Origin: Mycobacterium sp. KBS0706
GTDB taxonomy: Bacteria > Pseudomonadota > Alphaproteobacteria > DSM-16000 > Inquilinaceae
Direction: 5' to 3'
Assembly: GCF_005938675.2 (NCBI RefSeq)
Contig: NZ_VCCH02000013.1
Coordinates: forward strand, 1 to 64,000
DNA: 64,000 nt
Part shown: piece after piece, positions 1 through 64,000 of the stretch
Numbering within the stretch: position 1 is the stretch's first letter
Layout of the letters: each line of letters begins with the position of its first letter
Position numbers and translations under genes: made by a program
The notes under the pieces: generated by a model
What the model was told of the DNA's origin: nothing
The model's input: the letters and a program-made list of their open reading frames with translations, nothing else
The model's database searches: none

Positions 1-1
1 C

Positions 2-1351
2 GAGCTCGAAGTCGTCGAAGGCATGCAGTTCGACCGCGACGAGTCGATGCGCGAGCGCGAGGAGGTGGCGGCCGAGATCGCGGCGCTGCCCGACGGCGAG
101 GCCCAGCGCCGCGCCGTGAGCGAGATCCGCTCGGCCCTGGCCGAGGCGCGGTCCGGGCTGGGCGCCCGGCAATCGGCGCTGGAGCGGCTGCAGCGCGAGG
201 CCGGCGGCCGGCGCGGGCGGCTGCGCGCGATCGAGAGCGAGGTGCAGGGCTGGGACAGCCGCGCGAGGGGCAGCGCCGACCGGCTGGCCGAGCTGGAGGC
301 GCGCCTCGAGGAATCGCAGGCGACGCTGCTGGAGCTGGACGCAAGGCCGGCCGAGATCGCCGCCCGGCGCGAGGCCCTGATAGGCCGGATCGACGAGGCC
401 GAGCGCCGCCGCCGCATGGCCGCCGATGCGCTGGCGGTCGGCGAGCAGCGCCAGGAGGCCGCGGACCGCGCCCTGCGCGCCGCCGAATCCGCTTTGGCCG
501 AATCGCGCGAGGCCCGGGTGCGCGGCGAGGCGGCTGTGGTCGCGGGCCAGACCGCAGTCGAAGGCCTGCGCAGCCGCATCGCCGAGCGTCTGGACTGCGC
601 GCCCGAGGCGGTGGCCGGCCTGGCCGGGCTGACACCGGACGCGCCGCTGCCCGATCAGGAGGACATCACCCGCAGGCTCGACCGGCTGAACCGCGAGCGC
701 GAGGGCATGGGGCCGGTCAACCTGCGGGCCGAGGTCGAGATCGTCGAGATCGAATCGCAGCACACCCGGCTGTCGGCGGAGAAGGAGGACCTGACTGCCG
801 CCATCGCCAAGCTGCGCCAGGGCATCGCCTCGCTGAACCGCGAGGCGCGGGAGCGGCTGGTGGCCAGCTTCGACGTGGTCGACGGCCATTTCCGGGCGCT
901 GTTCACCCGGCTGTTCGGCGGCGGCAAGGCGCAGCTGTCCCTGACCGACACCGAGGACCCGCTGGAGGCGGGGCTGGAGATCTTCGCCAGCCCGCCGGGC
1001 AAGAAGCTGCAGCACCTGTCGCTGCTGTCGGGCGGCGAGCAGGCGCTGACGGCGGCGGCGCTGATCTTCGCCGTGTTCCTGACCAACCCGGCGCCGATCT
1101 GCGTGCTGGACGAGGTCGACGCGCCGCTCGACGACGCCAATGTCGACCGGTTGTGCACACTTCTGACCGAGCTGGCGGAGGGCGGCCGCACCCGCTTCCT
1201 GATCATCACCCACCACCGCATGACCATGGCCCGGGTGAACCGGCTCTACGGCGTCACCATGATCGAGCGGGGCGTGAGCCAGCTGGTCTCGGTCGACCTG
1301 GAACAGGCCATCCGCCACTCCCAGCCGCACCAGCAGGAGCTGGCGGTCTGA
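2..1351 (+). CDS. smc: Chromosome segregation protein SMC, C-terminal part (5' end outside window)
   Basis: SMC is the ATPase arm of the bacterial condensin that organises and helps segregate the chromosome. The frame is open from base 2, so the N-terminal head, hinge and first coiled coil lie outside the window. What remains (449 residues) starts with an Arg/Glu/Ala-rich coiled coil of about 200 residues. It then enters the C-terminal head: the conserved GPVNLRAE segment near 710-735, the ABC signature LSGGEQ at about 1026-1042, and Walker B plus D-loop ([14 protein letters not shown]) at about 1099-1140. The later TRFLIITHH is the H-loop region. Signature, Walker B and H-loop are all intact, so this end looks functional. 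The downstream neighbours are unrelated. Confidence 0.95.
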
Positions 1352-1397
1352 GGTCGGTCGATGTTGCCGTTATAACCAACGGCCCGAAATATTGACC

Positions 1398-1481
1398 GTC
1401 ATGGCGAGCCCTGAAGGGGCGTGGCCATCCAGCGGCGCCGGCCTCCTGGATGGCCACGGCGCTGCGCGCCTCGCCATGACG
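1398..1481. repeat. Dispersed palindromic intergenic repeat A, copy 1
   Basis: This 84-bp unit lies between smc and the antitoxin gene. Its outer arms are gtcatggcgag and ctcgccatgac; its inner arms are ggccatccag and ctggatggcc. A nearly identical 83-bp copy lies at 61895-61977. Nested arms and an intergenic position fit a REP/RUP-like repeat rather than a gene. Open frames through it are artefacts of the repeat. Confidence 0.85.
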
Positions 1482-1518
1482 GGAAAGAACCGGAGAATCG
1501 ATCTCAAGGCTGCCGATG

Positions 1519-1752
1519 TTACCTGCCGCCTTCCCAGGCTGAGAGGTCGTTCTCGTCGAGCGGCTCGAAGAAGTCCGGCACCGGACCGCTGAGCTGGTCC
1601 GACAGCAGGCCGATGCGGAACTTCCGGTGCGGAATCGGGACCAGCTTGGCCACCGGCCGGCCTCGCCTGGCGATCACCACCTCCTCGCCGGACAATGTAG
1701 CGTCGATGAGCTTGGACAGCCGGGCTTTGGCTACAGCGACGGTCACCTGCAT
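1519..1752 (-). CDS. Phd/YefM-family antitoxin, orphan
   Basis: The 77-residue product begins MQVTVAVAKARLSKLIDA and continues with GEEVVIARRGRPVAKLVP, the standard prevent-host-death pattern: an N-terminal DNA-binding fold, a basic RxGRPVAxLVP strand and a short acidic C-terminus that would wrap a toxin. The start at 1752 follows TGGAG six bases upstream; an ATG at 1764 is the alternative. The frame runs further upstream only because it reads through repeat B. Such antitoxins usually sit beside a PIN/VapC or Doc/RelE toxin, but both flanks hold only repeats, so it is an orphan. It may regulate itself or neutralise a toxin encoded elsewhere. Confidence 0.85.
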   Translation of the reverse strand: MQVTVAVAKARLSKLIDATLSGEEVVIARRGRPVAKLVPIPHRKFRIGLLSDQLSGPVPDFFEPLDENDLSAWEGGR

Positions 1753-1812
1753 CGGATGCTCCATCGGCTGATGCTCGGCGGGGCTTACAGAGGACCACGT
1801 TCGTCCATTCCT

Positions 1813-1888
1813 GTCATGCCCGGGCTTGACCCGGGCATCCAGACGATGTCGAGACCTTCTGGATTGCCGGGTCAGGCCCGGCAATGAC
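1813..1888. repeat. Dispersed palindromic intergenic repeat B, copy 1
   Basis: This 76-bp unit starts gtcatgcccgggcttgaccc and ends with gcccggcaatgac. It contains a local hairpin (gcccgggcttgacccgggc) and a second one (ttgccgggtcaggcccggcaa). A second copy is at 16729-16804. The unit is common in form among intergenic repeats of high-GC alphaproteobacteria. Confidence 0.85.
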
Positions 1889-1906
1889 AAAGGGGTTCCG
1901 AAAGCC

Positions 1907-3205
1907 TTACGGCTCCGTCTGGTCCACCCGCACCAGCACCTTGTCGATGCGGTTGCCGTCGAGGTCGATGACCTCGTAGCGCACGCCGTTCTCGGTGAAG
2001 CTCTCCGCCACCTTCGGCAGGTGGCCGAGGTGCCAGAGCACGAAGCCGGCCAGGGTCTGGTAGTCGCCGTCCTCCGAACGCAGGCCGCGCAGGCGCAGCA
2101 GGCGCTCGACCTCGTCGATCGGGATCATGGCGTCGACCAGCCAGCTGCCGTCGTCGCGCCGGACGATCGAGTAGCCGCCGGCGATGTCGGTCAGGTCGGC
2201 CACCTCGCCGGCGATCGCCGCCAGGATGTCGCTCGGCGTCACCAGCCCTTCGACGCTGCCGTATTCGTCGACCACCACGGCGAGGTGGATCGGCGCGCTG
2301 CGGAAGGTGGTCAGCAGCTTCAGCGCCGGGGTGCCGTCTGGCACCACCAGCGGCGGCCGCATGGTCTCGGCCACGTCGAACGGGCCGCCGCCGAGCATGC
2401 GGTCGAGCAGGTCCTTGGTCTGGATCACGCCCTCGAGCTCGTCCAGCGAGCCGCGTGCCACCGGGAAGCGGCTGCAGCCGCTTTCGGCGATGGTCCTGCG
2501 GATCTCGTCCGGGCTGTCCTCGAGGTCGACCCAGACCATCTCGTGCCGCGGTGTCATGATCGACCGCACCGACCGGTCGGCCAGGCGCAGCACGCCGTCG
2601 ATCATCTCGCGCTCGGCCTCGACGAAGACGCCGGCCTCGGTGCCCTCGGCGATCAGTGTCTTCACCTCCTCCTCCGTCACCGTCTGGGCGGGGACGGCGG
2701 AGACGCCGAGCAGGCGCAGCACCAGCTCGGTCGAGCGCTGCAGCAGCCAGACGATCGGGGCGCCGACCGCCGCCACCATCTGCATCGGCCGGGCGACGCG
2801 GGCGGCGATGGCTTCGGCATGGTTCAGCGCGATCCGCTTCGGCACCAGCTCGCCGATGATCAGCGAGAAATAGGTGATGGCGACCACCACCAGGGCGAAG
2901 GACAGCTCGTCGGCCCAGGGGGCCATCCCGGGCAGGGTGACCAGCCAGTCGCGCAGCGGCACCGACAGGGTGGCGCCGCCGAAGGCGCCGGCGAAGATGC
3001 CGATCAGGGTGATGCCGACCTGCACGGTCGACAGCAGGCGATTGGGGTCCTCGGCCAAGGCGAGGGCGGCGCGGGCGCCGCGATGGCCCTGTTCGGCCAT
3101 GCCCTGCAGCCGGGCGCGGCGGGCGGAGACCAAGGCCAGTTCCGACATCGCGAAAAAGGCGTTGATCAGGATGAGAGCCACGACGATGACGAGTTCGACG
3201 ATCAT
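1907..3205 (-). CDS. HlyC/CorC-family membrane protein (CNNM transmembrane domain + CBS pair + CorC domain)
   Basis: This 432-residue integral inner-membrane protein belongs to the family linked to magnesium/cobalt efflux (CNNM/CorC; also annotated hemolysin-like). The N-terminal DUF21/CNNM domain has a first helix (IVELVIVVALILINAFFAMSE) with the conserved SELAL(V)SARRARL, then LSTVQVGITLIGIFAGAFGG and further helices to about residue 190. A CBS pair follows (about 200-330, with IMTPRHEMVWVD and VVVDEYGSVEGLVTPSDIL). A CorC-HlyC domain (DGSWLVDAMIPIDEV and on) closes it. Length and order are typical. The ATG at 3205 has no strong Shine-Dalgarno. Before the element integrated, this gene would have lain about 160 bp downstream of folE on the same strand. 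Confidence 0.9.
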   Translation of the reverse strand: MIVELVIVVALILINAFFAMSELALVSARRARLQGMAEQGHRGARAALALAEDPNRLLSTVQVGITLIGIFAGAFGGATLSVPLRDWLVTLPGMAPWADELSFALVVVAITYFSLIIGELVPKRIALNHAEAIAARVARPMQMVAAVGAPIVWLLQRSTELVLRLLGVSAVPAQTVTEEEVKTLIAEGTEAGVFVEAEREMIDGVLRLADRSVRSIMTPRHEMVWVDLEDSPDEIRRTIAESGCSRFPVARGSLDELEGVIQTKDLLDRMLGGGPFDVAETMRPPLVVPDGTPALKLLTTFRSAPIHLAVVVDEYGSVEGLVTPSDILAAIAGEVADLTDIAGGYSIVRRDDGSWLVDAMIPIDEVERLLRLRGLRSEDGDYQTLAGFVLWHLGHLPKVAESFTENGVRYEVIDLDGNRIDKVLVRVDQTEP

Positions 3206-3366
3206 CGGCGGCCGCTAGACGGAGGTTCGTCCGTCTCTTCGCTGTGGGAAGCAGGCATAATGCCGGCTGAGATACAGGGTCGGGCGCCCCCGCGTCCACC
3301 GTCATGCCGATAATATTCGGCGGAGCGATGGTCGGCGGGGGGCAAATCTGCCCGGATCAGGGCCGG

Positions 3367-3396
3367 TTACACCGGCATCCCGATCATCATCTGGAA
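3367..3396 (-). pseudogene. Displaced 3' end of folE (last nine codons plus stop)
   Basis: Read on the minus strand this encodes FQMMIGMPV followed by TAA. Those are exactly the last nine residues of the folE product at 13508-14146, which ends with the same peptide but TGA. Three of the nine codons differ at the third base. It is the original host folE terminus, cut off from the gene by insertion of the element. Confidence 0.9.
3371..3396. repeat. attL: direct repeat of the folE 3' end
   Basis: The 26-bp stretch matches 13512-13537 at 24 of 26 positions and is in the same orientation. The 14 bases atcatcatctggaa (3383-3396) are identical in both, so strand exchange must lie within or beside them. 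Sequence similarity ends abruptly to the right (tggcgggt against ctcgcgcc). Confidence 0.88.
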
Positions 3397-3529
3397 TGGC
3401 GGGTCAACCGGAGAGCCGCAGAAATCCTAGGTTCCCGACATCGTCGGTCCCCACCCGGTGGTACACCCGGAGGGCATGGAAGGCAACCCGCAAGAGGCCC
3501 GTGAGAGGGCCAGTACAGGAGTTGCGACC

Positions 3530-3727
3530 ATGACTGACCACAGCGCCGCCACCGCCCAGGAAACCACCGTCACCGAGGCGACCACGGCTACCGTACCGTG
3601 CCTCGCCCATGGCGGCGATCGGGCCTTCTCCCGAGCCTGCCGGTCCTGCGCCGCGTTCGCATTGACCTGCTTCCCGCCCCATCCGTTGGCCAAGGCCGCC
3701 CCCGCCACCGTGGAGGCTGCCAAGTGA
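3530..3727 (+). CDS. Small Cys-containing hypothetical protein
   Basis: I do not recognise this 65-residue product. A Thr/Ala-rich N-terminus is followed by four cysteines (24, 37, 40, 47), in an arrangement C-x12-C-x2-C-x6-C that could bind a metal, and then a Pro/Ala-rich tail. The ATG at 3530 lies downstream of AGGAG. The stop overlaps the GTG of the next small membrane gene (GTGA), so the two are probably co-translated. It is the first gene inside attL. Being so short, it rests on the Shine-Dalgarno and the coupling rather than on homology. Confidence 0.55.
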   Translation: MTDHSAATAQETTVTEATTATVPCLAHGGDRAFSRACRSCAAFALTCFPPHPLAKAAPATVEAAK

Positions 3728-3870
3728 TCGCAGGCGGCATCGCTCCAATGGCCCTGGCGTTCGTGCTGGGGCTGTTCCTCGGGACCGGCGTCGGGTGCCT
3801 GATCGTGTCGCTATGCGTCGCAGCGGCGCGCAGCCCACAGGCCGAGCCCCCGAGGAGGTCAGGGCCGTAG
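3724..3870 (+). CDS. Small single-pass membrane protein (48 aa)
   Basis: GTG start at 3724, overlapping the preceding stop by four bases. Residues 7-35 (APMALAFVLGLFLGTGVG and on) form one hydrophobic helix with Gly spacing, followed by a short Pro/Arg-rich cytoplasmic tail (EPPRRSGP). A hairpin terminator follows about 30 bases later, so the 3530-3870 pair forms a small transcription unit at the left end of the element. Function is unknown. Single-helix peptides of this size are frequent in phages and islands. Confidence 0.55.
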   Translation: MIAGGIAPMALAFVLGLFLGTGVGCLIVSLCVAAARSPQAEPPRRSGP

Positions 3871-3901
3871 CAAAGCCCATCAAGTGCTAGACGAGCACCG
3901 G

Positions 3902-3931
3902 CGGCGTCCCTCACGGGGCGCCGTTGTGTTT
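3902..3931 (+). terminator. Rho-independent terminator after the small gene pair
   Basis: A nine-pair stem (cggcgtccc / ggggcgccg, one G-T pair) with a tcac loop is followed by ttgtgttt. It closes the plus-strand unit and faces the end of the convergent minus-strand gene. Confidence 0.7.
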
Positions 3932-3936
3932 CAGCC

Positions 3937-4509
3937 TCACCCCTGCTTTGGCTCGGTGGCAATGGCGCGGAGCTTCGGGAGCAATTGGTCCGCCATGGCC
4001 TGGGCTTCGGCCCAGACTTGAAGCTCCTCCTCGACTAGTTCCAGCTTTCCGTCTGGCGCCAGTGCATCGAACCTGCCCCGCTCGACCTCTATCAGCGTCG
4101 TACGAACACCAGCAATCCAGGTGTAGAGCCGAGCGAGATCGGACGCCACGGGGCCGAGAATGCCGATATCCGCCATGCGGGCCTGAGCAATGGGAAACGG
4201 ATCAAGCGGCCCCTCATCGGCCCGCAACCAGCCCCCGATTGGAACACCATCGATTGCAAGCTGCCTTCTGATGCGCTGCGCCCTCTCCACATGGCCCCTC
4301 CGGTGGACGATGGCGAAGTAGCCTTCCAGTTCTGCTGCCAGGGCCGCTGCAAGCCCCCTGCGGTTCTCTTCCCGGTCCCGCTCCGCAAGCTCCCGCTGGC
4401 TCCCGTGCGCAACACGCGCCCCGACCCACACACCCAGAATGCCGATCCCGCCAGAAACGAGCGCGGACAGCAACTCGGATGCCCATCCAGGTAGATCCCC
4501 ACCGCCCAT
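3937..4509 (-). CDS. Hypothetical membrane-anchored protein
   Basis: I do not recognise this 190-residue product. It starts MGGGDLPGWASELLSAL and has one membrane helix (about residues 9-32, ALVSGGIGILGVWVGARVA). A basic and acidic helix follows (SQRELAERDREENRRGLAAAL), then a soluble, helix-rich domain to the C-terminus (QVWAEAQAMADQLLPKL). The layout of one N-terminal anchor plus an amphipathic helical bundle is common in island-encoded proteins of unknown role. The start at 4509 is chosen for the GGGGAGGGG eight to ten bases upstream; an in-frame ATG at 4563 lacks such a site. Confidence 0.6.
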   Translation of the reverse strand: MGGGDLPGWASELLSALVSGGIGILGVWVGARVAHGSQRELAERDREENRRGLAAALAAELEGYFAIVHRRGHVERAQRIRRQLAIDGVPIGGWLRADEGPLDPFPIAQARMADIGILGPVASDLARLYTWIAGVRTTLIEVERGRFDALAPDGKLELVEEELQVWAEAQAMADQLLPKLRAIATEPKQG

Positions 4510-4648
4510 GCTGGCGCCCCTCCCCAAGGCCACGACTGGGTGACTGTACGCGACACCGAGCATGAGGCGGTAGGGAAGCCCCAGCGATCACGGGCGATCC
4601 GAACGGCCCCGGTGGGGCTGCCCCGGATGGTGCCGTCGAGAGGCAGCT

Positions 4649-4723
4649 TCACGCCCAGACCAGGGACAGAAGCAGGAGGATGACGACCATGTGCTTGAGC
4701 GCGATTTCGATGGTGATCTTCAT
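4649..4723 (-). CDS. Tiny membrane peptide (24 aa)
   Basis: ATG at 4723, with AAGGGC a few bases upstream. The peptide is MKITIEIALK followed by a hydrophobic stretch rich in V, I and L (MVVILLLLSLVWA), giving one short membrane helix. It resembles the 34-residue peptide at 6036-6140 in plan: a polar beta-like N-terminus with an ITxxI pattern, a run of aliphatic residues and a C-terminal W-A(-L). The shared plan within one element argues that both are real. Function is unknown; a membrane anchor or small regulator is possible. Confidence 0.45.
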   Translation of the reverse strand: MKITIEIALKHMVVILLLLSLVWA

Positions 4724-5061
4724 GATGCCCTTGCGTTGCGGCTAAGTGCCAATCCAGGCGTCGCACGATCGCGCCACCCACTTCATAGAGCCGGCATGAT
4801 AAGTCAAAAACAAGTATTTAAATTGGAAAATTTGCTCTCTTTGTGGATAACCCACGCGATAGGCCAGTGAATACCCAGTGAAGAAACGGTGGTTATTTTC
4901 CATGAGCCGCAGACTTGCGCGCCCTTCATGTCACAGCCGGGAGGAGCACGAGCAACCGCGCCCTGAAGGCCGCCCCTTAACACCCTCAAAACACTTGCAA
5001 ATGCCCAGCGGCGCGCGCTTAGCTGAATACGTTTGGATCAGCCATTGTTCAGGTGATTGTC
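4724..5061. other. AT-rich non-coding segment with a perfect DnaA box
   Basis: No gene is seen. The AT-rich part (about 4796-4860) is exceptional for this GC-rich genome and contains tgtggataa at 4842-4850, the exact complement of the DnaA consensus TTATCCACA. The segment lies between divergent genes (a tiny membrane peptide to the left, the lipoprotein to the right), so it must also hold promoters. Confidence 0.5.
4842..4850 (-). promoter_or_regulatory. DnaA box (exact consensus)
   Basis: The plus strand reads tgtggataa, which is TTATCCACA on the minus strand. It is embedded in an AT-rich stretch of the integrated element. Confidence 0.55.
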
Positions 5062-5514
5062 ATGAAGACCAATTGGCAGGCCTCAGCCGTCCTCGCGGCG
5101 GTGACCCTTGTAGCGTCGTGCTCGATACAGCGAGCCGAGACCGCATCCACTGCGCAGAAGCAGATGGTCGGGATGTCGCGAGAGCGCGTGCTTGCGTGCA
5201 TGGGTGTGCCGGCAGCGCGGCTGGCCGAAGGCAGCACCGAGGTGTGGACCTATGGCTCCGGAGGCCGCACCGATACCTTCGCCGCAGGCACCTCGACCAC
5301 GACCGCGAGCGCAATGGCTTACTCGTCCGGGGTCGCCACCGGGTTCGCCACCACCAACAGCTTCGGCTCCAGTTCTACCCGAGCCCGCTATTGCGTCGTC
5401 AACGTGGTGATGATCGGGGGACAGGTCTCGGCGGTGAACTACGCTGGCCCTACCGGGGGACTTCTCACGCGAGGCGAACAGTGCGCCTACGCGGTCCAGA
5501 ACTGTGTCCAGTGA
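5062..5514 (+). CDS. Small outer-membrane-type lipoprotein
   Basis: The 150-residue product has a lipoprotein signal: MKTNWQASAVLAAVTLVASC, with lipobox VASC and the lipidated Cys at residue 20. Next comes a motif typical of small alphaproteobacterial lipoproteins related in pattern to BamE/SmpA (VGMSRERVLACMGVPAA ... STEVWTYGSG), then a Ser/Thr/Ala/Gly-rich segment and a C-terminal beta-like part with three cysteines. The ATG at 5062 follows AGGTG; a GTG three codons earlier is possible. It is transcribed away from the AT-rich DnaA-box segment. The precise role is unknown. Confidence 0.7.
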   Translation: MKTNWQASAVLAAVTLVASCSIQRAETASTAQKQMVGMSRERVLACMGVPAARLAEGSTEVWTYGSGGRTDTFAAGTSTTTASAMAYSSGVATGFATTNSFGSSSTRARYCVVNVVMIGGQVSAVNYAGPTGGLLTRGEQCAYAVQNCVQ

Positions 5515-5538
5515 AGCACAGCAGCGCGCGGCGGGAGC

Positions 5539-6039
5539 CTAGAGATCCCCTGTAGGGGCCACGAGAAGGGCCGCGATCTGATCCCCGCTCAGGGCATGGG
5601 CGGGGGACCTCAGGAGGGCTTCGGCGATGCGCTCCACGGCGGGCCGGTGCCGGTTCAGAAGGTCGCGAGCGATCTTCTCCGCTGCCCGCCACTCTCCGAC
5701 CTGGGCCTCATTATCGTCGGGGAAGGCCGCCTCCAGTTCGTCATGGATCTTCCTCCAGTCTCTCGCCGCAGCCATGTCGTCGCCCTGGGCTTCGATCTCC
5801 GACAGGTTCGCCCCCAGGTCGCCCGCGTGGAGCATCACAAGATGGTCCCGAAGGGTCACGCAGGCCGGTGGCGCTGCCTCCGTCGATCCGGACCAGTCGT
5901 CAGGGCTGATCCGCGCGGCGCCCAGCGTCCACCCCATCAGGTGGGCGGCAACGACATGCCCCGCCTCGTGCCAAGCGGTGCGACGAAGCTGGGGAACGAT
6001 GGTTTCCATGGCGCGGCCCTCTGCGAGATCCGGGGTCAT
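5539..6039 (-). CDS. Stand-alone M41 (FtsH-like) peptidase domain protein
   Basis: The 166-residue product contains the zinc-binding HEAGH at about residues 24-28, followed by VVAAHLMGW as in the FtsH protease domain. A candidate third ligand is in EAQGDDMAAA (FtsH has a comparable acidic GxxxD segment). The C-terminal helix pattern ARDLLNRHRPAVERIAEALL resembles the end of FtsH M41 domains. There is no AAA+ ATPase domain and no membrane segment. The ATG at 6039 overlaps the stop of the upstream 34-residue membrane peptide gene (ATGA), implying coupling; an internal ATG at 6009 with AGAGGG before it is the alternative. I infer a small metallopeptidase. Its substrate is unknown. Confidence 0.75.
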   Translation of the reverse strand: MTPDLAEGRAMETIVPQLRRTAWHEAGHVVAAHLMGWTLGAARISPDDWSGSTEAAPPACVTLRDHLVMLHAGDLGANLSEIEAQGDDMAAARDWRKIHDELEAAFPDDNEAQVGEWRAAEKIARDLLNRHRPAVERIAEALLRSPAHALSGDQIAALLVAPTGDL

Positions 6040-6140
6040 AGCGCCCAGAACAGCAGCAGTAGCACCACCACCGCCACGACGAAGCGGGTCAAGCGCTCAC
6101 CACCGATGCCGACGGTGATGCTGAGATGGAGGTGGCCCAT
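6036..6140 (-). CDS. Tiny membrane peptide (34 aa), coupled to the M41 peptidase
   Basis: ATG at 6140, with a perfect AAGGAG seven bases upstream. The peptide starts MGHLHLSITVGIGGER and ends in one hydrophobic helix (FVVAVVVLLLLFWAL). Its stop codon overlaps the ATG of the peptidase gene. A good sigma70-type promoter lies 50-75 bases upstream. Promoter, Shine-Dalgarno and coupling together make it convincing despite its size. FtsH normally joins a membrane anchor and an M41 domain in one chain, so this pair could be a split membrane-tethered peptidase. That is inference only. Confidence 0.7.
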   Translation of the reverse strand: MGHLHLSITVGIGGERLTRFVVAVVVLLLLFWAL

Positions 6141-6188
6141 GCCGATGCTCCTTGGATGTTCTTCGCCTGAGGGCGAGCGGCGGGCCGC

Positions 6189-6217
6189 AATATAATACAG
6201 CTCACGACAATTTTCAA
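6189..6217 (-). promoter_or_regulatory. Sigma70-type promoter for the membrane peptide / M41 pair
   Basis: On the minus strand TTGAAA (complement of 6212-6217) is separated by 17 bases from TATATT (complement of 6189-6194). Each box matches the consensus at five of six positions. It reads toward the start at 6140. Confidence 0.6.
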
Positions 6218-6235
6218 TATATTCGACTATGTGTG

Positions 6236-6244
6236 TTATCCACA
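6236..6244 (+). promoter_or_regulatory. DnaA box (exact consensus)
   Basis: ttatccaca is an exact match to the DnaA 9-mer, in the AT-rich stretch 6188-6260. It is the second exact box in the element; the other is at 4842-4850 in the opposite orientation. Confidence 0.55.
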
Positions 6245-6982
6245 ACATTTCGTTACTGATGTGGCGGATAGCACACATGCCGACCGCACCCCACAGATAC
6301 TTGCACCGATTGAGAAGAGGCCACTTTAAACTGCCACCGCACCTCCGGAGACCCTCAAGGTGCCCGGATGGAAACTGGAAAAAAATTCGAGGGGGCATCG
6401 AACATATAGAGAAGGGCGGGCTTCCCCCCGTAGGGGGGCGCGTCCAGCGCCCTGGGAAGAGGTCGGCCACTGCGGACCTCATGGCCCCGCGCGGGCTCGC
6501 TCGGTGCCCGTGAAGGGAGCAAGAGGCCGGCCACGGCCGAGCCAAGGCACGGTCCATCCATCCGGGAAGGCCCGTTGCCCCAGTGGCCATGGGCCACCAA
6601 GCGTCACGGAAGCGCCTAGGTCGGCCGCTCTTGCCCGCCGCTACCTCACAGCCTAGGCCAGCCTGCTGCCGCCTGTCCGGGGCACCCTCGCCGCTGCTCC
6701 TGCTGCTGCCCTGGCGGCTGCCCACCCTGGCTCGCGGTGGCCGCCCGGACACTTGAGCCGAGGGGATGATCCCCGCGCGCTGTACCGGCCGGGTCATCCT
6801 TTCAGGCAGTGCCCCAGTTTTGTTTCAATATGTTACAATCGCCTGACAAATTAATTGTGCACACATCCTCAGCGACCCGCCAGTGACCCCACCACATGGC
6901 GGGTCGCCTCATGTTCGGGCCGTGACGAGCCGCGGGGCCGAGGGCTGCCGCTTCAGGCTGCCTGTTCACAATCGACCGGTTT

Positions 6983-7065
6983 CGGACACCTCCTCCAGCC
7001 CTGTCCGTAAAGTAGACTTGACACGATTCTGGGCATGTCCATATCCTGAGGCACCTTTACGGACA
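6983..7065 (+). promoter_or_regulatory. Resolvase promoter and candidate res site
   Basis: TTGACA (7018-7023) and TATCCT (7042-7047) with an 18-base spacer form a promoter toward the resolvase. It is enclosed by a perfect 11-bp inverted repeat: tgtccgtaaag (7002-7012) and ctttacggaca (7055-7065). A further cggaca half-site is at 6983-6988. Repeats enclosing the promoter directly upstream of a serine resolvase are the usual place for resolvase binding, so both recombination and self-repression are likely. Confidence 0.65.
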
Positions 7066-7082
7066 CCCCAGGGGGATCGACC

Positions 7083-7670
7083 ATGACCGCGACCACCACC
7101 CGGACCTTCGCCTATCTCCGGGTCTCGACCACGGACCAGACCACCGAGAACCAGCGCCAGGAGATCGAGGCTGCCGGCTTCAACGTCCAGCCCCGCCGCA
7201 TGGTGGCCGAGACCGTGTCGGGCAGCACCAGCGCATTCGAGCGGCCCGGCTTCGCCAAGCTGGTCGACCGGCTGGAGGCTGGGGATGTCCTGGTGGTCAC
7301 CAAGCTGGACCGCCTCGGCCGGAACGCGATGGATGTCCGGGCCACGGTCGAGCGGCTGGCGGGGATCGGCGTCAAGGTCCACTGCCTAGCCCTCGGTGGT
7401 GTCGATCTGACCAGCCCGGCCGGGAAGATGACCATGGGAGTGATTGCCGCCGTGGCCGAGTTCGAGCGTGATCTACTGATCGAGCGGACGCAGGCGGGAT
7501 TGGTCCGGGCCAAGGCCGAAGGGAAGACGCTGGGGCGGCCCCACGGGCTCACCGAGGTGACCCGGAAGGAGATCGCTCAGAAGCTCACTGAGGGCGCGGC
7601 GGTGGCGGCCCTGGCCAGGGAGTACGGGACGAGCCGCCAGACCATCATGCGGTGCAGGGACGCGGCCTGA
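7083..7670 (+). CDS. Serine recombinase (resolvase/invertase family, ParA-like)
   Basis: The 195-residue product has the catalytic-domain start FAYLRVSTTDQTTENQ with the nucleophile Ser15, then SGSTSAFERPGF, the arginine motif LVVTKLDRLGRNAMD, the ALGGVDLTSPAGKMTM segment and the FERDLLIERT helix entry. A C-terminal helix-turn-helix follows (ALAREYGTSRQTIMRCR). Length and order are those of plasmid multimer-resolution resolvases such as ParA of broad-host-range plasmids. The ATG at 7083 is preceded by GGGGGATCGACC. In the element it would resolve multimers or replication intermediates, which implies an autonomous circular phase. Confidence 0.92.
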   Translation: MTATTTRTFAYLRVSTTDQTTENQRQEIEAAGFNVQPRRMVAETVSGSTSAFERPGFAKLVDRLEAGDVLVVTKLDRLGRNAMDVRATVERLAGIGVKVHCLALGGVDLTSPAGKMTMGVIAAVAEFERDLLIERTQAGLVRAKAEGKTLGRPHGLTEVTRKEIAQKLTEGAAVAALAREYGTSRQTIMRCRDAA

Positions 7671-8322
7671 GGCCCTGAAGCTCGCTGAAGCTCGCGAATG
7701 CCGGACACTTATGCCCCCTGCCCAGCCCTGTAGCTCGCGAAGCTAGCGGCTGGTCCCCGTGAGGATCGCGCCGAGGCTCGCCCTGCGGGCTACGCGGGTT
7801 TCTCGTTGTGGGGCTCTGGGGCCATCGCGCGCCCGTCAAGGGCACTGGACAGAGGCCCCGGATGGGCTTCGACCGCAGCGGCCCCCTGGCCTGCGCAGAG
7901 GCACTGAGCATGCTCCTCAGCGATCTCAGCTAAGCCCATCAAAGAACTAGAGAATTCGCCTTCCGGCTGGAATTACCCGACACTTATCCTCCCGGAAGCG
8001 TCGATCGATTAGGTGGGACTTATGCCCCAAGGGACGGTCGCTCCGTCTCCGGCGGGCTGGTCCTGCGGCTGTGTCGCATGGCGATCCTCTCACGTGGTGG
8101 TGATGGCACCGCCCTCGGCCGTTGATGGTCGGGGGCGGGATGCCGCCGCCACCGCCGCGAAGCTCCACGATGTTCCCTGTCTCACGGGGTGTCTGGACGG
8201 AGTTTTCGCAGGAGGAGGGGGAGCGGCGCCCTTCCCCGTCACGCCACCCAACGGCCCCCAACGCCCACCTTCATCAACCACCTAACCGGCCCGCCCTGAG
8301 TGGCTCGCCGAGGAGACCACCC
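7671..8322. other. Non-coding stretch between resolvase and polymerase-like gene
   Basis: No supported gene is seen. It holds three short related motifs, ggacacttatgcccc (7703-7717), gacacttatcc (7979-7989) and gggacttatgcccc (8015-8028), and a cggaca half-site (7702-7707). It also holds agcccatcaaagaactaga (7933-7951), similar to agcccatcaagtgctaga at 3875-3892. The Shine-Dalgarno of the polymerase-like gene (AGGAG) is at 8311-8315. Confidence 0.4.
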
Positions 8323-9666
8323 ATGCCCAAGCCACTCTGGGGCGAGGACGCCGCTACGCGCACCCGCCTGTTCGAACCGTATCGTCTGCCCATCACGGCC
8401 CCTTCCCGTGCCCTGGCAGACACCTGTTGCGCCCTGATTGAGGCGGAGGAGGAGAAGCACCGGTTGCGGAAGCGCGCCCGCCGGCCCGCTGATCGAAACA
8501 CATTCCGGTCCCTGGTCGCCGCCCTGGTCGCCGATCTGGCCTACCGCTGGCTGGAGACCGGAGGAGAGGAAGTCGCTGATGGTGATGGCGTCTGGCTGCC
8601 CGCTGGGCTGCGGCTGTCGCTGAGCCGCGATGCCCTCGGTCGCCGCTCTGCCCGCTACGTGCCGTCCTGGCTGGGCGTGACCCTGCGCGACATCATCGCT
8701 GTCATGGCCCGGCCCGACGTGGCCCTCGCGTCCCTCGAAGTGGGCGCCTGGGGGACCGATCACGGCAAGGGTACGCTGTCCATCATCCGGCCCGGACAGG
8801 CGCTGATCGCCCTGTTGGAGGAGGCCGCCTTCCCAGGGATCGGCTTCCACGACCTAGGCTTGTGTCCCACCGCTGAAGTCGTCTTGCTCAGGGCACCCGA
8901 CGCCTCCTTCTGGGACCGTGGGAAGCTGGTCGACTACACCGACGATGCCGAGACCGATCGCCTCCGGGACGAGGTACGGAGCATCAACACGTGGCTGTCG
9001 CGGGCCGACATCACTGTCCTCCGGGAGCACCCTGGCGCAGGTCGTGTAGACCCAAGCCTTCGCAGGATGCGCCGCTGCTTCAACCGCTCGACATTCCAGT
9101 CAGGCGGACGGCTGTTCGGGGGCTTCTGGCAGCCGATGACCAGGGAGGAGCGGAAGGCGATCCGCCTCGACGGGGAGGAGACCATCACCCTCGACTACGG
9201 CCAGATCGGACCACGCATCCTCTACGGCATGGCCGGTCAGGTACCCCCAGCGGGAGACCTTTACAGCCTCCCGATGCTCGACGGACAGCATCGGGATGGC
9301 GTGAAGAAGCTGTTGGCCGCTGCCTCCTTCTACGAGGGCAACGGCAAGCCGATGAAACGACCGCCCGATGGCTGCCCAGAGCTGTTCCCCGAAGGGTTGA
9401 CCATCAGGGCGATGCTCACGGCCATTGAACTGGCCCATCCGGGGCTGCGACCGCTGCTCTACCGGGGCCTTGGTCATCAGGCCCAGCGCACCGAGAGCGA
9501 CATCCTCGTGGCTGTGCTGCTGAAGCTGCAGGCCATGGGCATCACGGCACTGCCCATCCATGATGCTGTCATCGTCCCCAGGTCCACCGCAGATGCCGTC
9601 GAGGTGGTGATGCGGGAGACGTTCAGGGAGATCACCCGGCTGCCCATCCAGGTGAAGCGAGAGTGA
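8323..9666 (+). CDS. Putative family A DNA polymerase-like protein (replicase candidate)
   Basis: The 447-residue product carries the three palm motifs of family A polymerases in order. Motif A is LDYGQIGPRILYGMAG (Asp291); compare DYSQIELRxLAHxxG in Pol I. A motif-B-like helix is HRDGVKKLLAAASFYEG (323-339, R324, K328/K329), and motif C is LPIHDAVIVP (Asp414). The second acidic residue of the usual HDE is Ala here. The first 280 residues show no 5' or 3' exonuclease motif, and the spacing between motifs is compressed. The ATG at 8323 follows AGGAG by seven bases; the frame extends further upstream without support. Similar motif patterns occur in hypothetical proteins of rhizobial islands, as far as I recall. 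A priming or replicative polymerase is my inference. Confidence 0.6.
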   Translation: MPKPLWGEDAATRTRLFEPYRLPITAPSRALADTCCALIEAEEEKHRLRKRARRPADRNTFRSLVAALVADLAYRWLETGGEEVADGDGVWLPAGLRLSLSRDALGRRSARYVPSWLGVTLRDIIAVMARPDVALASLEVGAWGTDHGKGTLSIIRPGQALIALLEEAAFPGIGFHDLGLCPTAEVVLLRAPDASFWDRGKLVDYTDDAETDRLRDEVRSINTWLSRADITVLREHPGAGRVDPSLRRMRRCFNRSTFQSGGRLFGGFWQPMTREERKAIRLDGEETITLDYGQIGPRILYGMAGQVPPAGDLYSLPMLDGQHRDGVKKLLAAASFYEGNGKPMKRPPDGCPELFPEGLTIRAMLTAIELAHPGLRPLLYRGLGHQAQRTESDILVAVLLKLQAMGITALPIHDAVIVPRSTADAVEVVMRETFREITRLPIQVKRE

Positions 9667-9861
9667 GCCCTGGGGAGAAGATCATCATCAGTCTCCCTTC
9701 GATCAGCACCGTATGGAGGCTGGCGCCTCTACTCCTTCCCTTCGGTCACACCTTCCAGCAGTGACACAGGGGATGGTGCCTATACCTTCACGGCCACCCT
9801 ACTACGGGGATCGTAATTTCTCGCAGTTCTCTGCGGGTTTCAGCCCATCCAGTCCGTATAC

Positions 9862-9894
9862 AGCCCGCCCGGCAATGGCTCGGCGGGCTTCTTC
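9862..9894 (+). terminator. Rho-independent terminator after the polymerase-like gene
   Basis: Perfect 8-bp stem agcccgcc (9862-9869) / ggcgggct (9882-9889), followed by tcttc. It lies about 200 bases after the stop at 9666. Positions 9667-9861 show no gene. Confidence 0.6.
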
Positions 9895-9950
9895 ATGCCC
9901 ACCCACCGCCACCTTGCCGGCCTCTGCCGAGCCTCCAAAGGATCAACACC

Positions 9951-10310
9951 ATGCCCATCAGCCTCCGCAACCGGGGCGAGTTTCACCGCTGGCAGGGGAG
10001 CAGGCCCACCAGCGCGCCCGTTCACAGCACCGCCGAGGTGACCCGCACGACCACCCTCCCCGGCGCGATCACGATCACCGTCAAGGCCCTGGCCGAGATC
10101 CTGTCGGATGGGACCATTGGCGCCGGTACGGCCGTGGCCTGGGAACTGTCCGACCGGCCGGCGCTTGGCCCCGAGACCGAAGACGGGCGTTTCTACGATG
10201 CCTTCGCAGAGGCCGTTGAGGGCGCCTGGGGGGAGGCGATGCAGGATGCCCTTTCCCGTGGCCCGGCAGCGCCCAGGACGGGCGATCTGCCACCGCCGCC
10301 ACCTGCGTAG
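9951..10310 (+). CDS. Hypothetical protein of the element (119 aa)
   Basis: I do not recognise this product. It starts MPISLRNRGEFHRWQG, has a beta-like stretch (TTTLPGAITITVKALAEIL), an acidic middle (DRPALGPETEDGRFYDAF) and a Pro-rich end (LPPPPPA). No signal or membrane segment is seen. The ATG at 9951 follows AAAGGA. It lies between two terminators, so it is probably its own transcription unit. Short soluble proteins of this kind are frequent in alphaproteobacterial islands. Confidence 0.55.
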   Translation: MPISLRNRGEFHRWQGSRPTSAPVHSTAEVTRTTTLPGAITITVKALAEILSDGTIGAGTAVAWELSDRPALGPETEDGRFYDAFAEAVEGAWGEAMQDALSRGPAAPRTGDLPPPPPA

Positions 10311-10364
10311 CCCAGAACACGAACGGCCGTCCTAGCGCGGCCCGCCACGCCCACCACCACCCGC

Positions 10365-10395
10365 AGCCCGCCCGGCATCCCCGAGGCGGGTTTCG
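10365..10395 (+). terminator. Rho-independent terminator
   Basis: The stem gcccgcc (10366-10372) / ggcgggt (10385-10391, one G-T pair) with loop cggcatccccga is followed by ttcgtatt. It follows the 119-residue gene and nearly repeats the stem of the terminator at 9862. Confidence 0.55.
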
Positions 10396-10418
10396 TATTG
10401 AAGAAGGACCACGACACC

Positions 10419-10721
10419 ATGGCGCTACTGCGCATTGACATCGCACGCCACCACCGCCCCCGCTCCCTCCATCGGGCTTGGGGGATCGAGGACCACGACT
10501 TGAACGCCCTTTGCCGGAAGCTGGTCGCCGCCGGCTACCCGGACAGCCCGGCCTACACCTGGGATGGGACCGGCTACGGCATGCGGATCAAGTCCGTCCA
10601 CCGCTACGCCCTGCTGACCATCCGCGAGGAGACCGGGAACGGCATCCCTCGCTACAGCAGATTTGAGCCATTCGCCGGGCCGCGTAGCGCCCAGGACGGC
10701 CTTCGTGAGGCTGCCGAGTAG
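10419..10721 (+). CDS. Hypothetical protein of the element (100 aa)
   Basis: The product is small, basic and Arg/His-rich at its start (MALLRIDIARHHRPRSLHR). It continues with a helix (LNALCRKLVAAGYPDSP) and a strand region (YGMRIKSVHRYALLTIREE). The combination LCRKLxxAG followed by a beta hairpin is one I associate with hypothetical genes on rhizobial islands, but I cannot name a family. The ATG at 10419 is chosen for GAAGGA upstream. A small DNA-binding or regulatory role is possible. Confidence 0.55.
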   Translation: MALLRIDIARHHRPRSLHRAWGIEDHDLNALCRKLVAAGYPDSPAYTWDGTGYGMRIKSVHRYALLTIREETGNGIPRYSRFEPFAGPRSAQDGLREAAE

Positions 10722-10817
10722 ATCGGTATCCCCGGACCAGAGCGCCTTTCCTATCGCGCCCCTGCACACCCCCATCACCCCACCATCGCGCCAATGAGCG
10801 CGGACAGGAGACACGCC

Positions 10818-11660
10818 ATGAACCTCGACCACACCCAGGTCGGATACCTCCCGCAGGAGGAGCACCAGCGGCAGGCCTCCGCTGCCCCCTCCCGCCGCCG
10901 GAACGTCACCGACGCTGCCCCCGAAGATGCCGGTAAGGGCACCGTAATGGTGCCGCTGGCAGGCACCGACGAGCGCGCCCTCGTGGACCGCGAAGACTAC
11001 GAGGTGCTGATACAGGCCGGCATCTCGCCCTTGTGGGTCAGGAACGACACCGGCAGCGGCCCCGGCAGGAAGCCTGCGGTGAAGGTCTGGCACGGCAACG
11101 GCATGGTCGCTGTCGCTCGGCTGATCCTCAAGGCCGGCTCCCGTGGTCGGGTGGTCTACGGCCCCGGCGGATCGCTCGACCTTCGGCGCTGTAACATCTC
11201 GCTGAAGACGGTCAACGCCCGTGGCGAGGGTGACGCTCGGACGGGTGTCATGCGGAAGCAGGCATGGGCATCCACTGCGAAGGGCCAAGCTCGAAAGCAG
11301 GCGAGGGCAGCGGAGAGGGCGCGGGAGGATGCCGCTGCAGCAGCCTTCAGGGCCGAGGCAGTGGCCCGTTACGACCGCTGGCAGGCGTGGATTGCTGCCC
11401 AGGTGGCAGCCGGCAGGAACCGGCAGCAGGCTGAAGCGGAGGCCATGCGACAGGCCCGAGCGGAGAAGGCGGCATACTGCGCAGAGCATGGGCTTGACCC
11501 GGCCACCGGTCGGCCGCCCAAGCCGGTGAAGGAGGAGAAGGGCACCAATCGGATAGGCACCCCTGCCCAGCCGATCCCCAGCGGCGACCACTCAGTGCAA
11601 GCACCTTGCCTTCAACCGCCCAGGGCCACTGTCGATCCCGCTCAGTTGCCCTTCAGGTGA
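10818..11660 (+). CDS. HNH-homing-endonuclease-like protein lacking the catalytic histidines
   Basis: The 280-residue product has a central segment (about 50-140) patterned like AP2/HNH homing-endonuclease proteins: ALVDREDYEVLIQAGISP, an aromatic/basic strand, MVAVARLILKAG, then YGPGGSLDLRRCNISLKT. In active members that last block reads vDHxNgdxLDNRRxNL. Here the His pair is replaced (VVYGPGG) while L-D-x-R-R-x-N remains. A long Ala/Arg/Gln-rich helical tail (about 155-235) and a Lys/Pro-rich end follow. The start at 10818 follows AGGAG. I infer a decayed or repurposed DNA-binding protein. Confidence 0.55.
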   Translation: MNLDHTQVGYLPQEEHQRQASAAPSRRRNVTDAAPEDAGKGTVMVPLAGTDERALVDREDYEVLIQAGISPLWVRNDTGSGPGRKPAVKVWHGNGMVAVARLILKAGSRGRVVYGPGGSLDLRRCNISLKTVNARGEGDARTGVMRKQAWASTAKGQARKQARAAERAREDAAAAAFRAEAVARYDRWQAWIAAQVAAGRNRQQAEAEAMRQARAEKAAYCAEHGLDPATGRPPKPVKEEKGTNRIGTPAQPIPSGDHSVQAPCLQPPRATVDPAQLPFR

Positions 11661-11669
11661 CGAGCGGAT

Positions 11670-11692
11670 ACCCCCAGGTTAAAACTGGGGGT
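11670..11692. terminator. Hairpin between convergent genes
   Basis: Perfect 8-bp stem acccccag / ctgggggt with a 7-base loop (gttaaaa). It lies just past the stop of the HNH-like gene and upstream of the end of the convergent integrase gene. No T-run follows on either strand, so termination strength is uncertain. Confidence 0.45.
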
Positions 11693-11816
11693 GCTGTGCG
11701 GGCACCTCCCCTCATCAGATGAAGGGTTACCTCAAGAGGAATTTGGGGGAACTGCGGGAGGCCGGTTGGGAGGAGATGGTGTTGACCACCGCTTCCCCCC
11801 TGGCCCCATTCCGGCG

Positions 11817-13424
11817 CTACAGGCCCTCAGGCACCGCGATCCGGCACAGTTGGTCATGCAGCACCTTTACGGCGAAGCCCAGGCCGTAGCCGTCGCCAGC
11901 ATTCCGGCCCGCCTCGTGGCCGAGGATGGCGTCTTGGACGTCCGGAGGTGCGCCGCTGTTGCGAAGCAGATCCTTCATGCGGTGACGCCATGAGTGGTTC
12001 GGCGCGATGCGGGGATCGTCGATGCCCATCCGCTCGACCCAGTGGCGCAGCGTGTTGGCCGCGATGGAGCCGCGCCGGCCGTACCGATCAAGGCCGATAT
12101 CGGGGAACAAGGCGCCGTCCTTCGGGAGCCCTTCGGCGTAGGCGAGGAAGCCTTCAGCGATCAACTTGGGGTGGATCGGAAGACGACGGTGAGATGCCTC
12201 GGTCTTCAGGCTCCTGACGGCTGCGCCGCTGGGGGTTGCCTCCTCACCCTCGCTCTGGTCTTCGGTCACGACGAGGTAGTGGACGCCATCTTGTTCCCGC
12301 AGATCGGAGACCATGGGCTGGGAGACCTCCGAGACCCTGGCACCGGTGAACGCCATGAGCCAAGGCACCCAGCGCAGGTAGCCCGGACGGGATCGGGCAG
12401 CGGTCAAGAGGGTGACCGCTTCAGCATCGGTGAAAGGACGGCGGCCGGTGCCCTTCTTCGCCTTTGCGGCGGGCTTGCGGACGCCAGCAAACGGGTTGCC
12501 TGGGATCAACCCTTCGCCCACCGCATGGGTCAGTACGGTCTTCACCCTGGTCATGTAGGTGCCGATGGTCGAGGGCTTTCGCCCCGCCGCCTGCAGGCCG
12601 GTCTTCCAAGAGACCACGTCGTCCCTGGTCGCCTGTCCGAGGTGGCGGGGAGCGATATGGGCGGCGAAGGCCTCGACCGTCGTCTTGAACTGGTCGAACG
12701 TCTGGGGCTCGGGACGCTGGTCCGCCTGCCAGCCCTTCAGGACCGCATCGGCGGTCACCACAGGCCCCCCGGTCGGGGCTGTGGCAGGTTTCCCTGGCGG
12801 CTCCCATTCAGGGAACCGTTCGAGGCCCCCTGCGGGCGAGAAGTCGCCGCCGTCCTGTCGCGTCGCTGTCCGCAGATGGTCTGCCAGAGCCTTGACCATC
12901 TCCCCGACCAGCAGCCGGCGGGTGGGCTTGTCCACGGTGATGCCTTCATCCGACAGCAGCCGATCGAGGAACGGCCCGACATGCTGTTCGGTCGTGCTAT
13001 CCGCGACCGCATCGGCGAGGAGATCGAGGCCGAGGGCGTTGCCCTCCTCGTTGTCGGGGTGTGCCTCGTAGACAGCCAGCATCTCGCGGAGCCAGCGACC
13101 GGACAGCGCGACGCACTGCCGATAGGACAGCGAAACCGGAGCCCCGTTCAGGGGCCGTTCAGGGAGAGCGACAGGGCCAGCATGGGCGGCAAGCTCCCGG
13201 CGAAGCTGGTCGCACTCCTGGTCGAACCTCAGGGACGCCTCAACGACCGCACGGCGGGCAGCATCAGGGTCTCGGGTGCGGAGGCTGAATGCCTCGTCCG
13301 TCTTCGGCGTGCCCTTGCCGGTGACGAACCGCCCCCGGCCCTGAAGGTCTTTCGGCACCTTCGCCTTGAACCAATACGTTGACCCTCGGCGCTTCAGTCG
13401 GGTATGTCTGGCCACGTCGTTCAT
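11817..13424 (-). CDS. Tyrosine site-specific integrase
   Basis: The 535-residue product opens with the integrase-associated DUF6538-like pattern (RRGSTYWFKAKVPKDLQGRG). A SAM-like core-binding region follows (about 240-330, SWKTGLQAAGRKPSTIGTYM). In the catalytic domain I see Arg363 (TGARVSEV), His477 and Arg480 (HSWRHR), His503 (LGHEA) and the nucleophile Tyr513 (GDGYGLG). The catalytic set is complete. The gene starts 84 bases from the end of folE and points away from it, placing it at the attR end of the element. No excisionase-like helix-turn-helix gene is obvious; the 100-residue protein at 10419 is a candidate only by size. Confidence 0.93.
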   Translation of the reverse strand: MNDVARHTRLKRRGSTYWFKAKVPKDLQGRGRFVTGKGTPKTDEAFSLRTRDPDAARRAVVEASLRFDQECDQLRRELAAHAGPVALPERPLNGAPVSLSYRQCVALSGRWLREMLAVYEAHPDNEEGNALGLDLLADAVADSTTEQHVGPFLDRLLSDEGITVDKPTRRLLVGEMVKALADHLRTATRQDGGDFSPAGGLERFPEWEPPGKPATAPTGGPVVTADAVLKGWQADQRPEPQTFDQFKTTVEAFAAHIAPRHLGQATRDDVVSWKTGLQAAGRKPSTIGTYMTRVKTVLTHAVGEGLIPGNPFAGVRKPAAKAKKGTGRRPFTDAEAVTLLTAARSRPGYLRWVPWLMAFTGARVSEVSQPMVSDLREQDGVHYLVVTEDQSEGEEATPSGAAVRSLKTEASHRRLPIHPKLIAEGFLAYAEGLPKDGALFPDIGLDRYGRRGSIAANTLRHWVERMGIDDPRIAPNHSWRHRMKDLLRNSGAPPDVQDAILGHEAGRNAGDGYGLGFAVKVLHDQLCRIAVPEGL

Positions 13425-13507
13425 GCCCCCGGTGGTACTCCTCAGGGGGACAGACGTGAAGTCGAAAGCCTAGGGAAACCGCCTCTTTCGAGGCTTTCTG
13501 CGGCGGA

Positions 13508-14146
13508 TCAGACCGGCATTCCAATCATCATCTGGAACTCGCGCCGCAGCTGGGAATCGTCGCGGAAGGCGCCGGTCATATAGCTGGTCACCATCTGGGT
13601 GCCGTGCTTGTGCACGCCGCGCGTGGTCATGCAGTGGTGTTGCGACGACACCATCACCGCCACGCCGCGCGGCTTCAGCACCTGGTCGATCGCACCGGCG
13701 ATCTGCGCCGTCAGCCGCTCCTGGATCTGCAGCCGCTTGGCATAGGCATCGACCACCCGCGCCAGCTTCGAGATGCCGATCACCCGCCGGTCCGGCAGAT
13801 AGGCGACATGCGCCTTGCCGATGATCGGCACCATGTGGTGCTCACAATGCGACTCGAAGTCGATGTCGCGCAGCAGCACCATCTCGTCATAGCCCTCGAC
13901 CTCGTCGAAGGTCCGGGACAGGAGATCGACCGGATCCTGATCGTAGCCGCGAAAGAATTCCTCATAGGCCTTCACCACCCGCTTCGGCGTGTCGCGCAGC
14001 CCTTCGCGCGCGATGTCCTCGCCGGCCCAGCGCAGCAGCACGCGCACCGCGTCCTCGGCCTCGGACCGGCTCGGGCGATGCTCCACCGCGCGCGCAGGCT
14101 GGGCTGCGACGTTGGCCGCCACTGGGGTGAAGGGGTTGCGGGTCAT
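13508..14146 (-). CDS. folE: GTP cyclohydrolase I
   Basis: Converts GTP to dihydroneopterin triphosphate, the first step of folate (and queuosine precursor) synthesis; cytoplasmic decamer in known members. The 212-residue chain has the helical N-terminus ([23 protein letters not shown]), the zinc-site motif [21 protein letters not shown], and the second ligand Cys in [12 protein letters not shown]. These are the standard zinc Cys/His residues and the active-site His region. The start at 14146 follows GGAGAAG; a longer reading from 14236 would run to within two bases of apaG and lacks support. Its last nine codons and stop were supplied by the integrated element (synonymous), so the protein is unchanged. 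Confidence 0.95.
13512..13537. repeat. attR: element-borne copy of the folE 3' end
   Basis: Direct repeat of 3371-3396 (24 of 26 identical), inside the 3' end of folE. Bases 13524-13537 are the identical core. Bases left of the core, including the functional TGA stop at 13508-13510, come from the element. Confidence 0.88.
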
Positions 14147-14237
14147 GATGCCGGCTTCTCCGGGCGGTTGTCGTTGACGGTGCTGGTCCAGGTTGCGGCC
14201 GGGAGCCGTCCGGGATCTAGGACTTTGGTCTGTCACG

Positions 14238-14630
14238 TCAATTCAATCGGATCGTCCGATGCGGGCTGTCCAGCGAAAAGGCGGGGATCGCCACGTCGAA
14301 ACGCTCGCCCGACGCGGTCTCCATCTGATAGGTGCCGACCATGATGCCGGACGGCGTCGCGATCGGCGCACCGCTGGTGTACTGGAACGCCTTGCCCGGC
14401 TCGATCACCGGCTCGACGCCGACGACGCCGGGGCCGCGAACCTCCTGCACCCGGCCGAATTCATCGGTGATCCGCCAGTAGCGGCTGCGCAGCTGCACCC
14501 GCTCGCGCCCGTGATTGACGATGCGGACATGATAGGCCCAGACGTAGTGATGCTCGTCGGGCGAGGATTGGTCCTCGAGATAGGTTGGCTCGACCGACAC
14601 CTCGATCGCCCGTGTTTCCGCAGTGTACAT
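14238..14630 (-). CDS. apaG: ApaG family protein
   Basis: The 130-residue single-domain protein matches ApaG: the N-terminal strand [23 protein letters not shown], central [14 protein letters not shown], the conserved [14 protein letters not shown] loop (GxGxxG) and the C-terminal GTYQME. ApaG has a fibronectin-III/immunoglobulin-like fold and is linked genetically to Co/Mg resistance; its biochemical role is unsettled. It lies 91 bp upstream of folE on the same strand, so the two may share a transcript. Confidence 0.93.
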
Positions 14631-14674
14631 CTCGTCGATCCGCTGGCGGGCGCTGTCGCGCCATGGACATCAGA

Positions 14675-15178
14675 CTATATGGGACGCTGCGGCGTCGCGT
14701 CCAATCGCGACACGGCCTGCGATTCGAATCCGATCTCGACCCGGTCATTGGCCGGCTCCGCCTGCCCTGCCGGTGCCGGCAGCAGCGGATCGGCCGCGCC
14801 GGCGCCGGCGACCGTGATCCGCCCCGGCGCGATCCCGGCCGCCCGCAGCCGCGCCGCCACCAGCCTGGCCCGCCGCAGGGACAGGCGCTGGGCGGCCGCC
14901 GGGTCGCCGCCGGCATCGACATGGCCGGTGACGATCAGGCGCGGCGCCGGCCCCTGGGCGCGGCGCCGGGCGTCCTCGACCACCGCGGCGGCGACGGCGG
15001 CGGCGCCATCCGGGACCAGCCCGACCTTGCCGGGCAGGAAGAAGACATAGCGGATATCGGCCGACAGCGCCCGGTCCACCGGCACCGAATCGGGCAGCTC
15101 GACCGTCTCGCGCGACGGCACGCACCCCGCCGCCAGGCCTGCCAGGGCCACGCACATCAGCACCGCAACGATCCGCAT
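14675..15178 (-). CDS. OmpA-family peptidoglycan-associated lipoprotein
   Basis: The 167-residue product begins MRIVAVLMCVALAGLAAGC, a lipoprotein signal with lipobox LAAGC. After a linker comes an OmpA-like domain: a FFLPG strand, LIVTGHVDAGGDPAAAQRLS, LRRARLVAARLRAAGI and the closing NDRVEIGF. The TGHxD...LSxxRAxxV and NDRVE patterns are the peptidoglycan-binding signature. Likely location is the inner face of the outer membrane, bound to the wall. The start at 15178 is set by the signal peptide; the frame upstream is Arg-rich and unlikely. Confidence 0.85.
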   Translation of the reverse strand: MRIVAVLMCVALAGLAAGCVPSRETVELPDSVPVDRALSADIRYVFFLPGKVGLVPDGAAAVAAAVVEDARRRAQGPAPRLIVTGHVDAGGDPAAAQRLSLRRARLVAARLRAAGIAPGRITVAGAGAADPLLPAPAGQAEPANDRVEIGFESQAVSRLDATPQRPI

Positions 15179-15330
15179 CGTCCCCTTCGTCCCATCCTCG
15201 TCCCGCCGGCAGCATAGGGCCGCACGATGGCGGCGGCGAGGCGGCATCACCGGCTCGCTTCGATCCGGCGGTGGCCGGAGCGGATCGAGGTGGCTACCAT
15301 GCCCGCCGTCGAAGCAGCGCCAAGGGGATC

Positions 15331-16707
15331 ATGCGCATCGCCATCATCGGGGCCGGGTTCACCGGCTGCCTGCTCGCGGTCCAGCTCCTGCGCCGCTCGG
15401 CCGGGGCGGCGAAGGTCGTGCTGATCGAGCGCGGCGGCCCGCCCGGCCGCGGCATGGCCTACGGCACGCCGCATCCGGCGCATCTGCTGAACGTGCGGAC
15501 CGCCAATATGAGCGCCTTCCCGGACCAGCCGGAGGATTTCCAGAGCTGGGCCCGGGCGCATGGCGGCGAGGAGCCCTACCTGCCGCGCCGCTTCTACGGC
15601 GACTATCTCGGCGAGACCCTGGCCGCCGCCGGGCGCGACTTCCCCGGCGGGCTGACCATGCTGGCGGACGCCGCGGTGGGGCTGGACCGGCATGCCGATG
15701 GGGTGACGGTGCGCCTCGCCTCCGGCCGCACCGAGCCGGCCGACATCGCGGCGCTGTGCACCGGCAACGCGCCGCCCTCGGCCCCGGTGGCGCTGCCGGA
15801 CACGCCCGGACGGATCCTGGTCGGGCCGGAGGACGCCTGCCTGCCCTCGATCCGGCCGGACGAGACGGTGCTGATCCTCGGCACCGGCCTGACCATGATC
15901 GACATCGCCGCCGGCCTGGCGGCGCAAGAGCATCGCGGCCGCGTCCTGGCGCTGTCGCGGCGCGGGCTGCTGCCGCGGCCGCATCGCGACGTCGCCAGCA
16001 AGCCGGCGGCGCTCGACCCGGCGGAGTTCGTCGGCCGGCCGGCGCTGGCGGCGCTGCGCCGGATTCGCGGCCTGTGCCGCGAGGCGGAGGCGGCGGGCGG
16101 CGACTGGCGCGCCGTGATCGACGGGCTGCGGCCCTTCACCCAGGCGCTGTGGCGGGGCTGGGACGAGGTGGAGGCGGGGCGCTTCCTGCGCCATCTGCGG
16201 CCCTGGTGGGACGTGCACCGGCACCGGGTGGCGCCGGCCATCGCCGACCGGGTCGGGGCGATGATCGCCTCGGGCCAGCTGCAGGTCCTGGCCGGGCGGC
16301 TGCGCACGGTGACGCCGATGCCGGACGGGCTGTCGGTGACGCTGCGGCGGCGCGGTGGCACGGCCGACGAGACCCGCGACATCTGCCGCCTGGTCCTGGC
16401 CAGCGGGCCGGAGACCGACCCGGCGCGGACCGACGATCCGCTGCTGCGCTCGCTGCTCGCCGGTGGTGCTGTGCGGCCGGACCGGCTGCGGCTCGGCCTC
16501 GACGTCGATGCCGGGGGCCGGCTGATCGGCCATGACGGCCAGCCCTCGCCGCGGCTTTACGCGCTGGGGCCGCCGACCCGCGGCGCGTTCTGGGAGATCA
16601 CGGCCGTGCCCGACATCCGCAAGCAATGCGCCGAGGTGGCGGCGGCGATCCTGGCCGGCGATACGGTCCCGCCCCCCGCCAAGCCCGGCTTCGATCCGGG
16701 GATTTAG
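15331..16707 (+). CDS. FAD/NAD(P)-binding protein (flavoprotein monooxygenase-like)
   Basis: The 458-residue protein starts directly with a Rossmann dinucleotide motif (MRIAIIGAGFTGCLLAVQL), then an acidic residue after beta2 (VLIERGG) and GRGMAYGTPHPAHLLNVR, the pattern of the NAD_binding_9-type FAD/NAD(P) proteins. A second dinucleotide site appears at VLILGTGLTMIDIAAGL. It ends with YALGPPTRGAFWEITAVPDIRKQ, typical of the family. No substrate can be assigned. The ATG at 15331 follows AAGGGG; it diverges from the lipoprotein gene and stands alone. Repeat B copy 2 follows it. Confidence 0.8.
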   Translation: MRIAIIGAGFTGCLLAVQLLRRSAGAAKVVLIERGGPPGRGMAYGTPHPAHLLNVRTANMSAFPDQPEDFQSWARAHGGEEPYLPRRFYGDYLGETLAAAGRDFPGGLTMLADAAVGLDRHADGVTVRLASGRTEPADIAALCTGNAPPSAPVALPDTPGRILVGPEDACLPSIRPDETVLILGTGLTMIDIAAGLAAQEHRGRVLALSRRGLLPRPHRDVASKPAALDPAEFVGRPALAALRRIRGLCREAEAAGGDWRAVIDGLRPFTQALWRGWDEVEAGRFLRHLRPWWDVHRHRVAPAIADRVGAMIASGQLQVLAGRLRTVTPMPDGLSVTLRRRGGTADETRDICRLVLASGPETDPARTDDPLLRSLLAGGAVRPDRLRLGLDVDAGGRLIGHDGQPSPRLYALGPPTRGAFWEITAVPDIRKQCAEVAAAILAGDTVPPPAKPGFDPGI

Positions 16708-16728
16708 GAGGGCGCCTCCCCTAAAACT

Positions 16729-16804
16729 GCCATGCCCGGGCTTGACCCGGGCATCCAGAGGATCTCGACGATTCCTGGATTGCCGGGTCAAGCCCGGCAA
16801 TGAC
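16729..16804. repeat. Dispersed palindromic intergenic repeat B, copy 2
   Basis: Same organisation as 1813-1888: a catgcccgggcttgacccgggc hairpin start, a variable centre (gaggatctcgacgattc), then ggattgccgggtcaagcccggcaatgac. It lies between the ends of convergent genes and could serve as a bidirectional terminator. Confidence 0.85.
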
Positions 16805-16833
16805 AGTCAAAGGGGAAGGCGGAGAGCGGTGCT

Positions 16834-18621
<1,788 letters not shown>

Positions 18622-18693
18622 GGTCTCTCCCCGTCTCTACGTCTGTTGAAACAGCACTTCCTGCCCCGGAGGCCGGGGCCGGCCCGGACAAAA

Positions 18694-18972
18694 TCATCCG
18701 AACCGCATCACCGCGATCATCCACACCACGGCGATCGCGAAGCCGTACCAGAGGCTGCCCGCGGCCAGCCCGACCCAGGCGAGATGGATGTAGGCGGCGC
18801 CGAGCAGGCCGATGAACAGCCGGTCGCCGCGGGTTGTCGTCAAGGGAAGCAAGCCGCGCCGCGGCACCGACGGCGACGCCAGCTGCCACGCCGTCATGGC
18901 GACCAGCAGGGCCGCGATGCCGCAGAAAAACCAGGCGGTCGGCGCCGTCCACACCATCCAGTCGAGGGTCAT
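18694..18972 (-). CDS. glpU: DUF2160 small membrane protein of the glycerol transporter
   Basis: The 92-residue protein has two or three membrane helices (about 10-30, 50-72 and 73-90), including APTAWFFCGIAALLVAMTAWQ and RLFIGLLGAAYIHLAWVGLAAG. DUF2160 proteins sit in glycerol/carbohydrate ABC operons between permease and binding-protein genes, exactly as here (glpQ upstream, glpV downstream). The biochemical role is unknown; it may stabilise the complex. Confidence 0.85.
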   Translation of the reverse strand: MTLDWMVWTAPTAWFFCGIAALLVAMTAWQLASPSVPRRGLLPLTTTRGDRLFIGLLGAAYIHLAWVGLAAGSLWYGFAIAVVWMIAVMRFG

Positions 18973-18982
18973 GGCTGTCTCC

Positions 18983-19782
18983 TCACACCCGGCCCAGGGC
19001 GAAGCCCTTGGCGATGTAGTTGCGGACGAACCAGATCACGATCGCGCCGGGCACGATGGTCAGCACGCCGGCGGCGGCCAGCAGCGACCAGTCCATGCCG
19101 GACGCGCTGACCGTGCGCGTCATGGTGGCGGCGATCGGCTTGGCATTGACCGAGGTCAGGGTGCGCGCCAGCAGCAGCTCGACCCAGGAGAACATGAAGC
19201 AGAAGAAGGCGGTGACGCCGATGCCGCCGCGGATCAGCGGCACGAAGATGGTCAGGAAGAAGCGCGGGAAGGAGTAGCCGTCGATATAGGCGGTCTCGTC
19301 GATCTCCTTCGGCACGCCGGACATGAAGCCTTCCAGGATCCACACCGCCAGCGGCACGTTGAACAGGCAATGCGCCAGCGCCACGGCATAGGTCGTGTCG
19401 GTCAGGCCGATCGCGGAATACAGCTGGAAGAAGGGCAGCAGGAACACCGCCGGCGGCGACATCCGGTTCGACAGCAGCCAGAAGAACATGTGGGTGTCGC
19501 CGATGAAGCGGTACCGGCTGAAGGCGTAGGCCGCGGGCAGCGCCACCAGCACCGAGAGCACCATGTTCATCAGCACGTAGCTGATCGAGTTGAGGTAGCC
19601 CCAGTACCAGGACGGGTCGGTCAGGATGGTGGCGTAGTTGGCGACGGTCACCTTGTTCGGGAACAGGGTGAAGCCGGACAGGATCTCCTGGTTCTCCTTC
19701 AGCGACATGCTGACCAGCCAGTAGATCGGCAGCAGCAGGAAGACCATGTACAGGATCAGGATGACGGCGCGGGTGCGCGGGC

Positions 19783-19786
<4 letters not shown>
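18983..19786 (-). CDS. glpQ: Glycerol ABC transporter permease GlpQ
   Basis: The 267-residue inner-membrane permease has six predicted helices, starting RAVILILYMVFLLLPIYWLV. The conserved cytoplasmic EAA loop (EGFMSGVPKEIDETAYIDG) contacts the ATPases. The frame runs far upstream inside glpP, but the true start is the ATG at 19786, which overlaps the glpP stop (ATGA). It forms the membrane channel together with GlpP. Confidence 0.9.
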
Positions 19787-20655
<869 letters not shown>

Positions 20656-20658
20656 GGG

Positions 20659-21744
<1,086 letters not shown>

Positions 21745-21748
21745 TAAT

Positions 21749-22831
21749 TCACCTGGTCCGGGCCGGCGCGGCGGCGAGACGCCCGGCCGGGTCGAAGACG
21801 TAGATCCGGGCGGGATCGATCGCGACGGTCAGCGGCTCGCCCAGCGGGTGCTTGTGCACCCCGGTCTGCTGCGCCACCCAGGGCCGGTCGCCGAAATGGA
21901 AATGGACATAGGTCTCGGAGCCGCTGATCTCGGCCAGCTCGACCCGGGTCGTCACCGAGGCCTCACCCGGCCCGCCGGAGCCGAGGCGGAGATGGCCTGG
22001 CCGCACGCCCACGGTGCAGGGCCCGGCTGCCAGCCCTTCCAGGTGCCCGGCCAGCGGCACGGCGACGCCCTCGGTCAGGCGCAGGGCGCCATCCGCCACC
22101 TCGGCGGGGCCGAGATTCATCGGCGGATCGCTGAACGCCTCGGCCACCCGGGTCGAGGCCGGGTGCTGGAACACCTCGACCGTCGGCCCGGCCTGCAGCA
22201 GCCGGCCTTCATCCAGCACCGCGGTGCGGCCGCCCAGGATCAGCGCCTCGGCCGGCTCGGTGGTGGCGTAGACCACGATCGCCTTGCCGCGGCGGAAGAT
22301 CTCCGACAGCTCGGCCCGCAACTCCTCGCGCAGCTTGTAGTCGAGATTGACCAGCGGCTCGTCCAGCAGCAGCAGCCCGGCATCCTTGACCAGGGCGCGG
22401 GCGATCGCGGTGCGCTGCTGCTGGCCGCCCGACAGCTCGCCCGGCAGCCGGGTCAGGAACCGGTCGATCCGCAGCATCGCCGCGGTCTCGCGCACCCGGC
22501 GGTCGACCTCGGCCCGGCCCAGGCCCTTGAGGCGCAGCGGCGAGGCGATGTTGTCGTAGACCGTCTTCGACGGGTAGTTGATGAATTGCTGGTAGACCAT
22601 GGCGACGTCGCGGTTCCGCACCGAGGTGCCGGTGACATCGCGGCCGTCGACCATGACGCGGCCGCGGCTCGGCCGCTCCAGCCCCGCCATCAGCCGCATC
22701 AGCGTGGTCTTGCCGGCCTGGGTGCGGCCCAGCAGCACGGTCAGCGTGCCGGGCTCCAGCGCCAGGTCGAGCGGATGGATGTGTGTCTCCGCCCCGACCT
22801 CCCGGGTCACGCTTTCGAGCACGAGCGTCAC
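21749..22831 (-). CDS. glpS: Glycerol ABC transporter ATPase GlpS
   Basis: The 360-residue ATPase has Walker A VLLGRTQAGKTTLMR, LPGELSGGQQQRTAIARAL, Walker B LLLLDEPLVNLD, and an H-loop position reading YATTEPAEAL, where Thr replaces the usual His. The C-terminal TOBE-like domain contains VGVRPGHL. Paired with GlpT, the two give complementary non-canonical features (GlpT lacks LSGGQ, GlpS lacks the H-loop His), which suggests an asymmetric ATPase pair. The start is GTG at 22831, overlapping the glpD stop (GTGA). Confidence 0.88.
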   Translation of the reverse strand: MTLVLESVTREVGAETHIHPLDLALEPGTLTVLLGRTQAGKTTLMRLMAGLERPSRGRVMVDGRDVTGTSVRNRDVAMVYQQFINYPSKTVYDNIASPLRLKGLGRAEVDRRVRETAAMLRIDRFLTRLPGELSGGQQQRTAIARALVKDAGLLLLDEPLVNLDYKLREELRAELSEIFRRGKAIVVYATTEPAEALILGGRTAVLDEGRLLQAGPTVEVFQHPASTRVAEAFSDPPMNLGPAEVADGALRLTEGVAVPLAGHLEGLAAGPCTVGVRPGHLRLGSGGPGEASVTTRVELAEISGSETYVHFHFGDRPWVAQQTGVHKHPLGEPLTVAIDPARIYVFDPAGRLAAAPARTR

Positions 22832-24351
22832 GATGCGGCCCTTTCCTCGGGACGGGAGTTGCGGGCCCTGAGCCACTCGTCGACCAAGCCATGCGCCTCG
22901 GCCGGGATGTGCAGCCCCAGCTTGGACCGGCGCCACAGCACGTCCTCGGCGGTGCGCGCCCATTCCTGGTCGGCCAGGTAGTCGAGCTCGGCCTCGGTCA
23001 GCCCGGCGCCGAAGTCGCGGCCGAGATCCTCCAGGCTCCGAGCCTCTCCCAGCAGCCGGTCGACCCTTGTGCCATAGGCGCGGGCCAGGCGGCGGGCCAG
23101 CGGTTCCGGCAGCCAGGGCCGAGCGGCGCGCAGCTTGGCCAGGAAGCCCTCGAAATCGGCGTCCGGGATGTCGCCGCCGGGCAGCGGGGCCGACGCGGTC
23201 CAGGGTGCGCCCTTGATGCCCATGACCGGCGCCAGCTTCTCCAGCGCATGCTCGGACAGGCGGCGGAAGGTGGTGATCTTGCCGCCGAACACCGACAGGG
23301 CCGGCGCCTGGCCTTCCGGCGCATCCAGCTCCAGCACGTAGTCGCGCGTCGCCTCGGATGCGCTGGATGAGCCGTCATCGTAGAGCGGCCGCACGCCGGC
23401 ATAGCTCCAGACCACATCGTCCGGGGTCGGGCCGGCGGCGAAGCAGCGGCCGACCGCCTCGCACAGATAGGCCGTCTCCTCCGGCGTGATGCCGACGCCG
23501 GCCGGGTCGCCCTGGTAGTCGAGGTCGGTGGTGCCGATCAGCGAGAACTTGCCCTCATAGGGGATGACGAAGACGATGCGCCGGTCGGCATTCTGCAGGA
23601 TGAAGGCCTCGGGCCCGTCATAGAGCCGCGGCACCACGATGTGGCTGCCCTTGACCAGCCGCACGCTGGAGGCGCCGGGCAGGCCGACCGTGTCGTTCAG
23701 CACATGCTTGACCCAGGGGCCGCCGGCATTGACCAGGCCGCGCGCCGCGACCTGCCGCTCCGTCCCGTCGGCGGCGCGCAGGGTCGCCGACCAGCGGCCG
23801 TTTTCGCGCTTCGCCGCGACGCATTCGGTGCGGGTCAGGATCTCGGCGCCGCGCTCCTTCGCGTCCAGCGCCGCCAGCGCCACCATGCGGGCATCGTCGA
23901 CCCAGCAGTCGGAATATTCGAAACCGCGCGTCAGATGCGGCCGCAGCACCCGGCCGATGGCGCCGCCGCGCAGCTTCAGCCCGTGGCTGGCCGGCAGCAG
24001 CTTGCGGCCGCCGAGATGGTCGTACAGGAACAGGCCGAGCCGCACCATCCAGGCCGGCCGCATCGACCGGTCGTGCGGCAGCACGAATCGCAGCGGCCAG
24101 ATGATGTGCGGCGCCGCACGCAGCAGCACCTCGCGCTCCATCAGCGCCTCGCGGACCAGGCGGAACTCGTAATATTCGAGATAGCGCAGCCCGCCATGGA
24201 TCAGCTTGGTCGAGGCCGAGGAGGTGGCGCCGGCCAGGTCGGCCTTCTCGCACAGCAGGACGGACAGGCCGCGCCCGGCCGCATCGCGGGCGATGCCGAC
24301 GCCGTTGACGCCACCGCCGATGACCAGGAGGTCGTACAGCACCTCAGCCAC
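22828..24351 (-). CDS. glpD: Glycerol-3-phosphate dehydrogenase
   Basis: FAD-dependent, membrane-associated oxidation of glycerol-3-phosphate to dihydroxyacetone phosphate, feeding electrons to quinone. The 507-residue chain begins VAEVLYDLLVIGGGVNGVGI, a GxGxxG FAD motif, then SSASTKLIHGGLRYLEYYEF and SVFGGKITTFRRLSEHAL, both family signatures. The GTG at 24351 gives the usual length of about 500; the frame upstream to 24480 lies in promoter sequence. It is first in the glycerol import operon, coupling uptake to catabolism. A glycerol kinase gene is not in the window. Confidence 0.93.
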   Translation of the reverse strand: MAEVLYDLLVIGGGVNGVGIARDAAGRGLSVLLCEKADLAGATSSASTKLIHGGLRYLEYYEFRLVREALMEREVLLRAAPHIIWPLRFVLPHDRSMRPAWMVRLGLFLYDHLGGRKLLPASHGLKLRGGAIGRVLRPHLTRGFEYSDCWVDDARMVALAALDAKERGAEILTRTECVAAKRENGRWSATLRAADGTERQVAARGLVNAGGPWVKHVLNDTVGLPGASSVRLVKGSHIVVPRLYDGPEAFILQNADRRIVFVIPYEGKFSLIGTTDLDYQGDPAGVGITPEETAYLCEAVGRCFAAGPTPDDVVWSYAGVRPLYDDGSSSASEATRDYVLELDAPEGQAPALSVFGGKITTFRRLSEHALEKLAPVMGIKGAPWTASAPLPGGDIPDADFEGFLAKLRAARPWLPEPLARRLARAYGTRVDRLLGEARSLEDLGRDFGAGLTEAELDYLADQEWARTAEDVLWRRSKLGLHIPAEAHGLVDEWLRARNSRPEERAAS

Positions 24352-24647
24352 GTTTCCTGCCTTTGTTTGCGGCTGCGCCGCTTTCGATCTTCGCAAACGA
24401 AAATCTGCCTGCGGTCCCGTTCCGATGCAATCGGAATTCGCGGCGGACACGCAGTATCTTATCCCGCCGGATGTTCGCATGTGCGAAAGCGAAGGCAGAC
24501 GCTCATCGTATTATCTTGTCACCCATGTAAAATACACAAGTTTGAGAATATTTTATGTGAAATAGAGATTGCGTTCATCGAGGTTCCCCGCCTTACTGTG
24601 CGCGACGCCGCCACACCACCAACCAACCGAACATCGGAGGTCGAGTC
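24352..24647. promoter_or_regulatory. Divergent control region between glpD and sbp, with candidate repressor sites
   Basis: No gene is seen. A perfect 14-bp palindrome ttcgcatgtgcgaa is at 24474-24487, and an inverted pair tttcg/cgaaa at 24382-24402. TTTCG/TTCGC-type half-sites are those expected for DeoR-family regulators such as GlpR, so these are candidate glp operators. The sbp side (about 24505-24575) is strongly AT-rich and must hold the sulfate promoter. A GGAGG precedes sbp. Confidence 0.5.
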
Positions 24648-25652
24648 ATGCGGATCATGACCACTCGGCTGCTGGCCGCGGCGGCCATCGCGCTGGCTGC
24701 GGCCACGGCGCATGCGGCCGACATCAAGCTGCTCAACGTGTCCTACGACCCGACGCGCGAGCTGTACAAGCAGGTCAACGCCGGCTTCGCCGAGCAGTGG
24801 AAGGCGAAGTCCGGCGACACCCTGACCATCGAGGCCTCGCATGGCGGGTCGGGCGCGCAGGCGCGCTCGGTGATCGACGGGCTGCAGGCCGATGTCGTCA
24901 CCCTGGCGCTGGCCTATGACGTCGACGCGATCGCCAACAAGGGGCTGATCGACAAGGCCTGGCAGAAGCGCCTGCCGGACAACAGCGCGCCCTACACCTC
25001 GACCATCGTGTTCCTGGTGCGCAAGGGCAACCCGTTGGGGATCAAGGACTGGCCGGACCTGGCCAAGGAGGGGGTCCAGGTGATCACCCCGAACCCGAAG
25101 ACCTCGGGCGGGGCGCGCTGGAACTATCTCGCCGCCTGGGGCTATGCGCTGAAGCAGCCCGGCGGCAACGACCAGACGGCCCAGGACTTCGTGCAGAAGA
25201 TCTACGCCAATGTCCCGGTGCTGGACACCGGCGCCCGCGGCTCGACCACCACCTTCGTCCAGCGTGGCATCGGCGACGTGCTGATCGCCTGGGAGAACGA
25301 GGCCTTTCTGGCGGTCAAGGAGCTGGGCCCCGACGAGTTCGACATCGTCGTGCCGTCAGTCTCGATCCTGGCCGAGCCGACGGTCGCGGTGGTCGACAAG
25401 GTGGTCGACGCCCGCGGCACCCGCGCCGTGGCCCAGGCCTATCTCGAATTCCTGTATTCGCCCGAAGGGCAGGAGCTCGCCGCCAAGAACTTCTACCGGC
25501 CGCGGTCGCCGGAGGTGGCGGCGAAATACAAGGATAGCTTCCCGGCCGTGAACCTGTTCACCATCGACGATCTCTTCGGTGGCTGGCAGAAGGCCCAAAA
25601 GGCACATTTCTCGGATGGCGGCACCTTCGATCAGATCTACCGAAAGGGCTAG
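24648..25652 (+). CDS. sbp: Sulfate ABC transporter, periplasmic substrate-binding protein
   Basis: Binds sulfate (or thiosulfate) in the periplasm. The 334-residue chain has a Sec signal ([19 protein letters not shown]), then a mature start [18 protein letters not shown], followed by [16 protein letters not shown] and [13 protein letters not shown]. These are close to E. coli Sbp and contain the anion-binding Ser/Gly loop. The start at 24648 is preceded by GGAGG; an ATG three codons on is possible. It is the first gene of the sbp-cysT-cysW-cysA operon. Confidence 0.93.
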
Positions 25653-26490
25653 GGAAAGCCCGCCCCCGGCATCGCGCCATGTCGGCGTGCTGCCGGGATT
25701 CGGGCTGACCCTGGGCTTTTCCCTCACCTATCTCGCGCTGCTGGTGCTGCTGCCGCTGGCGGCGCTGGTGATTCGGCCCTGGGAGCTCGGGGTCGACGGC
25801 GTCTGGCGCGTGGTGTCCTCGCCGCGCACCCTGGCGGCGCTCAAGGTCAGCTTCGGCCTGGCGCTGGCGGCGGCGGCGGTGAACGTCGTGTTCGGCACGC
25901 TGGTGGCCTGGGTGGTGACGCGCTACCGCTTCTGGGGCCGGCCGCTGATGAACGCGCTGATCGACCTGCCCTTCGCCCTGCCGACGGCGGTGGCCGGCAT
26001 CGCGCTGGCCGCGCTGTACTCGCCCAAGGGCTGGCTCGGCGGGCCCTTGATGCAGCTCGGCATCAAGGCCGCCTTCGGACCGCCCGGCATCTTCATCGCC
26101 CTGGTCTTCATCGGCCTGCCCTTCGTGGTGCGCACGGTCGAGCCGGTGCTGGAAGACCTCGACCGCGAGATCGAGGAGGCGGCCGCCACGCTCGGCGCCC
26201 GGCGCTGGCAGGTGGTGTGCCGGGTGGTGCTGCCGCTCTTGTCGCCGGCGATCCTGACCGGCTTCATCCTGGCCTTCGCCCGCGCGGTCGGCGAATACGG
26301 CTCGGTCATCTTCATCGCCGGCAACATCCCGGGCATATCGGAGATCGCGCCGCTGCTGATCGTGATCCGGCTGGAGGAGTACGATTATGCCGGCGCCGCG
26401 ACGATCGGCGCGGTGATGCTGGCCGCCGCCTTCGTCATCATCCTGGTGATCAACCTGCTGCAGCGCTGGAGCCGCAAATGGGCGGACTGA
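25615..26490 (+). CDS. cysT: Sulfate ABC transporter permease CysT
   Basis: The 291-residue inner-membrane permease begins its first helix near residue 25 ([23 protein letters not shown]). The EAA loop is [18 protein letters not shown], followed by [31 protein letters not shown], typical of CysT. The ATG at 25615 overlaps the end of sbp by 38 bases; an internal GTG at 25687 would remove the overlap but shorten the N-terminus. The 3' end overlaps cysW. Confidence 0.9.
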
Positions 26491-27368
26491 CCCGCACGCT
26501 CGCGGCCGCGCGCACCCGGCTGAAGCCAACCGAGCGGCCGTGGGAGGAGCCGGCCGGCATCCGCCTGGCGCTGATCGCCATCGCCGTGATCTTCCTCGGC
26601 GTGTTCCTGGTGCTGCCGCTGGCGGTGGTGCTGACCGAGGCGATGCGCCGCGGCATCGACGCCTATCTCGAGGGCATCGGCAGCGACGATTCGCTGGCGG
26701 CGATCCGCCTGACCCTGACCGTCGCCGCCATCGCCGTGCCGCTGAACACCGTGTTCGGCCTGGCCACCGCCTGGGCGATCGCCAAGTTCGAGTTCCCGGG
26801 CAAGAGCCTGCTGACCACCTTCGTCGACCTGCCCTTCTCGGTCTCGCCGGTGATCTCGGGCCTGATCTATGTGCTGCTGTTCGGGGCGAATGGCTGGTTC
26901 GGCCCGTTCCTGGAGGCGCACGGCATCCGGGTGATCTTCACCGTCACCGGCCTGGTGATCGCCACCATCTTCGTCACCCTGCCCTTCGTGGCGCGCGAGC
27001 TGATCCCGCTGATGCAGGAGCAGGGCACCGACGAGGAGGAGGCGGCGGTGCTGCTGGGCGCCAGCGGCTGGCAGACCTTCCTGCGGGTGACGCTGCCCAA
27101 CGTCAAATGGGCGCTCTTGTACGGCGTGCTGCTATGCAACGCCCGGGCGATGGGCGAGTTCGGCGCCGTCTCGGTCGTCTCCGGCCATATCCGCGGCCAG
27201 ACCAACACCATGCCGCTGCAGGTCGAGATCCTCTACAACGAGTATAATTTCGTCGGCGCCTTCGCCGTGGCCTCGCTGCTGGCCGGACTGGCGCTGGTGA
27301 CGCTGGTGCTGAAGACCCTGCTCGAATGGCGGTTCCGGTCGGACCGCACGGAGCCCGCGGAGAGCTGA
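26478..27368 (+). CDS. cysW: Sulfate ABC transporter permease CysW
   Basis: The 296-residue permease has a first helix around residues 30-50 ([20 protein letters not shown]). The EAA loop is [17 protein letters not shown], and the [21 protein letters not shown] signature is typical of CysW. The ATG at 26478 overlaps the cysT stop by 13 bases; the frame continues upstream only inside cysT. It forms the channel with CysT. Confidence 0.9.
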
Positions 27369-28438
27369 TGCCGATCGCCATCCAAGGCCTGACCAGGCGC
27401 TTCGGCCCGGTCTATGCGCTCAACGGCATCGAGCTGGAGGTGCCGGACCGCGCCTTCGTCGCCCTGCTCGGCCCGTCCGGCTCGGGCAAGACCACGCTGC
27501 TGCGCATCGTGGCGGGGCTGGAGCGGGCGGATGAGGGGCAGATTCTGGTCGACGGCGCCGACATCGCCGCGGTCAAGCCGCGCCAGCGCCGCATCGGCTT
27601 CGTGTTCCAGCACTACGCCCTGTTCCGGCACATGACCGTGTTCGGCAACATCGCCTTCGGCCTGCAGGTGCGGCCCGGCGCCACCCGCCCGGACAAGGCT
27701 GAGATCCACCGCCGAGTCGAGGAGCTGCTGGAGCTGGTGCAGCTGCCCGGGCTGTCGCGCCGCTATCCGCGCCAACTGTCCGGCGGCCAGCGCCAGAGAG
27801 TCGCGCTGGCCCGGGCGCTGGCGATCGAGCCCAAATTGCTTCTGCTGGACGAGCCGTTCGGCGCCCTCGACGCCAAGGTGCGGAAGGAGCTGCGGGTGTG
27901 GCTGCGCGAGCTGCACGACCGCACCGGCCTGACCAGCCTGTTCGTCACCCATGACCAGGAGGAGGCGCTGGAGCTGGCCGACCAGGTGGTGGTGATGCGC
28001 GACGGGCGGATCGAACAGCAGGGCAACCCGGCGGCGCTGGTCGACAGCCCCGCCACCGCCTTCGTCTCCAGCTTCCTCGGCGACGTCAACCGGCTGCCCT
28101 GCACGGTGGCGGCGGCGAATGTGGTGGAGGTCGCCGGCCTGCGCCTACCGGCCGACACCAGCGGCCTCGCGGTCGGCAGCAGGGCCGTCGCCGACATCCG
28201 CCCGCGCGCCATCCGGCTGCTGCCGGCCGGCACGTCGGGCGATGGTCTCGTCGCCGGAACCGCCCGGCGGGTGCTGCACAGCGCCACCACGGTGACGGTG
28301 GAGGCGGAGACGCCGCTGTCCGCCGACCCGATCCGGATCGAGGCCGACCGCTACAGCCCGGACCTGCCGGCGCTGTCGGTCGGCGACCCGCTGGCGTTGC
28401 GCCTGCCGCCGCCCTTCGTGTTCGCGGCGGAGCGGTAG
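27368..28438 (+). CDS. cysA: Sulfate ABC transporter ATPase CysA
   Basis: The 356-residue ATPase has Walker [15 protein letters not shown] (about 35-48), Q-loop [21 protein letters not shown], signature [15 protein letters not shown], Walker [13 protein letters not shown] and H-loop VTHDQEEAL, all intact. A C-terminal TOBE-like domain follows (about 240-356). The ATG overlaps the cysW stop by one base (TGATG). It completes the sulfate importer. Confidence 0.93.
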
Positions 28439-28442
28439 GGCC

Positions 28443-29876
28443 TCAGTCGAAATCCACGGAGTCGACCCGCTGCGGCCGGCGGCTGGGGTCGTCATGCATC
28501 AGGCGCAGGAAGCTGGCGATGCTGGCCAGGCCGGCGAAGCCGGCGCCCACCGCCAGGCCCAGCACGGGGCCGCCGCTGCCGGCCAGGCTGAAGCACAGCG
28601 CCACCAGCGCGGCGCCGACGGTCTGGCCCAGCAGGCGGGCCTGGGCGACGATGCCGCTGGCGCCGCCGGCGCGGTGCGGCGGGGCGGCCGCCAGCAGCGC
28701 CTTCTGGTTCGGCGCCTGGAAGAAGCCGAAGCCCCAGCCGCAGAGCGCCATGCGCCAGCAGATGTCCGGCACGCTGGGGTCCGGCGGCAGCAGGGCCAGC
28801 AGCGCCATGCCGGCGCACAGGATGGCCAGGCCGATGCCGCCCAGGCTGCCGGCGGAGTAACGGTCCGACAGCCGGCCGGCGATCGGCGCCATCACCGCCA
28901 CCACCAGCGGCCAGGGCGTCATCAACAGGCCGGTCTCGACCTCGCTGCGGCCGAGCACGGTCTGGAAGTAGAAGGGCAGCGCCACGAAGGCCAGGCCCTG
29001 GGTGGCGAAGGAGCAGGCGGCGGTCAGCGCCGACAGGGCGAAGATCGGCCGCCGGAACAGGTCGAGCGGCAGCATCGGCGCCGGATGCGCCGCCTGCCGG
29101 CGCAGCAGCAGCCCGCCGAAGGCCAGGGCCGCGGCCAGCTCCAGCCCGACCTCAAGCACCGAGGCCTGATGCGCGGCCTCGCCGACGGCGATGATCAGCA
29201 GGCCGAAGGCGCCGGCGTTCAGCATCGCGCTGACCGCATCGAAGCGATGGCCCGAGCGGGCGGTGTGCGGCAGGGTCGGCATCGCCACGGCCAGGGCGAC
29301 CAGGCCGAGCGGCAGGTTGATCGCGAACAGCCATTGCCAGGAGGCGACGGCCAGGATGCCGGCGGCGACCGTCGGGCCGAGGGCCGAGAAGATGGCGACG
29401 ATCAACGTGTTGAAGCCGATGCCGCGGCCCAGCAGCCGGGTCGGGTAGATGAAGCGGATCAACGCCGCGTTCACGCTCATGATGCCGCTGGCACCGAAGC
29501 CCTGCAGCACGCGGGCCGCCGTCAGGCTGGGCAGCGACCAGGCCATGGCGCAGACCACCGAGGCGACGGTGAACAGCACCAGCCCGCCGATATAGATGGT
29601 GCGGTAGCCGATGATCTCGCCCAGCGCCGCCAGCGGCAGCAGCGAGATCACCAGCGCCAGCTGATAGGCGTTGACCACCCAGACCGAGGCGGCCGGGCTG
29701 GCCTGCAGGTCGGCGGCGATGGTCGGCAGGGCGGTGTTGGCGATGGCGATGTCCAGCACCGACATGGCGATGGCGATCGACATGGTCAGCATCGCGCCAT
29801 AGCGGCGCGGCACCGGCAGCCCGTCCGGGTGCACCACCGGCGCGGCACGCGCGGGCTTCGTCATTGTCGCATCCAT
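28443..29876 (-). CDS. MFS drug exporter (DHA2 / 14-helix type)
   Basis: The 477-residue protein has about 14 hydrophobic helices. It starts YGAMLTMSIAIAMSVLDIAIANTALPTIA, which contains the DHA2 motif D-x-x-I(V)-N-x-A-L-P. VWVVNAYQLALV and GRGIGFNTLIVAIFSALGP (the motif C region of antiporters) follow. DHA2 transporters export drugs or amphiphiles using the proton gradient; the substrate cannot be told. The ATG at 29876 is preceded by GGAAGG; the ATG at 29864 is an alternative. It converges with cysA. Confidence 0.85.
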   Translation of the reverse strand: MDATMTKPARAAPVVHPDGLPVPRRYGAMLTMSIAIAMSVLDIAIANTALPTIAADLQASPAASVWVVNAYQLALVISLLPLAALGEIIGYRTIYIGGLVLFTVASVVCAMAWSLPSLTAARVLQGFGASGIMSVNAALIRFIYPTRLLGRGIGFNTLIVAIFSALGPTVAAGILAVASWQWLFAINLPLGLVALAVAMPTLPHTARSGHRFDAVSAMLNAGAFGLLIIAVGEAAHQASVLEVGLELAAALAFGGLLLRRQAAHPAPMLPLDLFRRPIFALSALTAACSFATQGLAFVALPFYFQTVLGRSEVETGLLMTPWPLVVAVMAPIAGRLSDRYSAGSLGGIGLAILCAGMALLALLPPDPSVPDICWRMALCGWGFGFFQAPNQKALLAAAPPHRAGGASGIVAQARLLGQTVGAALVALCFSLAGSGGPVLGLAVGAGFAGLASIASFLRLMHDDPSRRPQRVDSVDFD

Positions 29877-30097
29877 GTCGGCACCTTCCGGATCGGCGGC
29901 AGCCCCCTCCGGCGGGCGCATCATCGTGGGCTGCTGCGGCGGCGACCAATGCCGTAACGGCGTATCAGCCGGGACGATGCAATCGGTCGCAGCCATGATC
30001 CGGGCGCGGGTGGTCCGGCCGGGCCCTGACGGAACCGCCGGGCCGGCCAAGCCCCGCCGGCGTTACACTGGCGGCGGGACGGAATCCCGGGGAGGGC

Positions 30098-30520
30098 ATG
30101 ATGCATCCGAACGAGATGCTGGTCCGCCGCTGGTTCCAGGAGGTCTGGAACGAGCGGCGGCTGGAGGTGGCGGACGAGATCCTGTGCGAGGGCTGCGACG
30201 CAACCGACCTGCACAGCGGCGCCGGCCGGTCGCGCGACGAGATGAAGCAGCTCGTCGCCAAGCTGCAGCAGGCGATCCCGGACATCGCCTTCTCGGTCGA
30301 GGAGGTGCTGGCCGCCGACGACCGCGTGGCGCTGCGCTGGCGGGCCCGGGGATCCGCGGTCGGCCCGGAGGGGCCGCTGCCGGTCGACATCGGCGGCCTG
30401 TCCTTCGCCCATTTCGAGGGCGGCCGGGCGACGCGGATCTGGGACGCCTGGGACAAGCTCGGCCTGCTGCAGCAGCTGGGCCACCTCCCGCGCGAGCTGG
30501 ACCCGGCGGCGATGCTGTAA
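30098..30520 (+). CDS. SnoaL-like / ester cyclase family protein
   Basis: The 140-residue alpha+beta-barrel protein of the NTF2 superfamily opens with LVRRWFQEVWNERRLEVADEIL, as in SnoaL-like polyketide cyclases and many proteins of unknown role. It continues with DEMKQLVAKLQQAIPDI and closes with GGRATRIWDAWDKLGLLQQLG, the typical end. Small-molecule binding is likely; the substrate is unknown. ATG at 30098 follows GGGGAGGGC. It diverges from the MFS gene. Confidence 0.8.
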   Translation: MMHPNEMLVRRWFQEVWNERRLEVADEILCEGCDATDLHSGAGRSRDEMKQLVAKLQQAIPDIAFSVEEVLAADDRVALRWRARGSAVGPEGPLPVDIGGLSFAHFEGGRATRIWDAWDKLGLLQQLGHLPRELDPAAML

Positions 30521-30544
30521 TACCGGGCATCATAAAGAACGACC

Positions 30545-30666
30545 CGTCATCCCGTGCGCAGCGCAGCATGCAATGATGCGCTGCAGACACGGGATCTCTT
30601 CGGGATCGCGCGGAGATCCCGTGTCTGCGCAGCGGCACTTCGCGCCGCAGCGCGCACGGGATGACG
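30545..30666. repeat. Large palindromic intergenic repeat (cruciform-forming)
   Basis: The outer arms cgtcatcccgtgcgc (30545-30559) and gcgcacgggatgacg (30652-30666) are a perfect 15-bp inverted repeat. A second nested pair, ctgcagacacgggatctc and gagatcccgtgtctgcgcag, lies inside. Only one copy is in the window. It separates convergent genes and may act as a terminator or be a member of a repeat family. Confidence 0.75.
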
Positions 30667-30696
30667 AGTCAATATTTTGACCGCTGGGATAATCCC

Positions 30697-31665
30697 TCAG
30701 GACTGCCAGAAGGCGGGCACGAACTCGTAGCCCTCGGCGGCCCGGCCGACATGGCCGATGCCGGGGAAGGCCAGATGCGCGCCGGCGATCAGCACCCGGT
30801 CGGCAGCGACTTGGTCCAGCACCCGCTTGCGGCTGGCGATCGCGGCCTGCTGGTCGACGTCGAAGTTGATCGCCCAGTCCGGCTTGGCGAATTGCAGCGA
30901 CGCGGCATGCACGATGTCGCCCCAGATCAGCAGCCGGTCGGTGCCGGACGTCACCTCGACCATGCTGTGGCCGGGGGTGTGGCCCGGCGCGGCCAGGACG
31001 CGGATGCCGGGCACGATCTCGGCCTCCGTGCCGAAGCGGCTGAGGCGGCCGGCATAGGGCTTCGCCGCCGCCCGGGCCATGTGGAAGAAGGGCTGCACCC
31101 CGGCCGGGGCCTGGGACAGGATGCCGTCATCGGTCCAGAAGGCGTATTCCACCTCGGCCACCGCCAGCTCCGCCTTGCCGAAGACGGCGGCGCCGGCGGG
31201 GTCGATCAGGCCGTTGGCGTGGTCCGGATGCATATGGGTCAGCACCACCAGGTCGACATCGGCGGGGTCGATTCCGGCGGCCTTGAGGTTGGTGCCGACC
31301 TTGCCGAGCGACGGACCCATCGCCGTGGCGGTGCCGGTGTCGATCAGCACCAGCCGGTCGCCGGTGTTGACCAGATAGGCATTGACCGCGGTCGGGATGC
31401 CCGCGGGCGTGTGGAAGGCGCGCTGCAGCAGCGCCTCGGCCCCGGCGTGGTCGGCGGCGGGGAACTGGTCGAGCGTGAGGCTCAGCATCCCGTCATTGAT
31501 GCTGGTGACCTCGAAGGCGCCGACCTTGAAGCGATAGAGGCCGGGGACCGGCCCGGCGGCGGGCACGGCCCGGGCCAGAGCGGGGCGCGGCAGGGCGCCG
31601 AGCAGCGGCAGGACCGGGGCGGCGGCGAGGGCCGAGGCCAGGAAACGGCGGCGGTCGAACGGCAT
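30697..31665 (-). CDS. Exported MBL-fold metallo-hydrolase
   Basis: The 322-residue protein has a twin-arginine signal (DRRRFLASALAAAPVLPLLG). The metal motif THMHPDH is at about residues 143-149 (HxHxDH), with later ligand motifs APGHTPGH and LLIWGDIVH. Overall it resembles MBL enzymes of the lactonase / methyl parathion hydrolase type. It should fold with two metals in the cytoplasm and be Tat-exported. The substrate is unknown; lactones or organophosphate-like esters are possibilities. Confidence 0.85.
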   Translation of the reverse strand: MPFDRRRFLASALAAAPVLPLLGALPRPALARAVPAAGPVPGLYRFKVGAFEVTSINDGMLSLTLDQFPAADHAGAEALLQRAFHTPAGIPTAVNAYLVNTGDRLVLIDTGTATAMGPSLGKVGTNLKAAGIDPADVDLVVLTHMHPDHANGLIDPAGAAVFGKAELAVAEVEYAFWTDDGILSQAPAGVQPFFHMARAAAKPYAGRLSRFGTEAEIVPGIRVLAAPGHTPGHSMVEVTSGTDRLLIWGDIVHAASLQFAKPDWAINFDVDQQAAIASRKRVLDQVAADRVLIAGAHLAFPGIGHVGRAAEGYEFVPAFWQS

Positions 31666-31755
31666 GGCAGGTCTCCGGGTGAGTCGCGATGGACCGGACC
31701 CGGAGAGGCTAACCGAAACGCAGCGCGAACGCAGCGGAAACGAAGCGGCGACGAA

Positions 31756-32067
31756 TCAGGGAAGCTTGCCGGTCGGCGGATGCACCGTGCGGAAGGCGGC
31801 CACGAGCCCTGCCGCCTCGGTCCGTGTCGCCGGGCTGATCCGCGGCTTGCCGGCGGCGATGTCGGATTTGAGGGCGGCCAGCAGCGCGTCGATCTCGCCG
31901 AGCAGCTCCTCGCGCTTCATCCCGGCCCGCTCATGCTCGAGGCTGCGGTCGTCGGAGACGGTCTGGAACAGGGCGCCGAGCCAGTCCACCAGCGCGTCGG
32001 CGCGGCTGAACAGCTTCTGCCGCCCATCCTCCTCATAGACGATCACCGGCTCGATCTCGGTCGCCAT
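31756..32067 (-). CDS. Hypothetical protein (103 aa)
   Basis: I do not recognise this small soluble protein. It opens with a strand (IEPVIVYEEDGRQKLF), a helix (SRADALVDWLGALFQTV) and a charged helix (KREELLGEIDALLAALKSDIAAG). No signal or membrane segment is seen. It lies between lepA (upstream on the same strand, 87 bp away) and the MBL gene. It could be cotranscribed with lepA. Confidence 0.6.
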   Translation of the reverse strand: MATEIEPVIVYEEDGRQKLFSRADALVDWLGALFQTVSDDRSLEHERAGMKREELLGEIDALLAALKSDIAAGKPRISPATRTEAAGLVAAFRTVHPPTGKLP

Positions 32068-32154
32068 GACGGGCCCTCCCGGAAGTTGCGACAGGCATCG
32101 CGAGGGATGCCTGAATGCAACAGCGGGGCGGCAGAACGGTTCCGTGTCCGGCCC

Positions 32155-33963
32155 TTACTGGTCGCCCATCTTCAGGGCGGCGATGAAGGCGCTCTGCGGG
32201 ATTTCGACCTCGCCGAACTGGCGCATCCGCTTCTTGCCTTCCTTCTGCTTGTCCAGGAGCTTGCGCTTGCGGCTGATGTCGCCGCCATAGCATTTGGCCA
32301 GCACGTCCTTGCGCAGCGCCGCCAGCGATTCGCGGGCGATCACCTTGCCGCCGATCGCCGCCTGGATGGCGATCTTGAACAGCTGCTTCGGGATCAGGTC
32401 CTTCAGCCGCTCGCACAGGTGCCGGCCGCGACGGTCGGCCTGGCTGCGGTGGACGATCATGGCCAGGGCGTCGACCGGCTCCTGGTTGACCAGGATCGAC
32501 AGCTTCACCAGGTCGCCCTCGCGGTACGAATCGATCTGGTAGTCGAAGCTGGCATAGCCACGGCTGATCGACTTCAGCCGGTCGTAGAAGTCGAACACCA
32601 CCTCGTTCAGCGGCAGGCGGTAGACCAGCATCGCCCGGCCGCCGACATAGGTCAGCTCGACCTGCTCGCCGCGCCGCTCGGTGCACAGCTGCAGCACGCC
32701 GCCGAGATACTCGTCCGGCAGCATGATCGTGGCCTTGATCCAGGGTTCCTCGATCCGGTCGATCTTCATCACGTCCGGCATGTCGGACGGGTTGTGCAGG
32801 TCCATGACCGAGCCGTCGGTCATGTGCAGCTTGTAGACCACCGACGGCGCGGTGGTGATCAGGTCGAGATCGAACTCGCGCTCCAGCCGCTCCTGGATGA
32901 TCTCCAGGTGCAAGAGGCCCAGGAAGCCGCAGCGGAAGCCGAAGCCCAGCGCGGCCGAAGTCTCGGCCTCGAAATGGAAGCTGGCGTCGTTCAGGGCCAG
33001 CTTGCCCAGGCTGTCGCGCAGCCGCTCGAAATCATTGGCGTCGGTCGGGAACAGGCCGCACCAGACCACGGGGACGGAGGGCTTGAAGCCGGGCAGCGGC
33101 GCCGCGGCGGGGCGGCGGTCCTCGGTGATGGTGTCGCCGACCTTGGTCTCGGCGATCTCCTTGATGCCGGCGGTGATGAAGCCGACCTCGCCGGGGCCGA
33201 GCTCGCGCACCTGCACCGCCTTCGGCGTGAAGTAGCCGACGCGGTCCAGCTCACGCGCAGCACCCGTCGCCATGAAGCGGACCTTCTGGCCGACCTTCAG
33301 CGTGCCCTCGACCACCCGCACCAGGATGACGACGCCGAGATAGGGGTCGTACCAGCTGTCGATCAGCAGCGCCTTCAGCGGCGCCTCGGGGTCGGCGTGC
33401 TTCGGCGGCGGCAGGCGGTGGACGATCGCCTCGAGCACGTCGTCGATGCCGATGCCGGTCTTGGCCGAGATCAGCACCGCCTCGGAGGCGTCGATGCCGA
33501 TCACGTCCTCGATCTGCTGGCGGATGCGCTCTGGCTCCGCCGCCGGCAGGTCGATCTTGTTGAGGACCGGCACCACCTCGTGGTTGGCGTCGATCGCCTG
33601 GTAGACATTCGCCAGGGTCTGCGCCTCGACGCCCTGCGAGGCGTCGACGATCAGCAGCGAGCCCTCGCAGGCGGCGAGCGACCGGCTGACCTCATAGGCG
33701 AAGTCGACATGGCCGGGCGTGTCCATCAGGTTCAGCTGATAGGCCTCGCCGTTCCTGGCGGTGTAGCCAAGGCGCACGGTCTGCGCCTTGATGGTGATGC
33801 CGCGCTCCCGCTCGATGTCCATCGAATCCAGGAGCTGCGCCTTCATCTCGCGCTGCTCGATGCCGCCGCAGCGCTCGATCAGCCGGTCGGCCAGGGTCGA
33901 TTTGCCGTGGTCGATATGGGCGATGATCGAGAAGTTGCGGATATGGTCCTGGGGAGAGCTCAT
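32155..33963 (-). CDS. lepA: Elongation factor 4 (LepA), ribosome back-translocase GTPase
   Basis: The 602-residue translational GTPase acts on stalled or misplaced ribosomes and affects initiation. It has G1 AHIDHGKST near residue 16, ERGITIKAQ (switch I), DTPGHVDF (G3), [11 protein letters not shown] (G4) and domains II-IV. The C-terminal LepA domain carries [23 protein letters not shown], the family signature. Full length and typical. Confidence 0.97.
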
Positions 33964-34013
33964 CGGATGTGCCTGGAGACGTGATCGGCCCGGACCATAA
34001 GGGCAGCGGGCCC

Positions 34014-34044
34014 AAAGCGAAAGGGCCCGGTCGAAACCGGGCCC
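34014..34044 (-). terminator. Terminator of the atp F0 operon
   Basis: On the minus strand an 8-bp perfect stem GGGCCCGG / CCGGGCCC with loop TTTCGA is followed by TTTCGCTTT. It lies 25 bp past the atpF stop. Confidence 0.75.
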
Positions 34045-34069
34045 GTCCGTGTCGGTGATAAGGCTGGGA

Positions 34070-34690
34070 TCAGTGCAGCTTGCCGCCGAGATCCGCGATC
34101 GCGTCGTCGAGCAGCGCCGAACCCTTGGCCGGGTCGGCGGCGATCTGCCGGCCGACCAGGTCGCGGGCCGCCGAGACGGCGACGTTGACCGCGGTCGACC
34201 GCACCTCGGCCAGCGCCTGGGCCTCGGCCTGGGCGATGCGCTCGAGCGCCATGGCCTCGCGTCGCTTCATCGCCTCCTCGATGTCCACCGCCGCCTTCTC
34301 GCGATGGCGCTGGGCATCGTGCTTGGCGCGCTCGATGATCGCCGCGGCCTCGGCCGCCGCTTCACGCTGGCGGGCCTGGGCCTGGGCGAGATGGCCTTCG
34401 GCCTCGCTGCGCAGCCGCTCGGCCTCGGCCAGGTCCTCGCGGATCCGGTCGGTGCGCTTGTCCAGCACGCCGAGGATGGCGCCGCGGGCCTTGACCGCCA
34501 GCAGCACGACCAGCACCAGCAGCGCCGCGGCGAGAACCAGCTCGACCGCGCCGTGCGTGTCCGCCTCGGCATGCTCCACATGCTCGAGATTGGCCTCGGT
34601 GTGGGCCGCCGCCGCGTCGGTATGGGCCGCGTCCTGGGCGTAGGCCGCGCCGATGAAGAGCTGATTCGCGATGGTGTCGAGAACGCTCAT
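34070..34690 (-). CDS. atpF: ATP synthase F0 subunit b
   Basis: Peripheral stalk subunit linking F1 to the a subunit. The 206-residue chain has an N-terminal extension rich in His and Ala before the single membrane helix ([21 protein letters not shown], about 50-70), then a long charged coiled coil ([23 protein letters not shown]). The stretch [11 protein letters not shown] near residue 12 resembles a signal cleavage site. Length exceeds the usual 155-165. It overlaps the b' gene by four bases (ATGA). Confidence 0.9.
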
Positions 34691-35178
34691 CGGGCCCCTC
34701 CCAGCGCACCGTCGACCGCGGCGGTCACCGCGGCCTGGTCCGGCGCAGCGCCGGTCAGCTTGGCGGCCAGCACGCCGGCCACCTCGGCGGCGATGTCGCG
34801 GGCATCGGCCTTGAGGTCGGCACGGATCTTGCCGATCCGGGCCTCGGCCTCGGCGGTCCGCGACGCGAGCTCGGCGGCGAAGGCGGCCTGGCGGCGCGCC
34901 GTCAGCTCCGCGATCTGCTGATTCGCGGCGGCGACGGCGGCCTGGGCCTCGCCGCGAGCCTTGGCCAGCGCGGCCTCATAGGCCTGGGCCACCGCCTCGG
35001 TCTCGCCGCGCGCAGCCTCGGCCCGCTCCAGGTCGCCGGCGATCTTCGCGGCGCGCTGGTCGATGGTCTCGGCCAGCCGCGGCAGCAGCCGACGCGACAA
35101 GACCCAGTACAGAGCGATGAAGACGATCGCGAGCCAGAACAGCTGCGACGCAAACCACTCGGGATTGAACTGTGGCAT
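34687..35178 (-). CDS. ATP synthase F0 subunit b'
   Basis: The 163-residue second stator subunit (atpF', also called atpG) is typical of phototrophs and alphaproteobacteria, which form a b/b' heterodimer. One N-terminal helix (SQLFWLAIVFIALYWVLSRRLLP) is followed by a coiled coil (KIAGDLERAEAARGETEAV and on). It lies between atpE and atpF as expected. Confidence 0.92.
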   Translation of the reverse strand: MPQFNPEWFASQLFWLAIVFIALYWVLSRRLLPRLAETIDQRAAKIAGDLERAEAARGETEAVAQAYEAALAKARGEAQAAVAAANQQIAELTARRQAAFAAELASRTAEAEARIGKIRADLKADARDIAAEVAGVLAAKLTGAAPDQAAVTAAVDGALGGAR

Positions 35179-35245
35179 CCGACTCCCCCTGCCGGGCCGG
35201 GCCGCTAAGGCTGCGGCCGGCCCATGACGTTAGGCAGCGAGATCG

Positions 35246-35470
35246 TCAGGCGAACAGTGCGATCAGCGCGACGATCAGCGCGAACAGCGCGATGGCTTCC
35301 GTCACGGCGAAGCCGATCCAGATGCTGGCGCCGATCTCTTCCTTGGCGGCCGGGTTGCGGGCGAGCGCGCCGATGTAGCTGGCCCACACGTTGCCCACGC
35401 CGATGCCGGCGCCGATCATGCCGATGGCAGCGAGGCCCGCGCCGATGAACTTTGCAGCTTCGACTTCCAT
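35246..35470 (-). CDS. atpE: ATP synthase F0 subunit c
   Basis: The 74-residue proteolipid of the rotor ring forms two helices. The first is Gly/Ala-rich (FIGAGLAAIGMIGAGIGVGN) with the polar loop ARNP. The second carries the proton-binding Glu in FAVTEAIALFALIVALI (Glu58). The ATG at 35470 is the only start that gives subunit c; the frame upstream is not coding. It lies downstream of atpB. Confidence 0.95.
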   Translation of the reverse strand: MEVEAAKFIGAGLAAIGMIGAGIGVGNVWASYIGALARNPAAKEEIGASIWIGFAVTEAIALFALIVALIALFA

Positions 35471-35535
35471 TTTCTCTTCCTTCGTGGATGGGGTCTGGAT
35501 GGTTGGACCGGAACGGTTCGCGACCTCGCGATCCG

Positions 35536-36258
35536 TCAGTGGAGGTGCAGCGCGTCGTGCAGGTAGACGCAGCTGAGAATGGCGAAGATGTAGGCCTGCA
35601 GCACGGCGATGAAGAGCTCGAGCATCGTCAGCGGGATCAGGAAGGCGAAGGGCACGATGCCGCCGATCCCGAGCGCGATGACGAAGCCGCCGATGACCTT
35701 CAGCAGCACGTGGCCGACCGTCATGTTGGCGAACAGTCGGACGGAGAGGCTGATTGGCCGCGACAGGTAGGAGATCAGCTCGACCGGCACCAGGATCACC
35801 GCGGTCCACAGGGGCGCGCCATGCGGGAAGAACATCCGCAGGTAGCCGGCGCCGTGCCGCGCGAAGCCGATCACCGTCACGCCCAGGAAGACCACGAAGG
35901 CCAGGGCGAAGGTGACGATGATGTGGCTGGTGAAGGTGAAGGTGCCGGGAATGATCCCGATCACGTTGCCGAACAGGATGAAGATGAACAGCGTGAAGAT
36001 GAAGGGGAAGTACTTCAACCCTTCCTTGCCGGCATTGTCGCGTATCATGTTGGCGACAAGCTCGTACAACATCTCCGCGAAGGATTGCAGCCGGCCCGGG
36101 ACCAGAGCCCCACGGCTGCCGCCGAGGAACAGCACCGCCGACGCGACGGCCGCGGCGATCACCATGAACAGCGACGAGTTGGTGAAGGAGAGATCCAGGC
36201 CGCCGATGTCGACGTGCAGGATCTTTTCGATCTGGAATTGCTCGGTTGGCGATGCCAC
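35536..36258 (-). CDS. atpB: ATP synthase F0 subunit a
   Basis: The 240-residue membrane subunit has five or six helices. The essential Arg is in the helix SLSVRLFANMTVGHVLLK, next to conserved polar residues. It starts MASPTEQFQIEKILHVDIGG. It lies four bases downstream of atpI and 66 bp upstream of atpE. Confidence 0.95.
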   Translation of the reverse strand: MASPTEQFQIEKILHVDIGGLDLSFTNSSLFMVIAAAVASAVLFLGGSRGALVPGRLQSFAEMLYELVANMIRDNAGKEGLKYFPFIFTLFIFILFGNVIGIIPGTFTFTSHIIVTFALAFVVFLGVTVIGFARHGAGYLRMFFPHGAPLWTAVILVPVELISYLSRPISLSVRLFANMTVGHVLLKVIGGFVIALGIGGIVPFAFLIPLTMLELFIAVLQAYIFAILSCVYLHDALHLH

Positions 36259-36261
36259 GCC

Positions 36262-36645
36262 TTATCTCCCGCCCCGGTTGCGCTCCGCCTGCTCAGCGAC
36301 CCGCTTCGCTTTCGCCGCCCGGTCCAGCTCCATGCCGGTCCGGTAGACATTCATCAAGCCGGCCACCGCACCCAGGATGAAGAACAGAATCAACAACCAG
36401 GGCCGTGTGCCGAGCCATTGGTCGAGACCCCAGCCGATTCCGGCGCCGACCACGATCGCAGCGAGCAGCTCGACTGCGATGCGGAAGCCGGCGGCCATGC
36501 CAGCACGGCCGACATCGCGCCCATCATCTCCGCCCTTCGCCTCGCGCCCCGCCCCCGGCAGCTTCGCCTTCGCCTCTCTGAGGCGACGGTCGAAATCCGA
36601 AGGCGGCAGCGGGTTCTGGTCGTTCTGAGACACTTTGTCGGACAC
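36262..36645 (-). CDS. atpI: ATP synthase-associated protein AtpI
   Basis: The 127-residue protein has a charged N-terminus (FDRRLREAKAKLPG) and two membrane helices (AAGFRIAVELLAAIVVGAGIG; RPWLLILFFILGAVAGLMNVY), the AtpI plan. It assists c-ring assembly or ion supply in known systems. The start is uncertain: GTG at 36645 has AAAGG directly before it, and GTG at 36633 is possible. It is the first gene of the F0 operon. Confidence 0.85.
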   Translation of the reverse strand: MSDKVSQNDQNPLPPSDFDRRLREAKAKLPGAGREAKGGDDGRDVGRAGMAAGFRIAVELLAAIVVGAGIGWGLDQWLGTRPWLLILFFILGAVAGLMNVYRTGMELDRAAKAKRVAEQAERNRGGR

Positions 36646-36823
36646 CCTTTCGGGCGGCGGCCACCCCCACCTCAAGCGGCGCGCACCTTAGTGACGCTCC
36701 AGGGTCCCGTCAAGGCGACAAAACCGGCCCGCGCCGCGGCATTCGCGACCGGCGTCCGGCCCGGCGCCCGGATCGGCTCCGGCGGCGCTGGCAGCGGCCC
36801 GCTTCGGCAGGCTAGAGTCGATC

Positions 36824-38119
36824 ATGCTCAGCCCGCTTCTGGCCGTCGCGGCGATCCTCGCCGGCATCACCATCGTCTCGCTCGGCCAGGGCGTCTTCGC
36901 CACGCTGGTGCCGATCCGGCTGACCGAGGCCGGGCTATCGGCCGACCGCGTCGGGCTGGTGGTCGCGGCCAGCGCCGTCGGCTTCCTGGCCGGCTGCCTG
37001 GTGGTCGGCCGGGTGATCCGGCTGGTCGGCCATATCCGCGCCTTCTCCGCCTTCGCCGCCGCCTCCTGTCTGGCCGGGCTCGCGCTGCCCTGGACCGTCG
37101 GCCTGCCCGGCTGGATCCTGCTGCGCCTGGCCATGGGCTTCTGCTCCGCCGGGCTGTTCATGATCACCGAGAGCTGGCTGAACGAGCTGACGCCGCGGCA
37201 TCTGCGCGGCCGCATCCTGACCAGCTACGTCGTCGTGGTGATGCTGGCGCTGGGCGCCGGCCAGGCCCTGCTGACCGTGGTCGACACCCGCGACGTGCTG
37301 CCGTTCGTGCTGGCCTCGGCCGCCTTCACCCTGGCGCTGATCCCGGTGACCCTGACCCGGTCGCGCCACCCCAGCGTGCCGCACCGCATCCGCCCGATCC
37401 TGGGCAAGGCCTATCGCAACTCGCCGGTCGGCGCCGTCGGCTGCGTCGTGGTCGGGCTGGTGGCGGCGACGCTGCAGGGCGTGGCCCCGGTCTGGGGCGT
37501 GCATCGCGGCTTCTCCACCGCCGAGATCGCGACGCTGATGGCGGCGACCCAGATCGGCGGCCTGTTGTGCCAATGGCCGCTCGGCTGGCTGTCGGACCGG
37601 ATCGACCGGCGCTGGGTGATCCTGGCCGCCGCCGCCTGCACCATCGTCGCCGCGGTCGGCAGCATCGCCGCTGGATCGGGCAGTTTCGGCCTGCTGATCG
37701 CACTGTTCGCGCTATGGGGCGGCATGGCCGAGGCGATCTACCCGCTGTCGGTCGCCCATGCCAACGACCACGCCAAGCCGACGGACTATGTGCCGCTGGC
37801 CGGGACGCTCTTGATCCTGTGGTCGGTCGGCTCCGCCGCCGGGCCTTTGGCGGCGACCATGGCGATGGAGCGGTTCGGGCCCGATGCGCTGTTCGTCTAT
37901 GTCGCGCTGCTGGTCGGGGCCTTCGCCGCCTTCGTGCTGTGGCGCATGGCCTGCCGCGGCCGGGTCGCGGCGGAGGAGGCCGAGCAGTTTGTCGGCCTGG
38001 CCGCCGGCTCGAGCCCCGCCCCGGCCGAGCTGGACCCTCGCATCCGCCCCGAGGACGAGGTGGAGTGCGAGCCGGGCTACGACGACTGCGAGGACGTCCC
38101 TGCCCCGCAGAGCCGGTGA
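36824..38119 (+). CDS. MFS transporter (YcaD-like)
   Basis: The 431-residue protein has 12 helices, from LLAVAAILAGITIVSLGQGVF onward. It includes the family pattern LMITESWLNE-like (GLFMITESWLNELTPRHLRGR), typical of the YcaD subgroup. It ends with a long acidic cytoplasmic tail (about 395-431, rich in Pro, Asp and Glu). The substrate is unknown. It diverges from atpI. Confidence 0.85.
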   Translation: MLSPLLAVAAILAGITIVSLGQGVFATLVPIRLTEAGLSADRVGLVVAASAVGFLAGCLVVGRVIRLVGHIRAFSAFAAASCLAGLALPWTVGLPGWILLRLAMGFCSAGLFMITESWLNELTPRHLRGRILTSYVVVVMLALGAGQALLTVVDTRDVLPFVLASAAFTLALIPVTLTRSRHPSVPHRIRPILGKAYRNSPVGAVGCVVVGLVAATLQGVAPVWGVHRGFSTAEIATLMAATQIGGLLCQWPLGWLSDRIDRRWVILAAAACTIVAAVGSIAAGSGSFGLLIALFALWGGMAEAIYPLSVAHANDHAKPTDYVPLAGTLLILWSVGSAAGPLAATMAMERFGPDALFVYVALLVGAFAAFVLWRMACRGRVAAEEAEQFVGLAAGSSPAPAELDPRIRPEDEVECEPGYDDCEDVPAPQSR

Positions 38120-38174
38120 TTCCTTCCCGGCCGGAACTGCTCTAGGGTCGCGGGCCGTATCGCAGAGAGGGCCC

Positions 38175-38969
38175 ATGCGCATCGCCACCTGGAACATCAA
38201 CTCCGTCCGCCTGCGCCAGGAGCTGGTGCTGCGCCTGATCGACGAGACCGCGGCCGACATCATCTGCCTGCAGGAGACCAAGACCCCGGATCACCACTTC
38301 CCGCACCAGCCCTTCGTCGACCTCGGCTATCGCCACATCGCGATCGCCGGCATGAAGGGCTACAACGGCGTCGCCGTGATCTCGCGGCTGCCCTTCGAGA
38401 GCCACGAGATCCGGCACTGGTGCGGCAAGGAGGATTGCCGCCACATCGCCATCCGCCTGCCGGACGGCCTCGAGGTGCACAACCTGTACATCCCGGCCGG
38501 CGGCGACATCCCGGACCCGGCGGTGAACGAGAAGTTCGCCCACAAGTTGCAGTTCCTGGACGAGATGACGGCCTGGTGGTCCGGGAACCGGACCCGGGAC
38601 CAGAAGATGATCCTGGTCGGCGACCTGAACATCGCGCCGCTGGAGCACGACGTCTGGTCGCACAAACAGCTGCTGGACGTGGTCAGCCACACCCCGATCG
38701 AGGTCGAGAAGCTGGCGGCGATGCAGTCGACGCTCGGCTGGATCGACAGTGCCCGCACCTTCGTGCCGCCGGACCAGAAGCTGTACACGTGGTGGAGCTA
38801 TCGCGCCGCCGACTGGCAGCTGTCCGACCGCGGCCGGCGCCTGGACCACATCTGGGTCACCCCGCCTCTGGCCGGGGGCCTGAAGGCCCACCGCACCCTG
38901 CGCGAGGCCCGCGGCTGGGAGCCGAAGCCGAGCGACCACGTGCCGGTAGTGATCGACGTCGACGTGTGA
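38175..38969 (+). CDS. xthA: Exodeoxyribonuclease III
   Basis: AP endonuclease and 3'-5' exonuclease in base-excision repair. The 264-residue protein has MRIATWNINSVRLR, ICLQETKTPD (metal-binding Glu), GYNGVAVISR, ILVGDLNIAP (catalytic Asp and Asn) and RRLDHIWVT plus SDHVPV (catalytic His). All exonuclease-endonuclease-phosphatase motifs are present. The ATG at 38175 follows GAGAGGG. Confidence 0.95.
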   Translation: MRIATWNINSVRLRQELVLRLIDETAADIICLQETKTPDHHFPHQPFVDLGYRHIAIAGMKGYNGVAVISRLPFESHEIRHWCGKEDCRHIAIRLPDGLEVHNLYIPAGGDIPDPAVNEKFAHKLQFLDEMTAWWSGNRTRDQKMILVGDLNIAPLEHDVWSHKQLLDVVSHTPIEVEKLAAMQSTLGWIDSARTFVPPDQKLYTWWSYRAADWQLSDRGRRLDHIWVTPPLAGGLKAHRTLREARGWEPKPSDHVPVVIDVDV

Positions 38970-38981
38970 AGGCAGGCCGGC

Positions 38982-39476
38982 CTATTGGGCCGGCCGCCGG
39001 TACAGGTAGTACCGCCCGGGCGAGACGTCGTCGGGCTCGGGCAGTTCCTCCCACCCCGTCCCGGCGAAGCCGATATTGGCCACGACCACGCCGCCCGGCG
39101 CCAGCAGCGGGACCAGGAGCGGGACCAGCGCCGCTGCCAGCGCCCGATTGGCGCCGTCGTCGCCGGTGCCGAGATCGGCGTGGATCAGCACCATGCCGCC
39201 GCGATGCGCCGCGGCGAAGCCCGGCATGGTCTCCAGCACCTCGCCCAGCACCATGCGGTCGGGCGGCGGAATGCAGTCGGGATGGGCGGCGACGTGGCGG
39301 TCGAACACCCAGATCGCACGGTCCGGCAGCTGCTCGCGCAGATGATCGTAGGTGCGGCCGTTGCCGAGGCCGAGCTCCATGACGTCGCCGGGCAGGCCGG
39401 CGATGGCGCGCGCGGCCCAGTCGAGGCAGGTGCGCTGGGCCTGCATCCGGCGGATGAAACTGTCGAGGCGGCTCAC
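38982..39476 (-). CDS. Class I SAM-dependent methyltransferase-like protein
   Basis: The 164-residue protein has a SAM-binding motif I-like stretch (DVMELGLGNGRTYDHL, about 31-46), a motif II-like acidic end of beta2 (IWVFDRHV), and LAPGGVVVANIGF toward the C-terminus. The core is short and may methylate a small molecule. It ends the minus-strand set with the CNB-domain protein (8 bp upstream) and the ABC exporter, so a shared process is likely. Confidence 0.75.
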   Translation of the reverse strand: MSRLDSFIRRMQAQRTCLDWAARAIAGLPGDVMELGLGNGRTYDHLREQLPDRAIWVFDRHVAAHPDCIPPPDRMVLGEVLETMPGFAAAHRGGMVLIHADLGTGDDGANRALAAALVPLLVPLLAPGGVVVANIGFAGTGWEELPEPDDVSPGRYYLYRRPAQ

Positions 39477-39483
39477 GATCCGA

Positions 39484-39933
39484 TCAGGCCGTCTGGCGGG
39501 CGCGCGCCGCTTCCTTGGTGGTCCGTTCGAGGCGCAGCGCCAGCACGCGCATGATCTCGATCGCCATCTGCGGGAACTCGGTGATCATGCGGAAGAACTG
39601 GTCCTTGGCGATGACGAGGGCGGTGACGTCGGTGCGGGCCTGCACCGTGGCGGTGCGCGGCACGTCGCACAGGATGGCGATCTCGCCGACGAAGTCGTTG
39701 CGGCCGACCGAGGCCACGGTCAGGGGTCCGGTCTCGGCGTCGACGATCACGTCGGCCTCACCGTCGATGATGATGAAGGCGGCACGGCCGATCTCCCCCT
39801 GCCGGCACAGCACCTGCCCCGCGGGGAAGCGGACGCGCTCGCTGGTGAAGGCCAGCAGCTTCAGCTTCGACGTGTCGATATTGGCGAAAAGCGGGATCCG
39901 CTTCAGCAACTCGACTTCTTCCGCAAGGCTCAC
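39484..39933 (-). CDS. Cyclic nucleotide-binding (Crp/Fnr-like sensor) domain protein
   Basis: The 149-residue single cNMP-binding domain starts EEVELLKRIPLFANID. The beta-roll VRFPAGQVLCRQGEIGRAAFII follows, then the phosphate-binding cassette FVGEIAILCDVPRTATVQA with the Arg that contacts the phosphate (PRTA). There is no helix-turn-helix, so it is not a transcription factor. It lies 30 bp downstream of the ABC exporter and may be its regulatory partner. Cyclic nucleotide binding is inferred from the intact cassette. Confidence 0.85.
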   Translation of the reverse strand: MSLAEEVELLKRIPLFANIDTSKLKLLAFTSERVRFPAGQVLCRQGEIGRAAFIIIDGEADVIVDAETGPLTVASVGRNDFVGEIAILCDVPRTATVQARTDVTALVIAKDQFFRMITEFPQMAIEIMRVLALRLERTTKEAARARQTA

Positions 39934-39963
39934 CGATCTGTCCTCCGACTCCCTGTTCGCATT

Positions 39964-42618
39964 CTACTCCGCTTCCAGCAATTCGTGCAGTGCGCTGCCG
40001 TTGCGGTTCAGCGTCTGGTAGTCGCCGCGCTCGACGATGCGGCCATGCCGCACCACGACGATGTCGGCGAACTCCCGCGCCATGCTGGGCCGATGCACGC
40101 CCCAGATCAAGCCGCGGCCGTTGCGCAGCTCGCGGATCGAGCGATGGACCCGGCTCTGCGCCACCCCGTCGAGCGCCGAGCTGGCCTCGTTCAGCAGCAG
40201 CAGGTCGGCGTTCTTGAGCAGCGCCCGGCCGAGCCCGACCTTCTGCCGCTGCACCGCGTTCAGCCGGCTGCCGGCGACGCCGACCGAGAAGTCGAGCCCG
40301 ACCGCGATCACGCTGTCGCGCAGGTCGACTTCGTCGACCACGGTCTGGATCAGGGTCTGCACTCGCTCCGCCGCGTCCGGCCGACCATAGCGGATCTTGC
40401 CGAACAGGATGTTGTCCTGCAGCGACGCCGCCTCGTTGAACCGCTCGGCGTCGAAGAACTCGATATGCGGGCGCAGATCCCCCGGCAGCTCGGCCGCGAA
40501 CACCTTGCGGGCCTCGAGCAGCCGCTGCTGCAGGTCGGCCTCGAACACGCCCAGGCGGTGGCGGGACGGCACCAGCTTGAACGGCAGCGACAAGAGGCGG
40601 GTCCGGTCGGCCGGCCGCAACGCCGCGGTGCCCTCCTTCTTCGCCCGCATCACGATCGGCTGGAATTCCGGCAGGTCCTCCGACCCGATGAAGCTGAACT
40701 GCTCGAAGAACTCGTGGCCGGGCGGCAGGTCGGCGAACAGCTCGACCATGGTCTCGGCCATCTGGGCGCCGACCTGGATGAACTCCTCCATCAGGCCGGT
40801 GCGCTCCAGCACCGACAGCACATACTCGTTCTCGGCCAGCGCGTCATAGGCGAAGACCGGGCCCACCGGGGTGCCGAACAGCAGGTTCTCGGCCACCGAG
40901 GCGGAGCTGTTGAATCGGTCGGAATCGTACAGCTCGACCAGGTCGCCGAGATCGGTCTCGGCCAGGGTCTTGCGCACCGACACGCGCGCCGCCAGCACCC
41001 GGTCGGCGATCTCGGGCGCCTTGTCCGCATCGATCGTGCCGTTCAGCCCGATGCGGTAGACGTCCTGCTCCATGTCGACCGCCTGCAGGATCTCCAGCGC
41101 CTTGTCCTGCAGCGCCTCCGGCCCGTCCACCCCCGCCGCCTGATAGTCGATCCAGTCGGCGTTGATGTCGAAATCGGTGTTGCCGGCCACCTGCGCCTCC
41201 GACGCCCGCCGCGCCCGGCGGCGCTTCGCCGCGTCGTCGTCGTATTGGGCCTCGCGCAGCGGCCGGTGGCACAGCCCGTAATACAGGTTCTGGCGCAGCG
41301 TGCCGGTGAACATGTAGCTGTGCGCGCCGACATAGGCGATGCGGCGGCCGATCACCGCCTCGCCCAGCGTCTCGTAATCGTGCTCGCCGAGCCGGATCTT
41401 GCCGCTGGTCGGCGCGATCAGCCGCGCCATCATCAGCATCAGCTCGTCCTTGCCGACCCCGGCGCCGACCACGGCGACATGGCCGTCGGTGGGGAAGGTG
41501 GCGGTCAGCCCCTCGATCACGGTCATGCCGCTGTCGTCGACCAGCGCGACGGCGGAGAAGCTGAGCTCCTTCGGCAGCGGCCCCTCGATCACCTCGTCGC
41601 CGGTGATGCGCTCGGCCGGCAGCAGCTCGGGCGGCTGGAACTGCTCCACCACCTGCTCGTACTTGATCCGGGTGTCGGCCTGGGACTGGTAGTAGTCGAG
41701 CAGGTCCTTCCACGGCGAAGCCAGGTCCTTGTAGGCGGCGAGCACCGCCACCAGCGCGCCGAGCTGGATGTCGCCGCGGATAACCAGCCAGCCGCCGATC
41801 GAATAGAAGAAGAACGGCGTCAGCTGGTTGATGAAGTTGTTCAGGAACTTGATGAAGAACTTGCGGTTGTAGATCTCGAACCGGATGTCGTAGATCGTCC
41901 CCAGCCGGTCGGAGAAATCCGCCAGATGCACGGCGGTGGCGTCGTTGGCATGCATGTCGGTGATGCCGGAGACGGATTCGCCGATGCGGTCGGCCAGCTT
42001 GCGCACGGTGCGCACCCGCTCCTTGCCCAGCTGGTTCACCCGCTTCTGCAGCCGTGGGATCAGCCAGCCCTGCAGCGGGTACAGCGACACCGCCGCCGCT
42101 CCCAGGATCGGGTCCTGGACGAAGATGAAGTAGATGTAGACCAAGAGCGTCCCGGTCGACCAGATCGGCTGCACGAAGGCATCGCCGATGAAGCCGCCCA
42201 GCGGCTCGACCTCCGAGGTGATCATCGGGATCATCTCGCCCTGCGAGGTCTTGCGGAAATGCGGCAGCGGGAAGCGCAGGATCCGGCAGTACAGCTCATA
42301 GCGCAGCCGGCGCAGCATGCGCTCGCCCAGCTTGCCCTTGTAGATGTTGATGTAGAGCTTGAAGCCGCCGTTGATGAACACCAGCGCCAGGAACAGGAAT
42401 GACAGCAGCAGAAGGTATTCGATCCGGTCGAAATGGAAGCCGAAGACCGTCTTCGGGAAATCGCCCGCATGCTTGTCGTCGATGGCGCCGTTGACGATCT
42501 GCTTCGGCAGATCCAACGAATAATAGACAAAAGGAAACGAAATCAGCGTGACGATGAGGATATAGATCTGCTCGCGGCTGCTGTGCCGCAAGATGAACTT
42601 GAAGATATTGGAATCCAT
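39964..42618 (-). CDS. ABC exporter-like protein with degenerate ATPase domain and internal repeats
   Basis: The 884-residue protein begins with an ABC type-1 exporter transmembrane domain (about 15-320). The ATPase half is degenerate. Walker A is VVGAGVGKDELM (Lys390 kept, the following Ser/Thr is Asp391). The LSGGQ signature is replaced by GSRLNAVQRQKVGLGRAL (about 784-802). Walker B is LLLLNEASSALD (Asp to Asn810; Glu811 kept). The H-loop His842 is kept. About 300 extra residues separate Walker A from the signature. They contain three ENxxxG-type segments (near 435, 575 and 735) that normally occur once after the Q-loop. The start at 42618 precedes the first helix. It heads an operon with the CNB protein and a methyltransferase. 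Confidence 0.85.
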   Translation of the reverse strand: MDSNIFKFILRHSSREQIYILIVTLISFPFVYYSLDLPKQIVNGAIDDKHAGDFPKTVFGFHFDRIEYLLLLSFLFLALVFINGGFKLYINIYKGKLGERMLRRLRYELYCRILRFPLPHFRKTSQGEMIPMITSEVEPLGGFIGDAFVQPIWSTGTLLVYIYFIFVQDPILGAAAVSLYPLQGWLIPRLQKRVNQLGKERVRTVRKLADRIGESVSGITDMHANDATAVHLADFSDRLGTIYDIRFEIYNRKFFIKFLNNFINQLTPFFFYSIGGWLVIRGDIQLGALVAVLAAYKDLASPWKDLLDYYQSQADTRIKYEQVVEQFQPPELLPAERITGDEVIEGPLPKELSFSAVALVDDSGMTVIEGLTATFPTDGHVAVVGAGVGKDELMLMMARLIAPTSGKIRLGEHDYETLGEAVIGRRIAYVGAHSYMFTGTLRQNLYYGLCHRPLREAQYDDDAAKRRRARRASEAQVAGNTDFDINADWIDYQAAGVDGPEALQDKALEILQAVDMEQDVYRIGLNGTIDADKAPEIADRVLAARVSVRKTLAETDLGDLVELYDSDRFNSSASVAENLLFGTPVGPVFAYDALAENEYVLSVLERTGLMEEFIQVGAQMAETMVELFADLPPGHEFFEQFSFIGSEDLPEFQPIVMRAKKEGTAALRPADRTRLLSLPFKLVPSRHRLGVFEADLQQRLLEARKVFAAELPGDLRPHIEFFDAERFNEAASLQDNILFGKIRYGRPDAAERVQTLIQTVVDEVDLRDSVIAVGLDFSVGVAGSRLNAVQRQKVGLGRALLKNADLLLLNEASSALDGVAQSRVHRSIRELRNGRGLIWGVHRPSMAREFADIVVVRHGRIVERGDYQTLNRNGSALHELLEAE

Positions 42619-42994
42619 CGCGATCCAGGTCCAGCCTCGCCGGGCACGGGCTGGACCATAGCGTGAACTTTCGACGGCGCAAAGCATGTGACGACGGTCA
42701 CGGCCCAGTCGGGCTGGCGGGCCAAGTCAGCGAGGCCGCCGGGACCGGTGATTCGGCCGGCTCGCGATGACCGCGGTGATGGCCAGGTCGGATCACGGTC
42801 GGCGATCGCGGGTTCCACTCGCGCGCGCCGGGCGTCCCTGCACGGCACTTCGACCGTGGTCAGGACACCGCAAGGCATCTTCAGGGTCTGTTCCGAATCG
42901 TGGCGATGCGACCGGAGTCAGCCCTGCGAGCCTGGCATTGATATCCCCACCGAGAGTCCGTTCGATCGAGGTTGGAGAGCCAGTCACGCAGCTT
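42619..42994. other. Gap between the exporter and the T6SS island
   Basis: I see no supported gene or repeat in these 376 bases. It must hold the promoter of the exporter operon. It marks the edge between ordinary GC-rich DNA and the AT-rich immunity genes. Confidence 0.4.
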
Positions 42995-43366
42995 CTAGGT
43001 ATTTGGGCCGAAGATGTCCCGGTCTCGCAAAGGGCGCGAGATGGGATCACTTCCCAATCCCCGGCGCAATACTCTCGACCGCAATTCCTCGTTGGAAATG
43101 CTGTCCCACAAGATGCTCTTTCCTTCCTTCTTCTGATTGAAGGAAATATTGAATTCAGCCTCATCGTAATTGTCAACATGCAACAATAGTATTTTGGAAA
43201 TCGTATTGTATGCATCGGATAGGTGCTGGCGATCGGCAATCAAGAACCAAAAATAGACCTCGTCTCCGTGATAGTGGACCTCGGAAACCAGTTTCAGCCA
43301 AAGGCCGCGGTTGGCCCGTTCCAGCTCCGCCTCGATCGCTTCCCGCGATGTCTCATCGATCTTCAT
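42995..43366 (-). CDS. Hypothetical protein, candidate second immunity protein
   Basis: I do not recognise this 123-residue acidic soluble protein. It starts MKIDETSREAIEAELERANRG, with aromatic strands (VHYHGDEVYFWFLIADRQHL) and a helix (AYNTISKILLLHVDNYDE). Base use is AT-richer than the surroundings, like the neighbouring immunity candidate. The start at 43366 follows GAGGG. It lies on the same strand downstream of vgrG-adaptor-effector-immunity, where extra immunity genes often accumulate. An immunity role is inference from position, size and composition. Confidence 0.5.
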   Translation of the reverse strand: MKIDETSREAIEAELERANRGLWLKLVSEVHYHGDEVYFWFLIADRQHLSDAYNTISKILLLHVDNYDEAEFNISFNQKKEGKSILWDSISNEELRSRVLRRGLGSDPISRPLRDRDIFGPNT

Positions 43367-43636
43367 CACCAACCCTCACTTGACGTGTTCAGCTTCCCGG
43401 AGACGGCTGGGTCGGCGGCTCCCGAGTGGCCCAGGACCAAGCATCGGCCTGATCGCCGTGCGTCCCCGGGGCGTTGCCTCGTTCAGGTTCCTTCTAAGCT
43501 TGCGGCGCCTGGCGCCTCGGCCGGGTTCGATCGCCGGGCAGACGTGACAACGGCCGACGAGTGCAATCGGCCGTTCCGACATTGCATGCTCCGACTGGTT
43601 CCAGCGGCCGCTCCTCAACCCCGGATCACAAGAATC

Positions 43637-44242
43637 TTAGAGGAACGAATGCGTTATCCATCCCCCCGGCGGCACTTCTGTCGGGATGTAAGGTTCCTCC
43701 CTCAGTGCGATAACCCGGTCAATCAGGCGTTCATCTGTATTCGGAATCGAGTACACAGATCCATTACTTACAAAACTGAATGACTCCAGATAGACGGCGA
43801 TATTGCTAAAATCTACTCCGGTAGATGCATATCTGCCGGGTGCCCCATTAGCATGCTCAAAGAGTATTATCACGTCGCGTGTGCTCATTTGGAAAACAAA
43901 TTGGTCATGGAAGTTTATCTTGGCGTTGGGACGCGCCTGTATTAAATTAAGGCGATTCTTCGAATAATCGAGAACCGGACCATCCTCTCCTAGAACGTCA
44001 GTTTGTGATGAAGCAGAGTCACTTTCCTCAAAAGCCTTTCTGACTGCCGCAATATCTTCTTCAGAAAAATGCTCACTAAATTGCGCGATTGTATCCTCCA
44101 ACGCTTTTGATCTGTCTTGACCGGTAACGGCAATTTTTGCCGAGCCGTATATATGAGCCAGTGCGGCAACCTCATTAGGGTCCAGCCCAAATATGAGCAA
44201 TCCGAGCCCCTCTCGCGGCTTGATCGTCCAATTATCTGCCAT
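43637..44242 (-). CDS. Candidate immunity protein for the adjacent T6SS effector
   Basis: I do not recognise this 201-residue soluble, acidic protein. It opens MADNWTIKPREGLGLLIFGLD, followed by ALEDTIAQFSEHFSEEDIAAV and ends with PPGGWITHSF. It starts 10 bases after the effector stop, on the same strand. The DNA is clearly AT-richer than the host genes, as is common for effector-immunity modules acquired by transfer. Gene order (vgrG, adaptor, effector, this gene) is the classic place for the cognate immunity gene. Confidence 0.65.
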   Translation of the reverse strand: MADNWTIKPREGLGLLIFGLDPNEVAALAHIYGSAKIAVTGQDRSKALEDTIAQFSEHFSEEDIAAVRKAFEESDSASSQTDVLGEDGPVLDYSKNRLNLIQARPNAKINFHDQFVFQMSTRDVIILFEHANGAPGRYASTGVDFSNIAVYLESFSFVSNGSVYSIPNTDERLIDRVIALREEPYIPTEVPPGGWITHSFL

Positions 44243-44252
44243 TGTTATTCCC

Positions 44253-45053
44253 CTACTGGATGATGCCGTGTCGTTTCAAGCAGGTTGCGTAGGCAAGCAT
44301 CTGATTGATCCCTTCGTCGTATTTTGTGGGATCTCCAGTGCCGGCTGCAACGGCCTTCAATTGCGCCACGTCCACCAGCAAAGCCTGCATAACTTGGCCG
44401 CGCGCGAGCATAGCGCGTTGCAGTGCATACTCCGGGCCATCTACTTTACGCCCATATGAGGCAGTGGCGTAATGATCAGCCTTGTCAATTTGAACGGCGG
44501 GCCCGACAGCCGGGTTCAAAGGAGAGTACTTTTTCGCCGGCATATGGTGAGCGTGAATGTCGCCGGGACCACCAGTCTTGTTCTCCGCCTGCCCGACGCA
44601 TCCATAGGCACCTCCACGATAGCGTGAGCCTGGAACGCCGCATGCGAGTTCGGCACAGGGGTTCTTGGCACAGGTGGCGCAGGTAACGGAGGCGGCATCG
44701 ACTTTCGCCTTGTCGGCGGCCTGATCGCCGTACACCCAATCCTGGAAATCTTGGACCTGCTGATTGACCCATTGCCCCGGTCCGGTCTGATCAATCCACC
44801 CACCCGCCGCGGTGCCAGCCCCATAGCCGGCGGCTGCGCCGCCTACAGCACCCGCGGCCCCACCGACCCACGCTCCATAACCGGCGCCGCCGATTGCCCC
44901 CGCGGCCGTGCCTGGGCCGGGCACGATGGACCCGGCAACGCCGCCGCCGACCCCCCCGCCGGCTCCTCCGAGAGCTGCACCACCGACAAGCCCGCCTGCA
45001 CCACCCAGGAGGAACCCCGATTGTCCGAGGAAGCTTTCGAAGAAGCCGCTCAA
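44253..45053 (-). CDS. Putative T6SS effector: glycine-zipper N-terminus and nuclease-like toxin C-terminus
   Basis: The 266-residue product has residues 10-86 almost entirely Gly/Ala/Val, with repeated GxxxG steps (GGAGGLVGGAALGG and on), probably membrane-inserting. A cysteine cluster follows (125, 128, 133, 138, 152), a possible zinc site. The toxin part starts at HAHHMPAKKYSP (167-178) and continues with DHYATASYG (193-201) and KYDEGINQML. The HxHH and DHxxT pattern is typical of polymorphic toxin nucleases, though I cannot name the family. The TTG start at 45053 is supported by a perfect AAGGAGG nine bases upstream and overlaps the adaptor stop (TTGA). No PAAR domain is seen. Confidence 0.7.
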   Translation of the reverse strand: MSGFFESFLGQSGFLLGGAGGLVGGAALGGAGGGVGGGVAGSIVPGPGTAAGAIGGAGYGAWVGGAAGAVGGAAAGYGAGTAAGGWIDQTGPGQWVNQQVQDFQDWVYGDQAADKAKVDAASVTCATCAKNPCAELACGVPGSRYRGGAYGCVGQAENKTGGPGDIHAHHMPAKKYSPLNPAVGPAVQIDKADHYATASYGRKVDGPEYALQRAMLARGQVMQALLVDVAQLKAVAAGTGDPTKYDEGINQMLAYATCLKRHGIIQ

Positions 45054-46081
45054 GGCCGGAGCCCTCCTTGTGACCGCCGCTTGAGCCCGTCCGCGATCCC
45101 GAGCATGAATCGCTTCACCTGGTCGTCGGGCGAGTCCCCATCGTGGGCGATGTAGCCAAGGGCCTCGCGGGACTGCAGGATTCTCCCGTTGGTCTTGCAC
45201 ATGATGAAGGCCCAACGGCAGTGGGCCGCCTCCGAGACGAGGCCAAGCTGCGTGCCGGTCTCTTCGCTGACACGAATGTGCTCGGCCACGGCCTCGTCGG
45301 TCGTGCCCCTGGTTTCCGCCTTGCAGGTGTCGCGCAGATATCGTGCCCGGCGCGCGCGTGACGCGAGCAGCCTGCGGTGTTCGATCCGCTTGACGGTCTG
45401 CGTGTGGAGCCTCAAAGGGCCCGAAGACGGGTTCGGCAGTTCGTTGGGCCTGTGCACCAGCTTTGCACCGCCACCCCAATCCTCATCGGGAGTGAAGAGC
45501 AGCATGTCCGCCGGCCCGAACAGCCGAGCAAACTGCACCGAATCCAACGCAGGAAGCACCTGCACCATTACATTGGCGTCGGCGTGCCGAAACACGACCC
45601 ATTCGTGAGTGTCTTTCGCGCCAAGAGCTGTATCGGCATTGTCGTCGGCCGCCTTCAGCGGGTCGGCCTCGTAGGCTTTGCCGTGATCGATCTCCGCATC
45701 ACGCGGAAATAGTATCTTGTTGATGGTGCGCAGGTGCCGGTAGAGGGCATCACCCCCTGCCGGGCACTGCCAAAACACAGCCGCTGCGCGCTCGGCGATG
45801 AGATCGAGGAGCCGGTCTAGAACCGCTGCATCCGCCTTGCTCTCGACGGTGGGCGTGTCGAGACGAGATGTGGCTGCCTGGTCGCGATCAAGCCAGACGA
45901 GCTGCGGTGCTGTCCGGGCGCGGGCACGATCGGCAGCGCTAAAGCGATAGAGAGGCTTGTGAACAAAGCTGCCATTGAGCAGGCCGGTGGGCAGGTCCTC
46001 AAACTGAGCGCCGTCCAATACGGCGAACATCGGACCTTGGGCTTGCAGGAGGCGTTCCCGCAGTTTGATTGGATTGGCCAT
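45050..46081 (-). CDS. DUF4123 T6SS effector adaptor (chaperone)
   Basis: DUF4123 proteins load a specific effector onto the VgrG spike. The 343-residue chain has the typical N-terminus (PMFAVLDGAQFEDLPTGLLN), the strand region APQLVWLDRD, AAVFWQCPAGGDALYRHLRTINKILF and EWVVFRHADANVMVQVLPAL. It starts four bases after the vgrG stop and overlaps the effector start. Together they form a cargo module. Confidence 0.85.
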   Translation of the reverse strand: MANPIKLRERLLQAQGPMFAVLDGAQFEDLPTGLLNGSFVHKPLYRFSAADRARARTAPQLVWLDRDQAATSRLDTPTVESKADAAVLDRLLDLIAERAAAVFWQCPAGGDALYRHLRTINKILFPRDAEIDHGKAYEADPLKAADDNADTALGAKDTHEWVVFRHADANVMVQVLPALDSVQFARLFGPADMLLFTPDEDWGGGAKLVHRPNELPNPSSGPLRLHTQTVKRIEHRRLLASRARRARYLRDTCKAETRGTTDEAVAEHIRVSEETGTQLGLVSEAAHCRWAFIMCKTNGRILQSREALGYIAHDGDSPDDQVKRFMLGIADGLKRRSQGGLRP

Positions 46082-46084
46082 GTG

Positions 46085-48448
46085 TCAGCCCTTGACGAAC
46101 GGCGTGGCGGACTGAGCCATCTTTCTCAGGCATTGCGCGCCTTCACCGGGGCCTCCACGCGCGAAATTGATCTGATTGCCTTCGATGTCGACTCTCAGAC
46201 CGCGTATTCGAATGCCTGTCTTGTCGATCTCGATGTATCCGCCGGGTGCGGACAACAGGATCTTGTCGTCGGCGTAAATCTCCCAGACCTTTGCCTCGCC
46301 GTGATATGTCTCGCCGGACACGATGTTGTAGCGCTTGCCCACCTTGGTGCGCATTTCGGTGCCGACGTCGACGACATATGCCTGCCCCACATTGGTGACC
46401 TTGGCGCTGCCGACCTGCTCGACCCGGGCGATGCCGACGGTGTCGGATTTGAAGCTGCCGACCACGGTGTTCATGATCCCGGATAGCGGGAACAGCGAGC
46501 CGGCGTCCGTTCCGACCCCGGCGCCGGAGGCGGCGAGGTTCGCGCCCTGGTCGTCGCGCGGATTGGGACCGGAGACCACGCCCTCGCGGCTCGTGAGCCC
46601 GGTCATGCCGAGGAAGCCGAGCGCCGAGGAGGCCAGCGTCGTGGCGAAGACGCCGAGACCGGCGCCGCCGCCCGCGATCTGCCCGGCCTGCTGTAAGAGG
46701 CCCGCCGTCTGGCCCGCCAGGCCAGCCACCGGCCCGAGCAGGCCCAGCGCCCCAGCTCCCGTGCCGCCGACCGTCAGGTTCATCGAGCCGCCGATCTCGT
46801 GCTTCTGGTTGCCGCCCACCTCCACCGCCCGGTTGGCGCCGACCGAGGCCACCTCGTTCACATCCACCCGCTTGGTGCGGTTGTTCAGCACCCGCTCGGT
46901 GCGGTCCTTCTGGGCATGCAGGAACAGGTTTTCCCGGCCGACATCGTCCTCGAAGGAGAGCTCGTTGAAGCCCGTGCCCTTATGCGTGTTCGACCGCAGC
47001 ACGGTCTTCGTCTTGTTGTCCGGCAGCGCATAGGGGACATAGGTGTCCGGGTTCGGCACGATGCCGACCACCATCGGCTTGTCCGGGTCGCCCTCGTAAT
47101 AGGCGACCAGCACCTCCATGCCGATGCGCGGGATCGTCTGGGCCCCCCAGCTTCTGCCGCCCCATGGCTGCGACACCCGCAGCCAGCACGAGTCGCCGTC
47201 CTGGCCGCGGGCCCGCCGGTCCCAAGGGAAGCGCACCTGGATGCGGCCATACTGGTCGGTGAAGATCTCCTCGCCCGGCGGGCCGACCACCGTCGCCGAC
47301 TGCACCCCGTCGATCCGCGGCTGCGGCGTCTTCTGCTGCGGCACCCAGCGCGTCTTCGCCGGCACCGCCGTGAACGTGTTGTCGTAGGTCGGCGGCGACT
47401 GCCCGCCGGCCCCGACATAGGTCGTGTCCACCGCCCGGTGCCGCACCGCGGTCACCGCGTAGTCCGCATTCTCCTCCGGCAGCGGGTGGCCGAACAGGCG
47501 GAAGCGCTGGCCCGGATGCAGCCGCCGGTTGCCGCTGGTGGCCTCGATCGTCTCGAACCCGGCCTCATGCGTCTCGATCCGCCGCCGGGTCACGTGGTCG
47601 GCCCGGCCCTTGTCCAGGAACCGGCCGCCCCAGCGGTACATCTCGAACGGCTCGCTGCTCCCGATCGGCGCCGTCGAAGGCTGGTCCCGCAGCACCGGCC
47701 CCGCCGGCGTCTCGAAGTTCCACTCCGCCTCGGCAACCCGCCCGGGCTTGAAGGCGTAGCGCCGGGTCCAGGCCTTGACGTCGTTAAGGTCGATGCCGGT
47801 CGAGGTGTAGCGGATCTCCTCCTCTTCCCCCGGGGTCCAGGCATGGGCGCCGTCCGACACCACCAGCACCTGCCGCGCCCCGGACCCGTCCGGCTCCGCC
47901 TCGTGCCGGAACCACCAGGCCCAGCCTTCTTCCTCCAGCAGCCGGAAGATGAAGGCGAGGTCGGTCTCGTTGTACTGCACGCAGTAAGGCCGCACCGCCT
48001 TCGGCCCGGTGACGGGGCCGAAATCATGGTCGCGGATGCCGGCCTCCGCGAAGATCGTCTCCAGGATCTGAAGCGTGGTGCGGTCCTGGAAGATGCGGCA
48101 GTCGCTGGTATGGCCGAACAGCCAGAGCCAGGGATGCGCGACCAGGGTGTAGCTGCGCAGGCCGTCGCCGATCGGGTGCCCGACCTCCAGCCCGCCGACC
48201 ACGCCGGACCACCACCGCCGCGCCCCGCCGGGCAGCTCCACGCTCCAGGAGACCGGCCGGCCGACCAGCTCGTCGGGCTTGACGTCCGTCCGCTTCGACC
48301 GGACCCGCAGCCGGAAGGAGAAGAGCTCGCAGACCTCCTCCGTCCCCTCCATCGCCTCGAGCAGGAAGACGTCGTCCCCGAGGGGCGTCCGGACCGCCAG
48401 GAGGCGGCCGGCCTGGGTCAGTGATCCGACATAGTCGTAAGGCGCCAT
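46085..48448 (-). CDS. vgrG: Type VI secretion spike protein VgrG
   Basis: The 787-residue trimeric needle tip has a gp27-like part (FLLEAMEGTEEVCELFSFRL through about 370), with CVQYNETDLAFIFRLLEEEGWAWWF as in Vgr family proteins. The gp5-like OB fold is GRIQVRFPWDRRARGQD ... CWLRVSQPWGG and GMEVLVAYYEGDPDKPMVVG. A beta-helix with short repeats follows (LNNRTKRVDVNEVASVG). Near residues 560-620 the beta-helix is interrupted by a Gly/Ala/Leu-rich hydrophobic insertion (LGLLGPVAGLAGQTAGLLQQ and on), unusual for VgrG. The start at 48448 follows GAGAAGA; ATG at 48472 is possible. No other T6SS core gene is in the window, so it is an orphan cargo locus. Confidence 0.93.
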   Translation of the reverse strand: MAPYDYVGSLTQAGRLLAVRTPLGDDVFLLEAMEGTEEVCELFSFRLRVRSKRTDVKPDELVGRPVSWSVELPGGARRWWSGVVGGLEVGHPIGDGLRSYTLVAHPWLWLFGHTSDCRIFQDRTTLQILETIFAEAGIRDHDFGPVTGPKAVRPYCVQYNETDLAFIFRLLEEEGWAWWFRHEAEPDGSGARQVLVVSDGAHAWTPGEEEEIRYTSTGIDLNDVKAWTRRYAFKPGRVAEAEWNFETPAGPVLRDQPSTAPIGSSEPFEMYRWGGRFLDKGRADHVTRRRIETHEAGFETIEATSGNRRLHPGQRFRLFGHPLPEENADYAVTAVRHRAVDTTYVGAGGQSPPTYDNTFTAVPAKTRWVPQQKTPQPRIDGVQSATVVGPPGEEIFTDQYGRIQVRFPWDRRARGQDGDSCWLRVSQPWGGRSWGAQTIPRIGMEVLVAYYEGDPDKPMVVGIVPNPDTYVPYALPDNKTKTVLRSNTHKGTGFNELSFEDDVGRENLFLHAQKDRTERVLNNRTKRVDVNEVASVGANRAVEVGGNQKHEIGGSMNLTVGGTGAGALGLLGPVAGLAGQTAGLLQQAGQIAGGGAGLGVFATTLASSALGFLGMTGLTSREGVVSGPNPRDDQGANLAASGAGVGTDAGSLFPLSGIMNTVVGSFKSDTVGIARVEQVGSAKVTNVGQAYVVDVGTEMRTKVGKRYNIVSGETYHGEAKVWEIYADDKILLSAPGGYIEIDKTGIRIRGLRVDIEGNQINFARGGPGEGAQCLRKMAQSATPFVKG

Positions 48449-48740
48449 GGGCAGATCTTCTCGCGAATCCATCCCAGCCGAGACCGTTCGCCCCGATCTG
48501 GGACTCGCTTCCCAGCGAACCGCATCATAGCCGCGGCGGCGCCCGTGGCCATCTCGATTTGGTTAAAATTCGCGAGGAAGATTGAAAATCGTCCTGGCTC
48601 TCCGAACACTGATCCTGCCCGGCTCCCGAGAACCGCCAGATCGGCGTCGCGGATGACGGGTCGGAAGCCTTCGTGCTAAAAGCGCGCCGGGCGGCAAGGG
48701 TCGCCCGCGTGCCCGTTCCGGTGCCAGGTGACAAGGCTGC

Positions 48741-49946
48741 ATGGCGAAGCGTACCGCTCAGGCCAGAATCCTGATCTACAGCCACGACAGCTTCGGCCTC
48801 GGCCATCTGCGCCGCTGCCGCACCATCGCCCATGCCCTGGTGGCGCGGCACAGCGACCTGTCGGTGATGATCCTGTCCGGCTCGCCGATCATCGGCAGCT
48901 TCGACTTCCGCAGCCGGGTCGACTTCGTCCGCATCCCCGGCGTGATCAAGCTGCGCAACGGCGACTACACCTCGCTGTCGCTGCACATCGACATCGAGGA
49001 GACGCTGGCGATGCGCGCCTCGATCATCGAGCACACCGCGGCGATCTTCGACCCCGACCTGTTCATCGTCGACAAGGAGCCGCTGGGCCTGCGCGGCGAG
49101 GTCAAGCAGACGCTGGAGATGCTGCGCGACCGCGGCACCCGCACCGTGCTGGGCCTGCGCGACGTGATGGACGAGCCGTCGCTGCTGGCCCCGGAATGGG
49201 AGCGCAAGAACGTCGTCCCGGCGCTGGAGAGCCTGTACGACCAGCTGTGGATCTACGGCCTGCCGGAGATCTGCGACCCGCTGGAGGACATCGAGCTGCC
49301 CGATTCGGTGCGCGCCCGCATGACCTATACCGGCTATCTGCGCCGGCGGGCGCCGACCAACGTGCCGGCCGATTCGGTGTCCCTGCGCGAGCCCTACATC
49401 CTGGTCACCCCCGGCGGCGGCGGCGACGGCGAGGACCTGGTCGACTGGGTGCTGTCGGCCTATGAGCTGGACCGCACCATGCCCTGCGCCGCGTTGATCG
49501 TGCTGGGCCCGTTCATGCAGCGCGAGCGCCAGGCCGAGTTCATGGCCCGTGCCGCCAGGCTGGACGATGTCGAGGTCATCACCTTCGACGCCCGGATCGA
49601 GCATCTGATGATCCGCGCCGCCGGCGTGGTCGCCATGGGCGGCTACAACACCTTCTGCGAGATCCTGTCCTTCGACAAGCGGGCGCTGCTGGTGCCCCGG
49701 GTGCGGCCGCGGCTGGAGCAGCATATCCGGGCCTCGCGCGCCGCCGAGCTCGGCCTGGTCAGCATGCTCGACCAGGACGGGCCGGGGGATCCGGCGGTGA
49801 TGGTGCAGGCGCTGCGGGCGCTGCCCGACCAGCCGCTGCCCTCGACCCGGTTCATCCCCGGGCTGCTCGACGGGCTTGACGCCGTCGACCGGCTGGCGAT
49901 GGACGCCATCGACCCGCCCGCCTCCTCGATCCGCGCGACAGCCTGA
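48741..49946 (+). CDS. Glycosyltransferase (GT28-type, MurG-like fold)
   Basis: The 401-residue protein opens ILIYSHDSFGLGHLRRCRTIAHAL, with the GHLRR nucleotide-sugar motif of GT-B enzymes. Its C-terminal half has YILVTPGGGGDGEDLVDWVL and MIRAAGVVAMGGYNTFCEILSFD, the donor-binding region. It belongs to the same class as the protein at 52897 (GIGHVRRAAAIARAL; SQAGYNTVMDVM). It is the first gene of a plus-strand glycan cluster. The sugar and acceptor are unknown. Confidence 0.8.
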   Translation: MAKRTAQARILIYSHDSFGLGHLRRCRTIAHALVARHSDLSVMILSGSPIIGSFDFRSRVDFVRIPGVIKLRNGDYTSLSLHIDIEETLAMRASIIEHTAAIFDPDLFIVDKEPLGLRGEVKQTLEMLRDRGTRTVLGLRDVMDEPSLLAPEWERKNVVPALESLYDQLWIYGLPEICDPLEDIELPDSVRARMTYTGYLRRRAPTNVPADSVSLREPYILVTPGGGGDGEDLVDWVLSAYELDRTMPCAALIVLGPFMQRERQAEFMARAARLDDVEVITFDARIEHLMIRAAGVVAMGGYNTFCEILSFDKRALLVPRVRPRLEQHIRASRAAELGLVSMLDQDGPGDPAVMVQALRALPDQPLPSTRFIPGLLDGLDAVDRLAMDAIDPPASSIRATA

Positions 49947-49953
49947 GCCCAGC

Positions 49954-51216
49954 ATGACCGAGAGAGCGCAGAGCGACGGCCTGACCGCCATCGTGGTGAA
50001 GGGCTATCCGCGGCTGTCGGAGACCTTCATCGCCCAGGAAATCCTGGGCCTGCAGCAGCTCGGCCAGCGCCAGCTGATCGTGTCGCTGCGCCACCCGACC
50101 GACACCAAGGCGCACGACCTGAACCGCCGGATCACCGCGCCGGTCCTGTACCTGCCGGAATATCTGTACCAGGAGCAGCCGCGGGTGGCGGCGGCGCGCG
50201 ACTGGGCCCGGCGCCAGCCGGGCTATGCCGCCGCCTATGCCGCCTTCCGCCGCGACTACCGGCGCGACCCGACGCCGAATCGCTGGCGCCGTTTCGGCCA
50301 GGCCTGCGTGCTGGCGCAGGAGCTGCCGCCGGAGACGTCCTGGATCTATGTCCACTACCTGCACACGCCGGCCTCGGTCGGCCGCTACGCGGCGCTGATC
50401 CGCGGGCTGCCCTGGAGCGTCTCGGCGCACGCCAAGGACATCTGGACGACGCCGGAGTGGGAGCTGCGCGAGAAGCTGGCCGAGGTCCGCTGGGCCGCCA
50501 CCTGCACCGCGGTGAACCACGCCTATCTGGCCAAGCTAGCGCCGCAGCCGGCGCGGGTGTCGCTGGTGCATCACGGCCTCGATTTCGGGCGCTTCCCCGA
50601 CCCGATCGCCCGGCCGCGCCGCGACGGCCGCGATGCGGCCGACCCGGTGCGGCTGATCTCGGTCGGCCGCGCGGTCGAGAAGAAGGGCTTCGACCGGCTG
50701 CTCGACGCTTTCGCGGCGCTGCCGCCCGGCCAGGCCTGGCACTGGACCCATATCGGCGGCGGCGCGCTGCTGTCGGAGCTGCGGGCTCAGGCCAAGCGGC
50801 TGGGCCTCGCCGACCGGATCGAATGGCGCGGTGCCCTGGCCCAGGATGCGGTGGTGGCGGCGCTGCTCGATTCCGACCTGTTCGTGCTGACCGCGCGGGT
50901 CGCCGCCGACGGCGACCGCGACGGACTGCCGAACGTGCTGATGGAGGCGCAGGCCACCGGCCTGTGCTGCCTCGCCACCTCGGTCTCGGCGATCCCGGAG
51001 CTGATCCTCAATGGCGAGACCGGGATCCTGGTGCCGCCGGACGACGTGGCGGCGGCGGCCGATGCGCTGTCCGGGCTGATCACCGATCCCGCCCGCCGCG
51101 CCAAGCTGGGCGCCGCCGGCGCCGCGCGGGTGCGGCGCGACTTCGGCTTCGCCATCGGCCTGGCCAAGCTGGCCCGCCGCTTCGGATTGCCAGCGCCCGG
51201 GCCGCAACCCGGATGA
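49954..51216 (+). CDS. Glycosyltransferase family 4
   Basis: The 420-residue GT-B enzyme has IVVKGYPRLSETFIAQEILGL near the N-terminus, central VSAHAKDIW, then LISVGRAVEKKGFDRLLDAF, and the donor-site motif GLPNVLMEAQATGLCCLATSV (E-x7-E type). The pattern PRLSETFIxxE is common in capsular/exopolysaccharide GT4 enzymes. The ATG at 49954 lies eight bases past the previous stop; the frame upstream is not coding. Confidence 0.85.
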   Translation: MTERAQSDGLTAIVVKGYPRLSETFIAQEILGLQQLGQRQLIVSLRHPTDTKAHDLNRRITAPVLYLPEYLYQEQPRVAAARDWARRQPGYAAAYAAFRRDYRRDPTPNRWRRFGQACVLAQELPPETSWIYVHYLHTPASVGRYAALIRGLPWSVSAHAKDIWTTPEWELREKLAEVRWAATCTAVNHAYLAKLAPQPARVSLVHHGLDFGRFPDPIARPRRDGRDAADPVRLISVGRAVEKKGFDRLLDAFAALPPGQAWHWTHIGGGALLSELRAQAKRLGLADRIEWRGALAQDAVVAALLDSDLFVLTARVAADGDRDGLPNVLMEAQATGLCCLATSVSAIPELILNGETGILVPPDDVAAAADALSGLITDPARRAKLGAAGAARVRRDFGFAIGLAKLARRFGLPAPGPQPG

Positions 51217-52319
51217 AGGTCGCGTTCTACGCGCCGATGAAGCCGCCGGGCCACCCGGTGCCGTCCGGCGACCGGCGCATGGCGCGGCTGTTGATCGAGG
51301 CGCTGCGGCGCGGCGGGCACGAGGTCGGCGTCGCCAGCCGGCTGCGCAGCTGGGATCCGGGGCTGGACCCGGCCAGGCCGGCCCGGATCGAGGCGCTGGG
51401 CGGCCGCATCGCCGACCGGCTGGTCCGGCGCTGGCGCGCGGCCGACCGGCCCGATCTCTGGTTCACCTACCACCTGTACCACAAGGCGCCGGACTGGCTC
51501 GGGCCGCCGGTGGCCGCGGCTCTCGGCATCCCCTATGTCGCGGCCGAGGCCTCGCATGCGCCGCGGCGGGCCGAAGGCCCCTGGGCGGCCGGGCACCGGG
51601 CCGCGGAAGCCGCGATCCGCCGGGCCGCGGCGCTGGTCACCTTCAGCGACCGCGACGCGGCCGGCCTGTCCGCCCTGGTGCCGGCGGAGCGGATCGTCCG
51701 CCTGCCGCCCTTCCTCGACGCCGCGCCTTTCGCCGCAATCACCGGCCAGCCGGCCGACCCGGCTCGGCTGATCGCCATCGGCATGATGCGGGAGGGCGAC
51801 AAGGAGCGGTCCTATGCCCTGCTCGCAGACGCCCTGCGGCGGCTCGGCGGCCGGCGCTGGAGCCTGACCGTGGTCGGCGACGGCCCGGCCCGGCCGCGGA
51901 TCGAGCCGCTCTACGATCCCGCCCGCACCGTGTTCCGCGGCGCGCTGCCGCCCGAATCGATGCCGGAGCTGCTGGCCGGGGCCGATCTCTTCGTCTGGCC
52001 CGCGATCAACGAGGCCTTCGGCATGGCGCTGCTGGAAGCCCAGGCCGCCGGCCTGCCGGCGGTGGCCGGGGCCGCTGGGGGGAAAGGCGGCGGCGTGGCC
52101 GAGATTCTGCGTGACGGCGAGACCGGGTTGCTTGTGCCGCCGGACGATGCCGGCGCCTTCGCCGAGGCCGTCGCGACCCTGCTGGACGACCCGGCCCGCC
52201 GCCGGGCGATGGGCGAGGCCGCCCGCGCCAACATCCTGGCCCGGCACAACATAGCCGCTGCCGCCGCGATCCTCGACCGCACCCTGGCGCGGGTCGCCGC
52301 CAGGCAGGCGCCGGCATGA
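51213..52319 (+). CDS. Glycosyltransferase family 4
   Basis: The 368-residue GT-B enzyme has MKVAFYAPMKPPGHPVPSGDR at the N-terminus, then LIAIGMMREGDKERSYALL, VVGDGPARPRIEPL, and the donor motif NEAFGMALLEAQAAGLPAVAG (E-x7-E), GETGLLVPPDD. The start overlaps the preceding stop (ATGA), as does its own stop with the next gene. It is co-translated within the cluster. Confidence 0.85.
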   Translation: MKVAFYAPMKPPGHPVPSGDRRMARLLIEALRRGGHEVGVASRLRSWDPGLDPARPARIEALGGRIADRLVRRWRAADRPDLWFTYHLYHKAPDWLGPPVAAALGIPYVAAEASHAPRRAEGPWAAGHRAAEAAIRRAAALVTFSDRDAAGLSALVPAERIVRLPPFLDAAPFAAITGQPADPARLIAIGMMREGDKERSYALLADALRRLGGRRWSLTVVGDGPARPRIEPLYDPARTVFRGALPPESMPELLAGADLFVWPAINEAFGMALLEAQAAGLPAVAGAAGGKGGGVAEILRDGETGLLVPPDDAGAFAEAVATLLDDPARRRAMGEAARANILARHNIAAAAAILDRTLARVAARQAPA

Positions 52320-52900
52320 CCCGCCTGCTCGTCCTGCGCCATGCGCCGACCGACTGGAACGCCGGGCGCCGCCTCCAGGGGCGGGCCGACATCCCGCTGT
52401 CGGAGGCCGGGCGGGCGGCCGCGGCGCAGTGGCGCCTGCCGGACTGGACCGCCGGCTGGCAGGCGCTGGCCAGCCCGCTGTCTCGCGCCCAGGAGACGGC
52501 GCGGCTGCTGGGCCTCGACCCGGTGCCGGAACCGGCGCTGACCGAGCTGGACTGGGGCGGCTGGGAAGGCCTGCGCCTGTCCGACAAGACCCGGATCGAC
52601 CCGGACGAGCTGGCCCGGCGCGAGGCGCTGGGCCTGGATTTCCGGGCCCCGGACGGCGAATCCTACCGCGAGTTGCAGGCCCGGCTGGCGCCGCTGCTGC
52701 TGCGGCTGGCCGCCGCGGGGCGCGACACCGTGGCCGTTTGTCATCGCGGCGTCATCCTGGCGCTCTATGCCTGCGCCGCCGATTGGACCATGATCGGCGA
52801 GGCGCCGGACGGGCTGCAGTGGGGCTGCGCACACCTGTTCCGGCTGGACGATTCGGGGGCGCCGGTGATCGAGCGGCTGAACATCGTTTTGGCAGCATGA
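52316..52900 (+). CDS. Histidine phosphatase family protein
   Basis: The 194-residue phosphoglycerate-mutase-like phosphatase has the catalytic RHG box as LVLRHAPTDWNAGRRLQGR (His9 nucleophile, with Ala in place of Gly), LSRAQETARLLG, ELDWGGWEG (acid residue) and VAVCHRGVI (second His). In a glycan cluster it could remove a phosphate from a sugar-phosphate precursor. That role is inferred from context. Confidence 0.85.
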   Translation: MTRLLVLRHAPTDWNAGRRLQGRADIPLSEAGRAAAAQWRLPDWTAGWQALASPLSRAQETARLLGLDPVPEPALTELDWGGWEGLRLSDKTRIDPDELARREALGLDFRAPDGESYRELQARLAPLLLRLAAAGRDTVAVCHRGVILALYACAADWTMIGEAPDGLQWGCAHLFRLDDSGAPVIERLNIVLAA

Positions 52901-54048
52901 AGGTTCTGTTCCACGTTCAGCATCTGCTCGGCATCGGCCATGTCCGGCGGGCCGCGGCGATCGCCCGCGCCCTGACCGAGGCCGGCTTCGCCGTGACCGT
53001 GGCCCAGGGCGGCTTCGATGTTCCCGGCACCGACTGGGGCGGCGCCGAGGTGGTGCCGTTGCCGCCGGTGCGGTCGGCCGATACCGGCTTCCGCACCCTG
53101 CTCGACGCCGAGGAACGGCCGATCGACACCGGCTGGAAGAAGCGCCGCGCGGCCGACCTGCTGGCCCTGCTGGCGCGGGTGAAGCCCGACATCCTGCTGG
53201 TCGAGACCTTCCCCTTCGGCCGCCGCGCCTTCGCCTTCGAGCTGGTGCCGATGCTGGAGATCGCACGCCGCGCCAGCCCCCGGCCGCTGATTGCCTGCTC
53301 GGTCCGCGACATCCTGGTGGACAAGAAGGACCGGGCCAAGGTCGAGGCCATGGCCGACACTGCGCTGGCCCTGTTCGACCTCGTGCTGGTGCATGGCGAC
53401 CCGGCGGTGATCCCGTTCGAGGCCAGCTTCCCGCCGGCCCCGCGGGTGGCAGGGCTGATCCGCTACACCGGCTATGTCGGCGCGCCCTCGACCCGCGAGG
53501 CGCCGCCGGGCGACGGCGTCGACGAGGTGGTCGTCTCGGTCGGCGGCGGCGCCGTCGGCGCCGAGTTGCTGCGCGCCGCCCTCGCCGCCCGCGCCCTGTC
53601 CGGCCAGAACCGGACGCGCTGGCGGCTGCTGACCGGGCCGGACCTGCCCGCCGGCACCGTCGCGGAGCTGACCGCCGCGGCGCCGGACGGCGTGATCGTC
53701 GAGCCGGCGCGGCCGGATTTCCCCAGCCTGCTGGCGCGCTGCCGCCTGTCGGTCAGCCAGGCCGGCTACAACACGGTGATGGATGTGATGCGGGCCGGCT
53801 GCCGCGCCGTGTTCGTGCCCTTCGCCGCCGCCGGCGAGACCGAGCAGACCCGGCGGGCGGACCTTTTGGCCGCCCGCGGTCACTGCCTCGTGGTGCCGGA
53901 GGCGGGGCTGACGCCGGAGCGGCTGGCCCGCGCGGTGGACGACGCCATGGCCGCGCCCCCGCCGCCGCGCGCGGCGTTGGCCCTGGACGGTGCCCGGACC
54001 GCGGCGATCCTCCTGTGCGACGCCGCTTCGAGCCGGAGCGCCGCATGA
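52897..54048 (+). CDS. Glycosyltransferase (GT28-type)
   Basis: The 383-residue GT-B enzyme has MKVLFHVQHLLGIGHVRRAAA at the N-terminus, VLVHGDPAVIPF, VVVSVGGGAVGAELLRAAL, and the C-terminal donor site CRLSVSQAGYNTVMDVMRAGC. A paralogous partner in plan is at 48741. It overlaps the genes on both sides by four bases. Confidence 0.82.
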   Translation: MKVLFHVQHLLGIGHVRRAAAIARALTEAGFAVTVAQGGFDVPGTDWGGAEVVPLPPVRSADTGFRTLLDAEERPIDTGWKKRRAADLLALLARVKPDILLVETFPFGRRAFAFELVPMLEIARRASPRPLIACSVRDILVDKKDRAKVEAMADTALALFDLVLVHGDPAVIPFEASFPPAPRVAGLIRYTGYVGAPSTREAPPGDGVDEVVVSVGGGAVGAELLRAALAARALSGQNRTRWRLLTGPDLPAGTVAELTAAAPDGVIVEPARPDFPSLLARCRLSVSQAGYNTVMDVMRAGCRAVFVPFAAAGETEQTRRADLLAARGHCLVVPEAGLTPERLARAVDDAMAAPPPPRAALALDGARTAAILLCDAASSRSAA

Positions 54049-54923
54049 GGAGGATGGAGGAGCCGGAGGATGCAGGGCTTGCAGCCCGGCTGCGGCCTGC
54101 GGCTATAGTGCCGCTTTCACCCGAGCCATTCCGATCCATGCCCGTACCGACCCAGCCCCCTGCCCTGCCCGATTCCTGGACCGAGCTGCGGGCCGAGCTG
54201 GACCGGTGGGCCGCGCTCGGCCGCCATGCCAGCTTCTGGTGGCGCGACGACGACGCCGTGGCGCCAGGCCCGGCGCTGGACCGGCTGCTGGCCCTGGCCG
54301 CGCGCCACGGCCGCTGGGTCGCGCTGGCCGTCATCCCCGCCGGGGCCGAGCCGGCACTGGCCGACCGCCTGGCCGGCACGCCGGCGGTGGCGATCCAGCA
54401 TGGCTGGGCGCACCGGTCGCATGCGCCGGCCGGCGAGAAGACCGCCGAGCTGGGCGATCATCGGCCGACCGAAACCGTCCTGGCCGAGCTCACCGCCGGC
54501 CGGGAGAGGCTGGAGGCGCTGTTCGGCGACCGCTTCCGCCCGGTGCTGGCGCCGCCCTGGAACCGTATAGGACCGCAGATCCGCGCCCGGCTGGGTGAGG
54601 TGGGCCTCAACATTCTGTCCGGCTTCGGCGCCCGTGACGCGGCGGCGGGCGCGGCGCAGCTCAACACCCATGCCGATCCGATCGACTGGCGCGGCGGCCG
54701 CGGCTTCGCCGGCATCGACCGGGCGCTGGCGCCGATCCTGCGCCATCTGGCCGAGCGCCGCGGCGGCGCCGCCGACCCGGCGGAGCCGACCGGCCTCCTG
54801 ACCCACCACTTGGCACATGACGACGAAGGATGGATCTTTCTCGACGGCCTGCTCTCGACGCTGGCGCGGCATCCGGCCGTGACCTGGCCGGACCCCGACA
54901 GCCTGTTCGGAGCCCGGACATGA
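54045..54923 (+). CDS. Polysaccharide deacetylase-like protein
   Basis: The 292-residue protein contains FWWRDDDAV (metal and catalytic Asp pair, as in NodB-type deacetylases), AIQHGWAHRSHAP (metal His residues HxxxH), LAPPWNRIG and LLTHHLAHDDEGW. It fits the carbohydrate esterase 4 superfamily as a divergent member. The start is uncertain: ATG at 54045 overlaps the previous stop, while ATG at 54138 would give a cleaner N-terminus. It may deacetylate the glycan made by this cluster. Confidence 0.75.
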   Translation: MRRMEEPEDAGLAARLRPAAIVPLSPEPFRSMPVPTQPPALPDSWTELRAELDRWAALGRHASFWWRDDDAVAPGPALDRLLALAARHGRWVALAVIPAGAEPALADRLAGTPAVAIQHGWAHRSHAPAGEKTAELGDHRPTETVLAELTAGRERLEALFGDRFRPVLAPPWNRIGPQIRARLGEVGLNILSGFGARDAAAGAAQLNTHADPIDWRGGRGFAGIDRALAPILRHLAERRGGAADPAEPTGLLTHHLAHDDEGWIFLDGLLSTLARHPAVTWPDPDSLFGART

Positions 54924-55471
54924 CCGCCCACCGCTACGACATGGCCGAGCTGGGGGGCGACTATGTGCGCGGCGCGGCCGGGCTGGCGCTGACGGCGCTG
55001 CCGCTGATCCTGCTGCCGATGCACTGGATCGTCGCCGTCGCCTTCGGCGCCGCGGCGCTGGTGTTCCTGGCCTTCCTGCTGCGCACCTGGCTGCGGCACC
55101 GCAGCGTGATCGAGGTCGACGACCAGGGCATCGTCGCCCACGGCCCGCTCGGTATCCGCATCGCCTGGCGCGACCTGTCCGGCTTCCGGCTGCGCTACTT
55201 CTCGGTCCGGCGCGACCGCCAGCGCGGCTGGATGCAGCTGGACCTGCGCGCCGGCGGCCGGCGCCTCAGGGTCGAATCGACCATCAGCGGCTTCGACGAG
55301 ATCGTGACCCAGGCGCATGACGCGGCCCTCGCCCGGACGCTGGGCATCGACGATTCGAGCCAGGCCAACCTGATGTCGCTGGGCGTCGTCGCGCCCCAGG
55401 CCGGGCTGGCCGAGCGCTGGGGCGTGCGCCCCGCGGCCGAAGGGGCGGCACCCGATGGGCCCAAGGAATGA
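54920..55471 (+). CDS. Hypothetical membrane protein (183 aa)
   Basis: Two helices (GLALTALPLILLPMHWIVAVA; AAALVFLAFLLRTWL, about 19-58) are followed by a PH-like beta domain (VIEVDDQGIVAHGPLGIRIAW ... RLRYFSVR). This is the plan of bacterial YdbT/PH-domain-type membrane proteins. Role is unknown. It overlaps the deacetylase by four bases and the downstream ABC ATPase by 17, tying the glycan set to the importer. Confidence 0.65.
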   Translation: MTAHRYDMAELGGDYVRGAAGLALTALPLILLPMHWIVAVAFGAAALVFLAFLLRTWLRHRSVIEVDDQGIVAHGPLGIRIAWRDLSGFRLRYFSVRRDRQRGWMQLDLRAGGRRLRVESTISGFDEIVTQAHDAALARTLGIDDSSQANLMSLGVVAPQAGLAERWGVRPAAEGAAPDGPKE

Positions 55472-57374
55472 GGGGTCCGCCGCGGTGACCGACATCCTGC
55501 GCCTGGACGATCTGCGGATCGGCTTCGCCGTGCCCGGCGGCACGCTGGAGGCCGTGCGCGGCGTGTCGCTGCGCGTGCCGGCCGGCAAGACCGTCGCCGT
55601 GGTCGGCGAAAGCGGCTCCGGCAAGTCGGTGCTGGCGCAGTCGGTGATGGGCATCCTGCCCAGCAACGGCCGGGTTACCGGCGGCAAGATCCTGTTCAGC
55701 GACCCGGACACGCCGGGCACGGTCGTCGACCTGGCCAAGCTGCCGCAGGAAAGCCCGGAGTACCGCGACATCCGCGGCGGCCGGATCTCGATGATCTTCC
55801 AGGAGCCGATGACCTCGCTGTCGCCGCTGCACACGGTCGGCAACCAGATCGTCGAGGCGGTGCGGCTGCATCGGCCGGTCGGCCCGGCCGAGGCACGCGA
55901 CCTGGCCCGCGAGATGCTGCGGCTGGTCGGCTTCCCGAACCCCTCCCGGGCGCTGAAGACCTACCCGTTCGAGCTGTCGGGCGGCCTGCGCCAGCGCGCC
56001 ATGATCGCCATGGCGCTGGTCTGCCGCCCCGCTTTGCTGATCGCCGACGAGCCGACCACCGCGCTCGACGTCACCATCCAGGCCCAGATCCTGAAGCTGA
56101 TGCAGGACCTGCAGGCCGAGCTGGGGATGGCGATCATGATCATCACCCACGACCTCGGCATCGTCGCCAACATCGCCGACGAGGTGGTGGTGATGTATCG
56201 CGGCGAGGTGATGGAATCCGGCCCGCTCGGCCCGATCTTCACCAATCCCGGCCATCCGTACCTGAAGGCGCTGCTGCGGGCGGTGCCGCGCTTCGACATG
56301 GGGCATGAGCGGCTGGTGCCGATCCGCGAGATCCGGCAGGCCGACGGCCACATGATGGGGACCAGCAAGCGGGCCTGGACCGAGGAAGCCGAGGCCGCCG
56401 GCCCGCTGCTGACGGTCGAGGGCGTGTCGAAGACCTTCGCCATCCGCAACAGCAGCCTGTTCGGCGGCGGCCGGGAGGAGCGGATCAAGGCGGTCGACGA
56501 CGTCTCCTTCGCCATCCGCCGCGGCGAATGCGTGGGCCTGGTCGGTGAATCCGGCTGCGGCAAGACCACCCTGTCGAAGATCCTGATGCGGGCCCTGAGC
56601 CCGGATGACGGCAGCATCCGCTTCAACGACCACGGCAAGCCGGTCGACGTGCTGGCGCTGGAGGGCGAGGACCTGAAGGCCTTCCGCCCGCGCATGCAGT
56701 TCATCTTCCAGGACCCGTTCAGCTCGCTGAACCCGCGGATGACGGTGTTCGATATCCTGACCGAGCCCTTGACGATCCACGGCATCGGCACCCCGGCCAA
56801 GCGCAAGGCGATCGCCAAGGAGCTGATGGAACTGGTCGGCCTCGACATCCGCCACCTGCAGCGCTACCCGCATAGCTTCTCCGGCGGCCAGCGGCAGCGC
56901 ATCGGCATCGCCCGGGCGCTGGCGCTGCGCCCCGACCTGGTGATCTGCGACGAGCCGGTCTCGGCCCTCGACGTCTCGATCCAGGCCCAGATCCTGAACC
57001 TGCTGAAGGACCTGAAAGCCCGGCTGGGCCTGACCTATCTGTTCATCAGCCACAACCTCGCCGTGGTCGACTATATCGCCGACCGGATCATGGTGATGTG
57101 CCGCGGCCGGGTGGTGGAGATGGCGCCGCGCGCCTCGCTGTTCGCCCGGCCGGTGCACCCCTACACCCAGGCGCTGCTGGCCGCCGTGCCGGCCCCCGAC
57201 CCGTCGCGGCGGCTCGATTTCGCGGCGCTGATGGGCGGCCGCGCCTCCGACCCCGGGGCATGGCCGGCGCCGTTCACCCTGGGGCCGGACAAGCCGGGCC
57301 GGCTGGTCGAGGTCGACAAGGGCCATTTCGTCCGCGCCACCGAAGCCCCGGTGTTGGAGCTGGTGGCGTCATGA
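55455..57374 (+). CDS. Peptide-type ABC importer, fused double ATPase (YejF-like)
   Basis: The 639-residue protein has two complete ATPase domains in one chain. Domain 1 has [41 protein letters not shown] and ITHDLGIV. Domain 2 has [41 protein letters not shown] and ISHNLAVV. Oligopeptide-type C-terminal tails follow ([24 protein letters not shown]). The ATG at 55455 overlaps the previous gene; GTG at 55485 is an alternative. It drives import of peptides or similar cargo. Confidence 0.9.
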
Positions 57375-59263
57375 CTCGTTGGCTCAGCCTGCTTGCGATC
57401 CTCCTCCTGGCCCTGCCCGCTTGGGCCGGCCCGGCGTTGGTCGAGACGCCGATCTACGAGCAGGACGTCGCGGCCGGCAAGCTGCCGCCGGTGGCGCAGC
57501 GCGTGCCGCAGGTGCCGTCCGTGGTCGACATGGCGGCGGAGGGCAAGGAGCCGGGACGGTCGGGCGGCGAGATCGCCTGGATGGCTTCCCGGGCCCGCGA
57601 CATCCGGATCATGAACACCTACGGCTATGCCCGGCTGGTCGGCTACGGCACCGACTTCAAGCTGCATCCGGACATCCTGCAGTCGGTCGATGTCGATGGC
57701 GAGAAGGTGTTCACCCTGCATCTGCGGCCCGGCCACAGATGGTCCGACGGCCAGCCCTTCACCAGCGACGACTTCCGCTTCTCCTGGGAGGATATGGAGC
57801 TCGACAAGGAGCTGTCGCCCTACGGCCCGGACACAAGGCTGCTGGTCGACGGCGAGGCGCCGAAGGTCGAGTATCCGGACGCGGTGACCGTCCGCTTCTC
57901 CTGGTCCAAGCCGAACCCGGAGTTCCTGCCGGCCCTGGCCGGCCCGGCGCCCCTGTACCTGTTCGCGCCGGCGCACTACCTGAAGCAGTTCCACAAGAAA
58001 TACGCCGACCCCAAAGCCCTGGAGGCCCTGGTCCATGATGCCAAGATGCGGAACTGGGTGGCGCTGTTCAACCTGCGCGGCAAGCTGATCGATTCGGCCA
58101 ATCCCGACCTGCCGGTGCTGGAGCCCTGGATCAACACCACCAAGGCGCCGTCCGAGCGCTTCGTCTTCGTCCGCAACCCTTATTACCACCGCATCGACAG
58201 CCAGGGCCGGCAACTGCCCTATCTCGACCGCGTCATCGTCAACGTGGTCGAGGGCTCGCTGATCCCGGCCAAGGCCGGCGCCGGCGACGCCGACCTGCAG
58301 CAGCGCGGCCTGCGCTTCGACGACATCAGCGCCCTCAAGGCCGGCCAGGCCAACGGCCAGTACAAGGTGCGGCTGTGGACCACGGCGCTGGGGTCCGAGG
58401 TGGCGCTGTATCCGAACCTGAACTGCAACGACAAGGACTGGCGGGCGCTGAACCGCGATGTCCGCTTCCGCCGCGCCCTATCGCTGGCGATCAACCGCGA
58501 CGAGATCAACCAGGTGGTGTTCTTCGGCCTGGCCCGGCCGAGCCAGAACACGGTGCTGCCGGAATCGCCCTTCTACGATGCCGCACTGGCGACGGAATGG
58601 ACCCAGTTCGACCTCGACAAGGCCAACGCCCTGCTGGACGAGGCCGGCCTGTCCAAGCGCGACAGCGACGGCATCCGGCTGATGCCGAACGGCCGCCGGC
58701 TGGAGATCGTGGTCGAGAGCAATGGCGAGCGCAGCCTCGAGGCCGACATCCTGCAGCTGATCCGGGACAGCTGGGCCAAGATCGGCGTCGCCCTCTTCAC
58801 CGCCCAGTCGCAGCGCGACGTGTTCCTGCAGCGGATCTTCTCCGGCGACACGGTGATGTCGGTGTGGACCGGCATCGACAACGCCCTGGTCACGCCGACG
58901 ACGGTGCCGTCGGGGCTGGCGCCGGTCGACCAGAACTGGCTGCAATATCCGAAATGGGGCCAGTATGTGCAGACCCGCGGCACCGCCGGCGAGAAGGTCG
59001 ACGAGCCCTTCGCCGAGCGGCTGATGGCGCTGTACGACGAATGGCGCACCACCGCCGACATGGGCCGCCGCGACGCCATCATCCGCGAGATGGTCCGGAT
59101 CCAGGCCGACCAGGTGACCTCGATCGGCACGGTGCAGGGGGTGCTGGCCCCGATCGTGGTCAAGAACCGGCTGCACAACGTGCCGGAGAAGGGGATCCTG
59201 TCCTGGGACCCGGGCGCGCATTTCGGCATCTACCACCCCGATACCTTCTGGGTGGACCCATGA
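57371..59263 (+). CDS. Peptide-type ABC importer, substrate-binding protein (family 5)
   Basis: The 630-residue periplasmic protein has a Sec signal (RWLSLLAILLLALPAWAGP). The family 5 core has KVFTLHLRPGHRWSDGQPFTSDDF, RFRRALSLAINRDEINQV and a C-terminal SWDPGAHFGIYHPDTFW. The set resembles Yej-type importers (microcin C / peptides) by its fused ATPase and large binding protein. It overlaps the ATPase gene by four bases. Confidence 0.88.
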   Translation: MTRWLSLLAILLLALPAWAGPALVETPIYEQDVAAGKLPPVAQRVPQVPSVVDMAAEGKEPGRSGGEIAWMASRARDIRIMNTYGYARLVGYGTDFKLHPDILQSVDVDGEKVFTLHLRPGHRWSDGQPFTSDDFRFSWEDMELDKELSPYGPDTRLLVDGEAPKVEYPDAVTVRFSWSKPNPEFLPALAGPAPLYLFAPAHYLKQFHKKYADPKALEALVHDAKMRNWVALFNLRGKLIDSANPDLPVLEPWINTTKAPSERFVFVRNPYYHRIDSQGRQLPYLDRVIVNVVEGSLIPAKAGAGDADLQQRGLRFDDISALKAGQANGQYKVRLWTTALGSEVALYPNLNCNDKDWRALNRDVRFRRALSLAINRDEINQVVFFGLARPSQNTVLPESPFYDAALATEWTQFDLDKANALLDEAGLSKRDSDGIRLMPNGRRLEIVVESNGERSLEADILQLIRDSWAKIGVALFTAQSQRDVFLQRIFSGDTVMSVWTGIDNALVTPTTVPSGLAPVDQNWLQYPKWGQYVQTRGTAGEKVDEPFAERLMALYDEWRTTADMGRRDAIIREMVRIQADQVTSIGTVQGVLAPIVVKNRLHNVPEKGILSWDPGAHFGIYHPDTFWVDP

Positions 59264-59300
59264 CGACGGGGACGGCCATGGCTCCACGGGCGAGGATGAC

Positions 59301-60299
59301 ATGCTGAGCTACATCGCCCGGCGCATCCTGGTGATGATCCCGACCCTGCTCGCGATCAGCTTCATCAGCTTCGCCATCATCCAGGCGCCGCCCGGCGACT
59401 ACCTGACCACCATGGTCAACGAGCTGCGCAGCCGCGGCCAGTCGATGGACCCGAACCAGCTGCAGTTCATGCGGGAGACCTACGGCTTCGACCAGCCTTT
59501 CCTGCAGCAATACCTGTCCTGGCTGGGCAACTGCCTGCGCGGCGATTTCGGCTGGTCGTTCGAGTACAACCTGCCGGTGACCTCGGTGGTCGGCGACCGC
59601 ATGTTCCTGACCATCCTGCTGACCATCGCCACCACGATCTTCATCTGGCTGGTGTCGTTCCCGATCGGCATCTATTCGGCGACCCACCAGTACAGCATCG
59701 GCGACTACGGCCTGACCTTCCTGGGCTTTCTCGGCCTGGCCACGCCGAACTTCCTGCTGGCGCTGGTGCTGCTGTACCTGGCCAACCAATGGTTCGGCAT
59801 CTCGATCGGCGGGCTGATGGACCCGAAATTCGTGGACCAGCCGATGAGCTGGGCCAGATTCGCATCGATACTCGAACATCTCTGGGTGCCGGTGATCGTG
59901 ATCGGCACCTCCGGCACCGCGGCGATGATCCGGCGGCTGCGCGCCAACCTGCTGGACGAGCTGCAGAAGCAGTACTACGTCACCGCCCTGGCCAAGGGCA
60001 TGAGGCGGCGCCGGGCGCTGCTGAAATACCCGCTGCGCATGGCGCTGAACCCGTTCATCGCCGATATCGGCAACATCCTGCCGCACCTGATCTCCGGCGC
60101 CACCATCGTCTCGGTGGTGCTGAGCCTGCCGACTGCCGGCCCGCTGCTGCTGTCGGCGCTGCAGAGCCAGGACATGTACCTCGCCGGCTCCTTCGTGCTG
60201 TGGATGGCGGTGCTGACGGTGATCGGCACGCTGGTCTCGGACCTGGCGCTGGCGATGCTCGATCCCCGCATCCGCCTGTCGGGAGGGGCCGTGAAATGA
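59301..60299 (+). CDS. Peptide-type ABC importer, permease (DppB/OppB/YejB-like)
   Basis: The 332-residue permease starts MLSYIARRILVMIPTLLAISF, the classical N-terminus of DppB-type permeases. It has FIIQAPPGDYL-like SFAIIQAPPGDYLTT, six helices and the loop QYYVTALAKGMRRRRALLKY, the contact to the ATPase. It lies 37 bp past the binding-protein stop and overlaps the second permease. Confidence 0.92.
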   Translation: MLSYIARRILVMIPTLLAISFISFAIIQAPPGDYLTTMVNELRSRGQSMDPNQLQFMRETYGFDQPFLQQYLSWLGNCLRGDFGWSFEYNLPVTSVVGDRMFLTILLTIATTIFIWLVSFPIGIYSATHQYSIGDYGLTFLGFLGLATPNFLLALVLLYLANQWFGISIGGLMDPKFVDQPMSWARFASILEHLWVPVIVIGTSGTAAMIRRLRANLLDELQKQYYVTALAKGMRRRRALLKYPLRMALNPFIADIGNILPHLISGATIVSVVLSLPTAGPLLLSALQSQDMYLAGSFVLWMAVLTVIGTLVSDLALAMLDPRIRLSGGAVK

Positions 60300-61468
60300 G
60301 CGACGCCAGCCTGCCCCCGCGCGAGCCCCGGCACTACGTCAACCCGGCGCCCTGGGACCCCTATCTCGAGGCGCCGCTGACGCCGCAGCAGGAGCGCTAC
60401 TTCCTGGCCTCGCAGTGGCGGATCATGTGGTGGAAGCTGAAGCGCCACCGCCTGGCCGCGATCTCCGGCGTGGTGCTGCTGCTGGCCTATCTCTCGATCC
60501 TGGTCAGCGAATTCCTGGCGCCCTATGGGCTGGACAGCCGCCACACCGGGCACATCTACGCGCCGCCGCAGCAGGTGCGGTTCTTCCACGAGGGCAGCTT
60601 CGTCGGCCCTTATGTCTACGGCTACCAATACTCGCTCGACATGGATTCGATGCGGCGGGTCTACACCGAGGACCGGTCGCGGCCGCAGCCGCTGCGCTTC
60701 TTCTGCAGCGGGGACAGCTACCGGTTCTGGGGGATGTTCGAGGCCGATCTGCACCTGGTCTGCCCGCCCGAACGCGGCACCTTCTTCCTGCTCGGCACCG
60801 ACCGGCTGGGCCGCGACATGCTCAGCCGCATCCTCTACGGCGCCCGGATCTCGCTGACCGTCGGGCTGATCGGCATCACCGTCAGCTTCATCCTGGGCAT
60901 CACCATCGGCGGCCTGGCCGGCTATTACGGCGGCTGGGTCGACAATGTCGTCAACCGGCTGATCGAGGTGATCCAGAGCTTCCCGCAGCTGCCGCTGTGG
61001 ATGGCGCTGTCGGCGTCGCTGCCGGTGACCTGGAGCCCGATCCTGGTGTTCCTGGGCATCACCATCATCCTCGGCCTGGTGGAATGGACCGGGCTGGCGC
61101 GATCGGTGCGGTCGAAGCTGCTGGCCTTGCGTGAGGAGGATTTCTGCGTCGCCGCCCAGCTGATGGGCGCGCGGCCGCGGCGGATCATCTTCCGCCATCT
61201 GCTGCCGAGCTTCATGAGCCACCTGATCGCCTCGGCCACCCTGACCATCCCGGGGATGATCCTCGGCGAGACGGCGCTGAGCTTCCTCAATCTCGGCCTC
61301 AGGCCCCCGGTCACCAGCTGGGGCGTGCTGCTGAACGAGGCGCAGAACATCAACGTCGTCGCGCTCTACCCCTGGCTGCTGATGCCGGTGCTGCCGGTGA
61401 TCATCGTGGTGCTGGCCTTCCAGTTCTTCGGCGACGGCCTGCGCGACGCCGCGGACCCGTACCGGTAG
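60296..61468 (+). CDS. Peptide-type ABC importer, permease (DppC/OppC/YejE-like)
   Basis: The 390-residue permease has an N-terminal amphipathic region, then RHRLAAISGVVLLLAYLSIL, a long periplasmic insertion (about 75-165), LLGTDRLGRDMLSRILYGARISL (the DppC motif) and EDFCVAAQLMGARPRRIIFRHLLP (EAA loop). The extended periplasmic loop makes it longer than common DppC (about 300). The ATG at 60296 overlaps the previous stop. Confidence 0.92.
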   Translation: MSDASLPPREPRHYVNPAPWDPYLEAPLTPQQERYFLASQWRIMWWKLKRHRLAAISGVVLLLAYLSILVSEFLAPYGLDSRHTGHIYAPPQQVRFFHEGSFVGPYVYGYQYSLDMDSMRRVYTEDRSRPQPLRFFCSGDSYRFWGMFEADLHLVCPPERGTFFLLGTDRLGRDMLSRILYGARISLTVGLIGITVSFILGITIGGLAGYYGGWVDNVVNRLIEVIQSFPQLPLWMALSASLPVTWSPILVFLGITIILGLVEWTGLARSVRSKLLALREEDFCVAAQLMGARPRRIIFRHLLPSFMSHLIASATLTIPGMILGETALSFLNLGLRPPVTSWGVLLNEAQNINVVALYPWLLMPVLPVIIVVLAFQFFGDGLRDAADPYR

Positions 61469-61537
61469 GATGGCCCTTCGAACAGCCATATCGCAATTTG
61501 CACTACGGCGGGGCTATCGTTCTGACGGGAGATCCCG

Positions 61538-61837
61538 ATGGCCAGCAACGCCGACCGCAAGGACCATCATATTTCGATGCGCCTCCCCGAGGCCGACATC
61601 GCGATCATCGATCGGGCTGCCGGCGTGCGCGGCCAGTCGCATACGGGCTTCGTGCGCGACGCAGCCCTTCGCGCCGCCGAGGATGTGCTGACGGAGAGCC
61701 GGCTGATCCGCATGAGCCCAGCGGGCTTCGAGGATTTCATGGCGGTCCTGTCGGCTCCCGCGCGCCCGGTGCCGGAGATGGTGGAGCTGGCGAGGCGTCC
61801 CGATCCGTGGAAGCCGGACACCGCGAAGAAGCGCTGA
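61538..61837 (+). CDS. DUF1778 (TacA-type) antitoxin, orphan
   Basis: The 99-residue ribbon-helix-helix antitoxin has DHHISMRLPEADIAIIDRAAG (RHH strand and first helix) and FVRDAALRAAEDVL, then a C-terminal tail for toxin binding (FEDFMAVLSAPARPVPEM). DUF1778 antitoxins normally precede a GNAT acetyltransferase toxin. None follows here: 61838-62006 holds only repeat A copy 2. The ATG at 61538 follows GGGAG. Confidence 0.85.
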   Translation: MASNADRKDHHISMRLPEADIAIIDRAAGVRGQSHTGFVRDAALRAAEDVLTESRLIRMSPAGFEDFMAVLSAPARPVPEMVELARRPDPWKPDTAKKR

Positions 61838-61894
61838 GCCTTGCCGCTCTCGGTCCCCGAACAGCCGACCGCTTTGACCTGGAACTATTGATCC

Positions 61895-61977
61895 GTCATG
61901 GCGAGCCCCGAAGGGGCGTGGCCATCCAGCGGCACCGGCCTCTGGATGGCCACGGCGCTGCGCGCCTCGCCATGACG
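61895..61977. repeat. Dispersed palindromic intergenic repeat A, copy 2
   Basis: Nearly identical to 1398-1481, in the same orientation: gtcatggcgagcc, gaaggggcgtggccatccag, ctggatggccacggcgctgc, ctcgccatgacg. It differs by a few substitutions and one missing base. Like copy 1 it lies directly beside an orphan antitoxin gene. Confidence 0.85.
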
Positions 61978-62006
61978 AAAAAGGGCCGGAGAGACCGTGT
62001 CGAAGC

Positions 62007-62903
62007 CTACAGATACGCCAGCGGCTGTGAGGCCTTCTCCAGCCACAGGCTGGTCTCGGGCGTGCCGTCGCGCAGCGGCAGCTGGCCGATCACGGTGCGC
62101 GACACCGCCTCGGCCATCCGCGTCGCCGCGTAGTGGCTGGCGAAGACCGGCTTGAAGCCGCCGCCGGTCAAGAGCGCCGCCACGAGCTGCTGCTCGTTGT
62201 AGCCGCGCCAGCCCCATGCGTCGGGATAGGGATCGGGCAGGCAGATGTCGTGGATATGCACCAGCACCCCGGGCGCCAGGCAGGGCAGCACCTGGTTGAC
62301 CAGGAAGTCCACATCGGTGCCGGGCATGGCGATGTGGCTCGAATCGATGAACAGGATGTCGCCTTCGGCCAGGTCGCGATACGGCTCGGTCCCGGCCTCC
62401 TGCACCGTCTGCTCGAGATGGGTGATGCCGAGGTCGGCGATGCTGGCCCGCGGGGCGGGGTCGATGGCGGTGAACTCCAGCGCCAGGTCGCCATCGACCG
62501 CCGCCCGGATCATGAAGCGGGTGGAATGGCCGGAGCCGACCTCGACGATCCGCGCCGGTTGCCGCGCCCGCACCATGGCATAGGCCGCGGCGGCGTCCAG
62601 CCGGGCGAACCAGCCCTGGTTCCAGCGCGGCTGCGGCGGCGGCGATTCGCGCTCGGTCGCGCCGATCGCCAGCAGGCCGTCGCGATAGCCTTCGATGACG
62701 TCGAGCACGGCCTGGAACACCGGCTCGGAGGCGCGGAACAACGCCTCGTGCCCGGCATAAGGCAGGAGCGTGTCCGGCACCTCGTCGGCGTAGCTGCAGG
62801 GGATGAAGAAACCCTTCGGCTGGCGGCCGAACAGGGTGGCGAGGCCCAGGCGCCAGCGTCGCAGGCGGCGGCCGAAATCAGGGGGGACGGTGTGCGAGCT
62901 CAA
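62007..62903 (-). CDS. Class I SAM-dependent methyltransferase
   Basis: The 298-residue protein has motif I RIVEVGSGHSTRFMI, acidic end LEFTAIDPAPR and DILFIDSSHIAMPGTDVDFLV, the pattern of the Methyltransf_24-type enzymes. The C-terminal half contains VHIHDICLPDPYPDAWGWRGYNEQ, often seen in methyltransferases acting on surface sugars. The start is TTG at 62903, overlapping the MBL stop (TTGA). Substrate is unknown. Confidence 0.8.
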   Translation of the reverse strand: MSSHTVPPDFGRRLRRWRLGLATLFGRQPKGFFIPCSYADEVPDTLLPYAGHEALFRASEPVFQAVLDVIEGYRDGLLAIGATERESPPPQPRWNQGWFARLDAAAAYAMVRARQPARIVEVGSGHSTRFMIRAAVDGDLALEFTAIDPAPRASIADLGITHLEQTVQEAGTEPYRDLAEGDILFIDSSHIAMPGTDVDFLVNQVLPCLAPGVLVHIHDICLPDPYPDAWGWRGYNEQQLVAALLTGGGFKPVFASHYAATRMAEAVSRTVIGQLPLRDGTPETSLWLEKASQPLAYL

Positions 62904-63736
62904 GGGTGCAACGTCATGCCTTCGTGCGCGACCAGCGTGCCGGGACGCCGGCGGTCGGCGGCATCCGCGATCCGGTCCAGGAACGCGTCATCGTGATTGG
63001 GATCGTGGTGGAACAGCACGACCCGGCCGACATCGGCGGCATCCGCGAGGCGGAGCGCCTCCTGCCAGGTCGAATGGCCCCAGCCGACAAATCTCGGATA
63101 CTCCTCATCCGTGAACATGGCGTCATACACCATGATGTCGGCGCCGCGAACGAAATCGGCGATGACCTGGTCCACCCCGTCCGGCCGGTGCTCGGTGTCG
63201 GTGATGATGCAGATGCTCTTGCCCCCGACATCGATGCGATAGCCGCAGGCGAGGTTCGGGTGGTTGAGCCAGCAGGTGTTGAGCGTGATGCCCGGGAAGG
63301 GCTCCATCGGGGTGCCGCAGTCGAAATCGTGATACTCGCAGTCCTGGAAGACGCCGATCGGCACCGGGAACAGCGGCGCCATCATCGTCTCGCACAACAC
63401 CGAATAGATCGATTTGTTCTGCGGTTTCAGGTGGCCGGCCCAAAACCGCACCTTGCGGCCCTTGGCATAGGCCGGCTTGAAGAACGGCACGCCGCAGACA
63501 TGGTCCCAATGGGTGTGGGTGAAGAACACGTCGACATCCGGCCGCCCCTCCTCCATCAGCCGGTGGCCGAGGTCGCGCAGGCCGGTGCCGCCGTCGATGA
63601 CCAGGAGGTCGTCGCCGCGCCGGATCTCGATACAGCTCGTGTTCCCGCCGTAGCGCATGTTGCAGGAGGCCGGGCAGGCGATGCTGCCGCGAACACCCCA
63701 GAACCGGAGCATAAGGTCGCTCGTCGTCTTCGCCAT
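62900..63736 (-). CDS. MBL-fold metallo-hydrolase
   Basis: The 278-residue protein has LMLRFWGVRGSIACP and RYGGNTSCIEI at its N-terminus, then the metal motif FFTHTHWDHVCG (HxHxDH), and later WGHSTWQEALRLADAA and LFHHDPNHDD. It belongs to the Lactamase_B_2-type hydrolases with the GVRGS start, some of which act as cyclic nucleotide phosphodiesterases or RNase-like enzymes. The ATG at 63736 matches the family N-terminus; the frame upstream is unlikely. It is coupled to the methyltransferase gene. Confidence 0.85.
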   Translation of the reverse strand: MAKTTSDLMLRFWGVRGSIACPASCNMRYGGNTSCIEIRRGDDLLVIDGGTGLRDLGHRLMEEGRPDVDVFFTHTHWDHVCGVPFFKPAYAKGRKVRFWAGHLKPQNKSIYSVLCETMMAPLFPVPIGVFQDCEYHDFDCGTPMEPFPGITLNTCWLNHPNLACGYRIDVGGKSICIITDTEHRPDGVDQVIADFVRGADIMVYDAMFTDEEYPRFVGWGHSTWQEALRLADAADVGRVVLFHHDPNHDDAFLDRIADAADRRRPGTLVAHEGMTLHP

Positions 63737-63919
63737 AGGCGCGTCAGTCTGACTCTCGGCGCGCGGGAAACCATCCGTCACGTCCGAGGACGCCGGCGGA
63801 GGAAACTGTCGCGCACCGAGTCGCATGAGTCGAGAAAAAAGGTCTTTTCGACATATTGATGATGAAACACGGCCGGGAGCCGGTGTCTGTGTCGCCCGTC
63901 ACAGGATGTATCGCCCAAG

Positions 63920-64000
63920 TCACGGCCCTTTCTCCTCGCCCGGCTCCTGCCCGCCCAGGGCATAGCCGCCGGGGACGGTCAGCAGCAGCGCCGGCCGCGC
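63920..64000 (-). CDS. C-terminal end of a protein running off the window (partial)
   Basis: The minus-strand frame is open from base 64000 to a TGA at 63920-63922, giving 26 residues with PALLLTVPGGYALGG and an acidic tail EPGEEKGP. It is too short to identify. The orientation fits an operon with the MBL and methyltransferase genes. Positions 63737-63919 between them show no gene. Confidence 0.35.
   Translation of the reverse strand, partial: ARPALLLTVPGGYALGGQEPGEEKGP

Follow-up and report, generated by a model that had tools for sequence, protein, structure and literature searches.

A 10.1-kb element very probably integrated site-specifically at the last codons of folE

Genomic islands that integrate into protein genes bring a replacement sequence on attP, and the target gene stays functional, as an excerpt of PMC10111431 describes. 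Across all integrase types, the TIGER/Islander survey placed 43.4% of islands in coding sequences and 33.8% at tRNA or tmRNA genes, according to an excerpt of PMC12424338. In this study, we analysed an element at folE in a 64,000-nucleotide stretch of DNA (the window). Islands in protein genes such as icd in E. coli likewise carry a replacement end that keeps the gene functional; the window differs in its target, folE, and in the short replaced part, no more than nine codons plus the stop. In Photorhabdus and Xenorhabdus, the ybhL/folE plasticity site also has variable regions and islands next to folE, but section 7 of PMC3091717 (Table 3) gives neither an att site nor an integrase for it. We found no earlier description of folE as an att site among the open-licence papers examined; two matches (PMC10868621, PMC2605562) were to the name Foley and not to folE, excerpts of four further papers (PMC5311958, PMC3479022, PMC7019866, PMC12893666) were irrelevant to folE as an att site, and the main text of PMC2606025 did not contain the word. 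The replacement gene end is the usual strategy, and within the scope of our search folE is new as a target.

We compared the two ends of the element. The results showed that a 26-bp direct repeat encloses 10,141 bp, with 24 of 26 positions matching and an identical core of 14 bp (ATCATCATCTGGAA). The copy on the native side lies at 3371-3396 (ACCGGCATCCCGATCATCATCTGGAA) and the copy on the folE side at 13512-13537 (ACCGGCATTCCAATCATCATCTGGAA). folE, encoding GTP cyclohydrolase I (13508..14236, minus strand; PF01227, E 2.8e-75), has one match here and one in every genome of the five congeners. Its present 3' end is attL (13508..13537, minus strand; TTCCAGATGATGATTGGAATGCCGGTCTGA), and the window's right flank aligns with congener folE only as far as the repeat. 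By repeat comparison and congener alignment, attR (3367..3396, minus strand; TTCCAGATGATGATCGGGATGCCGGTGTAA) is the displaced native folE end, followed by the native 3' flank. Both repeat copies encode FQMMIGMPV and a stop on the minus strand. The element-supplied tail in attL reads ATT GGA ATG CCG GTC TGA and the native tail in attR reads ATC GGG ATG CCG GTG TAA, differing in the third base of the I, G and V codons and in the stop. An earlier note on this DNA had claimed the repeat with its 14-bp core around a 10.1-kb block, the common peptide with three third-base differences and a changed stop, and an integrase at the folE side, and all of these were borne out. Four random changes within the 18 nt that run from the I codon through the stop would preserve IGMPV-stop with a probability of 0.00085; if the tail had come from another folE, however, it would be indistinguishable from a synonymous tail evolved by the element. 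When a related 31-letter pattern was searched with up to 3 mismatches allowed, the two att places were its only matches in the window, and 100 shuffles gave none. The 26-bp pattern, with N at the two differing positions and up to 3 mismatches, occurred three times in the 8.97-Mb genome: the two att copies had 0 mismatches and the third, elsewhere, had 3. RNA hairpins predicted at the element ends folded no better than shuffles, and the idea of an element-supplied terminator was dropped on this result.

We joined the two flanks in silico and aligned them with the congener genomes. The joined flanks aligned across the junction in all five (2.8-3.0 kb, 89-93% identity), and each alignment of the unjoined controls ended at the repeat or within about 15 bases of it, indicating that empty sites exist. 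In 5/5 congeners, folE is followed directly, without the element, by the native 3' neighbour, called CNNM after the sequence-only first reading (1907..3205, minus strand). In congener G005, 26 of the 28 bases past the folE stop match the bases beyond attR, and the copy at 3367-3396 had rightly been taken for the native folE end. A lack of empty sites in relatives had been named as the observation to speak against an insertion; with an empty site in each of the five congeners, the insertion reading survives.

These results indicate that a 10.1-kb integrative element very probably entered by site-specific recombination of its attP with an attB that the final folE codons provide, with the integrase most likely responsible. 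In the proposed mechanism, an attP carrying a synonymous folE end would meet attB at the last codons of folE and recombine within the common core. After integration, folE would be completed by the element's tail with its protein sequence unchanged, and the native end would be pushed 10 kb off to become attR. The last codons of folE derive at least partly from the element, and since the element carries its own copy of them, the host protein is unchanged. With the crossover inside the 14-bp common core, replacement is demonstrable only past the core, that is, for the end of I, then G, M, P, V and the stop. The claim that the last nine codons were replaced synonymously therefore stands as to synonymous replacement, and nine codons are its upper limit. 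The element can presumably excise. If this reading is true, folE joins the genes that serve mobile elements as harbours, the locus offers a base-by-base view of how a target gene is kept intact by the element within it, and genetic tools could use the folE site as a landing site specific to the genus.

No second folE insertion was found among 32 integrase relatives, 14 viral folE loci and the family's folE loci examined, so the specificity for folE rests on one integration. It is conceivable, although improbable, that a low-specificity integrase used folE as one secondary site of many and that the synonymous end arose by chance or through earlier history. Secondary sites are known for other integrases, according to an excerpt of PMC10111431, and the nearest integrase found inserts at a site quite unlike folE. 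However, a complete synonymous end running through the stop codon would be unexpected at an accidental secondary site, and the element's tail and that of folE in congener G002 differ at 1 of 18 positions, a near-match that suggests an earlier residence in folE.

Turning to the enzyme that site-specific integration at folE would involve, the gene at 11817..13424 (minus strand) encodes a tyrosine integrase of 535 aa, with an N-terminal DUF6538 domain (PF20172, E 5.7e-12; 45.6 bits against a cut-off of 27) and a phage integrase domain (PF00589, E 7.9e-6; 26.2 bits, just below the 27.1 cut-off), and matched PHROG 1 integrase (E 4.2e-31). R363, K407, H477, R480, H503 and Y513 are present, which we take to be the catalytic motif residues. 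By these matches the protein is identified as a DUF6538-type tyrosine recombinase with apparently intact catalytic motifs, and it is presumably an active enzyme. The gene shares the strand of folE and starts 84 bp past the folE stop. Three features of tyrosine-integrase elements, namely att direct repeats, an empty site in relatives and an integrase gene with catalytic residues adjoining the att site, were found here, and the DUF6538-type integrase most likely performed the integration. A serine recombinase of the resolvase/invertase type, full-length over its domain, is also present (7083..7670, plus strand; PF00239, E 6.4e-38), and we consider it very unlikely that this enzyme integrated the element and that the tyrosine integrase is a passenger. 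The recombinase is of a short type and lies mid-element, whereas the tyrosine integrase adjoins the att site like its tRNA-site relatives; a 6-kb element in G005, moreover, has only a distant recombinase (31%) but a 67%-identical integrase with the conserved core-side blocks.

We scanned genome contigs for relatives of the integrase. A first scan returned none, and a second yielded 32 loci (L053-L084), mostly from Alphaproteobacteria by record title. A same-strand tRNA gene was found upstream of the integrase in 29 of them, these being genes for the Leu, Ser, Phe, Asn, Glu, Pro, Val and Met tRNAs; L054, L059 and L067 showed no tRNA, L067 being on the same contig as L056. The statement in the earlier note that most tyrosine integrases lie at tRNA genes thus fits the family here (29/32) and not the TIGER/Islander figure, which covers all integrase types. 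folE stood beside none of the 32 in the surrounding DNA examined, and the suggested search for such an integrase next to folE elsewhere found it only at the window's folE among the family's folE loci examined. In 27 of the 29 tRNA cases the integrase ORF begins between -49 and +98 bp relative to the tRNA end; in L072 and L079 it begins 346 and 1096 bp away. The window's integrase is like these DUF6538-type relatives in family, orientation and, for those 27, 3'-end distance, but differs in that its target is a protein gene. The closest integrase found, in G005, is 67% identical, and that of the nearest tRNA-adjacent relative (the same element as L053, which is also that of G052) is 36% identical. 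In a tree of 30 integrases, from which L064, L070, L079 and L084 were left out as short or truncated, the window and G005 grouped with 100/100 support, and a tRNA-Ser integrase joined them with 99/97. Along the tree the state switches once between tRNA and non-tRNA, three rows without a seen tRNA being left uncounted. A class search gave at least 2 positive genomes among 385, including that of the window itself, a lower bound because at most three candidates per genome were scored. The family lies otherwise mostly at tRNA 3' ends, and the target of this clade appears to have become folE here and an intergenic palindrome in G005.

The G005 element carrying the 67%-identical integrase (L039) is 5,986 bp long and lies in an intergenic palindrome with a different repeat of 13 bp (TCCCGTGACAGGA). 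At this site the other five genomes match up to the junction and in four of the five the sequence was read through it, with the far flank 6 kb away in G005. Blocks beside the core are conserved in both elements, but the target and most of the cargo differ. Identical in the two are a 17-bp block by attR (3415..3431, minus strand; CCTAGGATTTCTGCGGC) and a 38-bp block (3456..3493, minus strand) with GTACCACC inside it, a sequence proposed as an integrase arm site. A second proposed arm site, GGTGGTAC, lies on the integrase side (13431..13438, plus strand) and has one other exact copy in the window, at 3457; the blocks with this motif are candidate arm sites of the integrase. L039 has two copies, one of them outside the G005 element, and its left arm has none; loci L089, L090, L091 and L021, which adjoin tRNA genes, showed no copy of the motif. 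A half-site model relating the folE site to the G005 palindrome was dropped as not above background: the attR copy scored 12/16, one of 72 such matches in the window, and 14 scored higher (both strands). The integrase pair, with different cores but conserved blocks next to them, lends itself to a search for the residues that govern target choice.

We searched nine element ORFs (Pfam), element ORFs by PHROG and another search, and seven further window ORFs, most of which match no family, and found no relaxase or conjugation genes and no capsid, terminase or tail genes. None of nine ORFs matched PADLOC defence genes. The element's size would fit a PICI-like phage satellite. A viral or plasmid origin was rejected on the absence of a close viral, phage or plasmid integrase: viral contigs gave one 25% match and none with a wider alignment, none of seven phage records covered 80% of the integrase, and all 47 plasmid records were below 60% identity. 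The folE-end pattern was absent from viral contigs, and 0/14 viral folE loci had an integrase by a profile tuned to the DUF6538-type family, which would miss others. An assembly chimera at the repeat, with the element from a contaminant, is highly improbable even in a host assembly with 9.8% contamination and 449 contigs, as both junctions with complete repeats lie inside one 120-kb contig, folE has one match with no empty site assembled, and relatives of the backbone are present in congeners.

The backbone of the integrated element comprises an 89-aa ORF (3458..3727, plus strand, with ATG 3530 a possible start; no family match by PHROG and a further search), the serine recombinase, a conserved protein at 8323..9666, a 119-aa protein (9951..10310, plus strand; 74% identical over 110 aa to a G005 tRNA-Leu element protein) and an HNH/AP2-like protein convergent with the integrase gene (10794..11660, plus strand; relatives in L089, L091, L040 and L056). 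The 89-aa ORF is also conserved in the 6-kb element of G005, near the corresponding end, and in three congener loci adjoining tRNA genes. The protein at 8323..9666 (plus strand) has congener relatives and matched PHROG 4756, of unknown function, on the longer ORF 8122-9666 (E 5.4e-26). Its motifs LDYGQIGPR, R...K and HD presumably resemble family A DNA polymerase motifs; searches with Pfam and PDB profiles returned no supporting match, and we call it polymerase-like by motifs, an identity that is not proven. One of five members scanned of the HNH/AP2-like group, not the window's, matched HNH_3 (E 3e-4). The backbone genes were found again in congener loci beside tRNA-Leu and tRNA-Gln. A second G005 element (L089), whose integrase abuts tRNA-Leu, has the same order as the window (89-aa ORF, resolvase, polymerase-like, 119-aa, HNH-like, integrase), but its integrase is only 26% identical and its target is different. 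With the integrase relatives mostly at tRNA genes and the backbone beside tRNA genes in congeners, the element appears to combine a tRNA-type backbone with an integrase whose target shifted to folE. More tentatively, these elements may form an apparently undescribed family of the genus, about 8-14 kb long, with polymerase-like, HNH-like and resolvase genes, that swaps its integrase and att module to change target; in the folE clade the arm sites would stay while the core goes from a tRNA to a protein gene and to an intergenic palindrome. Three accessory ORFs had no family match in Pfam, PHROG and a further search: one that is membrane-anchored by eye (3937..4563, minus strand), one that is lipoprotein-like by eye (5053..5514, plus strand) and one (5539..6039, minus strand) with an HEAGH motif, which we take to be zinc-protease-like.

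We compared the two copies of the direct repeat that bound the element, 3371-3396 and 13512-13537, which lie 10,141 bp apart. The results showed 24 matches in 26 bases, 14 of them consecutive, in agreement with the 26-bp repeat and 14-bp core proposed in the earlier note. Pattern searches gave no match in 100 shuffled versions of the window; across the 8.97-Mb genome they picked up, besides the two copies, one site only, with 3 mismatches. A separate 79-bp repeat, 89% identical, flanks the element region on either side (1811-1889 and 16727-16805). A single folE match came from the window's genome, and likewise one from each of five congeners (same-genus genomes). We then fused the two flanks at the 14-bp core and aligned them to the congeners. 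The fused flanks aligned through the junction in all five (2.8-3.0 kb, 89-93% identity), whereas each alignment of the unjoined flanks ended at the repeat or within about 15 bases of it; the empty sites that the earlier note proposed to look for are thus present. In congener G005, the folE stop is followed by 28 bases of which 26 equal those beyond attR in the window. Thus attR (3367-3396, the far end) is the native folE end, the copy already chosen as native in the earlier note, and attL (13508-13537, the folE side) is the element's version.

From the I codon to the stop, the element carries ATTGGAATGCCGGTCTGA and the native end ATCGGGATGCCGGTGTAA; the four base differences leave the protein unchanged, which upholds the synonymous replacement first claimed for this site. 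If four bases of this 18-base stretch are changed at random, both protein and stop stay intact with a probability of 0.00085. The element's folE tail is closest to that of congener G002 (1 difference of 18). The 14-bp core plus CGG was found in all five congeners and was absent from the 7 readable folE ends among 12 loci that represent other genera in the family; the integration site is thus available to elements in this genus, though perhaps not beyond.

The integrase (535 aa) combines DUF6538 with an integrase domain that scores slightly below the Pfam cut-off, and it has motifs for the catalytic residues R, K, H, R, H and Y. Its closest relative found was in G005, 67% identical by alignment and 66% by the search tool. 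Of 32 relatives (from genome_contigs), 29 were preceded by a tRNA gene in the same orientation; folE was absent from all 32 in the DNA covered, up to 10 kb each side. Measured from the tRNA end, 27 of these 29 integrase ORFs had their first start codon, taken as the ORF start, at -49 to +98 bp; in the window, 84 bp separate the folE stop from the integrase start. We read this as folE occupying the position of the tRNA 3' end, with the same geometry. A tree of 30 integrases, with 4 short rows omitted, grouped the window and G005 (100/100), followed by the tRNA-Ser integrase of locus L053 (99/97). It required one change between tRNA and non-tRNA targets, with 3 rows without a seen tRNA uncounted and a root for drawing only. 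A more distant relative in G010 adjoins tRNA-Leu.

Earlier reports place islands in tRNA/tmRNA genes in 33.8% of cases and in protein-coding sequences in 43.4% (PMC12424338), and state that completion of the invaded gene is a feature of many attP sites (PMC12884075) and that attP usually holds a replacement sequence when the target is a tRNA or protein gene, with exceptions (PMC10111431). The kind of element is well known. In PMC3091717, ybhL/folE of Photorhabdus and Xenorhabdus is named among the plasticity sites, but listed without att sites. Our non-exhaustive literature search found no description of folE as an attachment site, and folE appears to be a new target.

The G005 integrase sits in a 5,986-bp element (2178-8190 of L039, G005 C2) bounded by TCCCGTGACAGGA, inserted in an intergenic palindrome just ahead of a start codon; the downstream gene may lose its promoter connection. 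In the window's genome and the four other congeners, the segment upstream of the palindrome site was kept up to the junction, and in 4 of these 5 the sequence ran on through it. The cores of this element and the window element differ, whereas the blocks beside them, including 38 identical bases, are common to both. Exact copies of GGTGGTAC occur twice in the 64-kb window, one inside each element end, as well as in the right arm of the G005 6-kb element and, in two copies, in the G052 element on its integrase side; a second copy in L039 falls outside the G005 element. It was absent from four other loci compared (L089, L090, L091 and L021). We infer that GGTGGTAC is a putative integrase arm site.

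A second G005 element (4088-12433 of L089, G005 C1; 17-bp repeat, copies 8.3 kb apart) carries the 89-aa ORF, serine recombinase, polymerase-like, 119-aa and HNH-like proteins in the window's order, and its integrase, 26% identical to the window's, abuts tRNA-Leu. Partial backbone sets lie near tRNA-Gln in G001, with a 27-bp repeat and 14 kb, and in G004, where neither repeat nor integrase was seen in the 16 kb examined. These results suggest that elements have exchanged their integration module, in a direction that we infer. The 27-bp sequence occurs three times at tRNA-Gln in G001 (L090, C2; 1219, 1389 and 15535), which suggests tandem att sites around the 14-kb element.

Searches of element ORFs gave no match to relaxase, capsid or terminase, and most of these ORFs had no family match. 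A conserved protein resembling a small family A DNA polymerase by its DY...R, R...K and HD motifs accompanies these elements (window 8323-9666; L089 6790-8412; L055 14121-15545). The window protein matched PHROG 4756, a family of unknown function, and had no Pfam match; by these short motifs only, it would fit a role in replication after excision. A further ORF inside the element (5539-6039), with no family match, carries a zinc protease-like HEAGH motif.
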